From assembly GCF_002813455.1 (NCBI RefSeq), contig NZ_PHHE01000001.1, positions 2,976,001-3,040,000 on the forward strand: DNA of 64,000 nucleotides. The letters run 5' to 3'. Positions 1 through 64,000 of the stretch are shown here, one piece after another. The DNA comes from Pseudomonas baetica (GTDB taxonomy: Bacteria; Pseudomonadota; Gammaproteobacteria; Pseudomonadales; Pseudomonadaceae). The translations under genes were made by a program, and so were the position numbers. Positions within the stretch are counted from its first letter, which is position 1, and each line of letters begins with the position of its first letter. The notes under the pieces were generated by a model. It was given only the letters and a program-made list of their open reading frames with translations. It did not search any database and was not told the origin of the DNA.

Positions 1-531
1 CGCAGGTTTTGCAGCCGCTTTAGCCAGTGGCTTGGCAGCAGCTTTGGCTGCAGGTTTTGCCGCTGCAGTTTTAGCTGCCGGTTTTGCCGCAGCGGTTTTC
101 GCCGCAACCGGACGGGCCTTCTCGCCAGTGAGTTTTTCGATCTGCTTGGTCAAGGTCTCGACCTTGCTGTGCAGCGCTTTAACTTCGTTGCGACTCGGCA
201 CACCCAGACGCGAAATCGCACTGTTCAGGCGCTTGTCAAAAGCCCCTTCCAGTTCGTCCCACTTGCCCAGTGCGCGATCTTTCACGCCGCTGATGCGCGA
301 CTTGGCCGAAGAAGCGGAATCCTTGGCGGCATCGACTTTCTTGCCGACTGCCGACTTGGTGAGCTTCTCGGCTTTCTCGCCGTCTTTGACCAATGTATCG
401 AAGAGCTTGCTGCCGTCAGTGTCGATCTTCGAGTACACGCCTAAACCAGCCAGCCAGATTTTGCGGGAGTAGTCTTCGACTTTCCCAATCCACGAGCTGC
501 CTTCTTTATCGGTGTTCTTTTTACCAGCCAT
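1..531 (-). CDS. phaF: PHA granule-associated protein PhaF (C-terminus cut by window edge)
   Basis: Phasin of medium-chain-length polyhydroxyalkanoate granules. It coats the granule and, through a histone H1-like tail, is known in P. putida to bind the nucleoid and help granule segregation. The 177 visible residues start MAGKKNTDKEGSSWIGKVED; the phasin part (about 1-125) shares 'SRKIWLAGLGVYSK' with PhaI next door. From about residue 130 the chain turns into Ala/Lys/Pro repeats (AAKPAAK type), the expected DNA-binding tail, which runs off the window. It lies 10 bp after phaI on the same strand, so the two are probably co-transcribed. In pseudomonads phaC1-phaZ-phaC2-phaD would be expected beyond the window start, but that cannot be seen here. 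Confidence 0.93.
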   Translation of the reverse strand, partial: MAGKKNTDKEGSSWIGKVEDYSRKIWLAGLGVYSKIDTDGSKLFDTLVKDGEKAEKLTKSAVGKKVDAAKDSASSAKSRISGVKDRALGKWDELEGAFDKRLNSAISRLGVPSRNEVKALHSKVETLTKQIEKLTGEKARPVAAKTAAAKPAAKTAAAKPAAKAAAKPLAKAAAKPA

Positions 532-541
532 CCCGTTCTCC

Positions 542-964
542 TTAAGATTTACGCGCGACGCGTTCGAGCAATGCCGTCAGCTCATCGAGCTTAGCAGAGA
601 GTGTCTCAACGTCATGTTTAGACGGAATGCCGATACGATTCAAGGCGCTTGCCACGCGGGTGTCGAACGCCTTCTCGACCTTGTCGAGCTGAACTTCGAC
701 ACGGCCTTTGAAAGAACTGACTTCGTCACGGGCTTCATCGATCTCGGCGTTGGCCGCTTCGAGTTTTTCGGTGACGACTTTTTTGCCTTTCTTTTCAACA
801 GTTTGACCAGCCTTGATCAACTCTTGAAAGTAGTCGCTGCCCTCTTGGCCGACCTTGGCGTAGGCACCCAGGCCTGCCAGCCAGATCTTGCGGGCATAGG
901 ATTTGACGTCGCTCAGAGCGGTTGTCGAAGCGTCGATTTTTTTCTTCAAAATGACTTTGGCCAT
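542..964 (-). CDS. phaI: PHA granule-associated protein PhaI (phasin)
   Basis: Small phasin of 140 residues (MAKVILKKKIDASTT...), the shorter partner of PhaF on polyhydroxyalkanoate granules. The conserved phasin segment 'YARKIWLAGLGAYAKVGQEG' lies near residues 23-42, followed by a helical, Lys/Glu-rich region likely to form a coiled coil. The open frame could start upstream at 1024, but the ATG at 964 gives the family-typical N-terminus, so I chose it. It is followed after 10 bp by phaF on the same strand. A REPIN-like repeat lies upstream. Confidence 0.93.
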   Translation of the reverse strand: MAKVILKKKIDASTTALSDVKSYARKIWLAGLGAYAKVGQEGSDYFQELIKAGQTVEKKGKKVVTEKLEAANAEIDEARDEVSSFKGRVEVQLDKVEKAFDTRVASALNRIGIPSKHDVETLSAKLDELTALLERVARKS

Positions 965-1094
965 GGTGCACCTCACGCGCAGAAGGTTTGAGGAACTGCC
1001 CGCAGGTTTGTCGGGCTCAGGCACAAAGTAGGCAGAAAAATTAGAAACGGCACCCTAACAACTGACATAAACCTCTGGCTTCACACGAAACGAA

Positions 1095-1199
1095 TGTGGG
1101 AGCGAGCCTGCTCGCGAAAGCGTTTTATCAGTCGGATTTTCTGTGACTGACACACCGCATTCGCGAGCAAGTCGAATCGTCGCACCGCCGCTCCCACAG
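1095..1199. repeat. REPIN-like REP pair (right arm altered)
   Basis: Left arm TGTGGGAGCGAGCCTGCTCG; right arm ends in CCGCTCCCACAG but carries extra bases between 'GCGAGCAAG' and 'CGCTCCCAC', so it is an imperfect copy. The spacer contains the common 'TTATCAGTCGG...GACTGACACACC' motif. Confidence 0.85.
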
Positions 1200-1222
1200 G
1201 AGGATTTCATTTCAGGCAGAAA

Positions 1223-1498
1223 TCAGACCAGGGCTTTATCCAGCGCCTTCTCGATCTCGGCTTTGATCATCCCGCTCATGGCCGACATCATCAGGCCCAG
1301 TTCCACGTCGACCTTGATCGAATCGTCAGCCACATGCACCGCGCCTTTCACGCCCGAGCGCTTGAGGTTAAGGGTATCGCCCGACCATTGCGGCTCCAGG
1401 CCATATTGATCGGAGAGTTTCTGCGCCAGCTTGTCGGCCTTCTCGCGGGCGGCTTCCTTGCCCAGACTGTGGGCACGCTCAACACTGATTTTGGCCAT
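1223..1498 (-). CDS. Polyhydroxyalkanoic acid system family protein
   Basis: Protein of 91 residues that matches the small 'PHA system' family (PHA_gran_rgn type) often encoded beside phaIF or ubiE in Pseudomonas. It begins MAKISVERAHSLGKEAAREK, a Lys/Glu-rich amphipathic helix, and continues with 'LSDQYGLEPQWSGDTLNLKR' and 'GAVHVADDSIKVDVELGLMM', suggesting a small alpha/beta domain. It has no membrane segment or signal peptide. The biochemical role is not established; the link to PHA metabolism rests on family naming and on phaIF being adjacent on the same strand. It is transcribed divergently from ubiE, with about 150 bp between the two starts. Confidence 0.82.
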   Translation of the reverse strand: MAKISVERAHSLGKEAAREKADKLAQKLSDQYGLEPQWSGDTLNLKRSGVKGAVHVADDSIKVDVELGLMMSAMSGMIKAEIEKALDKALV

Positions 1499-1652
1499 TG
1501 GATGACTCCTGATTTATGAAGAAGTGTCGGTAAATCTTGACCGCGTCTGCGGCAAATCGTCCCGAAGGTTGCCCATCTTACCTTTAGCCATTCCAAGACA
1601 AAGCATGGCTTGGGGATTAGAATGTCGCGCATTCTCTTTTGGTGACAGCGAT

Positions 1653-2423
1653 ATGACTGATCAGCGCAAAGGCAGCGATGCCGAACCCACCACTCACTTC
1701 GGCTTCAAAAACGTTCCGGAAAGCCAGAAAGCGGAAAAAGTCGCTGAAGTTTTCCACTCCGTAGCCGCCAAGTACGACCTGATGAACGACCTTCTGTCGG
1801 GCGGCATGCACCGTCTGTGGAAGCGTTTCGCGATCGAACTGTCGGGCGTGCGCAGCGGTAACCGCGTTCTGGACATCGCCGGTGGCACCGGCGATTTGAC
1901 CAAAAAGTTCTCGCACCTCGTTGGCCCTACCGGCCAGGTAGTGTTGGCCGACATCAACGAATCCATGCTCAAGGTCGGTCGTGATCGCCTGCTGGATCTG
2001 GGTGTGGCCGGCAACGTCGAATTCGTTCAGGCGGACGCGGAAAAACTGCCGTTCCCGGACAACCATTTCGACTGCGTGACCATCGCCTTCGGCCTGCGCA
2101 ACGTGACGCATAAAGAAGACGCTCTGCGTTCGATGCTGCGCGTGCTCAAGCCCGGCGGTCGCCTGCTGGTGCTGGAATTCTCCAAGCCGACCAACGCGCT
2201 GATGTCCAAAGCCTACGACGCCTACTCGTTCGCCTTCATGCCGCTGATGGGCAAGCTGATCACCAACGACTCGGAAAGCTATCGCTACCTGGCCGAATCG
2301 ATCCGCATGCACCCGAATCAGGAAACCCTGAAGTCGATGATGGTCGACGCCGGTTTCGACCGCGTGACCTATCACAACATGACCGCAGGCATCGTCGCCC
2401 TGCACCGCGGCATCAAGCCCTGA
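1653..2423 (+). CDS. ubiE: Bifunctional demethylmenaquinone / 2-methoxy-6-polyprenyl-benzoquinol methyltransferase UbiE
   Basis: SAM-dependent C-methyltransferase of ubiquinone (and menaquinone) synthesis, 256 residues, cytosolic or membrane-associated. The SAM-binding motif I '[12 protein letters not shown]' lies near residues 71-82; the family signatures '[18 protein letters not shown]' and '[13 protein letters not shown]' are both present. The frame is open upstream to 1524, but ATG 1653 gives the standard N-terminus [18 protein letters not shown]. Its stop overlaps the ubiJ start (TGATG), so translation is coupled. First gene of ubiE-ubiJ-ubiB. Confidence 0.97.
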
Positions 2424-3046
2424 TGCTGCTCACCGGGCTGCTCGCCAGCGTCGAACTCGGTCTGAACCGGGTGCTGCGTCTCGACAGCACGGCGCTGCCG
2501 CGACTGGCGCATCTGACCGGCAAGGTGATTGCCGTCGATTGCCGCAGCCCGGCGCTGCAACTGTTCATTCTGCCCAGCGATGAAGGCTTGATGCTGGCTT
2601 CCCATTGGGAAACCGATGTCGACTGCACCCTGCGCGCGCCAGCCTCGAGCCTGGTGAAACTGGCCCTGAGCAAAGACAAGACCGCGGTGCTGCACGCCCC
2701 GCAAGTCGAGCTCGATGGCGACAGCGGTGTGCTGCTGGAGCTGGCCGGTGTGCTGCAGGATCTGGAGCTGGACTGGGAGTACGAACTCTCGCGCTGGCTC
2801 GGCCCGGTCGCCACGCAACTGGTGGGCGGTCACCTGCGCAGCCGCGCACGCTGGTATCAACAAGGATTTGCCAGCCTCAACCAGAACCTCGCCGAATACC
2901 TCGCCGAAGAATCGCGCACCCTCGTCGGGCAGCGCGAAGCCGAAGCACGGTTCAGCGAACTGGACCGGATCAAACTTGATCTGGAACGTCTCGAGGCGCG
3001 TTTCGAGCGCCTTTCCCGATCCCTCGACCCAAGCGATAACGCATGA
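2423..3046 (+). CDS. ubiJ: Ubiquinone biosynthesis accessory factor UbiJ (SCP2 domain)
   Basis: Protein of 207 residues with an N-terminal SCP2 sterol-carrier-like lipid-binding domain (about residues 20-120). In enterobacteria UbiJ binds ubiquinone intermediates and scaffolds the soluble Ubi complex with UbiK. The C-terminus (about 165-205, '[20 protein letters not shown]') is a predicted coiled coil, as in the family. The start codon overlaps the ubiE stop and the end overlaps ubiB by 4 bp (ATGA), giving a tightly coupled trio. Known motifs are weak in this family, so the call rests on domain appearance, length and position. Confidence 0.92.
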
Positions 3047-4647
3047 AGCTGCTTGCCGTCCGCCGTCTGTTGCGCATCCAGCGCGTCGTGATCCGCTACC
3101 GCCTCGATGATCTGCTGTTCGATCTGCCGCTGCCCTGGTTCCTCCTGGCGTTGCGCTATGCGCTGCCATGGCGCTGGTTTCCGCGCAAGCCGCTGGAGCT
3201 GAGCCGGGGCGCGCGCCTGCGTCTGGCGCTGCAGGATCTGGGGCCGATTTTCATCAAGTTCGGGCAGATTCTCTCGACCCGCCGCGACCTGCTGCCGGAA
3301 GACATCGCCGATGAGCTGATGCTGTTGCAGGATCGCGTGCCGCCGTTCGATTCGCAGCTGTCGATCAAGCTGATCGAAGAACAGCTGGGCAAGAAAATCA
3401 GCGAAGTGTTCAGCCGATTCGATGTTCAACCGCTGGCCTCGGCCTCGGTGGCGCAGGTGCATGCCGCGCAATTGAAAACCGGCGAAGAAGTGGTGGTGAA
3501 GGTGATCCGCCCGGGCCTGAAACCGATCATCGCGCAGGATCTGGCGTGGCTGTTCATCCTCGCCCGCGCTGCTGAAAAAGTCTCCGCCGACGCCCGCTTG
3601 CTGCACCCGGTAGACGTGGTGCAGGACTACGAAAAAACCATTTACGACGAGCTCGACCTGCTGCGCGAAGCCGCTAACGCCAGCCAGCTGAAGCGCAATT
3701 TCGAAGGTTCGCCGCTGCTTTATGTGCCGCAAGTCTATTGGGACTGGTGCCGGCCGAAAGTGCTGGTGATGGAGCGCATCTACGGGATTCAGGTGACGGA
3801 TCTGGCGACCCTTGCCGATCAGCGCACCGACATGAAAATGCTCGCCGAACGTGGCGTGGAGATCTTCTTTACCCAGGTGTTCCGCGACAGTTTCTTCCAC
3901 GCCGACATGCACCCGGGCAACATCTTCGTCAGCACCGTCAACCCGTGGAGCCCGCAGTACATCGCGATCGACTGCGGCATCGTCGGCAGCCTGACCCCGG
4001 AAGACCAGGATTATCTGGCGCGCAACCTGTTCGCCTTCTTCAAGCGTGACTACCGTCGCGTGGCGCAATTGCACATCGATTCGGGCTGGGTGCCGGCAGA
4101 AACCAAGCTCAACGAATTCGAAGCGGCGATCCGCACCGTGTGCGAGCCGATCTTCGAAAAACCGTTAAAAGATATTTCATTTGGCCAGGTGCTGATGCGC
4201 CTGTTCCAGACTGCACGCCGCTTCAATATGGAAGTTCAGCCGCAACTTGTGTTGCTGCAAAAGACCCTGCTGAACATCGAAGGCCTCGGTCGTCAGCTTT
4301 ATCCGGATCTGGATCTGTGGAATACCGCGCAACCGTTCCTTGAGCGCTGGATGCGCGAGCGCGTCAGCCCGAAAGCCTTGCTCGGCAACGTGCAGAGCCA
4401 GTTCGAACAGATTCCGCACCTGGCCAACATGGCCCGCGATCTGCTCGAACGCATGTCCCAGCCCCACGCCAACGACCCACCGCCGCCCTGGCATAAACGC
4501 AAGGACGACTGGTTCCTGCGCCTGCTCGGCAGTGCCCATCTGGCGGGCGGTACGATCCTCGCCGCCGGTGGCCCACTGAACGAACTGGGGCATTGGCCGG
4601 CGGGAATCATGGTGGCCGTCGGCTTGTATCTGGTCGTTCGCCGATAG
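3043..4647 (+). CDS. ubiB: UbiB family protein kinase-like ATPase (ubiquinone biosynthesis)
   Basis: ABC1/ADCK/UbiB atypical kinase of 534 residues that supports coenzyme Q synthesis at the inner membrane. The family-specific KxGQ motif appears as '[16 protein letters not shown]' (near residues 70-85), the Ala-rich nucleotide loop as '[11 protein letters not shown]' (near 131-141) and the catalytic region as '[12 protein letters not shown]' (near 285-296). Two C-terminal membrane segments (about 495-534) are visible as '[16 protein letters not shown]' and '[15 protein letters not shown]'. It overlaps ubiJ by 4 bp. A gap of 81 bp separates it from hisI. Confidence 0.97.
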
Positions 4648-4728
4648 CCAGTTCCGTGATCGGCTGGCACACTGTTTCAACGCCTGAACCCGACTATTTG
4701 AAGTGTGGGTTCGCTGTCGGAGTCGAAG

Positions 4729-5130
4729 ATGAAAAACTGGCTGGACGAGATCAAGTGGGACGCTGATGGCCTGGTGCCGGCGATTGCCCAGGATCACAAG
4801 ACCGGACGCGTACTGATGATGGCCTGGATGAACCGCGAAGCGCTGGAACTGAGCGCTGCGGAAAACCGTGCAATCTACTGGTCACGTTCCCGTGGCAAGC
4901 TGTGGCGCAAGGGCGAAGAGTCCGGCCACGTACAGACCCTGCATGAAATGCGTCTGGACTGTGACGCCGACGTGATCATCCTGATGGTTGAACAGATCGG
5001 CGACATCGCTTGCCATACCGGCCGTCAAAGCTGCTTTTACCGCGTCTTCGAAAACGGCGACTGGAAAACGGTCGACCCGGTGCTGAAAGACCCGCATGCC
5101 ATCTATTGCGCAGGACACAAACATGAGTGA
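4729..5130 (+). CDS. hisI: Phosphoribosyl-AMP cyclohydrolase
   Basis: Third enzyme of histidine synthesis; opens the adenine ring of phosphoribosyl-AMP in a Zn/Mg-dependent reaction. The 133 residues carry the metal/substrate signatures '[12 protein letters not shown]' (near 75-86) and '[14 protein letters not shown]' (near 93-106). The track frame opens at 4705, but ATG 4729 is preceded by GGAGTC and gives the usual start [17 protein letters not shown]. In pseudomonads hisI and hisE are separate genes, not the fused HisIE of enterics. It overlaps hisE by 8 bp (5123-5130). Confidence 0.97.
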
Positions 5131-5455
5131 CACCCTGACCCGCCTCGCTCAGGTACTTGAAGAGCGCAAGGGCGCAGCGGCCGACAGTTCCTATGTCGCC
5201 AGCCTGTATCACAAGGGTCTGAACAAGATTCTGGAGAAAGTCGGCGAAGAGTCGGTCGAAACCATTATTGCCGCCAAGGACGCCGCCATCAGCGGTGACT
5301 GCAGCGACGTGATCTACGAGACCGCCGACCTGTGGTTCCACAGCATGGTCATGCTCGCCCAACTGGGGCAGCATCCGCAGGCCGTGCTCGATGAACTGGA
5401 TCGTCGCTTCGGCCTGTCCGGACACGTCGAGAAAGCCTCGCGTCCGTCCGCCTGA
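5123..5455 (+). CDS. hisE: Phosphoribosyl-ATP diphosphatase
   Basis: Second step of histidine synthesis: hydrolyses phosphoribosyl-ATP to phosphoribosyl-AMP and pyrophosphate. All-alpha MazG-like protein of 110 residues with '[15 protein letters not shown]' and '[17 protein letters not shown]', the Glu/Asp-rich metal-binding helices of the family. The ATG at 5123 overlaps the end of hisI by 8 bp, implying coupled translation of consecutive pathway enzymes. It is followed after 25 bp by tatA on the same strand. Confidence 0.96.
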
Positions 5456-5480
5456 ACAACTATTAGAGAGGAACAGCAAC

Positions 5481-5762
5481 ATGGGCATTTTTGACTGGAA
5501 ACACTGGGTCGTCATTCTGGTAGTCGTGGTGCTGGTGTTTGGCACCAAGAAACTGAAAAACCTCGGCACCGACGTTGGCGAATCGATCAAGGGCTTCCGC
5601 AAAGCCATGAACGACGACGAGAAGCCGGCAGCCGATCCGACCGTGACGCCTGCGCAGCCGGTGCCACCGGTGCAGCCGCAAGCCACCGCGCAGGCCAACC
5701 CGCCGCACACCATCGACGTGCAGGCGCAAAAAGTCGAAGAGCCGATCCGCAAAGACGTGTGA
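5481..5762 (+). CDS. tatA: Twin-arginine translocase subunit TatA
   Basis: Pore-forming subunit of the Tat export system, 93 residues. It has the short N-terminal membrane segment '[20 protein letters not shown]' followed by the hinge and amphipathic helix '[16 protein letters not shown]', then an acidic, Pro/Gln-rich tail. A ribosome site (GAGAGGAAC) lies 8-10 bases before the ATG. The frame is open further upstream, inside hisE, but only this start gives the family N-terminus MGIFDWKHW. Followed by tatB and tatC. Confidence 0.96.
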
Positions 5763-5772
5763 GCACTGACTA

Positions 5773-6231
5773 ATGTTTGGTATCAGCTTCTCTGAACTGC
5801 TGCTCGTCGGCCTCGTCGCCCTGCTGGTGCTGGGCCCCGAGCGTCTGCCGGGTGCTGCACGCACCGCCGGCCTGTGGGTCGGACGGCTGAAGCGCAGCTT
5901 CAACGCGATCAAACAGGAAGTTGAACGTGAAATCGGTGCCGACGAGATCCGTCGGCAACTGCACAACGAGCACATTCTGTCGCTGGAGCAGGAGGCGCGG
6001 AAGATTTTCAATCCGGTTCAGCAAGAGCCGACGCCGGTTGAACATGTGGGTGAGCAGACGATTCATGCGCCTGCCGCAGTTGCCCCGGTGACACCGGCAA
6101 CCGCAACCGCTGTAGCACCGACAACGCCTGCGCCCGCTGTTGCAGAAAATTCGGTTGAACACATTGCTCCAAGCGCCGCGCCAACCGCGCCGGCCCCTCA
6201 CGACCCTACATTGCCGCCGCGAGCCCCATGA
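5773..6231 (+). CDS. tatB: Sec-independent translocase subunit TatB
   Basis: Receptor-complex subunit of the Tat system, 152 residues. It begins [20 protein letters not shown], the TatB membrane segment, followed by the '[20 protein letters not shown]' signature and a long amphipathic helix that ends near residue 80. The tail (about 85-152) is low-complexity Ala/Pro/Thr, poorly conserved in the family. The stop overlaps the tatC start by 4 bp. Confidence 0.95.
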
Positions 6232-7019
6232 GCGATCTCCCCGAAAACGACCAGCACATGCCGCTGGTTTCGCACCTCACCGAGTTGCGCACCCGTCTGC
6301 TGCGTTGCGTGGCGGCGATTTTCATCATCTTCGCCGGGCTGTTCGCCTTCACCCAGCAGATCTACACCTTCGTCTCGACGCCGCTGCGCCAGTACCTGCC
6401 GGTGGGCGCGACGATGATCGCCACCGACGTGTCGTCGCCGTTCCTGACGCCGCTGAAGCTGACGATGATGGTTTCGCTGTTCCTCGCGATCCCGGTGATC
6501 CTGCATCAGATCTGGGGCTTCATCGCGCCGGGCCTGTACAAGCATGAGAAGCGCATTGCCGTGCCGCTGCTGGTCTCCAGCATCCTGCTGTTCTATACCG
6601 GCATGGCCTTCGCCTATTACTTCGTATTCCCGCTGATCTTCAAGTTCTTCGCTGCCGCCACCCCGGCCGGCGTGGAAATGATGACCGACATCGCCAGCTA
6701 CCTCGATTTCGTCATGACGCTGTTCTTCGCCTTCGGCGTGGCGTTTGAAATCCCGGTGGCCGTGGTGCTGCTGGTGTGGATCGGCGTGGTCGACGTCAAA
6801 TACCTGAAAAAGATCCGTCCGTACGTGATCATCGGCTGCTTCGTGGTCGGCATGATCCTCACGCCGCCGGACATCTTCTCGCAGACCCTGTTGGCCGTGC
6901 CGATGTGGATGCTGTTTGAAATCGGCATCATCTTCGGTGGCTTGATCAGCAAACGCGAACGCCCGGAAGAAGAACCGGCTGACGACCATAACGACCAGCC
7001 GCCAGCGACCCAGCCATGA
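6228..7019 (+). CDS. tatC: Sec-independent translocase subunit TatC
   Basis: Six-span core of the Tat receptor, 263 residues, which binds the twin-arginine signal peptide. Visible hallmarks: the N-terminal '[17 protein letters not shown]' with the conserved Glu, '[14 protein letters not shown]' in the first cytoplasmic loop, and six hydrophobic segments up to about residue 240. The C-terminal tail is charged (Glu/Asp-rich). It overlaps both tatB (4 bp) and rsmE (4 bp), so tatABC and rsmE read as one transcription unit with hisIE upstream. Confidence 0.97.
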
Positions 7020-7723
7020 ACCTGCTGCTGCTCGAAGAAGCCGATTTCATTGCGGCCGACCGCGTCGTGCTGCGTGATCGCCGTTTGACGCACATGCAGG
7101 AAGTGCATCGCTCGGAAGTCGGCGACAGCCTGCGCGTAGGGCGCATCGATGGGCTGATGGGCTCGGCCGAGCTTTTGCGGCTGGAGGCCGGTGAAGCGGA
7201 ACTGCGTGTCACCCTCGATCAGCCGCCACCGGCCAAGCTGCCGCTGACATTGGTGCTGGCCCTGCCGCGGCCGAAGATGCTGCGTCGGGTGTTCCAGACC
7301 GTAGCGACTATGGGCGTGTCAAAGGTGATTCTGGTCAACAGCTACCGTGTCGAGAAGAGTTTCTGGCAGACGCCGTTTCTGGAGCCGGAAGCGATTCGCG
7401 AGAATCTGATCCTTGGCCTCGAACAGGCGCGGGATACGGTGCTGCCGGAAATCGTCATCGAGAAACGCTTCAAGCCGTTTGTCGAAGATCGGCTGCCAGC
7501 GATTACCGAAGGCACCCTCGGTCTGGTTGGCCATCCCGGCAACTACCCGCCCTGCCCGCGCGCATTGAGCGAACCGGTGACCCTGGCCATCGGCCCCGAA
7601 GGTGGCTGGATTCCCTACGAGATTGATCTGCTGGCCAAATCCGGCCTGCAACCGGTGCAACTCGGCGAGCGCATCCTGCGTGTCGAAACCGCCGTCACCG
7701 CCCTGCTCGCGCGCCTGTTCTAG
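7016..7723 (+). CDS. rsmE: 16S rRNA (uracil(1498)-N(3))-methyltransferase RsmE
   Basis: SPOUT-class rRNA methyltransferase of 235 residues that modifies U1498 in the decoding region of the 30S subunit. An N-terminal PUA-like part (about 1-70) is followed by the knotted SAM-binding domain; the C-terminal motifs '[17 protein letters not shown]' (near 190-206) and '[20 protein letters not shown]' (near 216-235) are diagnostic. It starts within the tatC stop (ATGA). The position after tatC is one seen in other pseudomonads. Confidence 0.95.
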
Positions 7724-7805
7724 CCCGGACAAATGGCGTTACAGATTGCCATCACTGAGCCGATACAGTCCCCATAAGTCCAATTAGTGGTCGGGGAGTC
7801 GTCGC

Positions 7806-9722
7806 ATGTACCGTTGGTTAGCCGAGAGTCTTGGAAACGTCAGCGTCAAACGCAAGCTGGGAATCGGTTTCGGCCTGGTGCTGTTGCTGACGCTGTTGAT
7901 CACCTTCACCGGTTGGACCGGCATGAGTGGCATCATCAGCCAGGGCGATAAGCTGGGGTTCATCTCCAGCCTCAACGAGCTGACCAAAGACCTGCGCCTG
8001 GCGCGTCTGGACTATGAAGCACGCCGTGGCGAGCAAGGTCCGGGCGCGGTCAATGAGCTGCTGAGCAAGCTCGACAGCGGTCTGCAAACCGCCCGCAGCC
8101 TGATCGAGCAGCCGTCCGACGCGGCCATGGTCGATCAACAACTGGCCGCCGTCGCCGAATACAAACGCGCCTTCGCCGACATGACTCAGGCCACCGTGCA
8201 GCGTGAAGATGCCCACAGCAAACTCGGCGCCAACGCCGACAACGCCGTGGCTAAAGTTTCCGAAGTCGAGAAATCCATGCAGCAGGGCGACAGCGTCGCG
8301 CAATTCAACAGCGTGATCGAGCTGAGCAAACTGCTGCAACAGGCGCGCTATCAGGTGCGCGGCTACACCTACAGCGGCAAGACCGAGGCTGAGCAGTCAG
8401 CGCTGGACGCCATCGACAATGCCCTGAAAAACCTCGAAAGCCTGCCAGCGAAATTGCCGGAACAGCACATCGCCAACCTGCAACAGGCCACCGATTCGAT
8501 CAAAGCCTACCGCGCAGCGGTTGCGCAGTTCCGCGACTCGCAGGTCAACAATGCCAAGGCCGCCGCGCGCATGTCGACTCAGGGCGACATCTTGCTCGAC
8601 GTCAGCAAGAAACTCACCGAGTCCCAGACCATCGTCCGCGACACCGATGCCACGCATGCCAAGAACATGCTGATCATCGCGACCCTTCTGGCCGTGGCCT
8701 TCGGCCTGCTGGCCGCCTGGGCGATCACCCGGCAGATCATCATTCCGCTCAACCAGACCCTGAAAGTCGCCGAGCGCGTCGCTGCCGGCGACCTGACCCA
8801 AAACCTGGTCTCGTTGCGCCGCGACGAACTCGGTCAGTTGCAGCGTTCGATGCAGAGCATGACCCAAGGCCTGCGCGAGTTGATCGGCGGGATCAGCGAC
8901 GGCGTCACCCAGATCGCCAGCGCCGCCGAAGAACTGTCGGCCGTAACCGAGCAAACCAGCGCCGGGGTCAACAATCAGAAGATCGAAACTGATCAGGTCG
9001 CCACCGCCATGAACGAAATGGCCGCCACCGTGCAGGAAGTTGCGCGCAACGCCGAAGAGGCTTCCGAAGCCGCCGTCGCCGCCGATCAGCAGGCCCGTGA
9101 AGGCGACAAGGTGGTGGGCGAAGCGATCGCACAGATCGAGCGTCTGGCGGTTGAAGTCGGCCACTCCACCGAGGCCATGGGCGAGCTCAAGCGCGAAAGC
9201 GACAAGATCGGCAGCGTCCTCGACGTGATCAAATCCGTGGCCCAGCAAACCAACCTGCTGGCGCTCAACGCGGCCATCGAAGCGGCGCGTGCCGGTGAAG
9301 CCGGGCGTGGTTTCGCCGTGGTCGCCGACGAAGTACGCAGCCTCGCCCAGCGCACGCAGAAGTCCACCGAAGAGATCGAAGAGCTGATCGTCGGCCTGCA
9401 AAACGGCACCCAGCAAGTGGCGACGATCATGGACAACAGCCGCACCCTGACCGACAGCAGTGTGGAGCTGACCCGTCGCGCCGGTGGCTCGCTGGAAAGC
9501 ATCACCCGCACTGTGTCGGCGATTCAGGCGATGAACCAGCAGATTGCTGCGGCGGCTGAACAGCAGAGTGCGGTGGCCGAAGAGATCAACCGTAGCGTGC
9601 TGAATGTGCGCGATGTGTCGGATCAGACATCGGCGGCGAGTGAAGAGACGGCGGCATCCAGCGTTGAGCTGGCGCGGCTGGGGACGCATCTGCAGACGCT
9701 GGTGGGGCGATTCAAGGTTTGA
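7806..9722 (+). CDS. Methyl-accepting chemotaxis protein with HBM-type sensor
   Basis: Transmembrane chemoreceptor of 638 residues. TM1 is about residues 17-39 ('[20 protein letters not shown]') and TM2 about 288-307 ('[20 protein letters not shown]'). The periplasmic region between them is about 245 residues, all helical and Gln/Ala-rich, which fits the helical bimodular (HBM) class typified by P. putida McpS, a sensor of TCA-cycle acids; the ligand here is not proven. HAMP follows at about 308-360, then the signalling hairpin with the invariant tip '[20 protein letters not shown]' (near 483-502). The start ATG 7806 gives the typical N-terminus. Stands alone, followed by a REPIN. Confidence 0.93.
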
Positions 9723-9764
9723 GGTGACTGATGTGCCTCGGTTCGCTGTGGACCGAGGTGATGC

Positions 9765-9852
9765 ATCTCGCGAGCAAGCCCGCTCCCACAGTTGACCGAG
9801 TTGTCCAAGCGGACGCGGTCTAATGTGGGAGCGGGCTTGCTCGCGAAAGCGG
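9765..9852. repeat. REPIN-like REP pair
   Basis: Inverted arms CGCGAGCAAGCCCGCTCCCAC and its complement (both of the GGGCTTG subtype) separated by a spacer of about 45 bases, in the 147-bp gap between a chemoreceptor gene and the convergent ABC ATPase gene. Confidence 0.9.
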
Positions 9853-9869
9853 TAGGTCAGACGCTGAAA

Positions 9870-10603
9870 TTACAAGACCTGACGCAGAAAGGCCTGAGCA
9901 CGCGGATCCTTCGGCGCATCAAAGAACTCCGCCGGCGACGCATCTTCCAGCAATTTGCCGTGATCGAAGAACAGCACCCGGTCCGCCACTTCCCGGGCAA
10001 AACCCATTTCGTGGGTAACGCAGACCATGGTCATGCCTTCCACGGCCAGGTTCTTCATCACCTCCAGCACTTCGCCGACCATTTCCGGGTCAAGGGCCGA
10101 AGTCGGCTCATCGAACAACATCACCTTCGGTTCCATCGCCAGCGCCCGGGCAATCGCTACGCGCTGCTGCTGACCGCCGGAGAGGCGTGACGGAAACTCG
10201 TTGGCCTTCTGCGCGATACCAACCTTTTTAACAACTCCATCGCCTTGGCTTCGCGCTCTTTCTTGCCGCGCTTGCGCACGACTTTCTGCGCCAGACAGAG
10301 GTTTTCCAGCACGGTCATGTGCGGGAACAGGTTGAAATGCTGGAACACCATGCCGACTTCGCGGCGGTAGGCGTTGACGTCGGTTTTCGGGTCGGCCAGT
10401 TGCAGGCCATCAATGCTCACCGAGCCCGAATCGAATTCTTCCAGGCCATTGAGGCAGCGCAGGAAGGTCGACTTGCCGGAACCGGAAGGACCGATCACCA
10501 CCAGCACTTCGCCCTTGGCGACATTGGTGCTGACGTTATCCACCGCGCGCACCACTTGGCCGCGGGTGTCGAAGACTTTTACCAGATCGCGGACTTCAAT
10601 CAC
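9870..10603 (-). pseudogene. Amino-acid ABC transporter ATP-binding protein, interrupted by a -1 frameshift
   Basis: Polar amino-acid type ABC ATPase (GlnQ/ArtP-like, about 244 residues if whole). The first part (10603 down to about 10225) reads in one frame with Walker A 'VIGPSGSGKSTFLRCLNG' and the Q-loop '[14 protein letters not shown]'. After 'AMELLK' the correct sequence continues in another frame: '[20 protein letters not shown]' with the ABC signature, then Walker B '[14 protein letters not shown]' and the His switch 'CVTHEMGF'. The break is at a run of five A's on the coding strand (T's at 10225-10229 on the plus strand), where the family would need six. Unshifted translation stops at 10157 and gives 148 residues with no signature or Walker B. 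A real mutation, an assembly error in a homopolymer, or a slippage site are all possible. Confidence 0.88.
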
Positions 10604-11555
10604 TTTGCGCGAGCCTCCGCTCTAGACGGCTGGCGATTTTCGACAGCGGCAGGTTGATCAACAGGTACAGGCCGGCAACGCAGAACAGAATCTCGAATGG
10701 CGAAAACGAGGTGGTGATGACTTCACGGCCGCTTTTGAGCAGTTCGGTGATGGCGATCACCGACACCAGCGAGGTGTCCTTGACCAGACTGATGAACTGC
10801 CCGGCCAGCGGCGGCAACACGCGCTTGAACGCTTGCGGCAGCACCACGTGACGCATCGACTGGCCGGCGCTCAGACCGAGCGAGCGCGCGGCTTCGTTCT
10901 GCCCACGGGCAATCGACTGCACGCCGGAACGGATGATCTCGGCCACATAGGCGCCGGTGAACAGCGACAGCGCGGCGATCCCGGCGAACTCCCGGGACAG
11001 GTTCATCACCGTGCCGATGAAGAAGTAGAAAATGAAGATCTGTACCAACAGCGGCGTGCCGCGCACCAGTTCGACGTAGATGCTCGACAGGTCGCGCAGG
11101 GTCGGGTTACTCGACAAGCGGCACAGCCCGGTGACCAGACCGATCAGCAAACCGAGAACGCCGGAGACCACCGACAGCCAAAGCGTCGTCCACAGCCCCC
11201 ACAACAGCGGCCCTGCCGCCCAATGCCGAGTGACGCCCACGACATCGCCTTCGGCCACATCGTCGCCCTGAGCGAATTGCAGGCTGTTCTCGTCGACGGT
11301 CAGGTGCTGCTCGTCACCGGCATCATTGCGCAGAGTGACTTGCGCGCTGCTGCCCTTGTGCACCAGTTCGGTCACGGTGGAGATGTCGGTGGCGCGCTGG
11401 GTTTCTTCGGCCTGATAGGCGAAGTACTGCGGCACGCGATTCCAGCGCCATTCGTAGGACATCAGCGACGTGGCGTAATACAACGCACCGGCTAGGCCGA
11501 TCAGCACCAGCACGGTCAGAACGTGCCAGGGCCATTGGGCTTTTTTATGTTTCAT
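10596..11555 (-). CDS. Amino-acid ABC transporter permease
   Basis: Inner-membrane permease of 319 residues of the HisM/GlnP family. A first membrane segment (about 12-32) is followed by a periplasmic insert of about 75 residues, then the transport domain from about 115 with 'LLWGLWTTLWLSVVSGVLGL'. The EAA loop that contacts the ATPase is seen as 'QNEAARSLGLSAGQSMRHVV' followed by 'LPQAF'. It overlaps the ATPase gene by 8 bp. Substrate probably a polar or acidic amino acid; not resolvable by eye. Confidence 0.93.
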   Translation of the reverse strand: MKHKKAQWPWHVLTVLVLIGLAGALYYATSLMSYEWRWNRVPQYFAYQAEETQRATDISTVTELVHKGSSAQVTLRNDAGDEQHLTVDENSLQFAQGDDVAEGDVVGVTRHWAAGPLLWGLWTTLWLSVVSGVLGLLIGLVTGLCRLSSNPTLRDLSSIYVELVRGTPLLVQIFIFYFFIGTVMNLSREFAGIAALSLFTGAYVAEIIRSGVQSIARGQNEAARSLGLSAGQSMRHVVLPQAFKRVLPPLAGQFISLVKDTSLVSVIAITELLKSGREVITTSFSPFEILFCVAGLYLLINLPLSKIASRLERRLAQSD

Positions 11556-11587
11556 TGCAGGTTCCGGAATTGGTGTTGCTTACTAGG

Positions 11588-11664
11588 CCCTCTTCGCGAG
11601 CAGGCTCGCTCCCACATTGGAATGCATTTCAAATGTGGGAGCGAGCCTGCTCGCGAAAGGGGCG
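11588..11664. repeat. REPIN-like REP pair, short spacer
   Basis: Arms TTCGCGAGCAGGCTCGCTCC and complement (both GAGCCTG subtype) with a short spacer 'ATTGGAATGCATTTCAAAT'. It lies between the substrate-binding protein gene and the permease gene, inside the transporter operon. Confidence 0.9.
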
Positions 11665-11685
11665 ACGCGGTCTGGCAGACCGGCG

Positions 11686-12483
11686 TTATTCCATGTCCTT
11701 GAGCCACTCGGTGCTCTTGAACCACTTGTCATGGATGCGATCGTAGGTGCCGTCTTCGTGGATCTGGTGCAGGAAGTTGTTGATGAAGTTGAGACTGTCG
11801 TAATCACCCTTCTTCAGGCCGAAGGCCAGCGGCTCGTAGGTGAACGGCTTGTCGAGGAACACCAGTTTGCCAGCGCCGACCTTGGTCACCGCTACAACGT
11901 TGTACGGGGCGTCGTAGATGAACGCGTCAGCCTTGCCGTTGACCACGTCGAGCACGGCTTCCTGCTCGTTGTCGTAGCCGTGGTACTTGGCTTTGGAGAT
12001 CAGCTTCTTGGCGACCATTTCACCGGTGGTGCCGAGCTTGGAGGTGATGCGGTAGTCGGCGGTGTTCAGGTCTTTATACGACTTGATGGTGCCTTCCAGC
12101 TCCTTGCGGATCAGCAAGGTCTGGCCGACCACAATGAACGGATCGCTGAAGTTCAGGCGCAGGTTGCGCTCTTGAGTCAGGGTCATGCCGCTGCCGATCA
12201 TGTCGAACTTGTCGGTCATCAGCGCCGGGATGATGCCGTCGTAACCGGTGGAGACCAGCTCCAGCTTGACGCCCATGGCCTTGGACATGGCTTTGAGGAT
12301 GTCGACTTCGAAACCGATGATCTCGCCACGCTTGTTGGTCATCTCGAACGGCATGTAGGTCGGATCCATGCCGACTTTCAAGGTACCGCGCTTGACCGCG
12401 TCATCGATCGCGCCGGCGTGCGCCGCATTGACTGCAACCAGTGCCGTGACGCCGACCAGCAGCATCGACAGATACTTCTTCAT
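11686..12483 (-). CDS. Amino-acid ABC transporter substrate-binding protein
   Basis: Periplasmic binding protein of 265 residues, family 3 (HisJ/GlnH fold). Signal peptide about 1-23 (MKKYLSMLLVGVTALVAVNA then AHA|G). Family marks: 'GTLKVGMDPTYMPFEM', 'IIGFEVDILKAMSKAMG' and 'LGTTGEMVAKK'. The open frame extends to 12597, but ATG 12483 gives the proper signal sequence. It lies upstream of the permease and the frameshifted ATPase. If the ATPase is dead, this protein may be secreted without a working partner unless another ATPase substitutes. Confidence 0.93.
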   Translation of the reverse strand: MKKYLSMLLVGVTALVAVNAAHAGAIDDAVKRGTLKVGMDPTYMPFEMTNKRGEIIGFEVDILKAMSKAMGVKLELVSTGYDGIIPALMTDKFDMIGSGMTLTQERNLRLNFSDPFIVVGQTLLIRKELEGTIKSYKDLNTADYRITSKLGTTGEMVAKKLISKAKYHGYDNEQEAVLDVVNGKADAFIYDAPYNVVAVTKVGAGKLVFLDKPFTYEPLAFGLKKGDYDSLNFINNFLHQIHEDGTYDRIHDKWFKSTEWLKDME

Positions 12484-12641
12484 CTTCAAGTCCCCAAAAC
12501 CATTGCGTTTGCGGCGCGAAAACCAACAGCGACGGGCAAAAATGCCCAGGTGCGCCAATTCGGGGACGGATGCTAACGCACTCGTTCGTTTGCACAAGGT
12601 TTTTTGATCGATTGCAGATTAGCGCCCGCTGTCGGCAGGGC

Positions 12642-12668
12642 AAAAAAAACCCCGCTTTCGCGGGGCTT
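12642..12668 (-). terminator. Rho-independent terminator of opgGH
   Basis: Perfect stem CCCCGC-TTTC-GCGGGG (12650-12665). Read on the minus strand it is followed by eight T's, 5-30 bases past the opgH stop codon. Confidence 0.9.
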
Positions 12669-12672
12669 CTTA

Positions 12673-15243
12673 TCAGGCCGGCTGAGCCTGCATGCTCAGC
12701 GGTCGCAACGGCAACAGCGGCGCATGCGGATCGGCTTTCACCGAAGCCCGCCATGCATCCAGCCACTCGGCGTGGCCTTCGGCCCACACTTGCTCGTGCA
12801 GGCGCGCCAAGGCAACAGGGTCGCTCAGCAGTTGCAGACGATCATGGTTATTCAACCCGGCAGGGCCGACCTTGATCGCATGACGCACACGTTCCTGACG
12901 CAGCCATTCAATCGGCTCGGCTTGACCGTGACGCGAGGTCGCCAGCGAGCACGCCAAGGCGTTCTGCTGCGGATCGACCACTGCACGGACAAAGCCGTCA
13001 TTCAGTGCATGCCAACGGTTCTCGTGGGTGTACTGGTCAGTCGCCAGCAGCGCCTGTGGCGGATTGTATTCCTCAGGGATGAGGAACAGGCTCTCGTCAC
13101 GGGATTTGAGGCCCAGACCGACACGGCTGGAAATCACCGACACCGGGATCGACAGCATCAGCGAACCGACAATCGGCACCAGCCACCACAGGAAGCTCGG
13201 GTTCAGCCAGATCACCAGCAGCGCCCAGCAGAAGCCCAGCAGGGTCTGCGGGCCGTGGCGCTTGACCGCTTCGCTCCATGGTGTGGAGTCGTCGTCACGT
13301 TGCGGCGAATTCCAGGTCGCGGCCCAGCCGAGGAACGCGGCCAGTACGAAACGGGTGTGGAAAATCATCCGCACCGGCGCCAGCAGCATGGAGAACAGCA
13401 TCTCCAGCAGCATCGACAGGGTCACTTTGAACTTGCCGCCGAACTCTTTCGCGCCCTTGGCCCAGATCAGGATGATGCTCAACAGTTTCGGCAGGAACAG
13501 CAGCACGATGGTCGTCGAGAACAGCGCGATAGCCTTGTCCGGGTGCCATTGTGGCCACAGCGGATAGAGCTGACGCGGTTCAAGGAAGTACTGCGGCTCC
13601 ATCAGCGTGTTCACTGCCAGCAGCGCGGTCGACAGCACCAGGAAGAAGAACCACAACGGCGCCGACAAGTAGGACATCACACCAGTCAGGAACACCGCCC
13701 GGTGTACCGGGTGCATGCCTTTGACCAGGAACAGGCGGAAGTTCATCAGGTTGCCGTGGCACCAGCGACGGTCACGCTTGAGTTCGTCAAGCAGGTTCGG
13801 CGGCAGTTCTTCGTAGCTGCCTGGCAGGTCGTAGGCAATCCACACGCCCCAACCGGCACGACGCATCAGCGCGGCTTCAACGAAGTCGTGAGACAGGATC
13901 GCCCCGGAGAATGCACCCTTGCCCGGCAACGGCGCCAAGGCGCAGTGGTCGATGAACGGCTTCATGCGGATGATCGCGTTGTGCCCCCAGTAATGGGATT
14001 CACCCAACTGCCAGAAGTGCAGACCGGCGGTAAACAGCGGCCCGTAAACGCGGGTGGCGAACTGCTGCATGCGCGCATACAGAGTGTCCATGCCCGACGC
14101 ACGCGGCGCGGTCTGGATGATCCCGGCGTCCGGCGTGGCTTCCATCAGGCGCACCAGACTGGTCAGGCACTCACCGCTCATGACCGAGTCAGCGTCGAGG
14201 ACGACCATGTACTTGTAGTCACCGCCCCAACGACGGCAGAAGTCGTCGAGGTTGCCGCTCTTGCGTTTTACGCGACGACGACGGCGGCGATAGAAGATCT
14301 TGCCGAAGCCCTTGGCTTCGCGGCAGACGTCCAGCCAGGCCTGTTGCTCGGCCACGCAGATGTCGGTGTCGTTGCTGTCGCTGAGGACGAAGAAGTCGAA
14401 ACGATCCAGATCACCGGTGGCGGCAACCGATTCGAAGGTGGCGCGCAGACCGGCAAATACCCGGGGTACGTCTTCGTTGCAGATCGGCATCACCAGCGCG
14501 GTACGGGCGTCTTTGGCAATCGGCTCGTTGCCGGCGCTTTTGCCGGAAATACGGTATTTGTCGTGACCGGTGAGCAACTCGAGGAAGCCCATCAGCGCCG
14601 TCCAGAAACCGGCCGACACCCAGCAGAACAGAATCCCGAAGAGAATCAGGATGCTGGTTTGCAGCGCATACGGCAGCACTTGCGTGGCGGTTTGCAGCAG
14701 CGGCTGGTGCAGGACTTCGTCCAGATCGACGAACGACCAGCCCTGGTACGGCATGATGCCTTTCATGTACCAGCCGGCAACGATGGTCTGGCCGAGCATC
14801 AGCACCAACAAAATGTAGCGGCGGATCGAACCGACAGTGCGCCAGCGCGCGGCCGGCAGGACGTTCTCGTCCTTCGGCGGTTGCGGCGGGTTTGTGCGAC
14901 CAGTCAGACGCCGCCAGCCACGCACCAGAATGTTGGTGCGCCATGGCTCCGGCACGACTTTGGTTCGACGGATCGGCGGTGTCGCTTTGAGACTGACCCG
15001 ACCGCTGGCGTCGAGCACCAGCATTTCCGCTTCCTCAAGCTCTTCGGCAGTGCTCAGGGTCAGGCGCTTGCCCACCGAAGCCTGGGCGGCTTCGGCAGGG
15101 GCGTCGAACGTCGAGGACGACAGGCGTTGATGCAGCTCGCTGAACGACTGACAGCCCGCGAGTTCCGCGCGCTGCTCGTCGGTCATCGGCAGATGCGCCA
15201 GATACTCGGACAGAGTCTCTGGCTGTACTTGAGAGTTACTCAT
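12673..15243 (-). CDS. opgH: Glucans biosynthesis glucosyltransferase H
   Basis: Inner-membrane glycosyltransferase (family GT2) of 856 residues that polymerises UDP-glucose into the backbone of osmoregulated periplasmic glucans. The catalytic core shows '[20 protein letters not shown]' (Asp-x-Asp type) and the processive-enzyme motif '[11 protein letters not shown]' (Q/RxxRW type). Membrane segments flank the core on both sides. It overlaps opgG by 8 bp, the standard opgG-opgH arrangement, and ends at a strong hairpin terminator. Also named mdoH. Confidence 0.96.
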
Positions 15244-17050
15244 CGGCAGGCAACTGATAGCTCCAGGTCTCGGTCAGGACTTCTTCAGTCGGTGCCGATT
15301 CCGGTGTGGCTGGGGCCGCGTCCGCAGCAACTGGCTGCTTGGCGTCTTTGTTGGCCTTGTCCTTGGCATCTGCAGCTGGCTTGGCGTCGGCCTGCTTGGC
15401 CTCGGCTGCCTTGGCTTCCTTGTCGAGCTTCTCTTGTTGCTTGGCGGCAACCTTGTCGGCCTTGGCGACGGACGAGTTGGACGCCGGCACCGAAGACTTG
15501 GCCAGATCAGCGGTCACGACTGGCTGCACCAGTGCGGCACGCATCTCGGTCGACTTGCTCGCATCCTTGATCTTCATGCGCAGAGTCAAGCGCCAGCCCT
15601 TGGTGTCCGGGTTGTAACGCACGCTGTTCTCGACCAGTTCGGCGTTGTCGCCGACGCTGACCTGACTGCGAACGTCGGCATCCGGCGCCAGAGCGGCCAG
15701 CGATGGGCCCTCGAAGTCGACCAGGTAGGCAACGCTGCCGTCCGGCTGACGGATCAGGTTCGATTGCTTGACGTCACCGGTCGAACGCAGAGTCTGCGCA
15801 ACCCAGGCGCTGTCCGGCGCGTGAATCGCCGCTTCGTCCATGGTCCAGTGCATGCGGTAGGCGAAGTCCAGCGGCTGGCCTGGCTCCGGCATTTTTTCCG
15901 GGCTCCAGAACGCAACGATGTTGTCGTTGGTTTCGTCAGCGGTCGGAATTTCGACCAGATCGACGGTGCCTTTGCCCCAGTCGCCCTTCGGCTCGATCCA
16001 GGCGCTTGGGCGCTTGTCGTAGCGGTCGTCGAGGTCTTCGTAGTGGCTGAAGTCACGGCCACGTTGCAGCAGACCGAAACCACGCAGGTTTTCGACGCTG
16101 AAGTTGCTCACGGCCAGGTGTTTCGGGTTGTTCAGTGGGCGCCAGATCCACTCGCCGTTGCCGGCATGGATCGACAGACCGCTGGAGTCGTGCAGTTCAC
16201 GACGATAGTTGAGGACTTTCGACGGCTGGTTGGCGCCGAACAGGAACATGCTGGTCAGTGGCGCGATGCCCAGTTTGCCGACCTTGTCGCGCAGGAACAT
16301 CTGCGCTTTGACGTCGACAATGGTGTCGCTGCCCGGACGCAGGATCAGACGGTAGGCACCGGTGGCACGCGGCGAATCCAGCAGGGCGAAGATCACCAAA
16401 TGCTTGTCGCCCGGCTTCGGCTGTTGAATCCAGAACTCACGGAAACGTGGGAATTCTTCACCCGACGGCAGCGCGGTATCGACCGCCAGACCACGGGCCG
16501 ACAGACCGTAGGTGTGGCCCTTGCCGACGACGCGGAAGTAGCTCGCGCCGAGCATGGTCATGATTTCGTCTTGCTTGTCGGCCTTGTTGATCGGGTACAG
16601 CACACGGAAACCGGCATAACCCAGTTGTTCGGTGGCTTTCGGATCGAATTTCAGGTCACCGAAATCGAAGCGCGAAGGATCGTACTTGATCTCTTCGACG
16701 GTGTTGGCCGTGATTTCGTTGATTTTCACCGGTGTATCGAAGTGCATACCCTGGTGATAGAAGGACAGTTTGAACGGCGTCTTCTGATCAGCCCACTCAG
16801 CCTTTTCGGTGAGGAAGCGGATTTTCTGATAATCCGCGAACTTCATGTCGCGGAATTCGTTCGGCAGGTTGCTGCGCGGGGCTTCGAACTTCTGCCCGGC
16901 CAGCTCTTTAGCCTTGGCGGATACATCGTCAAGATTGAACGCCCAAAGCTGACCGGCGCTGAGCAGGCACAGGAGCGCCGAACCCGCTACCAGGGCACTT
17001 CGCATGCGTTTGGCAGACATTTTTGCTGCATTACAGGGACTAACGATCAC
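15236..17050 (-). CDS. opgG: Glucans biosynthesis protein G (periplasmic)
   Basis: Periplasmic protein of 604 residues needed for branching or release of osmoregulated periplasmic glucans. I chose the GTG at 17050 because GCGAGGG lies 6-8 bases before it; an ATG at 17020 ([20 protein letters not shown]) would also leave a full signal peptide ending near '[10 protein letters not shown]'. The mature part begins '[20 protein letters not shown]', typical of the family. The C-terminal 90 residues are low-complexity Ala/Lys/Asp, a Pseudomonas trait. Upstream is a long palindrome described separately. Confidence 0.95.
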
Positions 17051-17482
17051 GAGCAACCCTCGCCGAAAACAGATCAAAAAACCAACGGCCAGCAAGCCGT
17101 CTGTGTGGCCATTTTTGTCAGCTTATTTCGGTTCCAGGAAGCCAGATACTGCGTTGCTGCTCCTCCCCATAGCAGGCTATGAGTCGTCGCAGCGCCTTGT
17201 CTCTGACTCCCTGGCCCTCGAAATAATGCTGGCAAAAATGGCCGTACAGACCGCTCATACCAGGTTGGCGAGCATTGTTCCGACTCCGCTGGGGCAAAAT
17301 GATTCCCCAATCGGATCCAGACAAGTCTCTACCTAAGTCAAAAATGGACCAACGAACGCTGATCCCCATAGCGCGCGATTATCTAGTAGCCCGCGTGACA
17401 ACGCATCAGGGGTAACCAAGTATTTATCGCGAAAACACCCTAAAAACAGTCGAAATTTCCTAAAAAGGTGTTTCAGGTGCTT
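17051..17482. other. 432-bp intergenic region between dtd and opgG
   Basis: Besides the palindrome at 17099-17251, no convincing gene is present. The short frames here run through the palindrome and lack ribosome sites. The opgG promoter must lie in this stretch; no clear sigma-70 or sigma-54 pair was recognised. The part 17340-17480 is AT-richer than its surroundings. Confidence 0.6.
17099..17251. repeat. 153-bp imperfect palindrome in the opgG upstream region
   Basis: The outer arms GTCTGTGTGGCCATTTTTGT (17099-) and the complement of 17251- (GTCTGTACGGCCATTTTTGC) match with few changes; pairing continues inward with mismatches (CCAGG, AG, CAGA, GC...GC) to an exact centre CATAGC-AG-GCTATG at 17168-17181. 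The whole stretch can fold into one long hairpin. The centre of the outer arms and of the inner stem coincide within one base, so this is one structure. It begins 49 bases upstream of the opgG start. Confidence 0.8.
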
Positions 17483-17920
17483 TCAGGTCTGTAACAAAAA
17501 GGTAACAGGGCCATCGTTGACCAAATGCACCTGCATATCGGCGCCGAATCTACCTGATGCCACAGTGCCATGCACCTGTTTCGCTTTGCCTAATAGATAG
17601 TCGAACAATTCCTCACCCAGCGCCGGAGGGGCGGCGGTCGAGAAGCTCGGGCGCAACCCGCTTTTGGTGTCAGCGGCCAGGGTGAACTGAGAGACCAGCA
17701 GCAACCCGCCGCCCACATCTGCCAAGGACAAGTTCATCTTGCCCTCAGCGTCACTGAATACCCGATAGTTAAGCAGCTTCTGCAGAAGTTTGTCGGCACT
17801 GGCGCGCGTGTCGTCGGGTTCGACCGCCACCAGCACCAGCAAACCCTGATCTACCGCGCCAACCACCTCTCCCGCCACTTCGACTCGCGCGCCACGCACG
17901 CGCTGTAAAAGCCCCTTCAT
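17483..17920 (-). CDS. dtd: D-aminoacyl-tRNA deacylase
   Basis: Homodimeric proofreading enzyme of 145 residues that hydrolyses D-amino acids (and glycine mischarged on tRNA-Ala) from tRNA. Signature loops '[20 protein letters not shown]' and '[11 protein letters not shown]' (the cross-subunit Gly-Pro motif) are intact. It overlaps the end of pip by 4 bp, so the two are translated as a pair. Confidence 0.96.
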
Positions 17921-18888
17921 GCTTCTTCGGGCGGCAGGTCGAGCAGACGCCGAGCCATTTGACCGGCGGCACGCACCAACGCATCGGTGATACCCGGTTC
18001 GGACGCGGCGTGCCCGGCATCGCGAATGACCTGCAGCTCACTGTTCGGCCAGGCCTGATGCAGTTCCCAGGCGTTATCCAACGGGCAGATCACGTCGTAA
18101 CGGCCGTGGATGATCACGCCCGGCAAGTGAGCAATCTTGCCCATGTCGCGGATCAGCTGATTCGGTTCAAGGAAGGCGTTATTGGTGAAGTAGTGGCATT
18201 CGATCCGCGCAATCGACAAGGCGCGTTGCGGCTCGGAGAAACGATCGACTACCAGCGGGTTTGGTCGCAGGGTCGCGGTGCGCCCTTCCCAGGTCGACCA
18301 GGCTTTGGCAGCGTGCATCTGGGCGATCTGATCGTTGCCGGTGAGGCGTTTGTGGAACGCGTTGAGCAGATCGTCGCGCTCGTCCAGTGGGATCGGGGCA
18401 ATGTAGTCCTGCCAGTAATCGGGGAACAGACGGCTGGCGCCAGCCTGATAGAACCACTCGATTTCCTGCGGACGGCAGAGAAAGATCCCACGCAGGATCA
18501 GGCCATGTACGCGCTCCGGATGGGTTTGCGCATAGGCCAGCGCCAGGGTCGAACCCCACGAGCCGCCGAACAACACCCATTTGTCGATACCCAGGTGCTT
18601 GCGGATACGCTCGAGGTCGGCGACCAGATCCCAGGTGGTGTTGTTTTCCAGGCTGGCGTGCGGGGTGGAGCGTCCGCAGCCGCGCTGGTCGAAGGTGACA
18701 ATGCGATACAGGTTCGGATCGAAATAGCGACGGCTTTGCGCATCGCAACCGGCGCCGGGGCCGCCGTGGATGAACACGACCGGCAAGCCTTCCGGTGAGC
18801 CGCTTTCGTCGACGTACAGCGTATGCGTGTCATCGACAGCCAGATCGTGCCGGGCGTGGGGTTTGATCTGCGGAAACAAAGTCTGCAT
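17917..18888 (-). CDS. pip: Prolyl aminopeptidase
   Basis: Alpha/beta-hydrolase (peptidase S33) of 323 residues that removes N-terminal proline from peptides. The oxyanion segment '[20 protein letters not shown]', the nucleophile elbow '[20 protein letters not shown]' (Ser), the Asp loop '[18 protein letters not shown]' and the His '[10 protein letters not shown]' are all visible. No signal peptide, so cytosolic. Upstream of dtd on the same strand with a 4-bp overlap. Confidence 0.96.
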
Positions 18889-19020
18889 TGCGCGCTCCGT
18901 AAGGGGTCGAGGTCATCCCTGGGGGGACTTCTATTATTCTGCCGTTGGGCATCATAAACCCGATTTACGTCAATGAGCATGCCTGTGCGCTGTCGCAATT
19001 TTTCTGTTGCATACAAAACC

Positions 19021-19110
19021 TGTGAGAGCGGGCTTGCTCGCGAAAGCGGTGTGTCATTCAACCCATAGGTTGACTGGTGCGACGCCTTCGCGAGCAAGCC
19101 CGCTCCCACA
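19021..19110. repeat. REPIN-like REP pair
   Basis: Arms of the GGGCTTG subtype (left arm starts TGTGAGAGCGGGCTTG, one base off) around a spacer holding 'GTGTCATTCAACCC...GGTTGACTGGTGCGAC'. Lies after the hutG stop. Confidence 0.88.
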
Positions 19111-19115
19111 GTGGG

Positions 19116-19919
19116 TTATGCGGTGTAGCGAGATTTGCCCCAGGCCAGATAGCCTTGCAGCAACTCCTTGAGCACCACCCGCGTTGGCTCGGCCAGATCG
19201 CTGCGGTAGCGGAACGGTTCGAACTCTTCCATGTAGGTGCTCTGGCACAGTTCCAGTTGCACGGCATGGATGTTCTCGGCCGGGTTGCCGTAATGACGGG
19301 TGATGTGACCGCCCTTGAAGCGACCGTTGAGCACATGGCTGTACTCGCCATGACGCGCGCAGATGGCTTCCAGTTGCGTGGCCAGTTGCGGATCGCAGCT
19401 CGCGCCGTTGAAGGTGCCGAGGTTGAAGTCCGGCAGTTTGCCGTCGAACAGGTGCGGGATGATCGAGCGGATCGAGTGCGCGTCGAACAGCAACGCGTAA
19501 CCGAACTCGGCCTTCAGCCGCGCCAGCTCTTCCTGCAAGGTGCGATGGTACGGCGTCCAGATCTGCTCCAGATAAGTCGCGCGCTCATCTTTCGAAGGCT
19601 CCAGACCTTCCTTGAACAACGGGATGCCATCGAACAAAGTCGCGGGATATAGCCCGGTGGTGGCGCCGGCGTACAGCGGCTTGTCGTCGGACGGCCGGTT
19701 CAGGTCGATGACGAAACGCGAGTACTCGGCAGCCAGAGTGCTGGCACCGAGCTCTTCGGCGAAATCGTAGAGCTGCGGAATATGCCAATCAGTATCCGGC
19801 AGGCTTTTCGCATCCGGGATCAGCCCAGCCTCGACCGCAGGCGTCAGGCGCAGACCTGCATGGGGCATGCTGATCAACAGCGGCACGCGCCCTTGTTTGA
19901 AGTTCAGAACCTTATCCAC
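19116..19919 (-). CDS. hutG: N-formylglutamate deformylase
   Basis: Last step of the five-step histidine degradation route: hydrolyses N-formylglutamate to glutamate and formate. 267 residues from a GTG start at 19919, chosen for the strong AGGAGAG site just before it and for the family start (M)DKVLNFKQGRVPLLISMPH. Family marks include 'MPHAGLRLTPAVEAGL', 'LLFDAHSIRSIIPHLFDG' and 'NGRFKGGHITRHYGNP'. It is the last gene of the hutU-to-hutG unit, 10 bp after hutI. Confidence 0.95.
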   Translation of the reverse strand: MDKVLNFKQGRVPLLISMPHAGLRLTPAVEAGLIPDAKSLPDTDWHIPQLYDFAEELGASTLAAEYSRFVIDLNRPSDDKPLYAGATTGLYPATLFDGIPLFKEGLEPSKDERATYLEQIWTPYHRTLQEELARLKAEFGYALLFDAHSIRSIIPHLFDGKLPDFNLGTFNGASCDPQLATQLEAICARHGEYSHVLNGRFKGGHITRHYGNPAENIHAVQLELCQSTYMEEFEPFRYRSDLAEPTRVVLKELLQGYLAWGKSRYTA

Positions 19920-19929
19920 AACCGCTCTC

Positions 19930-21135
19930 CTACAGACTTGATTCAACGCCGTGACGCACGACGCGTTTGTCCAGATCACCGCCGAGCCAATAGGCCAGAT
20001 CCGCAGGACGATCGATATGCCAAGCGACAAAGTCCGCGACCTTGCCGACTTCCAGCGAACCGTGGGTGTCAGCCATGCCCAGCGCCTGCGCGGCATGAAT
20101 GGTCGCGCCGGCCAGCGCCTCTTCCGGGGTCATGCGGAAACAGGTGCAGGCCATGTTCAACATCAGCCGCAACGACAAGGCCGGCGAGGTGCCGGGGTTG
20201 AGGTCGCTGGCGATGGCGATCTTCACCTTGTGCTTGCGCAGGGCGTCCATGGGCGGCAATTGGGTTTCACGCAGGAAGTAGAACGCCCCCGGCAGCAGCA
20301 CCGCGACGGTGTCGGATGCGGCCATGGCGATGGCGTCGGATTCGTCCATGAATTCCAGGTGATCGGCGGACAACGCGTGATACCGCGCAGCCAGGCTGGA
20401 GCCGTGCAGCGAGGACAATTGCTCGGCATGCAGCTTCACCGGCAGACCTAATTCTTTAGCGGTGATGAACACGCGCTCGACCTGCTCCGGCGAGAATGCC
20501 AGGTATTCGCAGAACGCATCCACGGCATCGACCAGACCCTCGGCGGCCAGGGCCGGGAGCATTTCGGCGCAGATGTGATCGATGTAAGCGTCGGCGCGAT
20601 CCTTGTATTCCGGCGGCAACGCGTGAGCGGCGAGACAGGTGCTGCGCACGCTGATCGGCAGCTCTTTGGCCAGGCGACGGATGACCCGAAGGATTTTGCG
20701 TTCGTTGGCCAGATCGAGACCATAGCCGGATTTCATTTCCACCGTGGTCACGCCATCGCGCATCAGGCTTTTCAGACGTTTGGCGGCGCTGGCGAACAGT
20801 TCGTCTTCGCTGGCTTCGCGAGTTGCGCGCACGGTGCTGGCGATGCCGCCGCCCTGCGCCGCGATCTCGGCATAGCTGACGCCTTGCAGACGCTTTTCGA
20901 ATTCGCCGCTGCGGTTGCCGCCGAACACCGTGTGGGTGTGGCAGTCGATCAGGCCCGGGGTGACCCACGCGCCTTGCAGGTCATTGACCGCCGGGTATTC
21001 GCCGGACGGCAGTTGATTACGCGGGCCGATCCACTCGACCAGCGCCCCGGACGTCACGATGGCCGCGTCCTCGATGATCGAGTAGACGCCTTGCGCCATG
21101 GTTGCGACGTGGCAGTGTTGCCAGAGGGTTTTCAT
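19930..21135 (-). CDS. hutI: Imidazolonepropionase
   Basis: Metal-dependent amidohydrolase of 401 residues; converts 4-imidazolone-5-propionate to N-formimino-L-glutamate, third step of histidine degradation. The metal site '[12 protein letters not shown]' is at about 62-73 (His66, His68), with the further family motifs '[18 protein letters not shown]' and '[15 protein letters not shown]'. Same strand as hutH and hutG; a REPIN separates it from hutH. Confidence 0.97.
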
Positions 21136-21163
21136 CCCAAGTCCTCGTCTTGTTCAAAATCGA

Positions 21164-21229
21164 TTCGCGAGCAAGCCCGCTCCCACAGGGGGACGCATTC
21201 CAACTGTGGGAGCGGGCTTGCTCGCGAAG
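21164..21229. repeat. REPIN-like REP pair, short spacer
   Basis: Both arms of the GGGCTTG subtype, spacer of about 25 bases with 'GGACGCATTCCAACT', the inverse of the 'GGAATGC' spacer seen at 11588 and 24447. Located between hutH and hutI within the operon. Confidence 0.9.
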
Positions 21230-21235
21230 AGTCCA

Positions 21236-22768
21236 TCACAGGCTAGGCAGCAGGTTCGCCGGAACCAGCTCGGTCAGGCAGCGCGAAGCTAACAACTCGG
21301 TCGCTGCATTGATGTCCGGCGCAAAGAACCGGTCCTTCTCATAGAACGGCACTTCCTGACGCAGAATCGCCCGGGCCTTTTCCAGCTTCGCCGAGGTTTT
21401 CAGGCCGTTACGCAGATCCAGCCCCTGCACCGCCGCCAGCCACTCCACCGCGAGAATCCCGCGCGTGTTCTCGGCCATTTCCCACAGGCGCTTGCCGGCC
21501 GCCGGGGCCATCGACACATGATCTTCCTGGTTGGCCGAAGTCGGCAGGCTGTCCACCGAATGCGGATGGGACAGTGCCTTGTTTTCGCTGGCCAGTGCCG
21601 CCGCAGTCACTTGGGCGATCATGAAGCCGGAGTTGACCCCGCCATTAGCCACCAGGAACGGCGGCAGTTGCGACATGTGCTTGTCCATCATCAGCGAGAT
21701 GCGGCGCTCGCTCAGCGAACCGATTTCGGCGATGGCCAGGGCCATGTTGTCAGCAGCCATGGCCACCGGTTCGGCGTGGAAGTTGCCGCCGGAAATCACA
21801 TCGCCTTCAGCGGCAAACACCAGCGGATTGTCGGAAACGGCGTTGGCTTCAACCGCCAGCACTTCAGCAGCCTGACGAAACTGCGTCAGGCACGCGCCCA
21901 TGACTTGCGGCTGGCAACGCAGCGAGTACGGGTCTTGAACCTTCTCGCAGTTCTGGTGCGAATCGGAGACTTCGCTGCGCTCACCAAGCAGGTCACGGTA
22001 AGCGGCAGCCGCGTCGATCTGGCCTTTCTGGCCGCGAGCGGCGTGAATACGCGCGTCGAACGGCGAGCGCGAGCCCAATACCGCTTCAACCGTCAGACCA
22101 CCCAGTGCAATGGCGCCTGCGAACAGATCTTCGCCTTCGAACAGGCCACGCAGCGCGAACGCAGTAGAAACCTGAGTGCCGTTGAGCAGCGCCAGACCTT
22201 CTTTGGCCGCGAGCGTCAGCGGCGTCAGACCGGCGACTTTCAGTGCCTCGGTGGCTTCCATCCACTCGCCCTTGTAGCGCGCCTTGCCCTCGCCCAGCAG
22301 CACCAACGACATGTGCGCCAGCGGCGCGAGGTCGCCAGAAGCACCCACCGAACCTTTCAGCGGAATGTGCGGGTAGACCTCGGCATTGATCAGCGCGATC
22401 AGCGCGTCGATTACCACACGGCGGATGCCGGAGAAACCACGGCTGAGGCTGTTGACCTTAAGCACCATGATCAGCCGCACCAAGTCATCGCTGATCGGCA
22501 CGCCGACGCCGGCGGCGTGGGACAGCACCAGCGAGCGCTGCAGATTTTCCAGGTCTTCGCTGGCGATGCGGGTCGAGGCCAGCAGGCCGAAACCGGTGTT
22601 GATGCCGTAGGCGGTGCGGTTCTCGGCGAGGATCTGCTCGACGCAGGCGACGCTGGCTTCGATCTGCTGCGATGCGCTGTTGTCGAGCGTCAGCTTGACC
22701 GGGTTCTGGTAGACGTCACGCAGTTGGGCCAGGCTCAGTTGGCCGGGAATCAGGTTCAGCGCAGTCAT
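21236..22768 (-). CDS. hutH: Histidine ammonia-lyase (MIO-containing, catalytic)
   Basis: First enzyme of histidine degradation: removes ammonia from L-histidine to give urocanate. 510 residues. The Ala-Ser-Gly triad that cyclises to the MIO cofactor is present as '[15 protein letters not shown]' (Ala143-Ser144-Gly145). Other active-site segments are intact: '[10 protein letters not shown]' (Tyr54), '[10 protein letters not shown]', '[14 protein letters not shown]' in the form VQDPYSLRC, and 'QEDHVSM'. This is therefore the catalytically competent copy, unlike its neighbour at 22887. Member of the hutU-hutG unit. Confidence 0.97.
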
Positions 22769-22886
22769 TAAAAATGCTCCTTTTGAGAGTTTGTTATTAA
22801 CTACCAGTCGCTCCGGAGCATTCCGTTATCCGTCGCCTCTCGCCTTCTGAGCGATCCGCGCCTTGGCACGCTGGTATGGGTATTGG

Positions 22887-24410
22887 TCAGTGCAGATTCG
22901 GTAAAACGTTGTACAGCGAATTCGGGTCTTGCAACACGCTCGCGGCGGCGGCGATATCCGGCGCCAGCCAGCGATCCTGGCCGTAGGCCGGGACCTTTTC
23001 GCGCAGCAGTCGCCACGACCGGTCAGTGCCCGCGCCAAAGCGCTGTTCCTTGAGGAACTCAAAGGCCTGCGCCGCCAACAGATATTCGATGGCAAGGATC
23101 TGCGTGCAGTTTTCCAGCGCGCGATGCAGCTTCAGCGCAGCGCTGGTGCCCATGCTCAGATGGTCTTCCTGCAACCCGGAAGTGACGTAGTTGTCGAGCA
23201 CCGCCGGTTGCGCCAATTGGCGGTTTTCCGCACACAGCGACGCGGCGACGTATTGCACGATCATCATCCCGGAGTTCACCCCCGGATTGGCCACCAGAAA
23301 CGCCGGCAGACCGCTGACATGCGGGTTGACCAGACGATCGAGACGACGCTCGGCAATCGAGCCGATTTCCGCCATGGCAATCGCCAACAAATCCGCCGCC
23401 ATCGCCACCGACTGACCGTGCGGGTTGGCCTGCGACATGACCCGGAAATTATCCGGCGTGCCCAACAGTAGCGGGTTATCGGTGCAGCCATTGAGTTCGG
23501 CTTCGACTTGTTTGATTGCATGCTCCAGTTGATCGCGCGCAGCGCCATGCACCTGCGGGATCGAGCGAATGCTCAGCGCATCCTGAGTGCGGATGCCCTT
23601 GCTCGAAGCAATCACTTCACTGCCATCGAGCAACGCACGCAGATTGACCCCAACTTGCTGCATGCCCGGATGCGGTTTCAACGCGATGATCTCGGCGTCG
23701 AACGCATCGATCTGACCGCGCTGGGCTTCAAAACTCATGGCGCCAATGACATCGGCCCATTGCAGCAGACGTGTGGCATCAGCGATGGCCAGACAGCTGA
23801 GGCCGGTCATGCACGGCGTGCCGTTGACCAGGCACAAACCATCCTTCGCGCCGAGTTGCACCGCTTGCAGGCCCTCTTCAGCCAAGGCCTGTTGCGCAGA
23901 AACGATCTGCCCGCGATAGCTGACATTACCCACGCCGAGCAGCGCGATGCCGATGTGCGCCATGTGCGTCAGGTAGCCCACCGAGCCTTGCGACGGCACT
24001 TGTGGAGTGATGCCGCGATTGAGCAACGCCAGCAGCCCTTCGACAACCCGACGATGGAGGCCGGACTTGCCATGGCTGTAGTTGTGGATCGCGGCGCAGA
24101 TGATCGCGCGGGTCTGTTCGTCGGGCAGTGCCGGACCGACGCCGCAGGCGTGGCTGAGCAAGGTGTTGCGCGAGAGCTGGCTGAGTTGTTCATCTTTAAG
24201 CGAAACGTTGGACAACCCGCCCAGACCGGTATTGACGCCATAGGCGCGCTCGCCGCTGACGACAATGCGCTGGACAATGGCCTGGGCGTTTTCGATGCGC
24301 GCCCAGGTGTCGCTCGACAGCTCCAGTTGCGCGCCGTGACGGGCAACGGCGACCACGTACTGCCAACGCAGAGGGCTGCCGGTGATAACGATTTTTTCAG
24401 CCTGGGACAT
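22887..24410 (-). CDS. HutH-family protein lacking the MIO triad
   Basis: Protein of 507 residues clearly of the histidine/aromatic ammonia-lyase family ('RAYGVNTGLGG', 'LVNGTPCMTG', 'SIPQVHGAARDQ', 'GLQEDHLSM'), but where the family has [15 protein letters not shown] it reads 'GSVGYLTHMAHIG' (about 142-154), with the Ala-Ser-Gly missing. The conserved Tyr of 'QDxYSLR' is also replaced ('QDALSIRS'). It thus cannot form MIO in the known way. The frame is intact over the full length, with codon use like its neighbours, arguing against a decayed gene. It sits between hutV and hutH. P. fluorescens SBW25 is known to carry two hutH genes with one sufficient for growth on histidine; this is probably the other. 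Role unknown. Confidence 0.9.
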   Translation of the reverse strand: MSQAEKIVITGSPLRWQYVVAVARHGAQLELSSDTWARIENAQAIVQRIVVSGERAYGVNTGLGGLSNVSLKDEQLSQLSRNTLLSHACGVGPALPDEQTRAIICAAIHNYSHGKSGLHRRVVEGLLALLNRGITPQVPSQGSVGYLTHMAHIGIALLGVGNVSYRGQIVSAQQALAEEGLQAVQLGAKDGLCLVNGTPCMTGLSCLAIADATRLLQWADVIGAMSFEAQRGQIDAFDAEIIALKPHPGMQQVGVNLRALLDGSEVIASSKGIRTQDALSIRSIPQVHGAARDQLEHAIKQVEAELNGCTDNPLLLGTPDNFRVMSQANPHGQSVAMAADLLAIAMAEIGSIAERRLDRLVNPHVSGLPAFLVANPGVNSGMMIVQYVAASLCAENRQLAQPAVLDNYVTSGLQEDHLSMGTSAALKLHRALENCTQILAIEYLLAAQAFEFLKEQRFGAGTDRSWRLLREKVPAYGQDRWLAPDIAAAASVLQDPNSLYNVLPNLH

Positions 24411-24446
24411 CTAAAACCTCAACCGTAATATTGATGCAGCTTCACC

Positions 24447-24524
24447 GGCGCCTTCGCGAGCAAGCCCGCTCCCACATTTGGAATGCGTACCCCCTGTGGG
24501 AGCGAGCCTGCTCGCGAAGGCGCC
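24447..24524. repeat. REPIN-like REP pair, hybrid arms
   Basis: Left arm is of the GGGCTTG subtype, right arm of the GAGCCTG subtype, with a short spacer 'GGAATGCGTACCCCC'. The pairing extends outward (GGCGCCTTCGCGAG / CTCGCGAAGGCGCC). Lies between hutV and the MIO-less hutH-like gene. Confidence 0.9.
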
Positions 24525-24546
24525 GGCCCAGCCAACACAAAACTGC

Positions 24547-25377
24547 CTAAACCACCGCCGCCCGCCGCTGCACGAACCGGTCGACATACTCATCCGCCGG
24601 CGAATGCAGGATCTCTCTTGGCGTGCCGACCTGGATCAGGCGGCCGTCCTTGAGAATCGCAATGCGATTGCCGATACGCACGGCCTCGTCGAGGTCGTGG
24701 GTGATGAAGACGATGGTCTTGTGCAGGGTCTTTTGCAGCTCCAGCAACTGGTCCTGCATCTCGGCGCGGATCAACGGGTCGAGGGCGCTGAACGCTTCGT
24801 CCATGAGGATGATGTCGGTGTCCGCCGCCAATGCACGGGCCAGGCCGACACGCTGACGCATGCCGCCGGACAGCTGATGCGGGTATTTGTTTTCGTAGCC
24901 CTTGAGGCCCACGGTGTTGATCCAGTGCAGCGCGCGTTCGTTGCACATCTGCTTGCTCTCGCCGCGCACTTTCAAGCCGTAGGCGACGTTGTCGAGGACG
25001 GTCTTGTGCGGCAGCAGGCCGAAGCTCTGGAACACCATACTGATCTTGTGCCGGCGAAATTCGCGCAGGGCGTCCATGTCGTATTGCAGGATGTCCACGC
25101 CGTCGACCAGGATCGCGCCGCTGGTCGGGTCGATCAGGCGATTGAAGTGGCGTACCAGCGTCGACTTGCCAGAGCCAGACAGGCCCATGATCACGAAGAT
25201 CTCGCCGGTGCCGATGCTCAGCGACAAGTCGTTGACCCCGACCACACAACCGGTTTCGTTCAGCACCTGATCCTTGGTCTTGCCCTGGCCAACCATGGCC
25301 AAGGCATCCTTGGCGCGGTTGCCGAAAATCTTGAAGACGTTTTTGACTTCGATCTTGCTCACGGTTGCGTTGTTCAT
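24547..25377 (-). CDS. hutV: Histidine ABC transporter ATP-binding protein HutV (ProV-like)
   Basis: ATPase of 276 residues of the glycine-betaine/proline (ProV/OpuAA) class, which powers the HutXWV importer. Walker A 'VIMGLSGSGKSTLVRHFNRL', signature 'QLSGGMRQRVGLARALA', Walker B 'DIILMDEAFSALDPLIR' and His switch 'VFITHDLDEAV' are all present; it lacks the C-terminal CBS pair of ProV. It overlaps hutW by 4 bp. The histidine assignment comes from the hut context and from the described HutXWV system of Sinorhizobium. Confidence 0.9.
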   Translation of the reverse strand: MNNATVSKIEVKNVFKIFGNRAKDALAMVGQGKTKDQVLNETGCVVGVNDLSLSIGTGEIFVIMGLSGSGKSTLVRHFNRLIDPTSGAILVDGVDILQYDMDALREFRRHKISMVFQSFGLLPHKTVLDNVAYGLKVRGESKQMCNERALHWINTVGLKGYENKYPHQLSGGMRQRVGLARALAADTDIILMDEAFSALDPLIRAEMQDQLLELQKTLHKTIVFITHDLDEAVRIGNRIAILKDGRLIQVGTPREILHSPADEYVDRFVQRRAAVV

Positions 25378-26225
25378 TTGCTCACCTCATGCCGTGGCCG
25401 ACCGTACGCCTGAGTGATGCGGTCGATGACCACTGCGAGAATCACGATCGCCAGACCGGCCTCAAGACCCCGTCCGACGTTGAGGGTCTGAATCCCCACC
25501 AGTACGTCTTCACCCAGGCCACGGGCGCCGATCATCGAGGCGATCACCACCATCGACAGGGCCATCATGGTCGTCTGGTTGATCCCGGCCATGATGCTCG
25601 GCAGGGCCAGCGGCAGTTGCACGCCGAACAGCTGCTGCCAGCGGTTGGCACCGAAGGCGTTGATCGCTTCCATCACTTCGCCGTCGACCTGGCGAATACC
25701 CAGATCTGTCAGGCGGATCAGCGGTGGCGCGGCGTAGATAACCGTGGCGAAAATCGCCGGCACCTTGCCCAGGCCGAACAGCATCAGCACCGGGATCAGG
25801 TACACGAAACTCGGCATGGTCTGCATGATGTCGAGCAGCGGCATCAGCACCGAACGCAGGCGATTGCTGCGCGCCGAGAGAATCCCCAGCGGGATGCCGA
25901 TCAGCACCGAAATGATCGTCGCGACCATCATCAGCGCCAGGGTTTGCATGAGTTTGTCCCACAAGCCAACGGCGCCGACGAGGAACAGCAGACCGACGAT
26001 GACTGCCGTGGTCACGACTTTGCGCGTGGCGTGCCAGGCAACCACACCAACGATGGCCAGCATCAACCACCACGGCGCCGCACGCAGCAGGCCTTCGAGG
26101 TTGACGATGGCCCAGAGCAGGGTGTCGGAAATGTGGCGGAACACATCACCGTAGTTGGTGACCAGCGAATCGACCCAACCGTTGACCCAGTCGGCGATGG
26201 AAAAGGTAAAGCTTTCGGGAAACAT
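25374..26225 (-). CDS. hutW: Histidine ABC transporter permease HutW (ProW-like)
   Basis: Membrane permease of 283 residues of the ProW/OpuAB family. An N-terminal segment 'FPESFTFSIADWVNGWVDSL' precedes the membrane domain with 'MQTMPSFVYLIPVLMLFGLG' and the EAA loop 'VMEAINAFGANRWQQLFGVQ'. Start ATG 26225; the end overlaps hutV. A perfect hairpin lies between it and hutX. Confidence 0.9.
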   Translation of the reverse strand: MFPESFTFSIADWVNGWVDSLVTNYGDVFRHISDTLLWAIVNLEGLLRAAPWWLMLAIVGVVAWHATRKVVTTAVIVGLLFLVGAVGLWDKLMQTLALMMVATIISVLIGIPLGILSARSNRLRSVLMPLLDIMQTMPSFVYLIPVLMLFGLGKVPAIFATVIYAAPPLIRLTDLGIRQVDGEVMEAINAFGANRWQQLFGVQLPLALPSIMAGINQTTMMALSMVVIASMIGARGLGEDVLVGIQTLNVGRGLEAGLAIVILAVVIDRITQAYGRPRHEVSK

Positions 26226-26260
26226 AAGAGACTCTCAATCAAGGGGTTGCGATCAAGCGT

Positions 26261-26284
26261 CCGGCTGCCGTGGCCGGCAGCCGG
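26261..26284. other. Perfect intercistronic hairpin between hutX and hutW
   Basis: CCGGCTGCCG-TGGC-CGGCAGCCGG, a 10-bp perfect stem with a 4-base loop and no T-run after it on the minus strand. The position directly after a binding-protein gene suggests a transcript-stability or attenuating structure, not a full terminator. Confidence 0.75.
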
Positions 26285-26295
26285 AGAAACTCGAC

Positions 26296-27264
26296 CTACA
26301 AGGCCGCGTCGATCTTTTTGGCTGCGTCTTCGCTCACCCATGCGTGCCAGACTTCAGGATGTTCCTTGAGGAAGATTTTCGCCAGTTTTGGCGACTCGAT
26401 ACGTTCCTTGGCCATGCGCCCCAGATTCTGGTTCAGCAGGTCGATCGGCAGGTTGACCTTTTCCAGTACGGCGACCAGCTCCGGGGCCTGCTCGTGGAAG
26501 GTCTTGGACAGGCCGACCTTGATCGTCACGGTCTTGTCGACGCCCGGTTTTTCTTCGAGTTTGACCAGATCGACCTGGCCCATCAGCGGGGTTGGCGACC
26601 AGTAGTAGAACAGGATCGGCTCGCCACGCTTGTAGCTCGACAATACCGCCGCATCCAGCGCCGGGCCGGTGCCCGGACGGAAGTTGGTGTAGCTGCTTTC
26701 CAGGCCGTAGCTTTTGAGCATTTCGCTGTTGTCCAGCTCGCAGGTCCAGCCGGCCGGGCAATTGTAGAAACGACCCTTGGAGGGCTCTTCGGCGTCCTTG
26801 AACACGGCAGAGTACTTGGCCAGATCAGCGATGTTTTTCAGATCCGGGGCTTTCGGTTCAAGCTTGCGCTTGGCGTCGCCTTCGATCACGTAACGCGGCA
26901 CGTACCAGCCTTCAACCGCGCCGACGACCGGAGCGCCGACACCGACGACCTTGCCGGCCTTCTCGGCCTTGTTCCAGACCTCGCTGCGGCCAACCCACTC
27001 TTCGGCGAACACTTGAATGTCGTTGCTGCTCAGGGCGTTTTCCATGGTGATGGAGTTGCCCGGCAGGCTGTCGGTCTTGCAGTCATAACCTTTTTCCAGC
27101 ACCACTTGCAGCACGTCGGTCAGCAACATGCCGCTTTCCCAGTTCAGACCGGCGAATTTCACCGGTTTGCCCGATTCGCACCAGCCGGCGGCTTGAGTTG
27201 CGCCAGCGCTGGCCAACAGGCCCATGGACAGCAATGTAGTCAGCAGGGTCTTGTTCGATTTCAT
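26296..27264 (-). CDS. hutX: Histidine ABC transporter substrate-binding protein HutX (ProX-like)
   Basis: Periplasmic binding protein of 322 residues (OpuAC/ProX family). Signal peptide MKSNKTLLTTLLSMGLLASA ending 'ATQAA|GWCESG'. The start at 27264 is chosen over the upstream open frame because it gives this signal sequence. Visible family motifs include 'LNWESGMLLTDVLQVVLEKG', 'IQVFAEEWVGRS' and 'LFYYWSPTPLMG' (aromatic ligand box). First gene of hutXWV, downstream of the NCS1 permease gene. Confidence 0.9.
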   Translation of the reverse strand: MKSNKTLLTTLLSMGLLASAGATQAAGWCESGKPVKFAGLNWESGMLLTDVLQVVLEKGYDCKTDSLPGNSITMENALSSNDIQVFAEEWVGRSEVWNKAEKAGKVVGVGAPVVGAVEGWYVPRYVIEGDAKRKLEPKAPDLKNIADLAKYSAVFKDAEEPSKGRFYNCPAGWTCELDNSEMLKSYGLESSYTNFRPGTGPALDAAVLSSYKRGEPILFYYWSPTPLMGQVDLVKLEEKPGVDKTVTIKVGLSKTFHEQAPELVAVLEKVNLPIDLLNQNLGRMAKERIESPKLAKIFLKEHPEVWHAWVSEDAAKKIDAAL

Positions 27265-27333
27265 TGTTGCGACGCTCCTAATCATGAATTGGCTTACGGC
27301 AGTCAAGAGGCATCCAGCCCTGTCCACGTCCAA

Positions 27334-28806
27334 TCAGGCCTGCGCCGCAGCGCGAGTGGCCCCACTTGTTTTAGGTTGTACAACGCTGTCCTGCCCGACC
27401 GGCAGAATCAGTTGATCGGGCACTGGGCTGTGCCATTTTTTGGCGCACACGTAATACACGGCGGCGGGCAGCACCAGACCGATGATCCAGGAGATATCCA
27501 CATCACCGAGGGCCGCTACCAGGGAACCGGTGTAGAACTTGGTGGAGATGAACGGCAACTGCACCAGCACCCCGAAGACATAGACGCTGATACCGAGCAT
27601 GTTCCAGCGGCCATAGCGACCGTTCGGATTGGCTAGCGCCGGCACGTCATAGCGCTCGCGGGTGATGCAGTAGTAGTCAACCAGATTGATCGCGCTCCAC
27701 GGTGTGAAGAAGGCGAGCAGGAACAGGATGAAAGACTTGAACGCACCGAGGAACGAGTGCTGGCCGAGCAGCGCGATCAGCGTCGCCGCGCCGACGATCA
27801 CCAGCACGAAGACCAGACGCTGCATGCGCGAGACCTGCAGATGACCTTTGAAACCGCTGATGATGGTGGCGATGCACATGAAGCTGCCGTAGGAGTTCAG
27901 CGTCGAGATGGTCACCTTGCCGAATGCGATGCTGAAGTACAGCAGCGCAGCGGTGGCACCGGTTCCGCCCAGACCGACGATGTAGGCCACTTCGTGGCCG
28001 GCGAACTGGCCGTTGGCTGAAGCGGCAGCAAACACACCGAGGATCATCGCCACTTGGGCGCCAATCACCGATCCGGCGCCCGCGGCGAAAAAGGTTTTCA
28101 GCGCCGACGTCTTGCTCGGCAGGTAGCGCGAGTAGTCAGCCACGTAAGGGCCGAAAGCGATCTGCCAAGAGGCCGCAAGCGATACCGCCAGCAGGAAGCT
28201 GCTCCAGCTGAAATGGCGGATTTGCAGGAGTGCGCCGACGTCGGTCTGGCTCATCAGACGCCAAAACAGGAAAACGAAGGCAATCACGCCAATGACGCTG
28301 GCGACGCGGCCAATCCAGTGGATGACCCGATAACCCATCACGGTGACCAGCACGATGACACTGGCGAAAATCAGAATCCCGATGCTGTCGCTGACGCCAA
28401 ACAACTGGCCCAGCGCCTGGCCGGAAAGCACCGTGCCCGTTGCGGTGAAGCCCAGGTACATCAGGCACACCAACACGATCGGGATGGCTGCGCCATAAAC
28501 GCCGAACTGCACGCGGCTGGAAATCATCTGCGGCAGACCCAGTTTCGGCCCTTGCGCCGCATGCAGCGCCATCACGCCGCCGCCCAGCAGTTGACCGATC
28601 AACAGACCGATCAACGACCAGAACACATCACCGCCCAGCACCACGGCCAATGCCCCGGTGACAATCGCGGTGATTTGCAGGTTGGCACCCATCCACAAGG
28701 TGAATTGGCTGAACAGACGACCGTGTCTTTCCGCTTCCGGGATGTAGTCGATCGAACGCCTTTCGATCAACGGTTTGTTGCCTGCACGATCGGGACTGAC
28801 AGCCAT
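27334..28806 (-). CDS. NCS1-family permease, probable urocanate or histidine transporter
   Basis: Integral membrane protein of 490 residues of the purine-cytosine permease (CodB/NCS1) family, with about 12 hydrophobic segments. N-terminal 'RSIDYIPEAERHGRLFSQFT' and 'FTLWMGANLQITAIVTGAL' are typical, as is 'FGPYVADYSRYLP' in the middle. Position right after hutU in the same unit, as in P. fluorescens hut loci where a CodB-like protein was linked to urocanate uptake, supports that substrate. The ATG at 28806 is preceded by an AGAGG site. Confidence 0.88.
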   Translation of the reverse strand: MAVSPDRAGNKPLIERRSIDYIPEAERHGRLFSQFTLWMGANLQITAIVTGALAVVLGGDVFWSLIGLLIGQLLGGGVMALHAAQGPKLGLPQMISSRVQFGVYGAAIPIVLVCLMYLGFTATGTVLSGQALGQLFGVSDSIGILIFASVIVLVTVMGYRVIHWIGRVASVIGVIAFVFLFWRLMSQTDVGALLQIRHFSWSSFLLAVSLAASWQIAFGPYVADYSRYLPSKTSALKTFFAAGAGSVIGAQVAMILGVFAAASANGQFAGHEVAYIVGLGGTGATAALLYFSIAFGKVTISTLNSYGSFMCIATIISGFKGHLQVSRMQRLVFVLVIVGAATLIALLGQHSFLGAFKSFILFLLAFFTPWSAINLVDYYCITRERYDVPALANPNGRYGRWNMLGISVYVFGVLVQLPFISTKFYTGSLVAALGDVDISWIIGLVLPAAVYYVCAKKWHSPVPDQLILPVGQDSVVQPKTSGATRAAAQA

Positions 28807-28866
28807 GGTTCAACCTCTGTGGATTGTTATTCGAGTTCACTGAGCGTCTTGCGTGGGTTGCTTTTG

Positions 28867-28954
28867 GTGGGAGCGGGCTTGCTCGCGAAGTGGTCGGCAC
28901 ATTCGAAACATGTGCTGATTGATCCAGCGCGTTCGTGAGCAAGCCCACTCCCAC
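28867..28954. repeat. REPIN-like REP pair (diverged right arm)
   Basis: Left arm GTGGGAGCGGGCTTGCTCGC, right arm GTTCGTGAGCAAGCCCACTC with two base changes. Spacer with 'GGTCGGCACATTCGAAACATGTGCTGATTGATC'. Between hutU and the NCS1 gene. Confidence 0.85.
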
Positions 28955-28980
28955 CCAAAGCATTTCCCACAGAGTTGCGT

Positions 28981-30681
28981 TTATTTGCCGGTAATCATCG
29001 GCAGGTTCAGACCCTGCTCCTTGGCGCAATCGATGGCGATCTGGTAACCGGCATCGGCGTGACGCATGACCCCAGTGGCCGGGTCGTTGTGCAGGACACG
29101 GGCGATTCGCTCGGCCGCTTCGTCGGTACCGTCGCACACGATCACCATGCCCGAGTGCTGGGAGAAGCCCATGCCGACGCCGCCGCCGTGGTGCAGGGAC
29201 ACCCAGGTCGCGCCGCTCGCGGTATTGAGCAGAGCGTTGAGCAGTGGCCAGTCGGACACAGCGTCGGACCCGTCCTGCATCGATTCGGTTTCGCGGTTCG
29301 GGCTGGCGACCGAGCCGGAGTCGAGGTGGTCACGACCGATCACGATCGGCGCCGACAGCTCGCCGCTGCGGACCATTTCGTTGAATGCCAGACCGAGCTT
29401 GGCGCGCAGGCCCAGACCGACCCAGCAGATACGCGCCGGCAGACCCTGGAAGCTGATGCGCTCGCGGGCCATGTCCAGCCAGTTGTGCAGGTGCGCGTCG
29501 TCCGGGATCAGTTCTTTGACCTTGGCGTCGGTTTTGTAGATGTCTTGTGGATCACCCGACAGCGCCGCCCAACGGAACGGGCCGATGCCACGGCAGAACA
29601 GCGGACGGATATAGGCCGGTACGAAGCCTGGGAAGTCGAATGCGTTTTCGACGCCTTCTTCCTGCGCCATCTGACGGATGTTGTTGCCGTAGTCGAAAGT
29701 CGGGATACCTTGCTTCTGGAATTCCAGCATCGCTTTGACGTGCACGGCCATCGACTGCTTGGCAGCCTTGATCACAGCGGCCGGTTCGGTCTTGGCGCGG
29801 GCGCGGTATTCGTCCCAGGTCCAGCCGGCCGGCAGGTAGCCGTTGAGTGGGTCGTGGGCGCTGGTCTGGTCGGTGACCATGTCCGGGCGTACGCCGCGCT
29901 TGACCAGTTCCGGCAGGATTTCCGCAGCGTTGCCCAGCAACGCGATGGAGATCGCTTTGCCTTCTTTGGTGTACTTGGCGATACGCGCCAGGGCGTCGTC
30001 GAGGTCGGTGGCTTGCTCATCGACGTAACGGCTTTTCAGGCGGAAATCGATGCTGACCTGCTGGCATTCGATGTTCAGCGAGCAAGCACCGGCCAGGGTC
30101 GCGGCCAGAGGCTGAGCGCCACCCATGCCGCCCAGACCGGCGGTCAGGACCCACTTGCCGGTGAGGTTGTCGTTGTAGTGCTGACGGCCGGCCTCAACGA
30201 AGGTTTCGTAGGTGCCCTGGACGATGCCCTGGCTGCCGATGTAGATCCAGCTGCCGGCGGTCATTTGGCCGTACATGGCCAAGCCTTTGGCGTCGAGTTC
30301 GTTGAAGTGTTCCCAGCTCGCCCAATGCGGCACCAGATTGGAGTTGGCGATCAGTACGCGCGGGGCGTTGCTGTGGGTCTTGAACACGCCGACCGGCTTG
30401 CCGGATTGCACCAGCAGGGTCTCGTCGTCATTCAGGTTGGTCAGGCTCTCGACGATTTTGTCGTAGCACTCCCAGTTACGCGCGGCACGCCCAATACCGC
30501 CGTAGACCACCAGCTCTTTCGGGTTCTCGGCGACTTCCGGATCAAGGTTGTTCATCAGCATGCGCAGCGGCGCTTCGGTCAGCCAGCTCTTGGCGGTCAG
30601 CTTGTTGCCGCGTGCGGCACGGATTTCGACGTCGCGATGCTTTGTAAATGTAGTAGCAGTGGTCATCTTGTTGTCAGTCAC
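28981..30681 (-). CDS. hutU: Urocanate hydratase
   Basis: Second step of histidine degradation: adds water to urocanate to give 4-imidazolone-5-propionate, with tightly bound NAD. 566 residues; '[20 protein letters not shown]', '[20 protein letters not shown]' (NAD loop) and '[18 protein letters not shown]' are family hallmarks. I take the GTG at 30681, with GAGGAG 8 bases before it; an ATG five codons in is an alternative. 'ACAACAAGA' right after the start resembles an Hfq/Crc catabolite-control motif, a weak observation. First gene of the operon. Confidence 0.97.
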
Positions 30682-30813
30682 GAAAAAGACTCCTCAGCGA
30701 TCAATTCAAACCAACCCTGGCAGTGGGCAAGCAGCCTGCGTGCATCAATGCGCGACAAGCGAATCAGTGGACGCTGCGGAGAGTCTCGAGCGACTCATAC
30801 GCATACGTCTTTA

Positions 30814-30827
30814 CTTGTACATACAAG
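30814..30827 (-). promoter_or_regulatory. HutC operator candidate at the hutU start site
   Basis: Perfect 6-2-6 palindrome, CTTGTATGTACAAG on the minus strand, the form I remember for the Pseudomonas hut operator. It begins 5 bases after the -12 element of the sigma-54 promoter, so it covers the expected transcription start near 30821. Confidence 0.82.
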
Positions 30828-30831
30828 CATA

Positions 30832-30847
30832 TGCAATCAAGCGGCCA
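30832..30847 (-). promoter_or_regulatory. Sigma-54 promoter of the hutU operon
   Basis: Minus-strand TGGCCGCTTGATTGCA has GG and GC exactly 10 bases apart, with a good TTGCA at -12. In P. fluorescens the hutU promoter is known to need sigma-54 with CbrB or NtrC. It would give an untranslated leader of about 140 bases. Confidence 0.8.
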
Positions 30848-31035
30848 ACTTGCAGGAGGGGTGCTCAAGAAAAATCGGATGCAGGGCTGGAGGGCTCCTG
30901 AATCAAGGGCTCTGGCGTGGATGAAATTTTTCGCGGAGAGATTTTGTGCGGTCGGGGGCTTGGTTGGGTGAGCGCGGTTTTGCGTCACGCTGGGGCGTTC
31001 GGTAACAAGTTGGTGCGAGGATGGAAACAGGACCT

Positions 31036-31148
31036 GATCGTTCCCACGCTCTGCGTGGTAACGCCGCCATGGACGCTCCGCGTCCGCTTCGATGGAGGTG
31101 ACGCAGAGCGTCACGGGATGCATTCCTACGCAGAGCGTGGGAACGATC
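31036..31148. repeat. 113-bp palindromic repeat of the GATCGTTCCCACGCTCTGCGT type
   Basis: Perfect 21-bp outer arms, GATCGTTCCCACGCTCTGCG plus T and its complement, enclose a second inverted pair around GACGCTCCGCGTC and GACGCAGAGCGTC. This kind of interspersed element is common between genes in P. fluorescens-group genomes. It lies after the hutD stop. Confidence 0.85.
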
Positions 31149-31163
31149 AGTGGGGAGGATTGA

Positions 31164-31733
31164 CTAGCGCGCAGTCAGTTCGATCACGCAGCAAGCGGCA
31201 TTGATGGAGACTTCGACCAGTCCGTTGTTACCGTCCAGCTGCAGACAATCATGTCGCCCCAACTGCGCAACACTGTCACCCACCTGCACTTGCAGCAGCT
31301 CACTGACACTGAACACCAGCACCGTCCCCGCCGAGCTGAAGAATCGCTGTTCACCGTCCAGCCACTGCAAGCGCGCGCTGTAACGCTGCGGCGCGTAGAT
31401 CAGATTGAAGTCGCGAATCGCACCGCCGAGCAGCGTGCAGGAAACCTGGCTCTCCCCGCTGAAGGCGAAAGGGTCGAGCGGTAACAGCGGCCGCGTGTCG
31501 TCGCCATCGACGCACAGGGTCATGCCGTCACCCTGCAACACGGTGATCACCCGCTGGTAACCGGCGAAAGTCGAAAATCCGCCCGACTCAGCGATGTCGG
31601 CAATCGACAGGCGCCAGCCGAAACCATCCAGCCCTGCACCGGCATCACGAGTGATTTCCTCAGTGCTGCCACCGCCGTTTTTCCACGGCATGCGCGGGTA
31701 ACCTTCAGCGCGTAAAACCTTCACTTCACTCAT
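31164..31733 (-). CDS. hutD: HutD family protein
   Basis: Cupin-fold protein of 189 residues (HutD/Ves family). N-terminal 'EGYPRMPWKNGGGSTEEI' and 'FGWRLSIADIAESGGFSTFA' are the family signatures; the metal-binding histidines of true cupins are not evident. In P. fluorescens SBW25 HutD is thought to tune hut expression, possibly by sensing urocanate; the exact mechanism is uncertain. It follows hutC by 9 bp on the same strand. Confidence 0.92.
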   Translation of the reverse strand: MSEVKVLRAEGYPRMPWKNGGGSTEEITRDAGAGLDGFGWRLSIADIAESGGFSTFAGYQRVITVLQGDGMTLCVDGDDTRPLLPLDPFAFSGESQVSCTLLGGAIRDFNLIYAPQRYSARLQWLDGEQRFFSSAGTVLVFSVSELLQVQVGDSVAQLGRHDCLQLDGNNGLVEVSINAACCVIELTAR

Positions 31734-31742
31734 TTATGCTCT

Positions 31743-32492
31743 CTATTTATGGAACCGACCTTCCAGACGATGACGGGAACCGGGGTGAATCAGGCGCGCA
31801 GCGGTCACCGGCTGACGGCCCGACCACGTGCGACGGCGGATCAGCAGGCATGGCTCGCCCTTTTCGATCTGCAGCAACTTGCACTCGGACGCTTCAGCGA
31901 GGATCGCTTCGACCACATGCTCGCCCTCAGTCAGCGGCGCCACCTGGTTGAGGTAGGCGTAAGGCGTTTGCAGGGTGAAGTCCTGCTTGAGGTATTCCGG
32001 GGCCACCAGCGCGTTGACGAAACGGTCTTCGATTTGCACCGCAATGTCGTTTTCGTAATGCACGATCAGCGAGTGAAAAACCTTTTGCCCTTCGCGCATG
32101 TCCAGCGCCAACGCGCGTTCGGAGCCGGCGGCCTCTTCTTCGAGGGTAATGACCTGGCAGGTGTGGCGATGACCGCGCGAGGCGATTTCGTCGGCGATGT
32201 TGTGCACCTCGAACAACGCAGACTGGCTCTTCGGCTCGGCGACGAACGTGCCGACGCCTTGCATGCGCACCAGCAGACCGTCGGCAGTCATCTCGCGCAG
32301 GGCGCGGTTGATGGTCATGCGGCTGAAACCGAGCTGATTGACCAGTTCACTTTCCGACGGCACGCGGTAGTGCGGCGGCCAGTTACCACTGTCGATCTGC
32401 TGGGTGATCATCTGTTTGACGCGGGCGTACAAGGGCGCCGGACTGTCGCCCATGTTCGCGGCCAACGGGGAAACTGGAGGCGGAGTCGGCAC
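31743..32492 (-). CDS. hutC: Histidine utilization repressor HutC (GntR family)
   Basis: Transcriptional repressor of 249 residues, released by urocanate. A winged-helix N-terminus about 20-85 ('RVPSESELVNQLGFSRMTIN', the GntR helix-turn-helix) is followed by a UTRA ligand domain (about 105-240). I chose the GTG at 32492 (AAGGATCC before it); ATG 32453 (MGDSPAPLYARVKQ) is the alternative. The open frame upstream to 32816 is overlap with hutF on the other strand. Its operator-like palindromes lie in the hutC-hutF gap and before hutU, consistent with control of the whole locus including itself. Confidence 0.94.
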   Translation of the reverse strand: MPTPPPVSPLAANMGDSPAPLYARVKQMITQQIDSGNWPPHYRVPSESELVNQLGFSRMTINRALREMTADGLLVRMQGVGTFVAEPKSQSALFEVHNIADEIASRGHRHTCQVITLEEEAAGSERALALDMREGQKVFHSLIVHYENDIAVQIEDRFVNALVAPEYLKQDFTLQTPYAYLNQVAPLTEGEHVVEAILAEASECKLLQIEKGEPCLLIRRRTWSGRQPVTAARLIHPGSRHRLEGRFHK

Positions 32493-32562
32493 GGTGGATC
32501 CTTGTTCGTCGGTAGAGGTTGCTAGCTTGCCGGAGTTTACCGGGCAGGCAAACGTCTGTATA

Positions 32563-32572
32563 TGTATATACA
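32563..32572. promoter_or_regulatory. HutC operator candidate in the hutC-hutF gap
   Basis: Perfect palindrome TGTATATACA, preceded by a partly overlapping TGTATATG (32557-32564), in the 106-bp gap between the divergent hutC and hutF starts. It shares TGTA..TACA with the hutU operator. Confidence 0.72.
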
Positions 32573-32598
32573 AATAACACACGATGGGGTGCTGAACC

Positions 32599-33963
32599 AT
32601 GTCCGCCTTCTTTGCCGAACGCGCGCTGCTGCCTAACGGATGGGCCAATAATGTACGTCTTGAGGTCAGCGCCGATGGCCTGCTGACCCAGATCCAGGCC
32701 GATTCCACCGCAGATGGCGCCGAACGGCTGAGCGGTCCGTTGCTGCCGGGGATGCCCAATCTGCACTCCCACGCCTTCCAGCGCGCGATGGCCGGGCTGG
32801 CCGAAGTGGCTGGCAATCCGAACGACAGTTTCTGGACGTGGCGCGATCTGATGTATCGGCTCGTCGGAAAAATCAGCCCGGATCAACTTGGCGTCATCGC
32901 CCGACAGCTGTACATCGAGATGCTCAAGGCTGGTTATACCTCGGTTGCCGAATTCCACTATGTGCATCACGACACTAACGGTCAGCCTTATGCCGATCCG
33001 GCTGAACTGGCGTTGCGCATCAGTCAGGCTGCCAGCGAAAGCGGCATCGGTTTGACCCTGCTGCCGGTGCTCTACAGCCACTCTGGTTTCGGCGGGCAGA
33101 CGCCCAATGATGGCCAGCGCCGTTTTATCAACAGCACCGAAAACTACCTCAATCTGCAATCACGCTTGCAGCCGCTGCTGGCGCAGCAGAAGGCGCAATC
33201 GCTGGGCCTGTGTTTCCACTCGTTGCGCGCGGTCACCCCGCAGCAAATCAGCGAAGTACTGGCCGCCAGCGACAAACAATGCCCAGTGCACATTCACATC
33301 GCCGAACAGCAGAAGGAAGTCGATGACTGCCTGACCTGGAGCGGTCGTCGGCCGCTGCAATGGCTGTACGAAAACACCGAAGTCGATCAGCGCTGGTGCC
33401 TCGTTCACGCCACCCACGCCAACCCGGAAGAAGTCACGCTGATGGCAAAGAGTGGCGCCATCGCCGGCCTGTGCCTGACCACCGAGGCGAACCTCGGCGA
33501 CGGGATTTTCCCGGCGGTGGATTTCCTCGCTCAGGGCGGACGCATGGGCATCGGTTCCGACAGCCATGTGTCACTCAGTGTGGTGGAAGAATTGCGCTGG
33601 CTGGAATACGGCCAGCGCCTGCGCGATCAGCGACGCAACCGTTTGTATGGCGCCGATCAGCCGATGGTCGGGCGCACGCTGTATGACGCGGCGCTGGACG
33701 GCGGCGCGCAGGCGTTGGGGCAGCCGATCGGGGCGCTGGAAGTCGGCAAGCGTGCGGACTGGATTGTGCTTGATGGCAACGATCCGTATCTGGCAACGGC
33801 CAGCGGCGACGGGATTTTGAATCGCTGGTTGTTTGCCGGCGGCGATCGTCAGGTTCGCGATGTGCTGGTCAATGGCCAGTGGGTGGTGCGTGATGGCCGG
33901 CATGCCGGCGAAGAACAAAGCAATCGCGCCTTCACCCAAGTCCTGCGTGAACTTCTGGGCTGA
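32599..33963 (+). CDS. hutF: Formimidoylglutamate deiminase
   Basis: Amidohydrolase of 454 residues that turns N-formimino-L-glutamate into N-formyl-L-glutamate and ammonia, feeding HutG. The pair hutF plus hutG defines the five-step route used by pseudomonads. The metal site 'LPGMPNLHSHAFQRAMAG' lies near residues 49-66; 'HIHIAEQQKEVDDC' and 'GIGSDSHVSLSVVEELRWLE' carry further ligands. Transcribed divergently from hutC. Confidence 0.96.
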   Translation: MSAFFAERALLPNGWANNVRLEVSADGLLTQIQADSTADGAERLSGPLLPGMPNLHSHAFQRAMAGLAEVAGNPNDSFWTWRDLMYRLVGKISPDQLGVIARQLYIEMLKAGYTSVAEFHYVHHDTNGQPYADPAELALRISQAASESGIGLTLLPVLYSHSGFGGQTPNDGQRRFINSTENYLNLQSRLQPLLAQQKAQSLGLCFHSLRAVTPQQISEVLAASDKQCPVHIHIAEQQKEVDDCLTWSGRRPLQWLYENTEVDQRWCLVHATHANPEEVTLMAKSGAIAGLCLTTEANLGDGIFPAVDFLAQGGRMGIGSDSHVSLSVVEELRWLEYGQRLRDQRRNRLYGADQPMVGRTLYDAALDGGAQALGQPIGALEVGKRADWIVLDGNDPYLATASGDGILNRWLFAGGDRQVRDVLVNGQWVVRDGRHAGEEQSNRAFTQVLRELLG

Positions 33964-33973
33964 CGCATAACCA

Positions 33974-34063
33974 ATGTGGGAGCGGGCTTGCTCGCGAAAG
34001 CGGTGTATCAGTCAACACTTCAGTCGACTGACACACCCTCTTCGCGAGCAAGCCCGCTCCCAC
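33974..34063. repeat. REPIN-like REP pair
   Basis: Both arms GGGCTTG subtype; spacer 'TATCAGTCAACACTTCAGTCGACTGACACACC', itself an inverted repeat. Between hutF and the convergent lipocalin gene. Confidence 0.9.
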
Positions 34064-34082
34064 TTTGGTTTTGCAGTGTTCT

Positions 34083-34652
34083 TTAATTCGAAGTCTTGGC
34101 CATCTGCCGATCCGACGCGCGCCAGATCAACCGCGTGGTGTCGTAACCCTGCTGACGCGCCTTGCTCAGCAGCTCTTCGCGCACCACACCGTTGACAGTC
34201 GGTGTACGCGACAGCAGCCACATGTACTTGCGACTCGGGTCGCCGACGATGGCGGTCTTGTAGTCATCGCTGACGTACAACACCCAGTATTCGCCTTTCA
34301 CCACACCCGGAATCAGCCGTGAGAACCAGGTATCGAACTCGACCCACAGCTTGTCGGTCTTGCCCGGCACCTGTGGATAAGCGGTGCCCTTGGCCTCTTC
34401 CCACTCCCAGTCTGTCGTCAGGCAGCGGTTGAACACCGCCATGTTGCCGTCGGGCTGAAGGGTGTAGCGAGCTTCGGATTGCGCGCAATTGCGCTGGAAG
34501 TACATCGGCAAGCGCGCCAGTTCATACCAAGTGCCCTGGTAACGCTTGAGATTGACGCTGTTGACGGTTTTCGGCGCCAACGGATCCACGCCGGAACTGG
34601 CGCAGCCGGCCAGTACCAGGCCGGCAAAAAGGATTAGCAATAACCGCTTCAT
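34083..34652 (-). CDS. blc: Outer-membrane lipocalin lipoprotein (Blc type)
   Basis: Lipoprotein of 189 residues: signal MKRLLLILFAGLVLAGCASS with lipobox LAGC. The lipocalin N-terminal motif is 'YQGTWYELARLPMYFQRNCA', followed by barrel strands 'ARYTLQPDGNMAVFNRCLT' and 'GEYWVLYVSDDYKTAIVG', and 'YMWLLSRTPTV'. Bacterial Blc proteins bind lipids and are often stress-induced. Followed upstream by a small lipoprotein gene on the same strand, 30 bp away. Confidence 0.92.
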   Translation of the reverse strand: MKRLLLILFAGLVLAGCASSGVDPLAPKTVNSVNLKRYQGTWYELARLPMYFQRNCAQSEARYTLQPDGNMAVFNRCLTTDWEWEEAKGTAYPQVPGKTDKLWVEFDTWFSRLIPGVVKGEYWVLYVSDDYKTAIVGDPSRKYMWLLSRTPTVNGVVREELLSKARQQGYDTTRLIWRASDRQMAKTSN

Positions 34653-34682
34653 TTTTCTTCTCCGTGGGCGCGAAGCCCCGGT

Positions 34683-34937
34683 TTACTTCAGGCCTTGGCC
34701 GGAAAACATCAGCACTTTGTCACCGGCGTATTGCACGCTGATAAAGCTGTTCTTGTCGCCCCAGGTGCAACTGGACATGCCGAGCGCGCCCGAGCAATCG
34801 GTGGGCTTGCCGAGCAGAGTCTCGACTTCGGCCTTGGCCATACCAGCCGAGAGCTTCGAATAGTTTTCCTGATTGACCTTGCTGCATGCGGCCAACAGCA
34901 CGCAAAACGTCAGAAGGGCGATAGATCGCAGCGACAT
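34683..34937 (-). CDS. Small lipoprotein, BamE/DUF3862-like
   Basis: 84 residues with a lipoprotein signal MSLRSIALLTFCVLLAACSK (lipobox LAAC). The mature part 'VNQENYSKLSAGMAKAEVET' and 'LLGKPTDCSGALGMSSCTWG' looks like the helix-helix-strand start of SmpA/BamE-like or DUF3862 small domains. Two cysteines, 'TDCSG' and 'SSCTW', could form a disulfide. Function unknown. Same strand as the lipocalin gene and possibly co-transcribed. Confidence 0.82.
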   Translation of the reverse strand: MSLRSIALLTFCVLLAACSKVNQENYSKLSAGMAKAEVETLLGKPTDCSGALGMSSCTWGDKNSFISVQYAGDKVLMFSGQGLK

Positions 34938-35218
34938 GGTGTAACTCCTGGAACGAGGGGGGATGGCATGGTGCCAACCAGAAGCTTAGAAGAGAAAACC
35001 CTCATCTGGTTCCCTGGGCGGATGGCTATTTATTAGCCCGCCCGTCTGGCTTTTGCCTTTAAATCAGACACTTTGTAGGGCTATTGAGCATTTCGTCGCA
35101 TTTCATCCGACACGCCTAATCTTTGGCGCACGGCGGTCGAAATAAGAGCAGCGCAAAGCCCCACGGTGTGGCAAATTGCCGCCCTTTCTTGACCAGCCCC
35201 TTCGCGGTAGTTCATTCG

Positions 35219-37111
35219 ATGACCAGAAACATGAAATTCAGCCACAAAATCTTGTTGGCTGCCGCCCTCGTGGTGGCTGTTGCATTCGCCTGTTTCATTT
35301 TTTTCAACGACTATCGACAACGCGAAGCCCTGAGCAGTAGTACCGAAGCCTCGATGCAGGAGCTGGGCAGCCTGACCACCAGCAACATCCAGACCTGGCT
35401 GGAAAGCCGCATTCAATTGCTGCAATCGCTGTCCCAGCAGGTAGCCATTGACGGTAACGCCCCGGCCAGCCTGAAACGCATCATCGACCTGCCGGCCTAC
35501 ACCGGTAACTTCCAGCTCAGCTACTTCGGCGGTACGGATGGCGTGATGTTCTCCGTGCCTGCCGGCAATCGCGCGCCGGATTACGACCCGCGGGCCCGCG
35601 GCTGGTATAAAGCGGCCAACGGCGCGCAGCAGACCATCGTCACCGAACCGTACATCGCCGCCTCGTCGGGCAAACTGGTCATCACCGTTGCCACCCCGGT
35701 ACAGCGTCAGGGCCAGATGCTCGGCGTGGCCGGTGCGGACATCGACCTGACCAGCGTCAGCGCGATCATCAACTCGCTGAACTTCGGCGGCCACGGCCAC
35801 GCGTTCATCGTCAGTGCCGAGGGCAAAATCCTGATCCACCCGGACAGCAAACTGGTACTCAAGACCCTCGCCGAGGCCTATCCGAACGGTGCGCCGAAGG
35901 TCAGCCCGGGCCTGAAAGAGGTCGAGTTCGACGGCAAGCCGCAACTGATCTCCTTCACCCACGTCAACGGTGTGCCGTCGGCCGACTGGTACGTGGCGCT
36001 GGTGCTGGACAAAGACACCGCGTTCGCCATGCTCAGCGAATTCCGCACCTCGGCGCTGATCGCGATGGTGATTGCCGTGATGATCATCATCACTCTGCTC
36101 GGCATGCTCATTAGTGTGCTGATGCAACCGCTGCTGACCATGGGCCGCGCGATGCACGACATCGCCGAAGGCGAAGGTGACCTGACCAAGCGTCTGGTGA
36201 TACACGGCAACGATGAGTTCGGCGCGTTGGGGACCTCGTTCAACCGTTTCGTCGAACGGATCCACACCTCGATCCGCGAAGTGGCTTCGGCCACCGGTCA
36301 GGTCAACGAAGTCGCCCTGCGCGTGGTCGCCGCGTCGAACTCGTCGATGTATAACTCGGATCAACAATCCAGCCGTACCAACAGCGTCGCTGCGGCGATC
36401 AACCAACTGGGCGCCGCCGCGCAGGAAATAGCCCAGAACGCCGCCCTCGCCTCGCAGCACTCCAGCGAGGCGCGCAGCCTGGCGGTCGACGGTCAGCAGG
36501 TTGTGGATAAAACCATCCACGCGATGCAACAGCTGTCGGCGAAGATCAGCGACTCCTGCGGCAACATCGAAACCCTGAACAGCAACACGGTGAACATCGG
36601 CCAGATTCTGGAAGTGATCACCAGCATCTCCCAGCAAACCAACCTGCTCGCGCTCAACGCCGCGATCGAAGCAGCCCGTGCCGGTGAGGCTGGCCGGGGT
36701 TTCGCCGTGGTTGCAGATGAGGTGCGCAACCTCGCGCACCGCACCCAGGATTCGGCGCAGCAAGTGCAGAAGATGATCGAAGAACTGCAAGTCGGCGCAC
36801 GCCAGGCGGTCAGCATCATGACCGAGAGCCAGCGCGAGAGCGAAAGCAGCGTCGGCATCGCCAACCAGGCCGGCGAACGCCTGGGCAGCGTGACCCAGCG
36901 CATCGGCGAGATCGACGGGATGAATCAGTCGGTAGCGACCGCGACTGAAGAACAGACCGCTGTGGTCGAGTCGATCAACGTGGATATCAACGAGATCAAC
37001 ACGCTGAATCAGGAAGGTGTGGAGAACTTGCAGGCGACCTTGCGGGCGTGTTCGGATCTGGAGCAGCAGGCGGCGCGGTTGAAGCAGTTGGTGGGTAGTT
37101 TCAGAATTTAA
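35219..37111 (+). CDS. Methyl-accepting chemotaxis protein with dCache sensor
   Basis: Chemoreceptor of 630 residues. TM1 about 12-30 ('[19 protein letters not shown]'), periplasmic double-Cache domain about 35-275, TM2 about 277-302 ('[20 protein letters not shown]'), HAMP, and the signalling tip '[20 protein letters not shown]'. The amino-acid dCache motif YxxxxRxWY is present ('YDPRARGWY'), and the distal Asp may be in 'GVAGADIDL', but the motif segment expected as 'YxD' reads 'PYIAASSGK', without Asp. The start at 35219 ([10 protein letters not shown]) or the ATG at 35231 are both possible; neither has a strong ribosome site. It stands alone. Confidence 0.92.
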
Positions 37112-37126
37112 GGCGCTGCCACGGGC

Positions 37127-37226
37127 CTCTTCGCGAGCAAGCCCGCTCCCACAGGGTTTTGTGGTGTAACGCACATTGTGTGAACACCGAAGATCCCTGT
37201 GGGAGCGGGCTTGCTCGCGAAAGCGG
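37127..37226. repeat. REPIN-like REP pair
   Basis: Both arms GGGCTTG subtype; spacer 'TGTGGTGTAACGCACATTGT' then 'GTGAACACCGAAGATCC', a spacer type shared with the repeats at 39769 and 48264. Confidence 0.9.
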
Positions 37227-37334
37227 CATTAGCGACGAAAGAATGTTGAATTGAAACACGCTGGTCAGCTCACACTGACGGTGTGACTGAATTAAGACTA
37301 AACTCAGTCCTGTTCAATTTGGCGGGATTCAATC

Positions 37335-37607
37335 ATGAAGCTTTCATCGCAAATAAAACCGATCAGTTACCTGAAAAGCCATACGGCCGAAATCGTCAAA
37401 TCAATCACAGAAAGCCGCGAGCCGCTGGTAATCACGCAAAACGGTGAAGCCAAGCTAGTGGTTATGGATGTGAAAAGTTTTGAAGAGCAAGAAGGCACGA
37501 TGGCCTTGCTGAAGCTCTTGGCGATGGGTAATCGGGAGATTGAGGAAGGCAAGTTCAGTGACGCTGAAGACGTCTTTACCGAACTGGACAAGGCCGATCA
37601 TCAATGA
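37335..37607 (+). CDS. Antitoxin, Phd/YefM family
   Basis: 90 residues; the N-terminal 'KPISYLKSHTAEIVKSITES' followed by 'EPLVITQNGEAKLVVMDVKS' is the Phd/YefM DNA-binding fold. The C-terminal half (about 55-90) is acidic and helical, as expected for the part that wraps the toxin. It overlaps the toxin gene by 4 bp (ATGA). Such antitoxins repress their own operon; 'TCAGCTCACACTGACGGTGTGACTGA' type dyads (CACAC...GTGTG) upstream near 37270-37290 could be operator DNA. Confidence 0.9.
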   Translation: MKLSSQIKPISYLKSHTAEIVKSITESREPLVITQNGEAKLVVMDVKSFEEQEGTMALLKLLAMGNREIEEGKFSDAEDVFTELDKADHQ

Positions 37608-37936
37608 GCTTAAAGGTCGTTATTCTTCAGTCAGCGCAAGCAGATCTCAAAGAACTTCGCACCTACCTCGTCAGACAGTTCTCATCCCAAATTTGGCAAA
37701 GCACTTATGCCGATCTCAAGACTGCGATTCTGGGTCTCGCAGATCTGCCTTATTCAGGATCGATGCCCGAAGAAATCGAGAAGCTCAATCTCGGTCAATA
37801 CCGCCAGATTGTCTTGGGAATGAACCGGATTATTTATGAGGTGCGAGAAAAAACCATTTTCATCCATATCATTGTCGATACGCGAAAAAGTCTGCCAGCA
37901 CTGTTGATGAAACGGCTTCTACGAGGCAATCCTTGA
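37604..37936 (+). CDS. Toxin, RelE/ParE family
   Basis: 110 residues of RelE/ParE fold: 'ILQSAQADLKELRTYLVRQF' (helical hairpin), 'LADLPYSGSMPEEIEKLNLG', 'YRQIVLGMNRIIYEVREKTI' and 'IHIIVDTRKSLPALLMKRLL'. The residues Arg and Tyr in 'QYRQIV' and 'RIIYEV' and the C-terminal Arg-rich end are typical. ParE types act on gyrase and RelE types on ribosomal mRNA; the sequence alone does not separate them, though pairing with a Phd-like antitoxin is common for both. Confidence 0.88.
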   Translation: MSLKVVILQSAQADLKELRTYLVRQFSSQIWQSTYADLKTAILGLADLPYSGSMPEEIEKLNLGQYRQIVLGMNRIIYEVREKTIFIHIIVDTRKSLPALLMKRLLRGNP

Positions 37937-37937
37937 T

Positions 37938-38540
37938 TTAGAACCGTGACCCAGGCTGACTGAGAAACACCAACTCCTCAGCTGTAGACTCCCGCCCCAA
38001 CACCGCATTGCGATGCGGAAACCGTCCAAACTGCGCGATCACTTTCTGATGCCGTTCGGCATAATCCAGGTTGTCGGCAAACACCGCGCGCTGCGCTTCC
38101 GGCTGCTCAGCCACCAGATCGATAAACCGCGAAACCGCTTCATTCTGCACCGCGAGGTTTTCGCAGTGTTCGAACACCAGATAGATGAACACCCGCTGGA
38201 TCGGCTTCAACTGCCGATCGAAATCCGCAGCAATGCCTTGCGCGACAAGCTTCTGCGCGCGTAGATCACCGGAAAAGGCTTTGGGAGTATCGCGATAGAT
38301 CATTCGCGGCAGTTGATCGAGTAACAGCACCACCGCCAGCCAACCTTCGGGACGTTGCGTCCACTCGGTCAATTCGCCGGCCAGGGCCTGATCGACAAAG
38401 ACCCCGAAACGCGTCTGCGCTTCGAGGTCTTGGCTGTCTCGCTTGCCGAACCACAACTTGCCCTTGTCAGCCGCTATCTCGTCGGGGGATTCGGCATGTC
38501 CGAACCACCAATCGAGCAACGGCTGCCAGGGTGCGTTCAT
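37938..38540 (-). CDS. DUF924 family protein
   Basis: All-helical protein of 200 residues. 'PLLDWWFGHAESPDEIAADK' with 'LWFGKRDSQDLEAQTRFGVF' and 'LLLDQLPRMIYRDTPKAFSG' and 'FIYLVFEHCENLAVQNEAV' are the DUF924 hallmarks (TPR-like fold). No membrane segment. Function not established. Its 3' end abuts the toxin gene (convergent, 1 bp gap) and it follows fbp by only a few bases, so it is likely co-transcribed with fbp. Confidence 0.88.
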   Translation of the reverse strand: MNAPWQPLLDWWFGHAESPDEIAADKGKLWFGKRDSQDLEAQTRFGVFVDQALAGELTEWTQRPEGWLAVVLLLDQLPRMIYRDTPKAFSGDLRAQKLVAQGIAADFDRQLKPIQRVFIYLVFEHCENLAVQNEAVSRFIDLVAEQPEAQRAVFADNLDYAERHQKVIAQFGRFPHRNAVLGRESTAEELVFLSQPGSRF

Positions 38541-38543
38541 GGT

Positions 38544-39554
38544 TTATTCCTTGTGGTAGGCCGTAGCGCGTGCGACTTCTTCTTTCGAACCGAGGAACAC
38601 TGCAACACGCTGATGCAGGCCTTCAGGCTGAATGTCGAGGATGCGCTGGTGGCCGTCGGTGGACGCGCCGCCCGCCTGTTCCACCAGGAACGACATCGGG
38701 TTGGCTTCGTACATCAGACGCAGTTTGCCAGGCTTGGACGGCTCGCGGCTGTCGCGTGGGTACATGAACAGGCCACCACGGGTCAGGATGCGGTGCACGT
38801 CGGCAACCATCGCCGCGACCCAACGCATGTTGTAGTTCTTCTTCAACGGACCTTCTTCACCGGCCAGCAGCTCGCCAACGTAACGTTGTACCGGAGCTTC
38901 CCAGTGACGCTGGTTGGACATGTTGATGGCGAATTCCTGGGTCGATTCAGGAATAGTGATGTCTTCGTGGGTCAGCACGAAACTGCCCATCTCGCGGTCC
39001 AGGGTGAAGCCTTTGACGCCGTGACCCAAGGTCAGCACCAGCATGGTCTGCGGGCCATAGATCGCGTAGCCGGCAGCAACCTGCTGAGTGCCTGGCTGCA
39101 GGAAAGCTTTTTCGTTCAGCGGCTCGTTCTGGGTCAGGTATTCGTTCGGGCAACGCAGTACCGAGAAGATCGTGCCGACCGGGGCATTGATGTCGATGTT
39201 AGACGAGCCGTCCAACGGGTCGAATACCAGCAGGTACGCACCTTTCGGGTATTTGCCCGGGATCTGGTAGGCATTGTCCATTTCTTCGGACGCCATGCCG
39301 GCCAGGTGACCGCCCCATTCGTTGGCTTCGAGCAGGATCTCGTTGGAGATCACGTCGAGCTTCTTCTGCACTTCGCCTTGTACGTTTTCAGTGCCCATGC
39401 TGCCCAGAACACCACCCAGGGCGCCTTTGGACACGGCGTGGCTGATTTCCTTACAGGCACGCGCCACCACTTCGATCAGGAAGCGCAGATCGGCAGGAGT
39501 GTTGTTGCTGCGGGTCTGCTCAATCAAATAGCGACTCAAGGTAACGCGGGACAT
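38544..39554 (-). CDS. fbp: Fructose-1,6-bisphosphatase class 1
   Basis: Gluconeogenic phosphatase of 336 residues that hydrolyses fructose-1,6-bisphosphate to fructose-6-phosphate; metal-dependent. The catalytic motif '[20 protein letters not shown]' (Asp-Pro-Leu-Asp-Gly-Ser-Ser) and '[20 protein letters not shown]' are intact. Important in Pseudomonas, which lacks phosphofructokinase and makes hexoses this way. The stop lies 3 bp from the DUF924 gene start. Confidence 0.97.
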
Positions 39555-39876
39555 GGACGGCTCCGGTGGAATGGGGGGCTAAAACCCGCGCAGTTTACAG
39601 GGAGTCTGAAAACGTAGCGAGCGAAGACGCCCGGTAACGTGCGTTGGGGTGTAATTGCCTGCATGAGACGTGATTCGGCCTGGAGAGTTCAGGTACCGGG
39701 TTTAGCGTAGTTGGAAACGGAATGGATGGTAGCTCCGGATTTTTGTCGACCGATCGGCCGCCTTCGCGAGCAGGCTCGCTCCCACAGGGAATTGTGGTGA
39801 CCACAAAATTGGCGTCCACTGAAGATCCAGTGTGGGAGCGGGCTTGCTCGCGAATGGCGCGCAGCGCCAGCCATTC
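39555..39876. other. 322-bp gap between the DUF3999 gene and fbp
   Basis: Holds one REPIN (39769-39858) and presumably the fbp promoter near 39600-39680. I see no clear promoter pair, terminator or gene. Confidence 0.55.
39769..39858. repeat. REPIN-like REP pair, hybrid arms
   Basis: Left arm of the GAGCCTG subtype (TTCGCGAGCAGGCTCGCTCC), right arm of the GGGCTTG subtype; spacer with 'GTGACCACAAAATTGGCGTC' then 'CACTGAAGATCC'. Confidence 0.9.
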
Positions 39877-41241
39877 TCAGGAATTGGTTGGAGGCTTGCG
39901 CAACAAGCTAAACGCCATCGCCCCCAAAAACACCACACTCAGCAACAACACCGCCCACAAACCAATCTTCTTCCAGTTGGTCTCCGTTACCGCCGCAGTG
40001 GTTGCCGTCGAAGTCTGCGTAGCCATCGCCTCCCCCTGAACCACCGCCTTGCCCAACGTCGCCAGCTTCTGCGGTTTGAAATCCGGAATCAGCGTCGCCA
40101 ACGGCAGATTCGCCGTTTTCACATTCGGATTACCCAGCGCGAGACTGTAAGGGCCGGCGCCGCGCGCGAGGAAAATCACCTGCGTCGCCCGCACCGCGTA
40201 CTTCACACTCGGTGCCTGCTCGCCCAGACCACCGCCGCGCTCATCCACCGTCAGCTTCAACTGCTGCACGGTTTGCCCGTAGAGCTGCAATTCGTTCTGC
40301 ACGACGTCCTGGCCATTTTGCGTCAGGCGATACAGCAAACCACTGCTCAGGGTCTGCCACGGCAAACTGCTCTCGCGTCGGCCTGCCAGCGTCACCGGCG
40401 CCAGACTGTTCGGCTGCTTCAACTCAACCTGCACCCGCTCGACATTGAGCCCCATCGGCAACTGCCAGGTGTATTCCCCGGCCTTGGTGCTGCTGCCCGC
40501 CAATGACTGCGACCAGACCAATGGCAGGGGCAGGTTGCGTGGGTCGCTGCTTTTCAGTTGCGCCGAGGTCAGGATCGGTGCCGAACTCGGTGAATCCCAC
40601 AGCAAGCGCACATAGCGCGCCGACTGCCCCGGCAAGTTCACCTCGTGTTGCTCGATGCGCTCATCGGCGAAGGTCAGCCGCGCCACTTGCCCTTCGCCCC
40701 ACGGCTGCCAGTGCTGCAAGTCGTCACTGGCTTCGATGCTGAAACGCTGGAAGCCGTCGCGCTCGCTGGTCCAGTCGAGGATCAACTGTTGCAACGGCGC
40801 CTTGATCGAACTGGCGTCGAGCAGCCAGCCGCGCAGCACTTCTTCACCGGCCTCCAACTGACTGGACGGTTGCACTTCCACCAGCGTGCCCGTGGTGGTC
40901 GATTGCACGCGCACGTTCGGCGCACGCTCTGTGGCGTCGGCGGCGTTGTACAGCGGGAACCACTTCACCTCGTGCAATTGACCATCGTCGCGGGTTTGCG
41001 CCGATTCGCGGGCCAAGGCGTAAGCCTGAGGTTCGCCGGCAGCGTTGAATACGCGCAAGTCGCTGAGGTCGGTCTGGCGCGCCTGCAATTGCACATTCAG
41101 CGGTAGTTCGAGGCGATACCACGGGCCCTCGCCCGTCACCGACAGCGGCACCTGCGTGGCGAAGTCCGCCGGTTTTTCCTGAGCGCCGGCGACCATCACC
41201 ACACCCAACGCCAACCACCCCAGATTCAGCATGCGACTCAC
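39877..41241 (-). CDS. DUF3999 domain-containing protein
   Basis: 454 residues with a signal peptide (MSRMLNLGWLALGVVMVAGA then Q) and a C-terminal membrane anchor (about 425-448, 'KIGLWAVLLLSVVFLGAMAF'). The periplasmic body is rich in beta strands ('YRLELPLNVQLQARQTDLSD', 'FQRFSIEASDDLQHWQPWG'), resembling discoidin or Ig-like modules. Matches the DUF3999 family, usually encoded beside a DUF2339 protein as here. The start overlaps the DUF2339 stop by 4 bp, so the two are coupled. Function unknown; a cell-envelope role is inferred. Confidence 0.87.
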   Translation of the reverse strand: MSRMLNLGWLALGVVMVAGAQEKPADFATQVPLSVTGEGPWYRLELPLNVQLQARQTDLSDLRVFNAAGEPQAYALARESAQTRDDGQLHEVKWFPLYNAADATERAPNVRVQSTTTGTLVEVQPSSQLEAGEEVLRGWLLDASSIKAPLQQLILDWTSERDGFQRFSIEASDDLQHWQPWGEGQVARLTFADERIEQHEVNLPGQSARYVRLLWDSPSSAPILTSAQLKSSDPRNLPLPLVWSQSLAGSSTKAGEYTWQLPMGLNVERVQVELKQPNSLAPVTLAGRRESSLPWQTLSSGLLYRLTQNGQDVVQNELQLYGQTVQQLKLTVDERGGGLGEQAPSVKYAVRATQVIFLARGAGPYSLALGNPNVKTANLPLATLIPDFKPQKLATLGKAVVQGEAMATQTSTATTAAVTETNWKKIGLWAVLLLSVVFLGAMAFSLLRKPPTNS

Positions 41242-44200
41242 GATGCAACTCCTTCGGTTTCCGGGGCTGGTTTTCCTGCCTCCGGGTCAGCTTCGACGCG
41301 TTTGGGTGGCAGCGGCGCGAGGTAGCCCACCACCAACAGCAACACGCCGACGCCGATAAACGAGACGATCCGGGCGAGGCCGCCACGGTTGCTCAATTCG
41401 ACAAAAATCAGTTTGGCCACCACCAGCGCAATCAGCGCCGCACCGATCAGCCAGACTTCGCGACGATGACGCAGGTGTCCGCCGATCATCAGCCCCAGCG
41501 CCATCAGCGTCCAGGCGATGGACAATCCGGCCTGCACCAGCATAGAGGCGAGCAGTTGATCGAGCTCGAACGGAATGCCGGCCCAATGGTGCGCGGCGCG
41601 GGTCACCAACGCGGTGCAGAAAGCGAACAGCGAAACCCCGGCGACCAGTTGCGTAGCGTAATCGGCGTAGTCCTGACGGATCGACAGTTGCGACACCGCG
41701 CTGCGCGACCACACATAAACGCCGAACAAGGCGAACAGCAGGCCCAACTCCAACGGGTTGAGCAGTGGTACATACGGCAACGGTTCGGCGTTGCCATCGC
41801 TGACGCCATTGGCCAGCCAGAACCAGCCGAGCATCAACACCGCCAACGGTGCGGCCGCGTACAAGCGGTACTCGCGCGGGAATGCCAACACCGGCCACGG
41901 CCAGTGGCGCGGTGCGGCTGCCAGCAACAGATACAGGCTCGGCAGAATCGCCCAGCCCAGCCAACGCCAGGCGTTGTATTGCTCCGACAACAGCAACAAG
42001 CCGTAGCGCAATTCCAGCGCCAGCACACCGATCAGCAGCCAGCAGCCGAGCACATGCGCAGTGCGCAAAGCCCGTGTCGGCAGCATCGGCGCCAGACGCC
42101 GCAGGCTGAAGAAATGCACCGCAAACACCACCGCCCATGCCAGCCAGCCGAAATTGGCAGCCGGGTGAAAACGCGAATGCCACGAGACCAGCAACACCAG
42201 CCCAGCCACCGGAATCAGCAAGGTGCAGAGCAGAGCGAGCGACGGCCATTTCAGGCGCAATGCCAATACCGTCCACAACGCGACCATGAGCGCGGCGACC
42301 AGCAGCAATAGCGTATTTTCCAGATTCATCGGCGCAAAACGCATCACTTCGCTGAACCACGCCAACGCCCACCAGGCGGCGCCCCAGATCAACAACACTT
42401 CGGACAGACGTTGCAAGCTCAGCACATCAAACGCCGACGCGTGATTACCCAGTTGCAAACGCCAGGCCCCGATCATCGCCGCCAGACCCAGCACCAGTGG
42501 CGTCCAGAATCCACCATGGGCCAGCGGTCGCAGCCCTTCGCTGGACAGCGGCCCGAGCCACTCGGGGCCGGCCAGCAAAAACGCCGCGCCGCCAATCAAT
42601 TGCAACAGCAGACCGAAAACAAAACTCACCCGCTGCTTGAGGTACAGGCTCAGCCAGATGATCAGCAAACCACTGGCGGCCCACACCGCACTCGCGGTCT
42701 GCCATGGCAGCACGAACAACACCGCCAGATTGATCAGCACCAGCCCGGCGAGCAGCACCACCGACAAACCGCGCAGCAGACGCACATCGCCGCGCACCAT
42801 CTCGTCGCGCGCCGCGAGTAGCATGCCGGCGATCAGCGCCAGACCGATCAGAGACGCACTGAGCAAACCGCTCCAGCCGGCGCTGAACACCGCCGCCGAA
42901 TCCTCGCCCGCGCCTTGCAGACGCAGCAGGAACAACGCGCCGCCGAGCAGTTGCACAGCGAATGCAGTGAACAGGAAGGTGCGCGATTGCAGGCGCAGAC
43001 CAACGAACAACGTCGCCAGACCGGCCAGCGCCCAACTGATCGCCGTACCTTGGACAAAGAAGAACAACGGCGCCAGCGAATAGAGGAACGTCAGGCCCAG
43101 ACACGCCAACACCGGCAGGCCTTGGCGCTCCCACGGCGAGGTCTGCTCCGGCGAGGCCTTGCGCAATTGATAGAAACTGAACAGCAACGCCGCACCGAGC
43201 ATCAGCGCGCCAAGCGGAGCACCGTCGAGCAGGCTGCTTTCGCCGACATTCAATTGACTGATGAACGCCAGCGCCGCCCCCAGTTGCAGTAGCAAGGCGA
43301 AGGCCCGGGCGAACGGTCGATACTGACGCAGGCCCAGCCAGAAAATCCCCGCGCCCTCCACGGCCCATGCGGCCGAGGTCCAACGCGCATCCAGGCCCAG
43401 CGGAATCGCCAGACTGGCGAAAATCACCCCCAATGCCAGGCAGGTTTCGCCCAGCAGTACCGCGCGACCGCCCATCAGCACTTTGGCCAGGCCCATGTAA
43501 ATCATGCCCAGCGCGAGGGCACTGAACGCGGCGGCAAATTCCAGATGCTGGACCAGCGCGAACTGCAGACCGAAGCCGACAATCGGCGGGCCGAACAGCA
43601 TCGTGCCATCAACGTAATCGCCCTTGCGCGCCGACCATTTCAGCAGCGCTTCACGATCACCATCCGCCGGAGCGTCCGGCATATCCAGCAGTTTTCGCCG
43701 GGCAAACAGCAGGCCGATGGCGAGATACATGAGGAAGAACAGAATCAGGAACGGCTCGGTGCTCCACAGCAGTTCCGGCGTGTACGAACGCAGGCCCCAG
43801 GCGAAACCGATACCGAAGGTGCCGACGAAGCCGATCAGGTTGAGCAGGCGCCAGGCTTTGAACCAGGCAATGGCGAGAATGCCGGCGTTGAGCAGGGCGA
43901 AATAGCTGAACAGCGCGACGTGATTGCCGGCGCCGGTGGACGTCAGGATTGGCGCCGCGAACCCGCCCAGCGCCGCGACACACGCCAGCGCCAGAGAGTC
44001 CTGAGTAATCGCCAGGATCGCCGAGAACACCGTCACTGCCACCAGCAAGCCCAGGGCGGCGGACGGATCCAGCAACGGGTGCAGGCGCATCGCCGCAAAC
44101 ACCGTCAGGTACAACACCGCGATGCCGGTGCCTTGCAGCATCAACGCATAGCTGCTGTTGCGGTGCCGCAGCCACCAGCCCAGCGCCAGCAAGCCCAGCG

Positions 44201-44828
44201 CCGCAGCCGCGACCCCGGCATAACGCAATTCGATAGGCACCACCATGCCTTCGGTGGCGTAGCGCAGCAGAAAGGCCAGACCGAAGAACAACAACACCAC
44301 GCCGACCCGCAATACGGTGTTGCCGCCGAACAGCCAGTTGCGTGCCGCGCTAATTGCGCGCTCGATGAGGTTCGGGCCACGGGGTTCGGCGGGGCGCTTG
44401 GGTTCAGGTTCGGGCGTGACGGCGTCCAGACGCCAGACATCGTCCGGCAACGGTTGGCTGGTTTCGCGAGCGACGGCGGACAGTGGTTCCAGATCGGCCG
44501 ACAGTTCCCAGACCAGTTCGGGGGCCGGGGCCTTTTCGACGACGTTGACAGGTTCGGCCAATGGCTCGCTAACCGGTGCCGCACTCGGTGGCGGAGCAGC
44601 ATGAACCGGCGCACCTTCGAGCAGAAACAGGCGCTGTTCAATGCCCTGCAAGGCAACCTTCGCCTGTTCAAGTTGATGCTGCTGTTGCGCAGCCTGCGCG
44701 CCCAGCCGCGCGATCCGCAGCGCTTGCCCGATCGCCAACCCCAGCAACGCGCCCAGCAGCGCATCACTGAACGACTCGTCGAGCAGCCAGCCGAGCACCA
44801 GCCCGATCAACATGAACATCCATTGCAT
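41238..44828 (-). CDS. DUF2339 multi-span membrane protein
   Basis: Very large polytopic membrane protein of 1196 residues. N-terminal anchor (about 1-38), a short coiled coil ('AAQQQHQLEQAKVALQGIEQ', about 45-70), a Pro/Glu-rich cytoplasmic linker (about 75-160), then some 30 hydrophobic segments up to about 1170. DUF2339 is the family label. No catalytic motif is apparent. Start ATG 44828. It is coupled to the DUF3999 gene, and the pair is often found together in proteobacteria, suggesting one envelope complex of unknown task. Confidence 0.88.
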   Translation of the reverse strand: MQWMFMLIGLVLGWLLDESFSDALLGALLGLAIGQALRIARLGAQAAQQQHQLEQAKVALQGIEQRLFLLEGAPVHAAPPPSAAPVSEPLAEPVNVVEKAPAPELVWELSADLEPLSAVARETSQPLPDDVWRLDAVTPEPEPKRPAEPRGPNLIERAISAARNWLFGGNTVLRVGVVLLFFGLAFLLRYATEGMVVPIELRYAGVAAAALGLLALGWWLRHRNSSYALMLQGTGIAVLYLTVFAAMRLHPLLDPSAALGLLVAVTVFSAILAITQDSLALACVAALGGFAAPILTSTGAGNHVALFSYFALLNAGILAIAWFKAWRLLNLIGFVGTFGIGFAWGLRSYTPELLWSTEPFLILFFLMYLAIGLLFARRKLLDMPDAPADGDREALLKWSARKGDYVDGTMLFGPPIVGFGLQFALVQHLEFAAAFSALALGMIYMGLAKVLMGGRAVLLGETCLALGVIFASLAIPLGLDARWTSAAWAVEGAGIFWLGLRQYRPFARAFALLLQLGAALAFISQLNVGESSLLDGAPLGALMLGAALLFSFYQLRKASPEQTSPWERQGLPVLACLGLTFLYSLAPLFFFVQGTAISWALAGLATLFVGLRLQSRTFLFTAFAVQLLGGALFLLRLQGAGEDSAAVFSAGWSGLLSASLIGLALIAGMLLAARDEMVRGDVRLLRGLSVVLLAGLVLINLAVLFVLPWQTASAVWAASGLLIIWLSLYLKQRVSFVFGLLLQLIGGAAFLLAGPEWLGPLSSEGLRPLAHGGFWTPLVLGLAAMIGAWRLQLGNHASAFDVLSLQRLSEVLLIWGAAWWALAWFSEVMRFAPMNLENTLLLLVAALMVALWTVLALRLKWPSLALLCTLLIPVAGLVLLVSWHSRFHPAANFGWLAWAVVFAVHFFSLRRLAPMLPTRALRTAHVLGCWLLIGVLALELRYGLLLLSEQYNAWRWLGWAILPSLYLLLAAAPRHWPWPVLAFPREYRLYAAAPLAVLMLGWFWLANGVSDGNAEPLPYVPLLNPLELGLLFALFGVYVWSRSAVSQLSIRQDYADYATQLVAGVSLFAFCTALVTRAAHHWAGIPFELDQLLASMLVQAGLSIAWTLMALGLMIGGHLRHRREVWLIGAALIALVVAKLIFVELSNRGGLARIVSFIGVGVLLLVVGYLAPLPPKRVEADPEAGKPAPETEGVAS

Positions 44829-44897
44829 GGTCGATATCCCTAAGCGGCCCCATGATGGGGCAATCCCGGCAGTTGCTTCAGTCTAGGCACAATCTAC

Positions 44898-44988
44898 TGT
44901 GGGAGCGGGCTTGCTCGCGAAGGCGTTGTGTCAGTCGATATTAAAATTGACTGACACACCACCTTCGCGAGCAAGCCCGCTCCCACAA
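44898..44988. repeat. REPIN-like REP pair
   Basis: Both arms GGGCTTG subtype with the 'GTGTCAGTCGATATTAAAAT' then 'TGACTGACACACC' spacer. In the 257-bp gap between glgP and the DUF2339 gene; the rest of the gap shows nothing recognisable. Confidence 0.9.
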
Positions 44989-45085
44989 GGGGTCTCGTGA
45001 CGACTGATACGGCCCGGTAACCGGCGCTCAGTATATCGATCCGGCCCAACAAACGTTGGGCCTTGCGCACATTTGTGGCGAAAAG

Positions 45086-47536
45086 TTACTCCAGCGCTTT
45101 CCAGATATCCGTGGCGTACTCGCGAATCGTCCGGTCGGAGGAGAACCAGCCCATTCGCGAGGTGTTGAGCACTGCCGAACGCCACCAGTTATTGCTGTCG
45201 TGCCAATGCGCTTCGACGCGTTTCTGCGCTTCCCAGTACGAATCGAAGTCGGCGCAGACCAGGAAGCGGTCATAGTCCACCAGCGAATCGATCAGCCCGG
45301 TGTAGCGCGACGTATCATCCGGCGAGAACACGCCACTGCGGATCGCTTGCAACACATCGTTGAGGCGATGGGACGCAGCGATGTCCGGCGCAGCGCTGAA
45401 CTCGTGGTTCTGTTTGCGCGCTTCAACCTGCTGGGCGCTGAGGCCGAAGATGAACATATGCTCAGCGCCGATGCGCTCGCACATTTCCACGTTGGCGCCA
45501 TCCAGCGTGCCGATGGTCAGCGCACCGTTGAGGCCGAACTTCATGTTGCTGGTGCCCGAGGCTTCGAACCCGGCAGTGGAAATCTGCTCGGACAAATCCG
45601 CTGCCGGGATGATGCTTTCCGCCAGGCTGACGTTGTAGTTGGGCAGGAACACCACTTTCAGCAGGCCACGCACGGTCGGGTCGTTGTTGACCACCCGGGC
45701 GATGTCGTTGGTCAGTTTGATGATCAGTTTGGCTTGGTGATAACTCGCGGCAGCCTTACCGGCAAAGATCTTCACCCGCGGCACCCAGTCGACTTCCGGC
45801 TCGGCGCGAATCGCCTGATACAGCGCCACGGTGTGCATCAGGTTGAGCAACTGGCGTTTGTATTCGTGGATGCGTTTGACCTGCACGTCGAACATCGCCG
45901 CCGGGTTGACCGCGATTCCCAGCCGTTCGTGAATCAGATAGGCCAGGGCCTTTTTGCTGTGCAGGCGCTGTTCGGCGAAGGCCTTGCGGAACGCGGTTTT
46001 CTCGGCGAACGGTTCGAGATCAAGCAGGCGCTCTTCAGGGTTGTCGAGCAAGTCCGGGCCCAGTGCGTCGACCAGCATAGAGGTCAGCTCAGAGTTGGCC
46101 TGATACAGCCAGCGGCGGAAGGTGATGCCGTTGGTTTTGTTGTTGATCCGATCCGGATACAACTTGTGCAGCTCGGAAAACACCGTGCTGCGCATCAACT
46201 GCGTGTGCAATCCGGACACGCCGTTAACGCTGTGCGAACCGAGGAAGGCGAGGTTACCCATGCGTACGCGGCGGCCGTTGTCTTCCTCGATCAGCGACAC
46301 GGCACGCAGCACGTCGAAATCGTGGATGCCTTTGGCCCGCAGCGAATCAATGTGCTGGGCGTTGATCAGGTAAATGATCTGCATGTGCCGCGGCAGCATG
46401 CGTTCCATCAAGCCCACCGGCCAGGTTTCCAACGCTTCCGGCAGTAGCGTGTGGTTGGTGTAAGACAGCGTGTCGACGGTGACTTGCCACGCCGCATCCC
46501 AGGCTACGTCATAGACGTCGACCAGTTGGCGCATCAGTTCGGCGACGGCAATCGAGGGGTGAGTATCGTTGAGTTGGATGGCGGCGTGATCGCCGAGGGT
46601 CAGCACCGAGGTGTGCATATTACGGTGACGACGCAGCAGATCCTGCAGCGAGGCGGCGACGAAGAAATATTCCTGACGCAGACGCAGTTCTTGCCCGGCT
46701 TCGGTGCTGTCTGCCGGGTAGAGCACGCGGGAGATACTTTCGGCGCGGGCCACTTCGGCGACCGCGCCCAAGTGGTCGCCAGCGTTGAAGCGCTCCAGAT
46801 GCAAATCTTCCATGGCCCGGGCGCGCCACAGCCGCAAGGTGTTGACGCTCGCCCCGCGCCAGCCGACCACCGGCGTGTCGTAGGCAATCGCCCGCACGAT
46901 TTCCGCCGGCGACCAGACTTGTCTGGTTTTGCCGCTGGCATCGGTGACGGTTTCAACACTGCCGCCGAAGCCGATGGAGTAAACGACTTCCGGCCGTTCG
47001 AACTCCCACGGGTTGCCGAAATCCAGCCAGTGTTCGGTCTGCTCCTGCTGCCAGCCATCGACGATGGCCTGCCGGAACAGGCCGTGCTCGTAGCGGATGC
47101 CGTAGCCGTGGCCGGCGATGCCGAGGGTCGACATGCTTTCCATGAAACATGCCGCCAGGCGACCGAGGCCACCGTTGCCGAGCGCCGCGTCGGGCTCCAG
47201 TAAACGGATGCGTTCCAGATCGACACCGAGTTCGGTCAAGGCTTCACGGGCAACGTCGAGCAGGCCGAGGTTGCTCAGGCTATCGTAGAGCAGGCGCCCG
47301 ATGAGGAACTCCAGCGAGAGGTAATAGACGCGTTTCTGGCCTTTGCGGTAGATCTGCCGGGTGTGGTCCATCCAGTGTTCGACCATGTGATCGCGCGCCG
47401 CCAGGGCAATGGCTTCGAACCAGTCATGGTCGAAGGCGTGATCAGGGTCTTTGCCCACCGCGTAGGTGAGTTTGGTCAGGACGGCGTCGCGAAATGCGGC
47501 CACCTCTGCTTCGCGAACTAGTGGTTCTTGAGTCAT
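45086..47536 (-). CDS. glgP: Glycogen/starch/alpha-glucan phosphorylase
   Basis: PLP enzyme of 816 residues (GT35) that releases glucose-1-phosphate from alpha-1,4-glucans. The PLP-lysine region is 'EASGTSNMKFGLNGALTIGT' (near 660-680); 'LYYLSLEFLIGRLL' type N-terminal signature seen as 'VYYLSLEFLIGRLLYDSLSN' and 'ALGNGGLGRLAACFMESM' are present. Full length for the family (about 815). Stands alone here; pseudomonads usually hold the other glycogen and trehalose genes elsewhere. Confidence 0.97.
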   Translation of the reverse strand: MTQEPLVREAEVAAFRDAVLTKLTYAVGKDPDHAFDHDWFEAIALAARDHMVEHWMDHTRQIYRKGQKRVYYLSLEFLIGRLLYDSLSNLGLLDVAREALTELGVDLERIRLLEPDAALGNGGLGRLAACFMESMSTLGIAGHGYGIRYEHGLFRQAIVDGWQQEQTEHWLDFGNPWEFERPEVVYSIGFGGSVETVTDASGKTRQVWSPAEIVRAIAYDTPVVGWRGASVNTLRLWRARAMEDLHLERFNAGDHLGAVAEVARAESISRVLYPADSTEAGQELRLRQEYFFVAASLQDLLRRHRNMHTSVLTLGDHAAIQLNDTHPSIAVAELMRQLVDVYDVAWDAAWQVTVDTLSYTNHTLLPEALETWPVGLMERMLPRHMQIIYLINAQHIDSLRAKGIHDFDVLRAVSLIEEDNGRRVRMGNLAFLGSHSVNGVSGLHTQLMRSTVFSELHKLYPDRINNKTNGITFRRWLYQANSELTSMLVDALGPDLLDNPEERLLDLEPFAEKTAFRKAFAEQRLHSKKALAYLIHERLGIAVNPAAMFDVQVKRIHEYKRQLLNLMHTVALYQAIRAEPEVDWVPRVKIFAGKAAASYHQAKLIIKLTNDIARVVNNDPTVRGLLKVVFLPNYNVSLAESIIPAADLSEQISTAGFEASGTSNMKFGLNGALTIGTLDGANVEMCERIGAEHMFIFGLSAQQVEARKQNHEFSAAPDIAASHRLNDVLQAIRSGVFSPDDTSRYTGLIDSLVDYDRFLVCADFDSYWEAQKRVEAHWHDSNNWWRSAVLNTSRMGWFSSDRTIREYATDIWKALE

Positions 47537-47796
47537 CGATAGGACCTCGGGCGAGCGGGGAATTGTCTGAGCCTAGACGGTCTGACCGACGGTAGCGGCG
47601 CAGGTTCGGCAGTTTTTCCTGAGACGCTGAGATCGTCCGGCAATCGCTTGGCGAATGCGCTAATGAATGCAGGGGCCGTGCCGAATTCTCCCCCTGATAT
47701 TGGCCGCCAGGAAAAAATCTGGCGAAAGGTTGTTCAAAAATCCACCAGTCCCGGTATGATCGCGCGCCCTGATGCACACACGCCTGGTAACTCCCG

Positions 47797-48234
47797 ATGA
47801 TGAAGCCCAACCTGATTGCCGCCGCCGAGATCGATCGTCTCGATACGTGGGCCAAATATTCGGCCCCGATGTGTGGCTCTTGCATGTCCAGCTGCTGCAC
47901 GCTGCCGGTCGAGGTCAAGATCAAGGATCTGGTGCGCATCGGTGTGGTCGACGAGTTCGAGCTGGGCGACCCGCCGAAGAACATCGCCAAGCGTCTGCAA
48001 AAGGAAGGGCTGGTCGAGCGCTTCAATCAGAAGTCGGGCATCTTCACCCTCCAGCGCATGAGCAACAACGATTGCTACTACCTGGATCGTAAGAGCCGCC
48101 TGTGCACCATTTATGACAAGCGCCCGGACACTTGCCGTAATCACCCGAAAATCGGCCCGCGTCCGGGGTATTGCGCGTACAAGCCCAAGGAAGTGGTGCG
48201 CGAGCAGAATTTCCGCGCGATCGAGAAGTTTTGA
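47797..48234 (+). CDS. YkgJ family cysteine-cluster protein
   Basis: 145 residues with a conserved Cys pattern, 'MCGSCMSSCCTLPVEVKIKD' near 25-44 and 'CYYLDRKSRLCTIYDKRPDT' then 'CRNHPKIGPRPGYCAYKPKE', eight or more cysteines likely to bind Zn or an Fe-S cluster. Family of unknown function (YkgJ/UPF0153). The frame allows ATG 47797 or the next codon. A TATGAT box at 47754-47759 could be its -10 element. No operon partner; convergent with typA. Confidence 0.88.
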   Translation: MMKPNLIAAAEIDRLDTWAKYSAPMCGSCMSSCCTLPVEVKIKDLVRIGVVDEFELGDPPKNIAKRLQKEGLVERFNQKSGIFTLQRMSNNDCYYLDRKSRLCTIYDKRPDTCRNHPKIGPRPGYCAYKPKEVVREQNFRAIEKF

Positions 48235-48263
48235 TCTGACCTGAGATTTTCGGCGGCTTATCG

Positions 48264-48368
48264 GCCGCCTTCGCGAGCAAGCCCGATCCCACACTAGATC
48301 TTTTCAGTGAACACACATTTTGTGTACACCAGAGATCCACTGTGGGAGCGGGCTTGCTCGCGAAGAGG
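48264..48368. repeat. REPIN-like REP pair
   Basis: Arms GGGCTTG subtype (left with one change, CCCGATCC); spacer 'AGTGAACACACATTTTGTGT' then 'ACACCAGAGATCC', related to the spacers at 37127 and 39769. Confidence 0.9.
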
Positions 48369-48413
48369 CCAGCAAAAACACCGCACCCGTCTCGGTTAAA
48401 TCCCGGACAAACA

Positions 48414-48447
48414 AAAACGCCCCCGGTCTCGCGACCGGGGGCGTTTT
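48414..48447. terminator. Bidirectional terminator between typA and the YkgJ gene
   Basis: Perfect 15-bp stem AAAACGCCCCCGGTC-TCGC-GACCGGGGGCGTTTT. The A/T ends supply a T-run in both directions, serving typA on the minus strand and the plus-strand gene upstream. Confidence 0.92.
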
Positions 48448-48468
48448 CATTCAGCCTGAACTAATGAC

Positions 48469-50289
48469 TCAGTTCTTGGCTTTCTTGGCAGCGCGGGTAC
48501 GCTCGCTTTCGTCCAGGATCTTCTTGCGAAGACGGATGGACTTAGGCGTCACTTCGCACAGCTCATCTTCCTGGATGTATTCCAGAGCTTGTTCCAGAGT
48601 GAACTTCACTGGTGGAACCAGAGCGATGGTTTCGTCTTTACCCGAAGCACGCATGTTGTCGAGCTTCTTGCCTTTGGTCGGGTTCACGCCCAGGTCGTTG
48701 TCGCGGCTGTTCTGACCAACGATTTGACCGTTGTAGATCTCTTGGCCGTGTTCTACGAACAGCTTGCCACGAGCCTGCAGGGTTTCCAGCGAGTAGGTCA
48801 GTGCCTTGCCGGTTTCAACCGAAACCAGAACGCCGTTCTGACGGCCGGACATGTGGCCGGACTTCACGGTGTCGTAGCGATCGAAGATCGAGGTCAGGAT
48901 GCCAGCACCGTTGGTCAGGGTCAGGAACTGGTTACGGAAACCGATCAGACCGCGAGCAGGGATGTTGTATTCCAGACGAACACGGCCCTTGCCATCCGGC
49001 ACCATGTTGCTCAGGTCGCCCTTACGCAGACCCATCTCTTCCATGACCTTGCCCTGAGCTTCTTCAGGGATGTCGATGGTCACGTTTTCGAACGGCTCTT
49101 GCTTGACGCCGTCTACTTCACGAATGATCACTTCCGGACGGCCCAGGGCCAGTTCGAAGCCTTCGCGACGCATGGTTTCGATCAGTACCGAGAGGTGCAG
49201 CTCACCACGGCCGGAAACCTTGAACTTGTCAGCGGTGTCGCCTTCTTCAACGCGCAGAGCAACGTTGTACAGCAGCTCTTTGTCCAGACGATCCTTGATG
49301 TTACGGGACGTCACGAACTTGCCTTCTTTACCGCAGAATGGCGAGTCGTTTACCTGGAAGGTCATGGAAACGGTTGGCTCGTCAACGGTCAGCGGCTTCA
49401 TCGCCTCGACAGTGTCCGGGTGGCACAGGGTGTCGGAGATGAACAGCGAATCCATACCGCTGATGCAAACGATGTCGCCTGCTGCAGCTTCTTCAACGTC
49501 GACGCGGTGCAGACCGTGGTGACCCATCAGCTTCAGGATACGGCCGTTGCGACGCTTGCCGTCAGCACCGATAGCCACAACCGGGGTGTTCGGCTTGACG
49601 CGACCACGAGCGATACGGCCAACGCCGATAACACCCAGGAAGCTGTTGTAGTCCAGAGCGGAAATCTGCATCTGGAACGCGCCGTCACGGTCAACAGCCG
49701 GAGGCGGAACGTGGTCGACGACCGCTTGGTACAGCGGGGTCATGTCTTCAGCCATGGCGGTGTGATCCAGACCGGCGATGCCGTTCAGGGCCGAGGCGTA
49801 AACAACCTGGAAGTCCAGTTGTTCTTCGGTAGCACCGAGGTTGTCGAACAGGTCGAAGATCTGGTCCAGAACCCAGTCCGGACGCGCGCCTGGACGGTCA
49901 ACCTTGTTGATCACCACGATTGGACGCAGGCCGGCTTCGAAAGCCTTCTTGGTCACGAAACGGGTTTGCGGCATAGGGCCGTCTTGAGCGTCAACCAGCA
50001 GCAGAACGGAGTCAACCATCGACATTACGCGTTCAACTTCGCCGCCGAAGTCGGCGTGGCCCGGGGTGTCCACGATGTTGATGTGGTAGCCGTTCCAGTT
50101 GATGGCGGTGTTTTTCGCCAGAATGGTAATACCGCGCTCTTTTTCCTGGTCGTTGGAGTCCATCACGCGCTCGTCGTTGAGCTCGTTGCGCTCCAGGGTG
50201 CCGGATTGACGCAGGAGTTTGTCTACCAGGGTGGTTTTACCATGGTCAACGTGGGCAATGATGGCGATGTTGCGTAGATTTTCGATCAC
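48469..50289 (-). CDS. typA: Ribosome-associated GTPase TypA/BipA
   Basis: Translational GTPase of 606 residues, EF-G-like, linked to stress and cold adaptation and 50S assembly. G1 '[16 protein letters not shown]' (about 11-26), G3 '[16 protein letters not shown]' (from about 73), G4 '[16 protein letters not shown]' are intact. The BipA-specific C-terminal part '[20 protein letters not shown]' is present. Single gene ending at a strong bidirectional terminator. Confidence 0.97.
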
Positions 50290-50428
50290 TTGTGTATCTC
50301 GATCAGAGGATTCGGTTTGCTGACAAGTCTTGGCAGCGATTAGCAGTAGTGTCCGGCATGGCCGTTACAGCTTGACGGCGGTGTCGGGGGGCCGGTGACG
50401 CAGGCCACAGGCAAACAGCCCCGGGCAC

Positions 50429-51883
50429 TTAGCTCGGTCGATAAACGCGCACATTGGCATGCCCCTCACTGAGCAAATGGTGGGCATGCAGGCGACTCAT
50501 CACGCCTTTGTCGCAATACAGCAGGTACTGGCGAGTAGGGTCCAGTTCCTTGAAACGTGCGTTCACTGCATAGAACGGCATCGTCTGTACCTCTATGCCG
50601 GCAAGCTCCAGCGGTTCGTCTTCAGCGGCATCCGGGTGACGGATGTCGATGACGATCTGACCGGCCAGTGCTTCGCCGACTTCTTCAATTTGCAAATCCT
50701 GGCCCAATTCGTCGATGACTCGATCGATCGCCACCAGTTTGGCGTTGGCGAGCGCACGCTCGAGCACCGCCATGTCGAATTCTTTCTCTTCGTGCTCAAC
50801 GCGGCCACGCTTGGCGGCAGTCTTCGGATTGACCGAGATGACCCCGCAGTATTCCGGCATGTGCCGGGCAAAATCGGCGGTGCCGATCTCGTTGGCCGTG
50901 TCGATGATGTCCTGCTTGTGGGCGACGATCAGCGGGCGCAGGACCAGTTTGTCGGTTACGCAATCGATCACCGACAGATTCGGCAGCGTCTGGCTCGACA
51001 CCTGGGAGATCGCTTCACCGGTGACCAGCGCATCGATATGCAGGCGGTCAGCGATGGCGGAGGACGCGCGCAACATCATACGCTTCAATACGACGCCCAT
51101 ATGACTGTTATCGACTTTGCCGAGAATTTCGCCCAGCACTTCTTCAAATGGAACACTGACAAATAGCACGCGTTGCGAGCTGCCGTACTTCTTCCAGATG
51201 AAATGCGCGACTTCCATCACGCCCAATTCGTGGGCCCGCCCGCCGAGATTGAAGAAGCAGAAGTGCGCCATCAGGCCGCGGCGCATGATCTGGTAGGCCG
51301 CAACGGTCGAGTCAAAGCCGCCGGACATCAATACCAGCGTCTGCTCCAACGCACCAAGCGGGTAACCGCCGATGCCGTTGTGCTGGCTGTGGATGACAAA
51401 CAACCGTTTGTCGCGAACTTCGATACGAACTTCGATTTGCGGCGCTTTTAGGTCAATCCCGGCGGCACCGCACTCACGGCGCAGCTTGCTGCCGACGTAT
51501 TTTTCTACGTCCATCGAGCTGAACGTGTGCTTGCCTGCACGCTTGCAGCGCACCGAGAAAATCTTCCCGGCCAGCGCATCGCCGTAGTGCTGTTTGCACT
51601 TTTCGGTGATGTCGTCAAAGTCACCTAACGGGTACTCGTCGATCTGCAAAAAGTGCGCGATGCCCGGCATGCAGGTCAGACGCTCACCCATCTCTTTCAA
51701 GGCTTTGGGGTCGGTAACGCGGGTTTCCAGCTCGAGGTTGTCCCACACACCGTTCACCACCACAGCCGGGTCCAGATCGCGGAGCACGGCACGGATGTTC
51801 TTGGCCAGCTGGCGGATGAATTTCGTCCGGACAGGTCGGCTTTTGATGGTGATCTCGGGGAAGACTTTTACGATTAGTTTCAT
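50429..51883 (-). CDS. thiI: tRNA 4-thiouridine(8) synthase ThiI with rhodanese domain
   Basis: 484 residues. A ferredoxin-like and THUMP tRNA-binding N-terminus (about 1-165) is followed by a PP-loop ATPase domain '[20 protein letters not shown]' and a C-terminal rhodanese domain with the persulfide Cys in '[20 protein letters not shown]'. The second conserved Cys lies in '[10 protein letters not shown]'. Function: sulfur transfer to U8 of tRNA, and to thiazole in thiamine synthesis. ATG 51883 is chosen over the upstream frame because it gives the family start [20 protein letters not shown]. Divergent from glnA. Confidence 0.97.
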
Positions 51884-52211
51884 GAAAACAGCGCGCGCAG
51901 GGCCAGCCGAAAAAGGGGGGCGCGGATTATAGCGGAAATTGCTCAAGGTTTAACCAGTTAATGTGCAGAACGTTTTGCGCGCACCAAAACGGGTCATTTT
52001 TCAATTCGCACGCTACATTAGGGGGCGATATTTTCGCCTTCACGGCGCTTTGCACCTTTAGAAGCGTGAATTTGGGGCAAAAAACCCATGCTGGGGCACT
52101 GGCATGCAATTTGCTCCCTTGTGAGGCAGGTTGCCTTGGCAGAGTATCTGCGCCGGCATCACCCATATTAAGGGCATCCACTACCAAGCCCTAAGCCACC
52201 CGGAGGACACT
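51884..52211. promoter_or_regulatory. 328-bp thiI-glnA gap with a sigma-54 promoter and NtrC-like half-sites
   Basis: The glnA promoter TGGCATGCAATTTGCT at 52100-52115 has GG and GC 10 bases apart, typical of sigma-54. About 120 bases upstream 'GCGCACCAAAACGGGTCA' (51979-51996), and 'TGCACCTTTAGAAGCG' at 52051, each match one half of an NtrC site well and the other half poorly. This is the arrangement expected for NtrC-activated glnA. Confidence 0.75.
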
Positions 52212-53618
52212 ATGTCGAAGTCGGTTCAACTCATCAAAGATCATGACGTCAAGTGGATTGATCTGCGCTTCACGGACACCAAAGGCACTCAGCACCACGT
52301 GACCATGCCGGCTCGCGATGCGCTGGAAGACGACTTCTTCGAAGTCGGCAAGATGTTCGACGGTTCCTCCATCGCGGGCTGGAAAGGCATCGAAGCCTCC
52401 GACATGATCCTGCTGCCGGACGACGAAACGGCCGTGCTCGACCCGTTCACCGAAGACGCGACCCTGATTCTGGTCTGCGACATCATCGAACCGTCGACCA
52501 TGCAAGGTTACGATCGTGACCCGCGCGCCATCGCTCACCGCGCCGAGGAATACCTGAAGACCACCGGTATCGGTGACACTGTGTTCGCCGGTCCAGAACC
52601 AGAATTCTTCATCTTCGACGAAGTGAAGTTCAAGTCGGACATCTCCGGCTCGATGTTCAAAATCTACTCCGAACAAGGCTCGTGGATGTCCGACCAGGAC
52701 ATCGAAGGCGGCAACAAAGGTCACCGTCCAGGCGTCAAAGGTGGCTACTTCCCGGTTCCGCCGTTCGACCACGACCACGAAATCCGTACTGCCATGTGCA
52801 ACGCACTGGAAGAAATGGGCCAGACCGTTGAAGTTCACCACCACGAAGTGGCAACTGCCGGTCAGAACGAGATCGGTGTCAAGTTCAACACCCTGGTGAA
52901 GAAAGCTGACGAAGTTCAGACGCTGAAATACGTTGTACACAACGTTGCCGACGCCTACGGCCGCACCGCTACCTTCATGCCGAAGCCGCTGTACGGCGAC
53001 AACGGTTCGGGTATGCACGTACACATGTCCATCGCCAAAGATGGCAAGAACACCTTCGCTGGCGAAGGCTATGCGGGCCTGTCCGAAACCGCTCTGTACT
53101 TCATCGGCGGCATCATCAAGCACGGTAAGGCCCTGAACGGCTTCACCAACCCGGCTACCAACTCCTACAAGCGTCTGGTGCCAGGCTTCGAAGCTCCGGT
53201 CATGCTGGCCTACTCGGCCCGCAACCGTTCCGCCTCGATCCGTATTCCTTACGTCAACAGCCCACGCGGCCGTCGTATCGAAGCACGTTTCCCGGATCCG
53301 GCTGCCAACCCGTACCTGGCTTTCGCAGCTCTGCTGATGGCCGGCCTGGACGGTATCCAGAACAAGATCCACCCAGGCGATGCCGCTGACAAAAACCTGT
53401 ACGACCTGCCGCCTGAAGAGGCGAAAGAGATCCCACAAGTTTGCGGCAGCCTGAAAGAAGCCCTGGAAGAGCTGGACAAGGGCCGTGCGTTCCTGACCAA
53501 GGGCGGCGTGTTCTCCGACGACTTCATCGACGCTTACATCGCGCTGAAATCCGAAGAAGAAATCAAGGTCCGCACCTTCGTACACCCACTGGAATATGAG
53601 CTGTACTACAGCTGCTGA
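52212..53618 (+). CDS. glnA: Type I glutamine synthetase
   Basis: Dodecameric enzyme of 468 residues that makes glutamine from glutamate, ammonia and ATP; centre of nitrogen assimilation. Family signatures: '[19 protein letters not shown]', '[17 protein letters not shown]', '[17 protein letters not shown]', '[20 protein letters not shown]'. The adenylylation tyrosine is Tyr397 in 'NLYDLPPEE'. The start ATG 52212 has GGAGGACACT before it. Followed by the remains of its terminator, now split by an insertion sequence. Confidence 0.98.
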
Positions 53619-53655
53619 TCCGGTAGCGCTGCGCTACGCGGCGTGACAAAAAGAG

Positions 53656-53667
53656 GCCTCCTTCGGG
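53656..53667. repeat. Left target-site duplication of the IS4-family element
   Basis: GCCTCCTTCGGG, repeated exactly at 55094-55105. It is the left arm and loop of the former glnA terminator hairpin. Confidence 0.9.
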
Positions 53668-53717
53668 TAATGCCGATCAGTTAAGCCCTTTTGCTTGACC
53701 TTTGGCCGCAAGAAATC

Positions 53718-53752
53718 AAAATCCGATGCCTGAATAGGCATCGGATTTTTTT
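53718..53752 (+). terminator. Terminator hairpin at the left end of the IS
   Basis: 13-bp perfect stem AAAATCCGATGCC-TGAATA-GGCATCGGATTTT followed by more T's, directly before the transposase ATG. It would stop transcription coming in from glnA, taking over from the disrupted glnA terminator. Confidence 0.85.
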
Positions 53753-55084
53753 ATGCGTCTGGCTCGGGCACTGGAACTCACCCACAACTTCGTCTCGACT
53801 CCCAACTCCCTCGAAGGGTTGGACTCGTTGCTTGATCCATCTCTGGTCGAACAGGCATTGGAGCAGGCCGGTGTAGCCACTTTGCGCAGGCGACGCTTAC
53901 CTTTGGAAATGATGCTTTGGTGCGTCATCTCCATGGCGTTTTTTCGACGCATGTCGGCGTGGGATGTGGTCAGTCGCATGAACATCATGCTGCCTGGGCA
54001 ACGTCCGCTGGTCGCGCCCAGCGCCGTAGTCCAAGCCCGTCAGCGGCTGGGCAGCGAGGCCGTACGACAAGTCTTCGATCTGACTCAGAAAAGCTGGCAT
54101 GAAGCGGCCAGTCATCCGACCTGGGCCGGGTTGCGCTTGCTGGGTGTCGACGGCGTCGTCTGGCGTACGCCCGATACACCGGAAAACCGTGCGCGTTACG
54201 ACTCCGCCAGCAACCAGCATGGCGATACTGGTTTTCCTCAGGTGCGCATGGTTTGCCAAATGGAATTGACCAGTCACTTACTGATTGGCAGCGCGTTTGA
54301 CGGCTATCGCAGCAACGAGATGAAACTGGCGGAGCAACTGATCGAAACCACCCCCGATCACTCGCTGACGCTGTTCGATCGCGGCTTTTATTCCTTGGGG
54401 TTGCTGCATCAATGGCAGCAAGCAGGCATCGAGCGACATTGGTTGATGCCGCTGAAAAAAGGCTCGCAGTACGAAGTGCTTCAGCGTTTGGGGCGCCACG
54501 ATGCTGTGGTCTCGTTGAGTACTTCGCCGCAGGCCCGCAAGCAATGGCCTGGATTGCCGGAGCGCCTGACTGCGCGGCTTCTGAGCAAAACCGTCAAGGG
54601 CAAGGTTTGTCAGATACTGACGTCGATGGCCGACTCATTACGCTTCCCGTCCGACGAAATCGTCGATCTCTACAGCCAGCGATGGGAGATCGAGTTAGGG
54701 TTTAGAGAAATGAAGCAGACCCTGCTGAACAGCAGCTATACGCTGCGCAGCAAGACGCCCGAAATGATTGAGCAGGAACTGTGGGGCGTGTTGTTGGGCT
54801 ACAACCTGTTGCGTTATCAGATGGTGGAGATGAGCCGCCATTGTCCAGGCATCCATCCATGCGAACTGAGCTTCACCGCGTGCACTTGGGCGATCTTGGG
54901 GTTTATCAACGGCGTTTCTGCGGATCGTTCGGGGAACATCCCCAAATATCTCGCAGAGTTGCATGCCTCAGCCCCGCATTATGTCCTGCCACATCGACGC
55001 GAGGAGCGCATTTATCCTCGGGCAATCAGGCTCAAATCGCCGAAGTATCCGATCAAAAACAAAAATGCCAGTCAGCTTAACTGA
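53753..55084 (+). CDS. IS4-family transposase
   Basis: DDE transposase of 443 residues. N-terminal DNA-binding domain (about 1-110), catalytic Asp in '[20 protein letters not shown]', second Asp in '[20 protein letters not shown]', and the IS4 signature Y-x2-R-x3-E-x6-K seen as '[15 protein letters not shown]', giving the catalytic Glu. The start ATG 53753 lies right behind the left-end hairpin with no ribosome site, typical of weakly expressed transposases. The stop lies in the loop-stem of a second hairpin at the right end. Confidence 0.95.
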
Positions 55085-55092
55085 CTGGCATT
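55064..55092 (+). terminator. Right-end hairpin of the IS
   Basis: Perfect 12-bp stem AATGCCAGTCAG-CTTAA-CTGACTGGCATT spanning the transposase stop codon (55082-55084) and overlapping the right inverted repeat. No T-run follows directly. Confidence 0.75.
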
Positions 55093-55093
55093 A

Positions 55094-55117
55094 GCCTCCT
55101 TCGGGAGGCCTTTTTTA
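55094..55117 (+). terminator. Rebuilt glnA terminator after the IS
   Basis: GCCTCC-TTCG-GGAGGC followed by CTTTTTTATT. The target duplication restores the complete hairpin and T-run on the far side of the IS. The first 12 bases (55094-55105) are the right target-site duplication. Confidence 0.9.
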
Positions 55118-55149
55118 TTGCCGCAATTTATGAAGTGACGCAAATCCAC

Positions 55150-55239
55150 TGTGGGAGCGAGCCTGCTCGCGAATGCGCTGGGTCATTGACAGAGATGGCG
55201 ACTGACACGACGTCTTCGCGAGCAGGCTCGCTCCCACAG
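55150..55239. repeat. REPIN-like REP pair
   Basis: Both arms GAGCCTG subtype, spacer 'GGTCATTGACAGAGATGGCG' then 'ACTGACACGACG'. Just upstream of the first DUF4124 gene. Confidence 0.9.
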
Positions 55240-55340
55240 GGGATTTTGGCGCCTGAATGATCTCTGGATGTGTGCCAGGTTAGGCCAACTGACGCGTCTG
55301 TCCTATGCTGCACCCATCGTTTTCAATCCCGGTCGATTTC

Positions 55341-55853
55341 ATGGGTCGCACCTTTCTCTACATTCTGCTGCTGATCGCCCTGCCCGCCGCCGCACAGATC
55401 TACAAGTACACCGATGCCAACGGCAACACGGTGTACAGCGATCATTCGCCGGACGGCGTCAAGGCGCAGGCGGTGGAGCTGCCGCCGCTAAACAGCGTCG
55501 AATCTCAGCCGCCGAGTGCACCAGTGGCGCCCAGCACCGATAACCGCGAACCACCGCGCAGCGCCTACGCCATTCTCGAACTCGCCGGCCTGCCCACCGA
55601 AGAAGCCCTGCGCGCCAACAACGGCACGTTCACGGTCAATGTGCTGATCAAGCCGCGCCTGCAACCGGCGCACCTTTTGCGACTGGTGCTGGACGACCAA
55701 CCCTACGGCCAGCCGAGCAATGTGCCGATCCTGCAACTGGTTAACGTTGATCGCGGCGATCATCGCCTCGCAGTGCAGGTGATCGACGGCCAATCGATCA
55801 TCCAGCAGAGCCCGGTGGTGGTGTTTACCGTGCAACGGGTGCACAAGCCATGA
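55341..55853 (+). CDS. DUF4124 domain-containing periplasmic protein
   Basis: 170 residues from ATG 55341 (frame open from 55305). Signal peptide MGRTFLYILLLIALPAAAQ, then the DUF4124 domain 'IYKYTDANGNTVYSDHSPDG' (about 20-39) and a Pro/Ser linker. The C-terminal part (about 85-170), with 'TVNVLIKPRLQPAHLLRLVL' and 'VNVDRGDHRLAVQVIDGQS', looks like an Ig/FN3-like beta domain. The next gene has the same layout, so the pair arose by duplication. Function unknown. Overlaps the next gene by 4 bp. Upstream of ntrBC. Confidence 0.88.
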   Translation: MGRTFLYILLLIALPAAAQIYKYTDANGNTVYSDHSPDGVKAQAVELPPLNSVESQPPSAPVAPSTDNREPPRSAYAILELAGLPTEEALRANNGTFTVNVLIKPRLQPAHLLRLVLDDQPYGQPSNVPILQLVNVDRGDHRLAVQVIDGQSIIQQSPVVVFTVQRVHKP

Positions 55854-56473
55854 GCCGCGCGTGGCTGATCGCTGTGCTGGCCCTGACCGCGCTGCAAGCC
55901 TCGGCGGAGGTGTTCACCTACATCGACGCTCAAGGCAATCGCGTCTACACCGACCAGCCACGGGGCAATGCCAAGCGCGTGCCGCTGGCGACCAGCAATC
56001 GCATGCCGGCCAACCCCACCGCGGCCGCGCCGATCACAACGGCGAAAAAATCCCCGGAGCAACCGTTGTTCCACTACGACATGCTCCGTGTTCTGGTGCC
56101 CGAGCCGGACGCGACCATTCGCAGCAGCGCTGGCGAAGTGATCGTCAGCGTCACCAGCGAGCCGGGTCTGCAAGCAGGTCATCGCTATCGCCTGTTGCTG
56201 GACGGCAAGGCCACCGGCGAGCCAGGCCTGAGCCCGGTATTTCCACTGAACAACATAGACCGTGGCAGCCACAGCCTTTCTGTCGAGATTCTCGATGCGC
56301 AGGGCCGCACCGTAGAACGCACCGCTAATCAGCCCTTCCACATGCTGCGCATTTCGTTGGCGCAAAAGCGCCAGGTCAAACCCTGCGTCGCCAAAGATTA
56401 CGGCATACGTGCGGAATGCCCGCTGAAAGATAAACCCGAAGAACCGAAAAATCCTTTCCTGCGTTTCTTCTAA
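55850..56473 (+). CDS. DUF4124 domain-containing periplasmic protein, paralogue
   Basis: 207 residues. Signal peptide MSRAWLIAVLALTALQASA|E, then DUF4124 'VFTYIDAQGNRVYTDQPRGN', a linker, an Ig-like domain with 'IVSVTSEPGLQAGHRYRLLL' and 'NNIDRGSHSLSVEILDAQGR', and a Lys/Pro-rich tail with two Cys ('VKPCVAKDYGIRAECPLKDK'). Clearly a paralogue of the preceding gene with a C-terminal extension. Translationally coupled to it. The same organisation ahead of ntrBC occurs in other pseudomonads, but no role in nitrogen control is shown. Confidence 0.88.
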   Translation: MSRAWLIAVLALTALQASAEVFTYIDAQGNRVYTDQPRGNAKRVPLATSNRMPANPTAAAPITTAKKSPEQPLFHYDMLRVLVPEPDATIRSSAGEVIVSVTSEPGLQAGHRYRLLLDGKATGEPGLSPVFPLNNIDRGSHSLSVEILDAQGRTVERTANQPFHMLRISLAQKRQVKPCVAKDYGIRAECPLKDKPEEPKNPFLRFF

Positions 56474-56488
56474 CGCCGCTCAGCTTTG

Positions 56489-56505
56489 CGCACTATATTG
56501 GTGCA
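56489..56505. promoter_or_regulatory. NtrC-binding site candidate upstream of ntrB
   Basis: CGCACTATATTGGTGCA shows the GCAC-N7-GTGC dyad of NtrC sites and is close to the enteric glnA/ntrB consensus TGCACTA-N3-TGGTGCA. It is 199 bases before the ntrB ATG, suggesting autoregulation of ntrBC. Confidence 0.72.
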
Positions 56506-56703
56506 GCAAGCTCCACGCTTCCCACATACCAACCCATTTTGGTTCGAAAGTACCCGCGAAGGCTGGCGGACTGCCACGCAAACGAGCGTCAAACGCCCGT
56601 TTCAGGGGTTGAACGCTTCTTTTCGGAGCCTTGGTTTGGTTTTTGCATTTTCCGTTTCACGACGCTTGCTTCTTGCGCACGCTCCGCCCCAAAAGAGGCC
56701 CTG

Positions 56704-57789
56704 ATGACTATAAGTGACGCAATTCATCGTTTACTGCTCGACAACCTGACCACCGCCACCATCCTGCTCGACGCCGAATTGCGCCTCGAGTACATGAACC
56801 CGGCGGCGGAAATGCTGCTGGCCATCAGCGGCCAGCGTAGCCATGGGCAGTTCATCAGCGAGTTATTTACCGAGTCCACCGAGGCGCTCAACTCCCTGCG
56901 CCAGGCGGTTGAACAGGCGCATCCGTTCACCAAGCGCGAAGCGATGCTCACCGCCCTCACCGGCCAGACCCTGACGGTGGATTACGCGGTGACGCCGATC
57001 CTCAGCAACGGCGCGACCCTGCTCCTGCTGGAAGTCCACCCGCGAGATCGCCTGCTGCGGATTACCAAGGAAGAGGCGCAGCTGTCGAAACAGGAAACCA
57101 GCAAGATGCTGGTGCGCGGCCTCGCCCATGAAATCAAGAATCCCCTCGGCGGCATCCGTGGCGCGGCGCAACTGCTGGCCCGCGAACTGCCGGAAGACAG
57201 CCTGCGCGACTACACCAACGTGATCATTGAAGAGGCCGACCGCCTGCGCAATCTGGTCGACCGCATGCTCGGTTCGAACAAGTTGCCGTCGTTGGCCATG
57301 TGCAACGTTCACGAGGTGCTCGAGCGTGTGTGCCAATTGGTCGAAGCCGAAAGCCAGGGTTGCATCACCTTGGTGCGCGATTACGACCCAAGCATTCCCG
57401 ACGTGTTGATCGACCGCGAGCAAATGATTCAGGCCGTGCTGAATATCGTGCGCAACGCGATGCAGGCGATCAGCAGCCAGAACGAGCTGCGTCTGGGCCG
57501 CATCAGCCTGCGTACCCGAACCATGCGTCAATTCACCATTGGCCACGTCCGCCATCGTCTGGTGACCAAGATCGAGATCATCGACAACGGCCCGGGCATC
57601 CCGGCGGAACTTCAGGAAACCATCTTCTTTCCCATGGTCAGCGGCCGTCCGGACGGTACCGGGCTGGGCCTGGCCATTACCCAGAACATCATCAGCCAGC
57701 ACCAGGGCCTGATCGAGTGTGACAGCCACCCAGGCCACACCACGTTCTCGATCTTTCTGCCACTGGAACAAGGAGCCACATCGACATGA
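56704..57789 (+). CDS. ntrB: Nitrogen regulation sensor histidine kinase NtrB (GlnL)
   Basis: Cytosolic kinase/phosphatase of 361 residues controlled by PII, which phosphorylates NtrC under nitrogen limitation. PAS domain about 10-115 ('TATILLDAELRLEYMNPAAE'), H-box with His142 in 'RGLAHEIKNPLGGIRGAAQL', N-box 'LNIVRNAMQAI', G-boxes 'IEIIDNGPGIP' and 'DGTGLGLAITQNI'. No membrane segment. ATG 56704 gives the normal N-terminus MTISDAIHRLLLDN; the frame runs open upstream. Overlaps ntrC by 4 bp. Confidence 0.97.
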   Translation: MTISDAIHRLLLDNLTTATILLDAELRLEYMNPAAEMLLAISGQRSHGQFISELFTESTEALNSLRQAVEQAHPFTKREAMLTALTGQTLTVDYAVTPILSNGATLLLLEVHPRDRLLRITKEEAQLSKQETSKMLVRGLAHEIKNPLGGIRGAAQLLARELPEDSLRDYTNVIIEEADRLRNLVDRMLGSNKLPSLAMCNVHEVLERVCQLVEAESQGCITLVRDYDPSIPDVLIDREQMIQAVLNIVRNAMQAISSQNELRLGRISLRTRTMRQFTIGHVRHRLVTKIEIIDNGPGIPAELQETIFFPMVSGRPDGTGLGLAITQNIISQHQGLIECDSHPGHTTFSIFLPLEQGATST

Positions 57790-59222
57790 GCCGTAGTGAA
57801 ACCGTGTGGATCGTCGATGACGACCGTTCTATCCGTTGGGTTCTGGAAAAAGCCTTGCAGCAGGAAGGCATGACCACCCAAAGTTTCGACAGCGCCGATG
57901 GCGTGATGAGTCGGCTGGCTCGGCAGCAGCCGGATGTGATCATTTCCGACATCCGCATGCCGGGCGCCAGCGGTCTGGACCTGTTGGCGCGGATCCGCGA
58001 GCAGCACCCACGCCTGCCGGTCATTATCATGACCGCTCATTCCGATCTGGACAGCGCTGTCGCCTCCTATCAGGGCGGCGCGTTCGAGTACCTGCCAAAG
58101 CCTTTTGACGTTGATGAGGCAGTATCGCTGGTCAAGCGCGCCAACCAGCACGCCCAAGAGCAGCAAGGCCTGGAAGTGGTGCCAGCGCTGACCCGCACGC
58201 CAGAAATCATCGGCGAAGCGCCGGCGATGCAGGAAGTGTTTCGCGCTATCGGCCGCTTGAGCCACTCCAACATCACCGTGCTGATCAACGGTGAATCCGG
58301 TACTGGTAAAGAACTGGTCGCCCACGCCCTGCACCGCCACAGCCCGCGCGCAGCCTCACCGTTCATCGCGCTGAACATGGCGGCGATCCCCAAGGATCTG
58401 ATGGAATCCGAACTGTTCGGCCATGAGAAAGGCGCGTTCACCGGCGCCGCCAACCTGCGTCGCGGTCGCTTTGAACAGGCAGACGGCGGCACGCTGTTCC
58501 TCGATGAAATCGGTGACATGCCGGCTGACACCCAGACGCGTCTGTTGCGCGTATTGGCTGACGGCGAGTTCTATCGTGTTGGCGGTCATGTGCCGGTCAA
58601 GGTCGACGTGCGGATCATCGCCGCGACCCACCAGAATCTGGAAACCCTGGTGCATGCCGGGAAATTCCGTGAAGACTTGTTCCACCGTCTCAACGTGATC
58701 CGCATCCACATTCCGCGCCTGTCGGATCGTCGTGAAGACATTCCGACCCTGGCCAAGCACTTCCTCAGCCGCGCCGCGCAGGAACTGGCAGTGGAGCCGA
58801 AGCTGCTGAAAAGCGAGACCGAGGAATACCTGAAAAACCTGCCGTGGGGCGGCAACGTACGTCAGTTGGAGAACACCTGCCGCTGGATCACCGTGATGGC
58901 GTCCGGGCGCGAAGTGCATATCAGCGACTTGCCGCCAGAACTGCTCAACCTGCCGCAGGACTCGGCGCCGGTGACCAATTGGGAGCAGGCGTTGCGCCAG
59001 TGGGCGGATCAGGCATTGGCGCGTGGCCAGTCGAGTTTGCTCGATAGCGCGGTGCCGGCGTTTGAGCGGATCATGATCGAGACCGCTTTGAAACATACCG
59101 CTGGGCGTCGTCGCGATGCAGCGGTATTGCTCGGTTGGGGGCGCAATACCCTGACGCGCAAGATCAAGGAACTGGGGATGAAGGTTGATGGTGGGGATGA
59201 TGACGAGGGGGATGAGGCTTAA
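57786..59222 (+). CDS. ntrC: Nitrogen regulation response regulator NtrC (GlnG)
   Basis: Sigma-54 activator of 478 residues. Receiver domain with Asp55 in 'VIISDIRMPG' and the acidic pair 'VDDDRS'; AAA+ domain with Walker A 'INGESGTGKELVAHAL', the sigma-54 loop GAFTGA at 216-221, Walker B 'GGTLFLDEIGDMP'; Fis-type DNA-binding end 'RDAAVLLGWGRNTLTRKIKE'. Binds sites like those upstream of ntrB, glnA and the sRNA downstream. Overlaps ntrB. Confidence 0.98.
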   Translation: MSRSETVWIVDDDRSIRWVLEKALQQEGMTTQSFDSADGVMSRLARQQPDVIISDIRMPGASGLDLLARIREQHPRLPVIIMTAHSDLDSAVASYQGGAFEYLPKPFDVDEAVSLVKRANQHAQEQQGLEVVPALTRTPEIIGEAPAMQEVFRAIGRLSHSNITVLINGESGTGKELVAHALHRHSPRAASPFIALNMAAIPKDLMESELFGHEKGAFTGAANLRRGRFEQADGGTLFLDEIGDMPADTQTRLLRVLADGEFYRVGGHVPVKVDVRIIAATHQNLETLVHAGKFREDLFHRLNVIRIHIPRLSDRREDIPTLAKHFLSRAAQELAVEPKLLKSETEEYLKNLPWGGNVRQLENTCRWITVMASGREVHISDLPPELLNLPQDSAPVTNWEQALRQWADQALARGQSSLLDSAVPAFERIMIETALKHTAGRRRDAAVLLGWGRNTLTRKIKELGMKVDGGDDDEGDEA

Positions 59223-59250
59223 CGCATAATAGGCGAGCACCCGACATCCC

Positions 59251-59340
59251 CTGTGGGAGCGGGCTTGCTCGCGAATGCGGTGGGTCATTGAAATATAGGG
59301 TGACTGACACGACGCCTTCGCGAGCAAGCCCGCTCCCACA
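59251..59340. repeat. REPIN-like REP pair
   Basis: Both arms GGGCTTG subtype, spacer 'GGGTCATTGAAATATAGGGT' then 'GACTGACACGACG'. Between the ntrC stop and the NtrC site of the sRNA. Confidence 0.9.
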
Positions 59341-59352
59341 TTGGGTTCTCCG

Positions 59353-59369
59353 TGCACCGCATGAATGCA
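59353..59369 (+). promoter_or_regulatory. NtrC-binding site candidate for the NrsZ-like sRNA
   Basis: TGCACCGCATGAATGCA: TGCA at both ends with the TGCACC half intact and the other half reading AATGCA. It is about 145 bases before the sigma-54 promoter at 59513. Confidence 0.65.
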
Positions 59370-59446
59370 CGATGACCTGTGATCGGGCACTGCCAGTCTT
59401 TCGAAAGACCACCTCAGAACATTAAAGGCTCACCCTTCAACAATAA

Positions 59447-59473
59447 CGAAAGCCCCGAATCCCGGGGCTTTCG
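59447..59473 (+). terminator. Terminator of ntrBC
   Basis: 11-bp perfect stem CGAAAGCCCCG-AATCC-CGGGGCTTTCG, followed at 59475 by T-rich DNA. It isolates ntrC from the sRNA gene downstream. Confidence 0.8.
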
Positions 59474-59512
59474 CGTTTCCGTTCAACTTTTTTGTTTCAA
59501 CAGATTAAAACC

Positions 59513-59528
59513 TGGCACGCACCCTGCA
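59513..59528 (+). promoter_or_regulatory. Sigma-54 promoter of the NrsZ-like sRNA
   Basis: TGGCACGCACCCTGCA: perfect TGGCAC at -24 and CTGCA at -12, with GG and GC exactly 10 bases apart. Predicted start of transcription about 59539. Confidence 0.87.
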
Positions 59529-59538
59529 ATACCTCTCA

Positions 59539-59684
59539 CAGGTGATTCGTTTCACCACCCGTTTCGGGGACCTTGGTACAGGCAGGCCGGGGGTTCCCTC
59601 TTTACACCGGACTGACGCTGCTAGCGAAGTCCAGCCTTTTGGGAGCCCTGATACAGGCAGGTCAGGGATTCCCGCTTTTATTGC
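59539..59684 (+). ncRNA. nrsZ: NrsZ-like nitrogen-regulated small RNA
   Basis: About 146 bases with no coding sense. Two hairpins present the same loop TACAGGCAGG: the first at about 59566-59598 (GGGGACCTTGG / CCGGGGGTTCCC), the second at about 59641-59672 (GGGAGCCCTGA / TCAGGGATTCCC). Between them sits a third, GGACT..CGCT-GCT-AGCG..AGTCC. The second ends in CGCTTTTATT, a likely terminator. Position right after ntrC, the sigma-54 promoter and the NtrC site all match NrsZ of P. aeruginosa, a processed NtrC-dependent sRNA of repeated stem-loops that affects swarming and rhamnolipids. End mapped only by eye. Confidence 0.78.
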
Positions 59685-60118
59685 TCCCGGAGATGGATCT
59701 CCAGCCGCCAGCGGTCATCGACTTCGCTCCCGGCCCAGTCTCCTTGCAGCGGCCGCGCCGCCAGCACCGTCAGCAACAACCCACCGTCACTTGCTCGCGT
59801 ACGCCAGTTCACGTCCTTGCCGTTGAGCTTGAGCTGGCCTTTCTGCGCCCGGCCTTCAGCCTGAAAAAGTAGCGCCACAGTGCCATCGATTATTTCACCG
59901 TGCAGCTTCGGTTCGTTGTTGAACCACACCACCAGACCGCCATCCGTCACCTCGACCTGCTGCAGCACGCTGGGGTCAGGCGTAGTGAGGCGGCCGATCA
60001 TTAAACCAATCATCACGCCGACAATCGCTAGCGAGCCGATCACTCGCGGCAATAGTTTCGAACGGTTGTCCACAGGCGGCGTAGAATGCCGCTCATCTTT
60101 ACCTTCGGAGCCGTGCAT
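59678..60118 (-). CDS. Conserved single-span membrane protein of unknown function
   Basis: 146 residues with a hydrophilic N-terminus of about 25 residues, one membrane segment (about 26-44, 'VIGSLAIVGVMIGLMIG') and a periplasmic part with short beta strands ('LQQVEVTDGGLVVWFNNEPK', 'GTVALLFQAEGRAQKGQLKL'). I do not recognise the family; it looks like a conserved Pseudomonas hypothetical. AAGGA lies about 10 bases before ATG 60118. Its start overlaps the divergent trmL start by 2 bp, and its 3' end overlaps the end of the NrsZ-like RNA on the other strand. Confidence 0.78.
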   Translation of the reverse strand: MHGSEGKDERHSTPPVDNRSKLLPRVIGSLAIVGVMIGLMIGRLTTPDPSVLQQVEVTDGGLVVWFNNEPKLHGEIIDGTVALLFQAEGRAQKGQLKLNGKDVNWRTRASDGGLLLTVLAARPLQGDWAGSEVDDRWRLEIHLREQ

Positions 60119-60572
60119 GTTTCACGTCATCCTTTTTCAACCAGAAATTCCGCCGAATACCGGCAACGTTATCAGGCTGTGCGCCAACAGCGGCTGCCAC
60201 CTGCATTTGATCGAACCGCTGGGCTTCGAGATGGACGACAAGCGCTTGCGCCGGGCCGGTCTCGACTACCACGAATATGCCACGCTGCAACGTCATGCCG
60301 ATCTGGCCAGTTGTCTGGAGAGCCTGGGTAACCCACGCTTGTTCGCGTTCACCACCAAGGGTTCGCGGCCATTCCATGATGCCGCGTTCGTTGCGGGCGA
60401 TGCGTTCATCTTCGGCCCGGAAAGCCGTGGCCTGCCCCCAGAGGTACTGGACGCCCTGCCCGCCGAGCAGCGCCTGCGCCTGCCGATGCGTGAAGGCTGC
60501 CGCAGCCTGAACCTGTCCAACACCGTCGCGGTGGCCGTGTACGAAGCCTGGCGCCAGAACGGCTTCAAGTAA
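60117..60572 (+). CDS. trmL: tRNA (cytidine(34)-2'-O)-methyltransferase TrmL
   Basis: SPOUT-class methyltransferase of 151 residues that modifies the wobble base of tRNA-Leu. Family motifs: 'FHVILFQPEIPPNTGNVIRL', 'LIEPLGFEMDDKRLRRAGLD', 'FIFGPESRGLPPEVLD' and 'NLSNTVAVAVYEAWRQ', the last two forming the knot that binds SAM. CGGAG lies 7-11 bases before the ATG. The frame is open upstream, but no other start fits. Confidence 0.95.
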   Translation: MFHVILFQPEIPPNTGNVIRLCANSGCHLHLIEPLGFEMDDKRLRRAGLDYHEYATLQRHADLASCLESLGNPRLFAFTTKGSRPFHDAAFVAGDAFIFGPESRGLPPEVLDALPAEQRLRLPMREGCRSLNLSNTVAVAVYEAWRQNGFK

Positions 60573-60586
60573 CACCACAAAACAAA

Positions 60587-60676
60587 TGTGGGAGCGAGCC
60601 TGCTCGCTAAAGCGGTGTATCAGTCGACAAAAACGTCATCTGACACGCCCTCTTCGCGAGCAGGCTCGCTCCCACA
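60587..60676. repeat. REPIN-like REP pair
   Basis: Both arms GAGCCTG subtype (left with CTCGCTAA, one change), spacer 'GTATCAGTCGACAAAAACGT' then 'CATCTGACACGCCC'. Between convergent trmL and secB. Confidence 0.9.
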
Positions 60677-60695
60677 TGGGTGTTGCTAAACCGTC

Positions 60696-61181
60696 TTACT
60701 GAACGGTTGGCGTCTCGCCGCTTTCCTGCATGCGCTGCAGCTCTTGCGCGTACAGGGCGTCGAAGTTCACCGGAGCCAGCATCAGTGCCGGGAACGAACC
60801 ACGGGTCACCAGGCTGTCGAGGGTCTCACGTGCGTAAGGGAACAGGATGTTCGGGCAGAACGCACCCAGAGTGTGGCTCATCGAAGCCGGGTCGAGGTTC
60901 TTGATCAGGAAGATACCGGCCTGTTGCACTTCAGCGATGAAAGCCACTTCGTCACCGTTTTTCACGGTCACGGACAGGGTCAGTACGACTTCGAAGAAAT
61001 CGCCTTCCAGTTCTTTCTGGCGCGTGTTCAGATCCAGACCGACGCTCGGATCCCACTGCTGGCGGAAGATCGCCGGGCTTTTCGGGGCTTCGAAGGACAG
61101 GTCGCGTACGTAGATGCGCTGCAAGGAGAATTGCGGTGCGGTTTCTTCTTCGCTGGCTGCAGTGTTCTGTTGGTCAGTCAT
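60696..61181 (-). CDS. secB: Protein-export chaperone SecB
   Basis: Tetrameric chaperone of 161 residues that keeps preproteins unfolded and hands them to SecA. Signature '[20 protein letters not shown]' near 22-41, '[18 protein letters not shown]' and '[20 protein letters not shown]' are typical. Last gene of the rhodanese-grxC-secB group, 56 bp after grxC. Confidence 0.97.
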
Positions 61182-61237
61182 CTCAGATCCTTTCTGATCT
61201 TGGGTCTTTAGGGATTGCTGTACGTGGGTGCAGCCGT

Positions 61238-61492
61238 TCAGGCCTTGAGCAGCGCGTCGAGCTTGCCGGCGCGCTCCAGGGCATACAAATCGTCACAACC
61301 GCCGATGTGCTTGCTGCCGATCCAGATCTGCGGCACGGACGTGCGGCCGGCCTTCTGGGTCATTTCGGCGCGCACCTGCGGCTTGCCATCGACCTTGATC
61401 TCTTTGAAGGCCACGCCTTTGTTCTCGAGCAGGTATTTGGCTCGCGAGCAGTAAGGGCAGTAATCGCTGGAGTAGACGATGACTTCGCTCAT
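61238..61492 (-). CDS. grxC: Glutaredoxin 3
   Basis: 84-residue dithiol glutaredoxin; reduces disulfides with glutathione. Active site CPYC at 12-15 in '[20 protein letters not shown]', the cis-Pro '[15 protein letters not shown]' and '[16 protein letters not shown]' are present. The start lies 1 bp after the rhodanese gene stop, so the two are translated together. Confidence 0.96.
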
Positions 61493-61493
61493 A

Positions 61494-61907
61494 TCACTTC
61501 ACCAACGGCAGGTTGTCGCCTTTCCAGCTAGAAATCCCGCCGGACAGCTTGGCGGCGGTGAAGCCGGATTTCATCAACTCGCGGGCGTGGGTGCCGGCGG
61601 TCTGGCCCAGAGCGTCGACCAGAATGATGGTCTTGGCCTTGTGTTTTTCCAGCTCACCGGTGCGCGCGGCCAGCTTGTCTTGAGGAATGTTGATCGCGCC
61701 AACGATGTGGCCGGCAGCGAAATCCTTGGCCGGACGGATGTCCACCACCACGCCAGCATCTTTGTTGACCAGTGCGGTCAGCTCACCGGTGCTCAGGCTT
61801 TTACCGCCGCCCTGCATCGTGTGCGCCAGCAGCAGAGCCAGCAGTACGACGAAGATACCGACAAGAATGTAGTGGTTAGTGGCAAATTCAATCAGGTGAG
61901 CAACCAT
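61494..61907 (-). CDS. Membrane-anchored rhodanese-like protein without the catalytic cysteine
   Basis: 137 residues: a membrane segment about 12-31 ('HYILVGIFVVLLALLLAHTM') and a rhodanese fold (about 40-135) with 'VVVDIRPAKDFAAGHIVGAI' and 'FTAAKLSGGISSWKGDNLPL'. The active-site loop, normally C-x5-R, reads 'LVDALGQTAGTHARELMKSG'; the protein has no cysteine at all, so it cannot carry persulfide. I chose ATG 61907; an ATG at 61955 is possible and neither has a good ribosome site. Position ahead of grxC and secB is usual in gammaproteobacteria (YibN-like). Confidence 0.87.
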   Translation of the reverse strand: MVAHLIEFATNHYILVGIFVVLLALLLAHTMQGGGKSLSTGELTALVNKDAGVVVDIRPAKDFAAGHIVGAINIPQDKLAARTGELEKHKAKTIILVDALGQTAGTHARELMKSGFTAAKLSGGISSWKGDNLPLVK

Positions 61908-62060
61908 CGAAGGAGGTTCCAGGGCGTTAAAATGTCGGCCAGTATACACAGCCACTATGGTGGGCCAAACCCCGTCCGGCGGTGACGTGGATTGAACTTG
62001 GCTTTAAACTCCAACTCCCTTTTCCATCGCCCTCTTCTTTATTAGCCACGAGTGGATTCC

Positions 62061-63590
62061 ATGACTACCACGCCTAAACCTTTGGTCCTGATCATTCTCG
62101 ACGGCTTCGGTCACAGCGACAGCCCCGAATCCAATGCCGTTTTTGCGGCGAAGAAGCCCGTGCTCGATCGCCTGTGGGCCACCGTGCCGAACGGCTTGAT
62201 CTCGGGCAGCGGCATGGACGTCGGCCTACCGGACGGCCAGATGGGCAACTCCGAAGTCGGCCACATGAACCTCGGCGCCGGTCGCGTGGTGTATCAGGAC
62301 TTCACTCGTGTGACCAAAGCGATCCGTGACGGCGAGTTCTTCGAGAACCCGACCATCTGCGCCGCTGTGGATAAAGCCGTGGCCGCCGGCAAAGCCGTGC
62401 ACTTCATGGGCCTGCTCTCGGATGGCGGCGTACACAGCCACCAGGATCACCTGATCGCCATGGCCGAACTGGCCTTCAAGCGCGGCGCCGAAAAAATCTA
62501 CCTGCACGCCTTCCTTGATGGCCGTGACACCCCACCGAAAAGCGCCGCTTCGTCGATCGAACTGCTCGACGCGACCTTCCAGGCGCTCGGCAAGGGCCGC
62601 ATCGCCAGCATCGTCGGCCGCTACTTCGCCATGGACCGTGACAACCGCTGGGATCGCGTGGCTCAGGCCTACAACCTGATCGTCGACGGCAACAGCGAAT
62701 ACAACGCTGCCACCGCTCAGGAAGGCCTGGAAGCCGCTTACGCTCGCGGCGAGAGCGACGAATTCGTCAAAGCCACCACCATCGGTGAGCCGGTGAGAGT
62801 CGAAGATGGCGACGCCGTGGTGTTCATGAACTTTCGCGCCGACCGTGCCCGCGAGCTGACACGCGTGTTCGTCGAGGACGACTTCAAGGACTTCGAACGC
62901 GCGCGCCAGCCAAAACTGGCGGGGTTCGTCATGCTGACCCAATACGCGGCGAGCATTCCGGCACCTTCGGCTTTCGCCGCCGGCAGCCTGGAAAACGTCC
63001 TTGGCGACTATCTGGCGAAAAACGGCAAAACCCAGCTGCGCATCGCTGAAACCGAGAAATATGCCCACGTGACCTTCTTCTTCTCCGGCGGTCGTGAAGA
63101 ACCGTTCCCGGGCGAAGAGCGCATCCTGATCCCGTCGCCGAAAGTCGCCACTTACGACTTGCAGCCGGAAATGAGCGCGCCCGAGGTGACCGACCGCATC
63201 GTCGACGCCATCGAAAACCAGCGTTACGACGTGATCGTGGTCAACTACGCCAACGGCGACATGGTCGGCCACAGCGGCGTGTTCGACGCGGCAGTGAAGG
63301 CGGTTGAATGCCTCGACGCCTGCGTTGGACGCATCGTCGAAGCGCTGGAGCAGGTTGGCGGCGAAGCACTGATCACCGCTGACCACGGCAACGTCGAGCA
63401 AATGGCAGACGAGTCCACCGGGCAAGCACACACCGCACACACCACCGAGCCGGTGCCGTTCATTTACGTCGGCAAGCGTGACCTCAAGGTTCGTGAAGGC
63501 GGCGTATTGGCGGACGTGGCGCCGACCATGCTGAAGCTGCTGGGCCTGGAAAAACCGGCGGAAATGACTGGCACGTCTATCCTGGTGTAA
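62061..63590 (+). CDS. gpmI: 2,3-bisphosphoglycerate-independent phosphoglycerate mutase
   Basis: Mn-dependent glycolytic mutase of 509 residues (3-phosphoglycerate to 2-phosphoglycerate). Phosphoserine Ser64 lies in '[18 protein letters not shown]'; '[20 protein letters not shown]' and '[15 protein letters not shown]' carry metal ligands. ATG 62061 gives the usual [15 protein letters not shown]; a GTG at 62052 is an alternative. Divergent from the rhodanese-grxC-secB group and followed by an EnvC-like gene. Confidence 0.97.
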
Positions 63591-63617
63591 TCCGCTCGAT
63601 CACGCACCACAAAACCC

Positions 63618-63708
63618 TGTGGGAGCTGGCTTGCCAGCGATAGCAATCTGACAGCCAACATCTATGTTGAATGTGCAGACGCCATCGCTGACAAGCCAGC
63701 TCCCACAG
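63618..63708. repeat. REP pair of a second type (GGGAGCTGGCTTGCCAGCGA)
   Basis: Inverted arms TGTGGGAGCTGGCTTGCCAG and CTGACAAGCCAGCTCCCACA. Same GTGGGAGC start as the other REPs but a different stem, so a distinct subfamily; the only one in this window. Confidence 0.88.
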
Positions 63709-63842
63709 TGGTTTATGGAGTTTTCGAAATGGAATTCGCTGTATTGCTTGCTCCAGTTATCACACAGCCCCAATTGGGCGTTTTTTTTGCAGCCTCGGGC
63801 GGGCATACTAGGCCGTCCCTTACCCTGGTGCCGCCCGCCCCT

Positions 63843-64000
63843 ATGCTTCGCGTCCTGATTGCCCTCGCTCTGACCTGCCTGCTCCAACCGGCCTTCGCTG
63901 ACGAGCGCGCACAAACCCAACAGCAGTTGGACGCCACGCGTCAGGACATTGCCGAGCTGAAAAAGCTGCTGGGCAAGCTCCAGGAAGAAAAATCCGGCGT
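63843..64000 (+). CDS. envC: EnvC-like murein hydrolase activator (N-terminus only)
   Basis: The first 52 residues before the window ends. Signal peptide MLRVLIALALTCLLQPAFA|D, then a Gln/Lys-rich coiled coil 'ERAQTQQQLDATRQDIAELK', as in EnvC proteins that activate septal amidases through a degenerate LytM (peptidase M23) domain. The position directly after gpmI is the usual one for this gene. The catalytic or LytM part is not in view, so the name rests on position and the N-terminus. Confidence 0.8.
   Translation, partial: MLRVLIALALTCLLQPAFADERAQTQQQLDATRQDIAELKKLLGKLQEEKSG

Follow-up and report, generated by a model that had tools for sequence, protein, structure and literature searches.

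Gene content of the hut operon

The window, that is, the whole stretch of 64,000 nucleotides of Pseudomonas baetica DNA that we analyzed, contains an operon for histidine degradation in which two genes of the HutH family lie side by side (Table 1). One is a canonical hutH. The other, P0001, is an intact frame with an ATG start, spanned throughout by PF00221 (547.8 bits, E 2.5e-164); no second domain was found in its 507 residues with Pfam. Its score of 532.5 bits against the NCBIfam hutH equivalog TIGR01225 is below the cut-off of 539.15, and the sole hutH-type cut-off that it passes is that of the broader subfamily PRK09367 (551.9 bits; cut-off 524). The protein, referred to below as the lyase, is 39% identical to the adjacent HutH over 477 aligned columns. 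The single urocanase of the operon is of the canonical type: against the thiourocanate and S-methyl-thiourocanate hydratase models, it scores 708.1 and 689.0 bits, both below the respective cut-off.

Table 1. Genes and sequence features of the hut region, with positions in the window.
Feature	Position	Strand	Remarks
hutG, N-formylglutamate deformylase	19116..20096	minus	match begins at residue 63; frame therefore carries an N-terminal extension
hutI, imidazolonepropionase	19930..21135	minus	
Canonical HutH	21236..22768	minus	GSVGASGD, QDPYSLR
MIO-less HutH-family lyase (P0001)	22887..24410	minus	507 aa, PF00221; putative hercynine trimethylamine-lyase
QDALSIR, lyase residues 276-282	23565..23585	minus	Leu279 for HAL Tyr280; Gln276 and Arg282 retained
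Loop GSVGYLTHMAH, lyase residues 142-152	23955..23987	minus	at the MIO-forming ASG site of HutH
hutV, ABC ATPase	24547..25377	minus	adjoins the lyase on its 5' side; matches TIGR01186 (betaine/proline/choline type) at 370.5 bits, cut-off 326.6
hutW, permease	25374..26225	minus	closest to the choline ABC permease, with 292.6 bits, below the cut-off of 363
hutX, OpuAC substrate-binding protein	26296..27333	minus	PF04069 208.1 bits; below NCBIfam ProX and choline-binding cut-offs
NCS1-family permease	27334..28806	minus	PF02133
hutU, canonical urocanate hydratase	28981..30681	minus	TIGR01228 1021.2 bits
HutC-like palindrome TTGTACATACAA	30815..30826		upstream of hutU
hutC, repressor	31743..32816	minus	match begins at residue 124-130; true start therefore later
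hutF, formimidoylglutamate deiminase	32599..33963	plus	

The palindrome upstream of hutU was named by what we take to be the HutC-box consensus; allowing up to two mismatches, boxes of this kind occur in the window at 30815 and 32562 (shuffle mean 0.4 per window). Visual inspection of the 136 bases that separate hutV from the lyase (24411-24546) showed a REP-like inverted repeat, gcgagcaggctcgctcccac, together with its mirror gggagcgggcttgctcgcgaag.

An active site without the MIO cofactor

When aligned to the adjacent HutH, the loop of the lyase, GSVGYLTHMAHIG, has Y in place of ASGD (GSVG-Y---LTHMAH), so that the MIO tripeptide is absent and the net deletion is three residues. The motif QDPYSLR of HutH is QDALSIR in the lyase, with Leu at the equivalent of Tyr280, and the site of HAL Phe329 is occupied by Pro (NFHAE in HutH, NPHGQ in the lyase). 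The equivalents of Tyr53, His83, Asn195, Gln277, Arg283 and Glu414 of HAL are all retained; these positions are named by HAL residue numbers and roles that we presume to be correct. The alignment confirms three statements of the original prediction, namely that the Ala-Ser-Gly cofactor triad is gone, that the Tyr of QDxYSLR is replaced by Leu, and that the 507-residue frame is intact beside a normal hutH.

The altered loop is a constant feature of the lyase. The pattern GS[VAIL]GY[LI] is present in all of the nearest 120 homologues (out of 7336 significant matches), in 83/83 Pseudomonas orthologues and in 80/80 named loci of the genome collection, the latter being the best 80 of at least 585 confirmed loci and all showing the narrower form GS[VA]GYL. 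By comparison, GASGD is found in none of the 120 homologues and none of the 83 orthologues; all 67 HutH proteins encoded at these Pseudomonas loci have it. Leu279 and Pro330 accompany the loop in every one of the 120 homologues, and the 83 Pseudomonas orthologues, our own genome not counted, are identical at all twelve positions checked. Because the loop is common to all homologues, orthologues and loci that were checked, its loss of MIO is neither chance nor a sequencing error. In both sets, the catalytic residues other than the equivalents of MIO, Tyr280 and Phe329 are invariant, which supports the earlier suggestion of an enzyme with other chemistry.

Distribution and phylogeny

An orthologue of at least 58% identity was identified in 84 of 119 Pseudomonas genomes, including our own. 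At the phylum level, a protein search with the lyase matched 23/398 genomes at E <= 1e-116. The corresponding search at the class level matched 14/369 genomes at E <= 1e-100; twelve of these matches are MIO-bearing HutH proteins, and the remainder are our own genome and one other. A motif search at the class level matched our own genome alone (1/274). Named members of the clade come from Erwinia, Burkholderia, Paraburkholderia, Rhizobium, Agrobacterium and Sinorhizobium meliloti, with Priestia as a more distant member.

In a tree of 55 rows, calculated with the columns of the loop, Tyr280 and Phe329 left out, all 36 MIO-less rows fall on one branch (support 95/95; 96% of bootstrap trees) that spans proteobacteria and Bacillota. 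The window protein belongs to a subclade of 30 rows with a support of 100/100. Because the outgroup (L003) and one other row (L121) have very long branches, we only infer the place of the latter and the direction of change. The Tyr280 site is Leu in the MIO-less rows, with the exception of L093 and L094, in which it is Tyr.

Several further lyases of the family were seen on the way. Loci L091-L094 represent another MIO-less type of Pseudomonas (GSVGYLAVEGHL) that retains Tyr280 and Phe329; the L093 gene adjoins a LysR regulator and an SBP_3-type ABC transporter. Two Pseudomonas genomes (L038:1003-7031 and L039:3566-9606) encode a second MIO-less type with GSVGYISHMAH and QDPLSLR. Its neighbors in L039 are an enolase-superfamily protein, a GbcA-like Rieske oxygenase (585.7 bits, below the cut-off of 670), an Ldh_2 dehydrogenase and a reductase; in L038, the Rieske gene alone was confirmed beside the lyase (91%). 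The lyases of L121:6992-8497 and L261, located near betaine-type ABC genes, have GS[IL]GAAD in the MIO loop and QDPLSYR, and constitute a third way of losing MIO. A Klebsiella plasmid cluster (L119:1461-11334) combines a canonical HutU, hutF and OpuC-type ABC genes with an MIO-less lyase (GSVGYLIATAH); nothing else in the fetched 15 kb is annotated as HutH. Finally, our own genome has a third PF00221 gene (L003; 2910267-2914664), with the MIO triad and QDRYSLR, whose best NCBIfam match, the BagA/FevW tyrosine ammonia-lyase, gives 420.7 bits, far under the cut-off of 1000.

Linkage to transporters of the betaine type

Gene neighborhoods were compared in the 54 of 84 Pseudomonas orthologue loci with enough flanking sequence (L035-L037 and L040-L090). 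The nearest panel gene 5' of the lyase is on the same strand in all 54, and in 51/51 of the loci L040-L090 it is hutV; with L037 counted in, the gap between the ATPase match and the lyase measures 12-220 bases. At L035 and L036, the 5' position is taken by a betaine/carnitine/choline carrier of the BCCT family, with PF02028 scores of 386 and 388 bits; at L037 it is taken by an ATPase from a different ABC system, one whose binding protein is of the SBP_3 type. A BCCT gene also stands beside the lyase at two loci (L115, L215) from a different family within the order. The constant neighbor of the lyase is therefore a transporter, not hutH. Some link to histidine use remains, since hutH is found within the fetched flanks of 36/51 loci. 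Neither hutH nor hutU is found in the fetched flanks of 8/51 loci, six of which (L057-L061, L063) are bare hutX-hutW-hutV-lyase cassettes within the fetched 12 kb, with hutH elsewhere in the genome. Four of the 51 loci (L050-L052, L077) have hutW and hutV but no match to hutX. The idea that proteins with this loop form a conserved clade linked to hut genes was borne out, the link to transporters being tighter than that to hut. With up to two mismatches allowed, no HutC-like box was found in the six cassettes or at L036, L041, L062 and L118, so induction by urocanate has no box support at these loci.

Of the 119 Pseudomonas genomes, 77 have both the lyase and a HutX of 74% identity or more, 7 have only the lyase, 1 has only HutX and 34 have neither of them (Fisher p 1e-21, a value that ignores phylogeny). 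One genome, G043, has a HutX orthologue (84%) and no HutH-family match to the lyase at E <= 1e-20. The DMSP-binding pocket of DmpX is described as an aromatic cage in PMC10030565, and we compared HutX with it. The four Trp of the cage and its Tyr are all retained in the window HutX (W65, W113, W196, W245 and Y243), in addition to E141; Ser94 and Thr197 stand for Thr64 and Ala153 of DmpX.

Quaternary-amine uptake genes are also linked to the lyase in some other genera. Among the named loci (best 80 of at least 585), hutXWV-like genes are found upstream in 15; 53 pair with an amino acid ABC system of the SBP_3 type, and the remaining 12 have no system of either kind. As 65 of the 80 are without a quaternary-amine system of the panel, a strict rule is weakened outside Pseudomonas.

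Relation to HAL, ergothionase and the second HutH of other bacteria

The HAL of P. putida (1b8f; TIGR01225) shares with the lyase its fold and the Tyr53/His83/Asn195/Gln277/Arg283/Glu414 set, but has the ASG-derived MIO, Tyr280 and Phe329, all of which the lyase is without (Phe329 being replaced by Pro). The second reference is ergothionase, an MIO-free relative that eliminates trimethylamine, as described in PMC13405746. In view of that enzyme, the claim that the locus harbors undescribed biochemistry was too strong. Ergothionase of T. denticola (PDB 6s7j/6s7q) is 28% identical to the window lyase and has in common with it a HAL fold without MIO. Its loop, however, is SSIGEGD (SSIGEGDITTLSHIG) rather than GSVGY, and MIO loss may therefore have been a separate event there. 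The two also differ in substrate, which is thiolated in ergothionase (ergothioneine) and proposed to be hercynine for the window lyase, and in context: the ergothionase-type operon with thiourocanate hydratase and ErtD is absent around the window lyase, where the urocanase is the canonical HutU.

A sequence search of the PDB ranked HAL above ergothionase (E 3.5e-95 versus 4e-66), and so did a profile search and a search with L035. Foldseek with a monomer model gave the same order. Fold comparison of the monomer model was non-discriminating, with Z scores of 46.9 for 7tqr, 46.1 for 3kdz_A, 45.1 for ergothionase and 45.0 for HAL; an active site of the HAL type needs several chains. Judged by overall sequence, the window lyase is nearer to HAL than to ergothionase. 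Because HAL ranks higher, the likeness to ergothionase rests on the missing cofactor and the context, not on overall similarity. We class the window lyase neither as HutH nor as ergothionase proper.

A comparable arrangement occurs in S. meliloti at locus L142, the hutXWV-hutH2 operon, which is said to be a histidine/betaine system with a putative histidase and reportedly has a role in histidine uptake and growth, a role that counts against the hercynine reading given below. Its hutH2 product is MIO-less. Like the window, L142 has an OpuA-type ABC system followed by a GSVGYL lyase; unlike the window lyase, the protein falls in a subclade with Ala330/Val331. A search of titles and abstract openings in the open-licence literature found neither a hercynine lyase nor the GY-loop MIO-less clade reported. 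Ergothionase is already known; in the literature searched, we did not find the second HutH described as a cofactor-free clade tied to betaine uptake.

A putative hercynine lyase

On the strength of these sequence features and gene contexts, the lyase is probably an MIO-free trimethylamine-lyase of the HutH fold that converts hercynine to urocanate and trimethylamine and thereby supplies HutU. Also in favor of this reading are the ergothioneine-type operon around a relative of the same subclade in A. tumefaciens, the G772 genome with its lyase, BCCT and hutU genes but no canonical HutH (both described below), the GbcA-like Rieske gene beside the lyases of L038 and L039, and the solA-like oxidases near some of the named relatives. 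We infer its reaction, substrate and induction loop as follows. Hercynine (N,N,N-trimethylhistidine, the betaine of histidine) would be imported by HutXWV, with the aromatic cage of HutX, or by a BCCT carrier. The retained HAL pocket would hold its carboxylate and imidazole, and Tyr57, the base of the Tyr53 type, would take the beta proton. Trimethylamine would then depart without MIO in a reaction modeled on that of ergothionase. The ammonium group of histidine is a poor leaving group for which MIO is needed; trimethylammonium may leave without it, and MIO could therefore be lost while the base and the substrate-holding residues stayed. The resulting urocanate would be degraded by the ordinary HutU of the operon and would also relieve repression by HutC, inducing the operon.

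The same chemistry might be directed at another imidazole betaine or N-methylated histidine, such as ergothioneine, S-methyl-ergothioneine or dimethylhistidine. What speaks for another substrate is a lyase on the pAt plasmid of A. tumefaciens (L118/L270), which is 44% identical to the window lyase and belongs to the same 100/100 subclade. Its operon is of the S-methyl-ergothioneine type, with an S-methyl-thiourocanate hydratase (975.8 bits, cut-off 880), ErtD (782.8 bits, cut-off 600) and ErtE (576.1 bits, cut-off 520); a betaine ABC transporter is directly upstream of the lyase, and no other gene in the displayed 16 kb is annotated as HutH-like. Such a pathway presumably requires the elimination of trimethylamine from an ergothioneine derivative. 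The two lyases share the GSVGYL loop and Leu279, but differ at the Phe329 site (AHAVG on pAt, ANPHG in the window) and in the urocanase partner, which is a dedicated one on pAt and HutU in the window. In 14 of the 80 named loci (best 80 of at least 585), the lyase is accompanied on its own strand by a solA-like oxidase of N-methyl amino acids, which would also fit such a substrate.

Against this stands the distribution of the ergothioneine genes in Pseudomonas: ErtD is above its cut-off in 4/119 genomes, compared with 84 for the lyase. In one of the four, G044, thiourocanate hydratase (1023.2 bits, cut-off 930) and ErtD (693.4 bits, cut-off 600) are accompanied by a separate lyase that is not of the GY type and has a GEGD loop resembling the SSIGEGD of T. 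denticola ergothionase. Lyase type and urocanase type go together in these two cases, pAt and G044, but not generally. At the ErtD locus of two further genomes (L268:2785-9142 and L269), an MIO-bearing HutH (52%) stands with ErtD and a divergent urocanase 46% identical to HutU, a set that perhaps serves a thiolated free histidine; in G085, the 14 kb around ErtD contain no urocanase or HutH-like gene. Our own genome has one urocanase, the canonical HutU of the window, and no ErtD above the cut-off of 600 (best 188.9 bits). The canonical HutU, its being the only urocanase and the missing ErtD favor hercynine over ergothioneine, and hercynine is indicated because its product is plain urocanate, the substrate of HutU. 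We therefore regard a different substrate as unlikely.

Other roles of the lyase

We tested 19 genomes that carry the lyase for a HutH with 50% identity or more and found one in 18 of them (in G080 in two pieces, one with a stop). The exception is G772, a draft of about 30 contigs rated 100% complete, from which the absence of HutH is read. Its genes are arranged hutI-lyase-BCCT-hutU, and hutF is also present. Of the three PF00221 genes of G772, one encodes the GY lyase and another a GSLGAADL lyase next to the gene of an OpuC-like binding protein; the product of the third has MIO and the motif QDRYSLR and is also found in our own genome (L003). Urocanate in G772 probably comes from the GY lyase. 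Since it is the only HutH-like gene among the hut genes there, it could in principle be an MIO-free histidase that eliminates ammonia from histidine by another mechanism; the adjoining BCCT and OpuAC transporters, however, point to a quaternary amine, and with a canonical HutH in 18 of the 19 genomes this reading appears very improbable.

The original prediction had also offered a regulatory partner in mixed tetramers or a binder of histidine or urocanate, neither of which is supported. A non-catalytic subunit would fit the common fold of lyase and HutH and the hutH genes in the flanks of 36 of the 51 Pseudomonas loci, but it is at odds with the invariant catalytic residues and with the cassettes located away from hutH; a subunit dependent on HutH is further disfavored because G772 has the lyase without a canonical HutH. 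We rejected it as highly unlikely. A sensor or binding protein is consistent with the retained pocket residues and with a gene encoded in the operon, but is barely plausible and was likewise rejected: HutC is already in the operon, the 507-residue frame has no other domain, and a binder would hardly need a catalytic set that is invariant throughout.

The median pairwise omega is 0.110 for the lyase and 0.059 for hutH (same 66 genomes; 2127/2145 pairs), so the lyase is under purifying selection, somewhat weaker than that on hutH. None of the 84 listed Pseudomonas orthologues has an internal stop, and decay in most relatives is thus not observed. We give virtually no credence to a decaying hutH duplicate and rejected a relic: the second hutH of P. 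fluorescens SBW25 has reportedly been called nonfunctional and omega is somewhat above that of hutH, but a value of 0.11, frames free of stops, invariant residues and a branch of its own common to distant genera argue against it.

Implications

On balance, we lean towards a wider picture in which the hercynine lyase would be part of a radiation of MIO-free HutH-fold lyases (GY, GEGD and GAAD types), each matched to its importer and urocanase: hercynine would be handled by GY lyases paired with HutU, other GY lyases would be paired with S-methyl-thiourocanate hydratase, and GEGD lyases with thiourocanate hydratase. The window gene would represent the hercynine branch, a very common and undescribed entry to histidine degradation that in Pseudomonas and rhizobia goes under the annotation of a second histidase.

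Hercynine is made by fungi and actinobacteria, and its presence in soil is plausible. If the hercynine reading is correct, soil bacteria would be able to convert hercynine to glutamate and trimethylamine, and many genes labeled histidine ammonia-lyase would encode proteins that cannot deaminate histidine and degrade the betaine of histidine instead. This would account for the widespread second HutH, including the one of Pseudomonas said to be nonfunctional, as well as for the betaine-type transporter inside hut operons. The family would then offer a natural experiment in the loss of an enzyme cofactor once the leaving group becomes easy.
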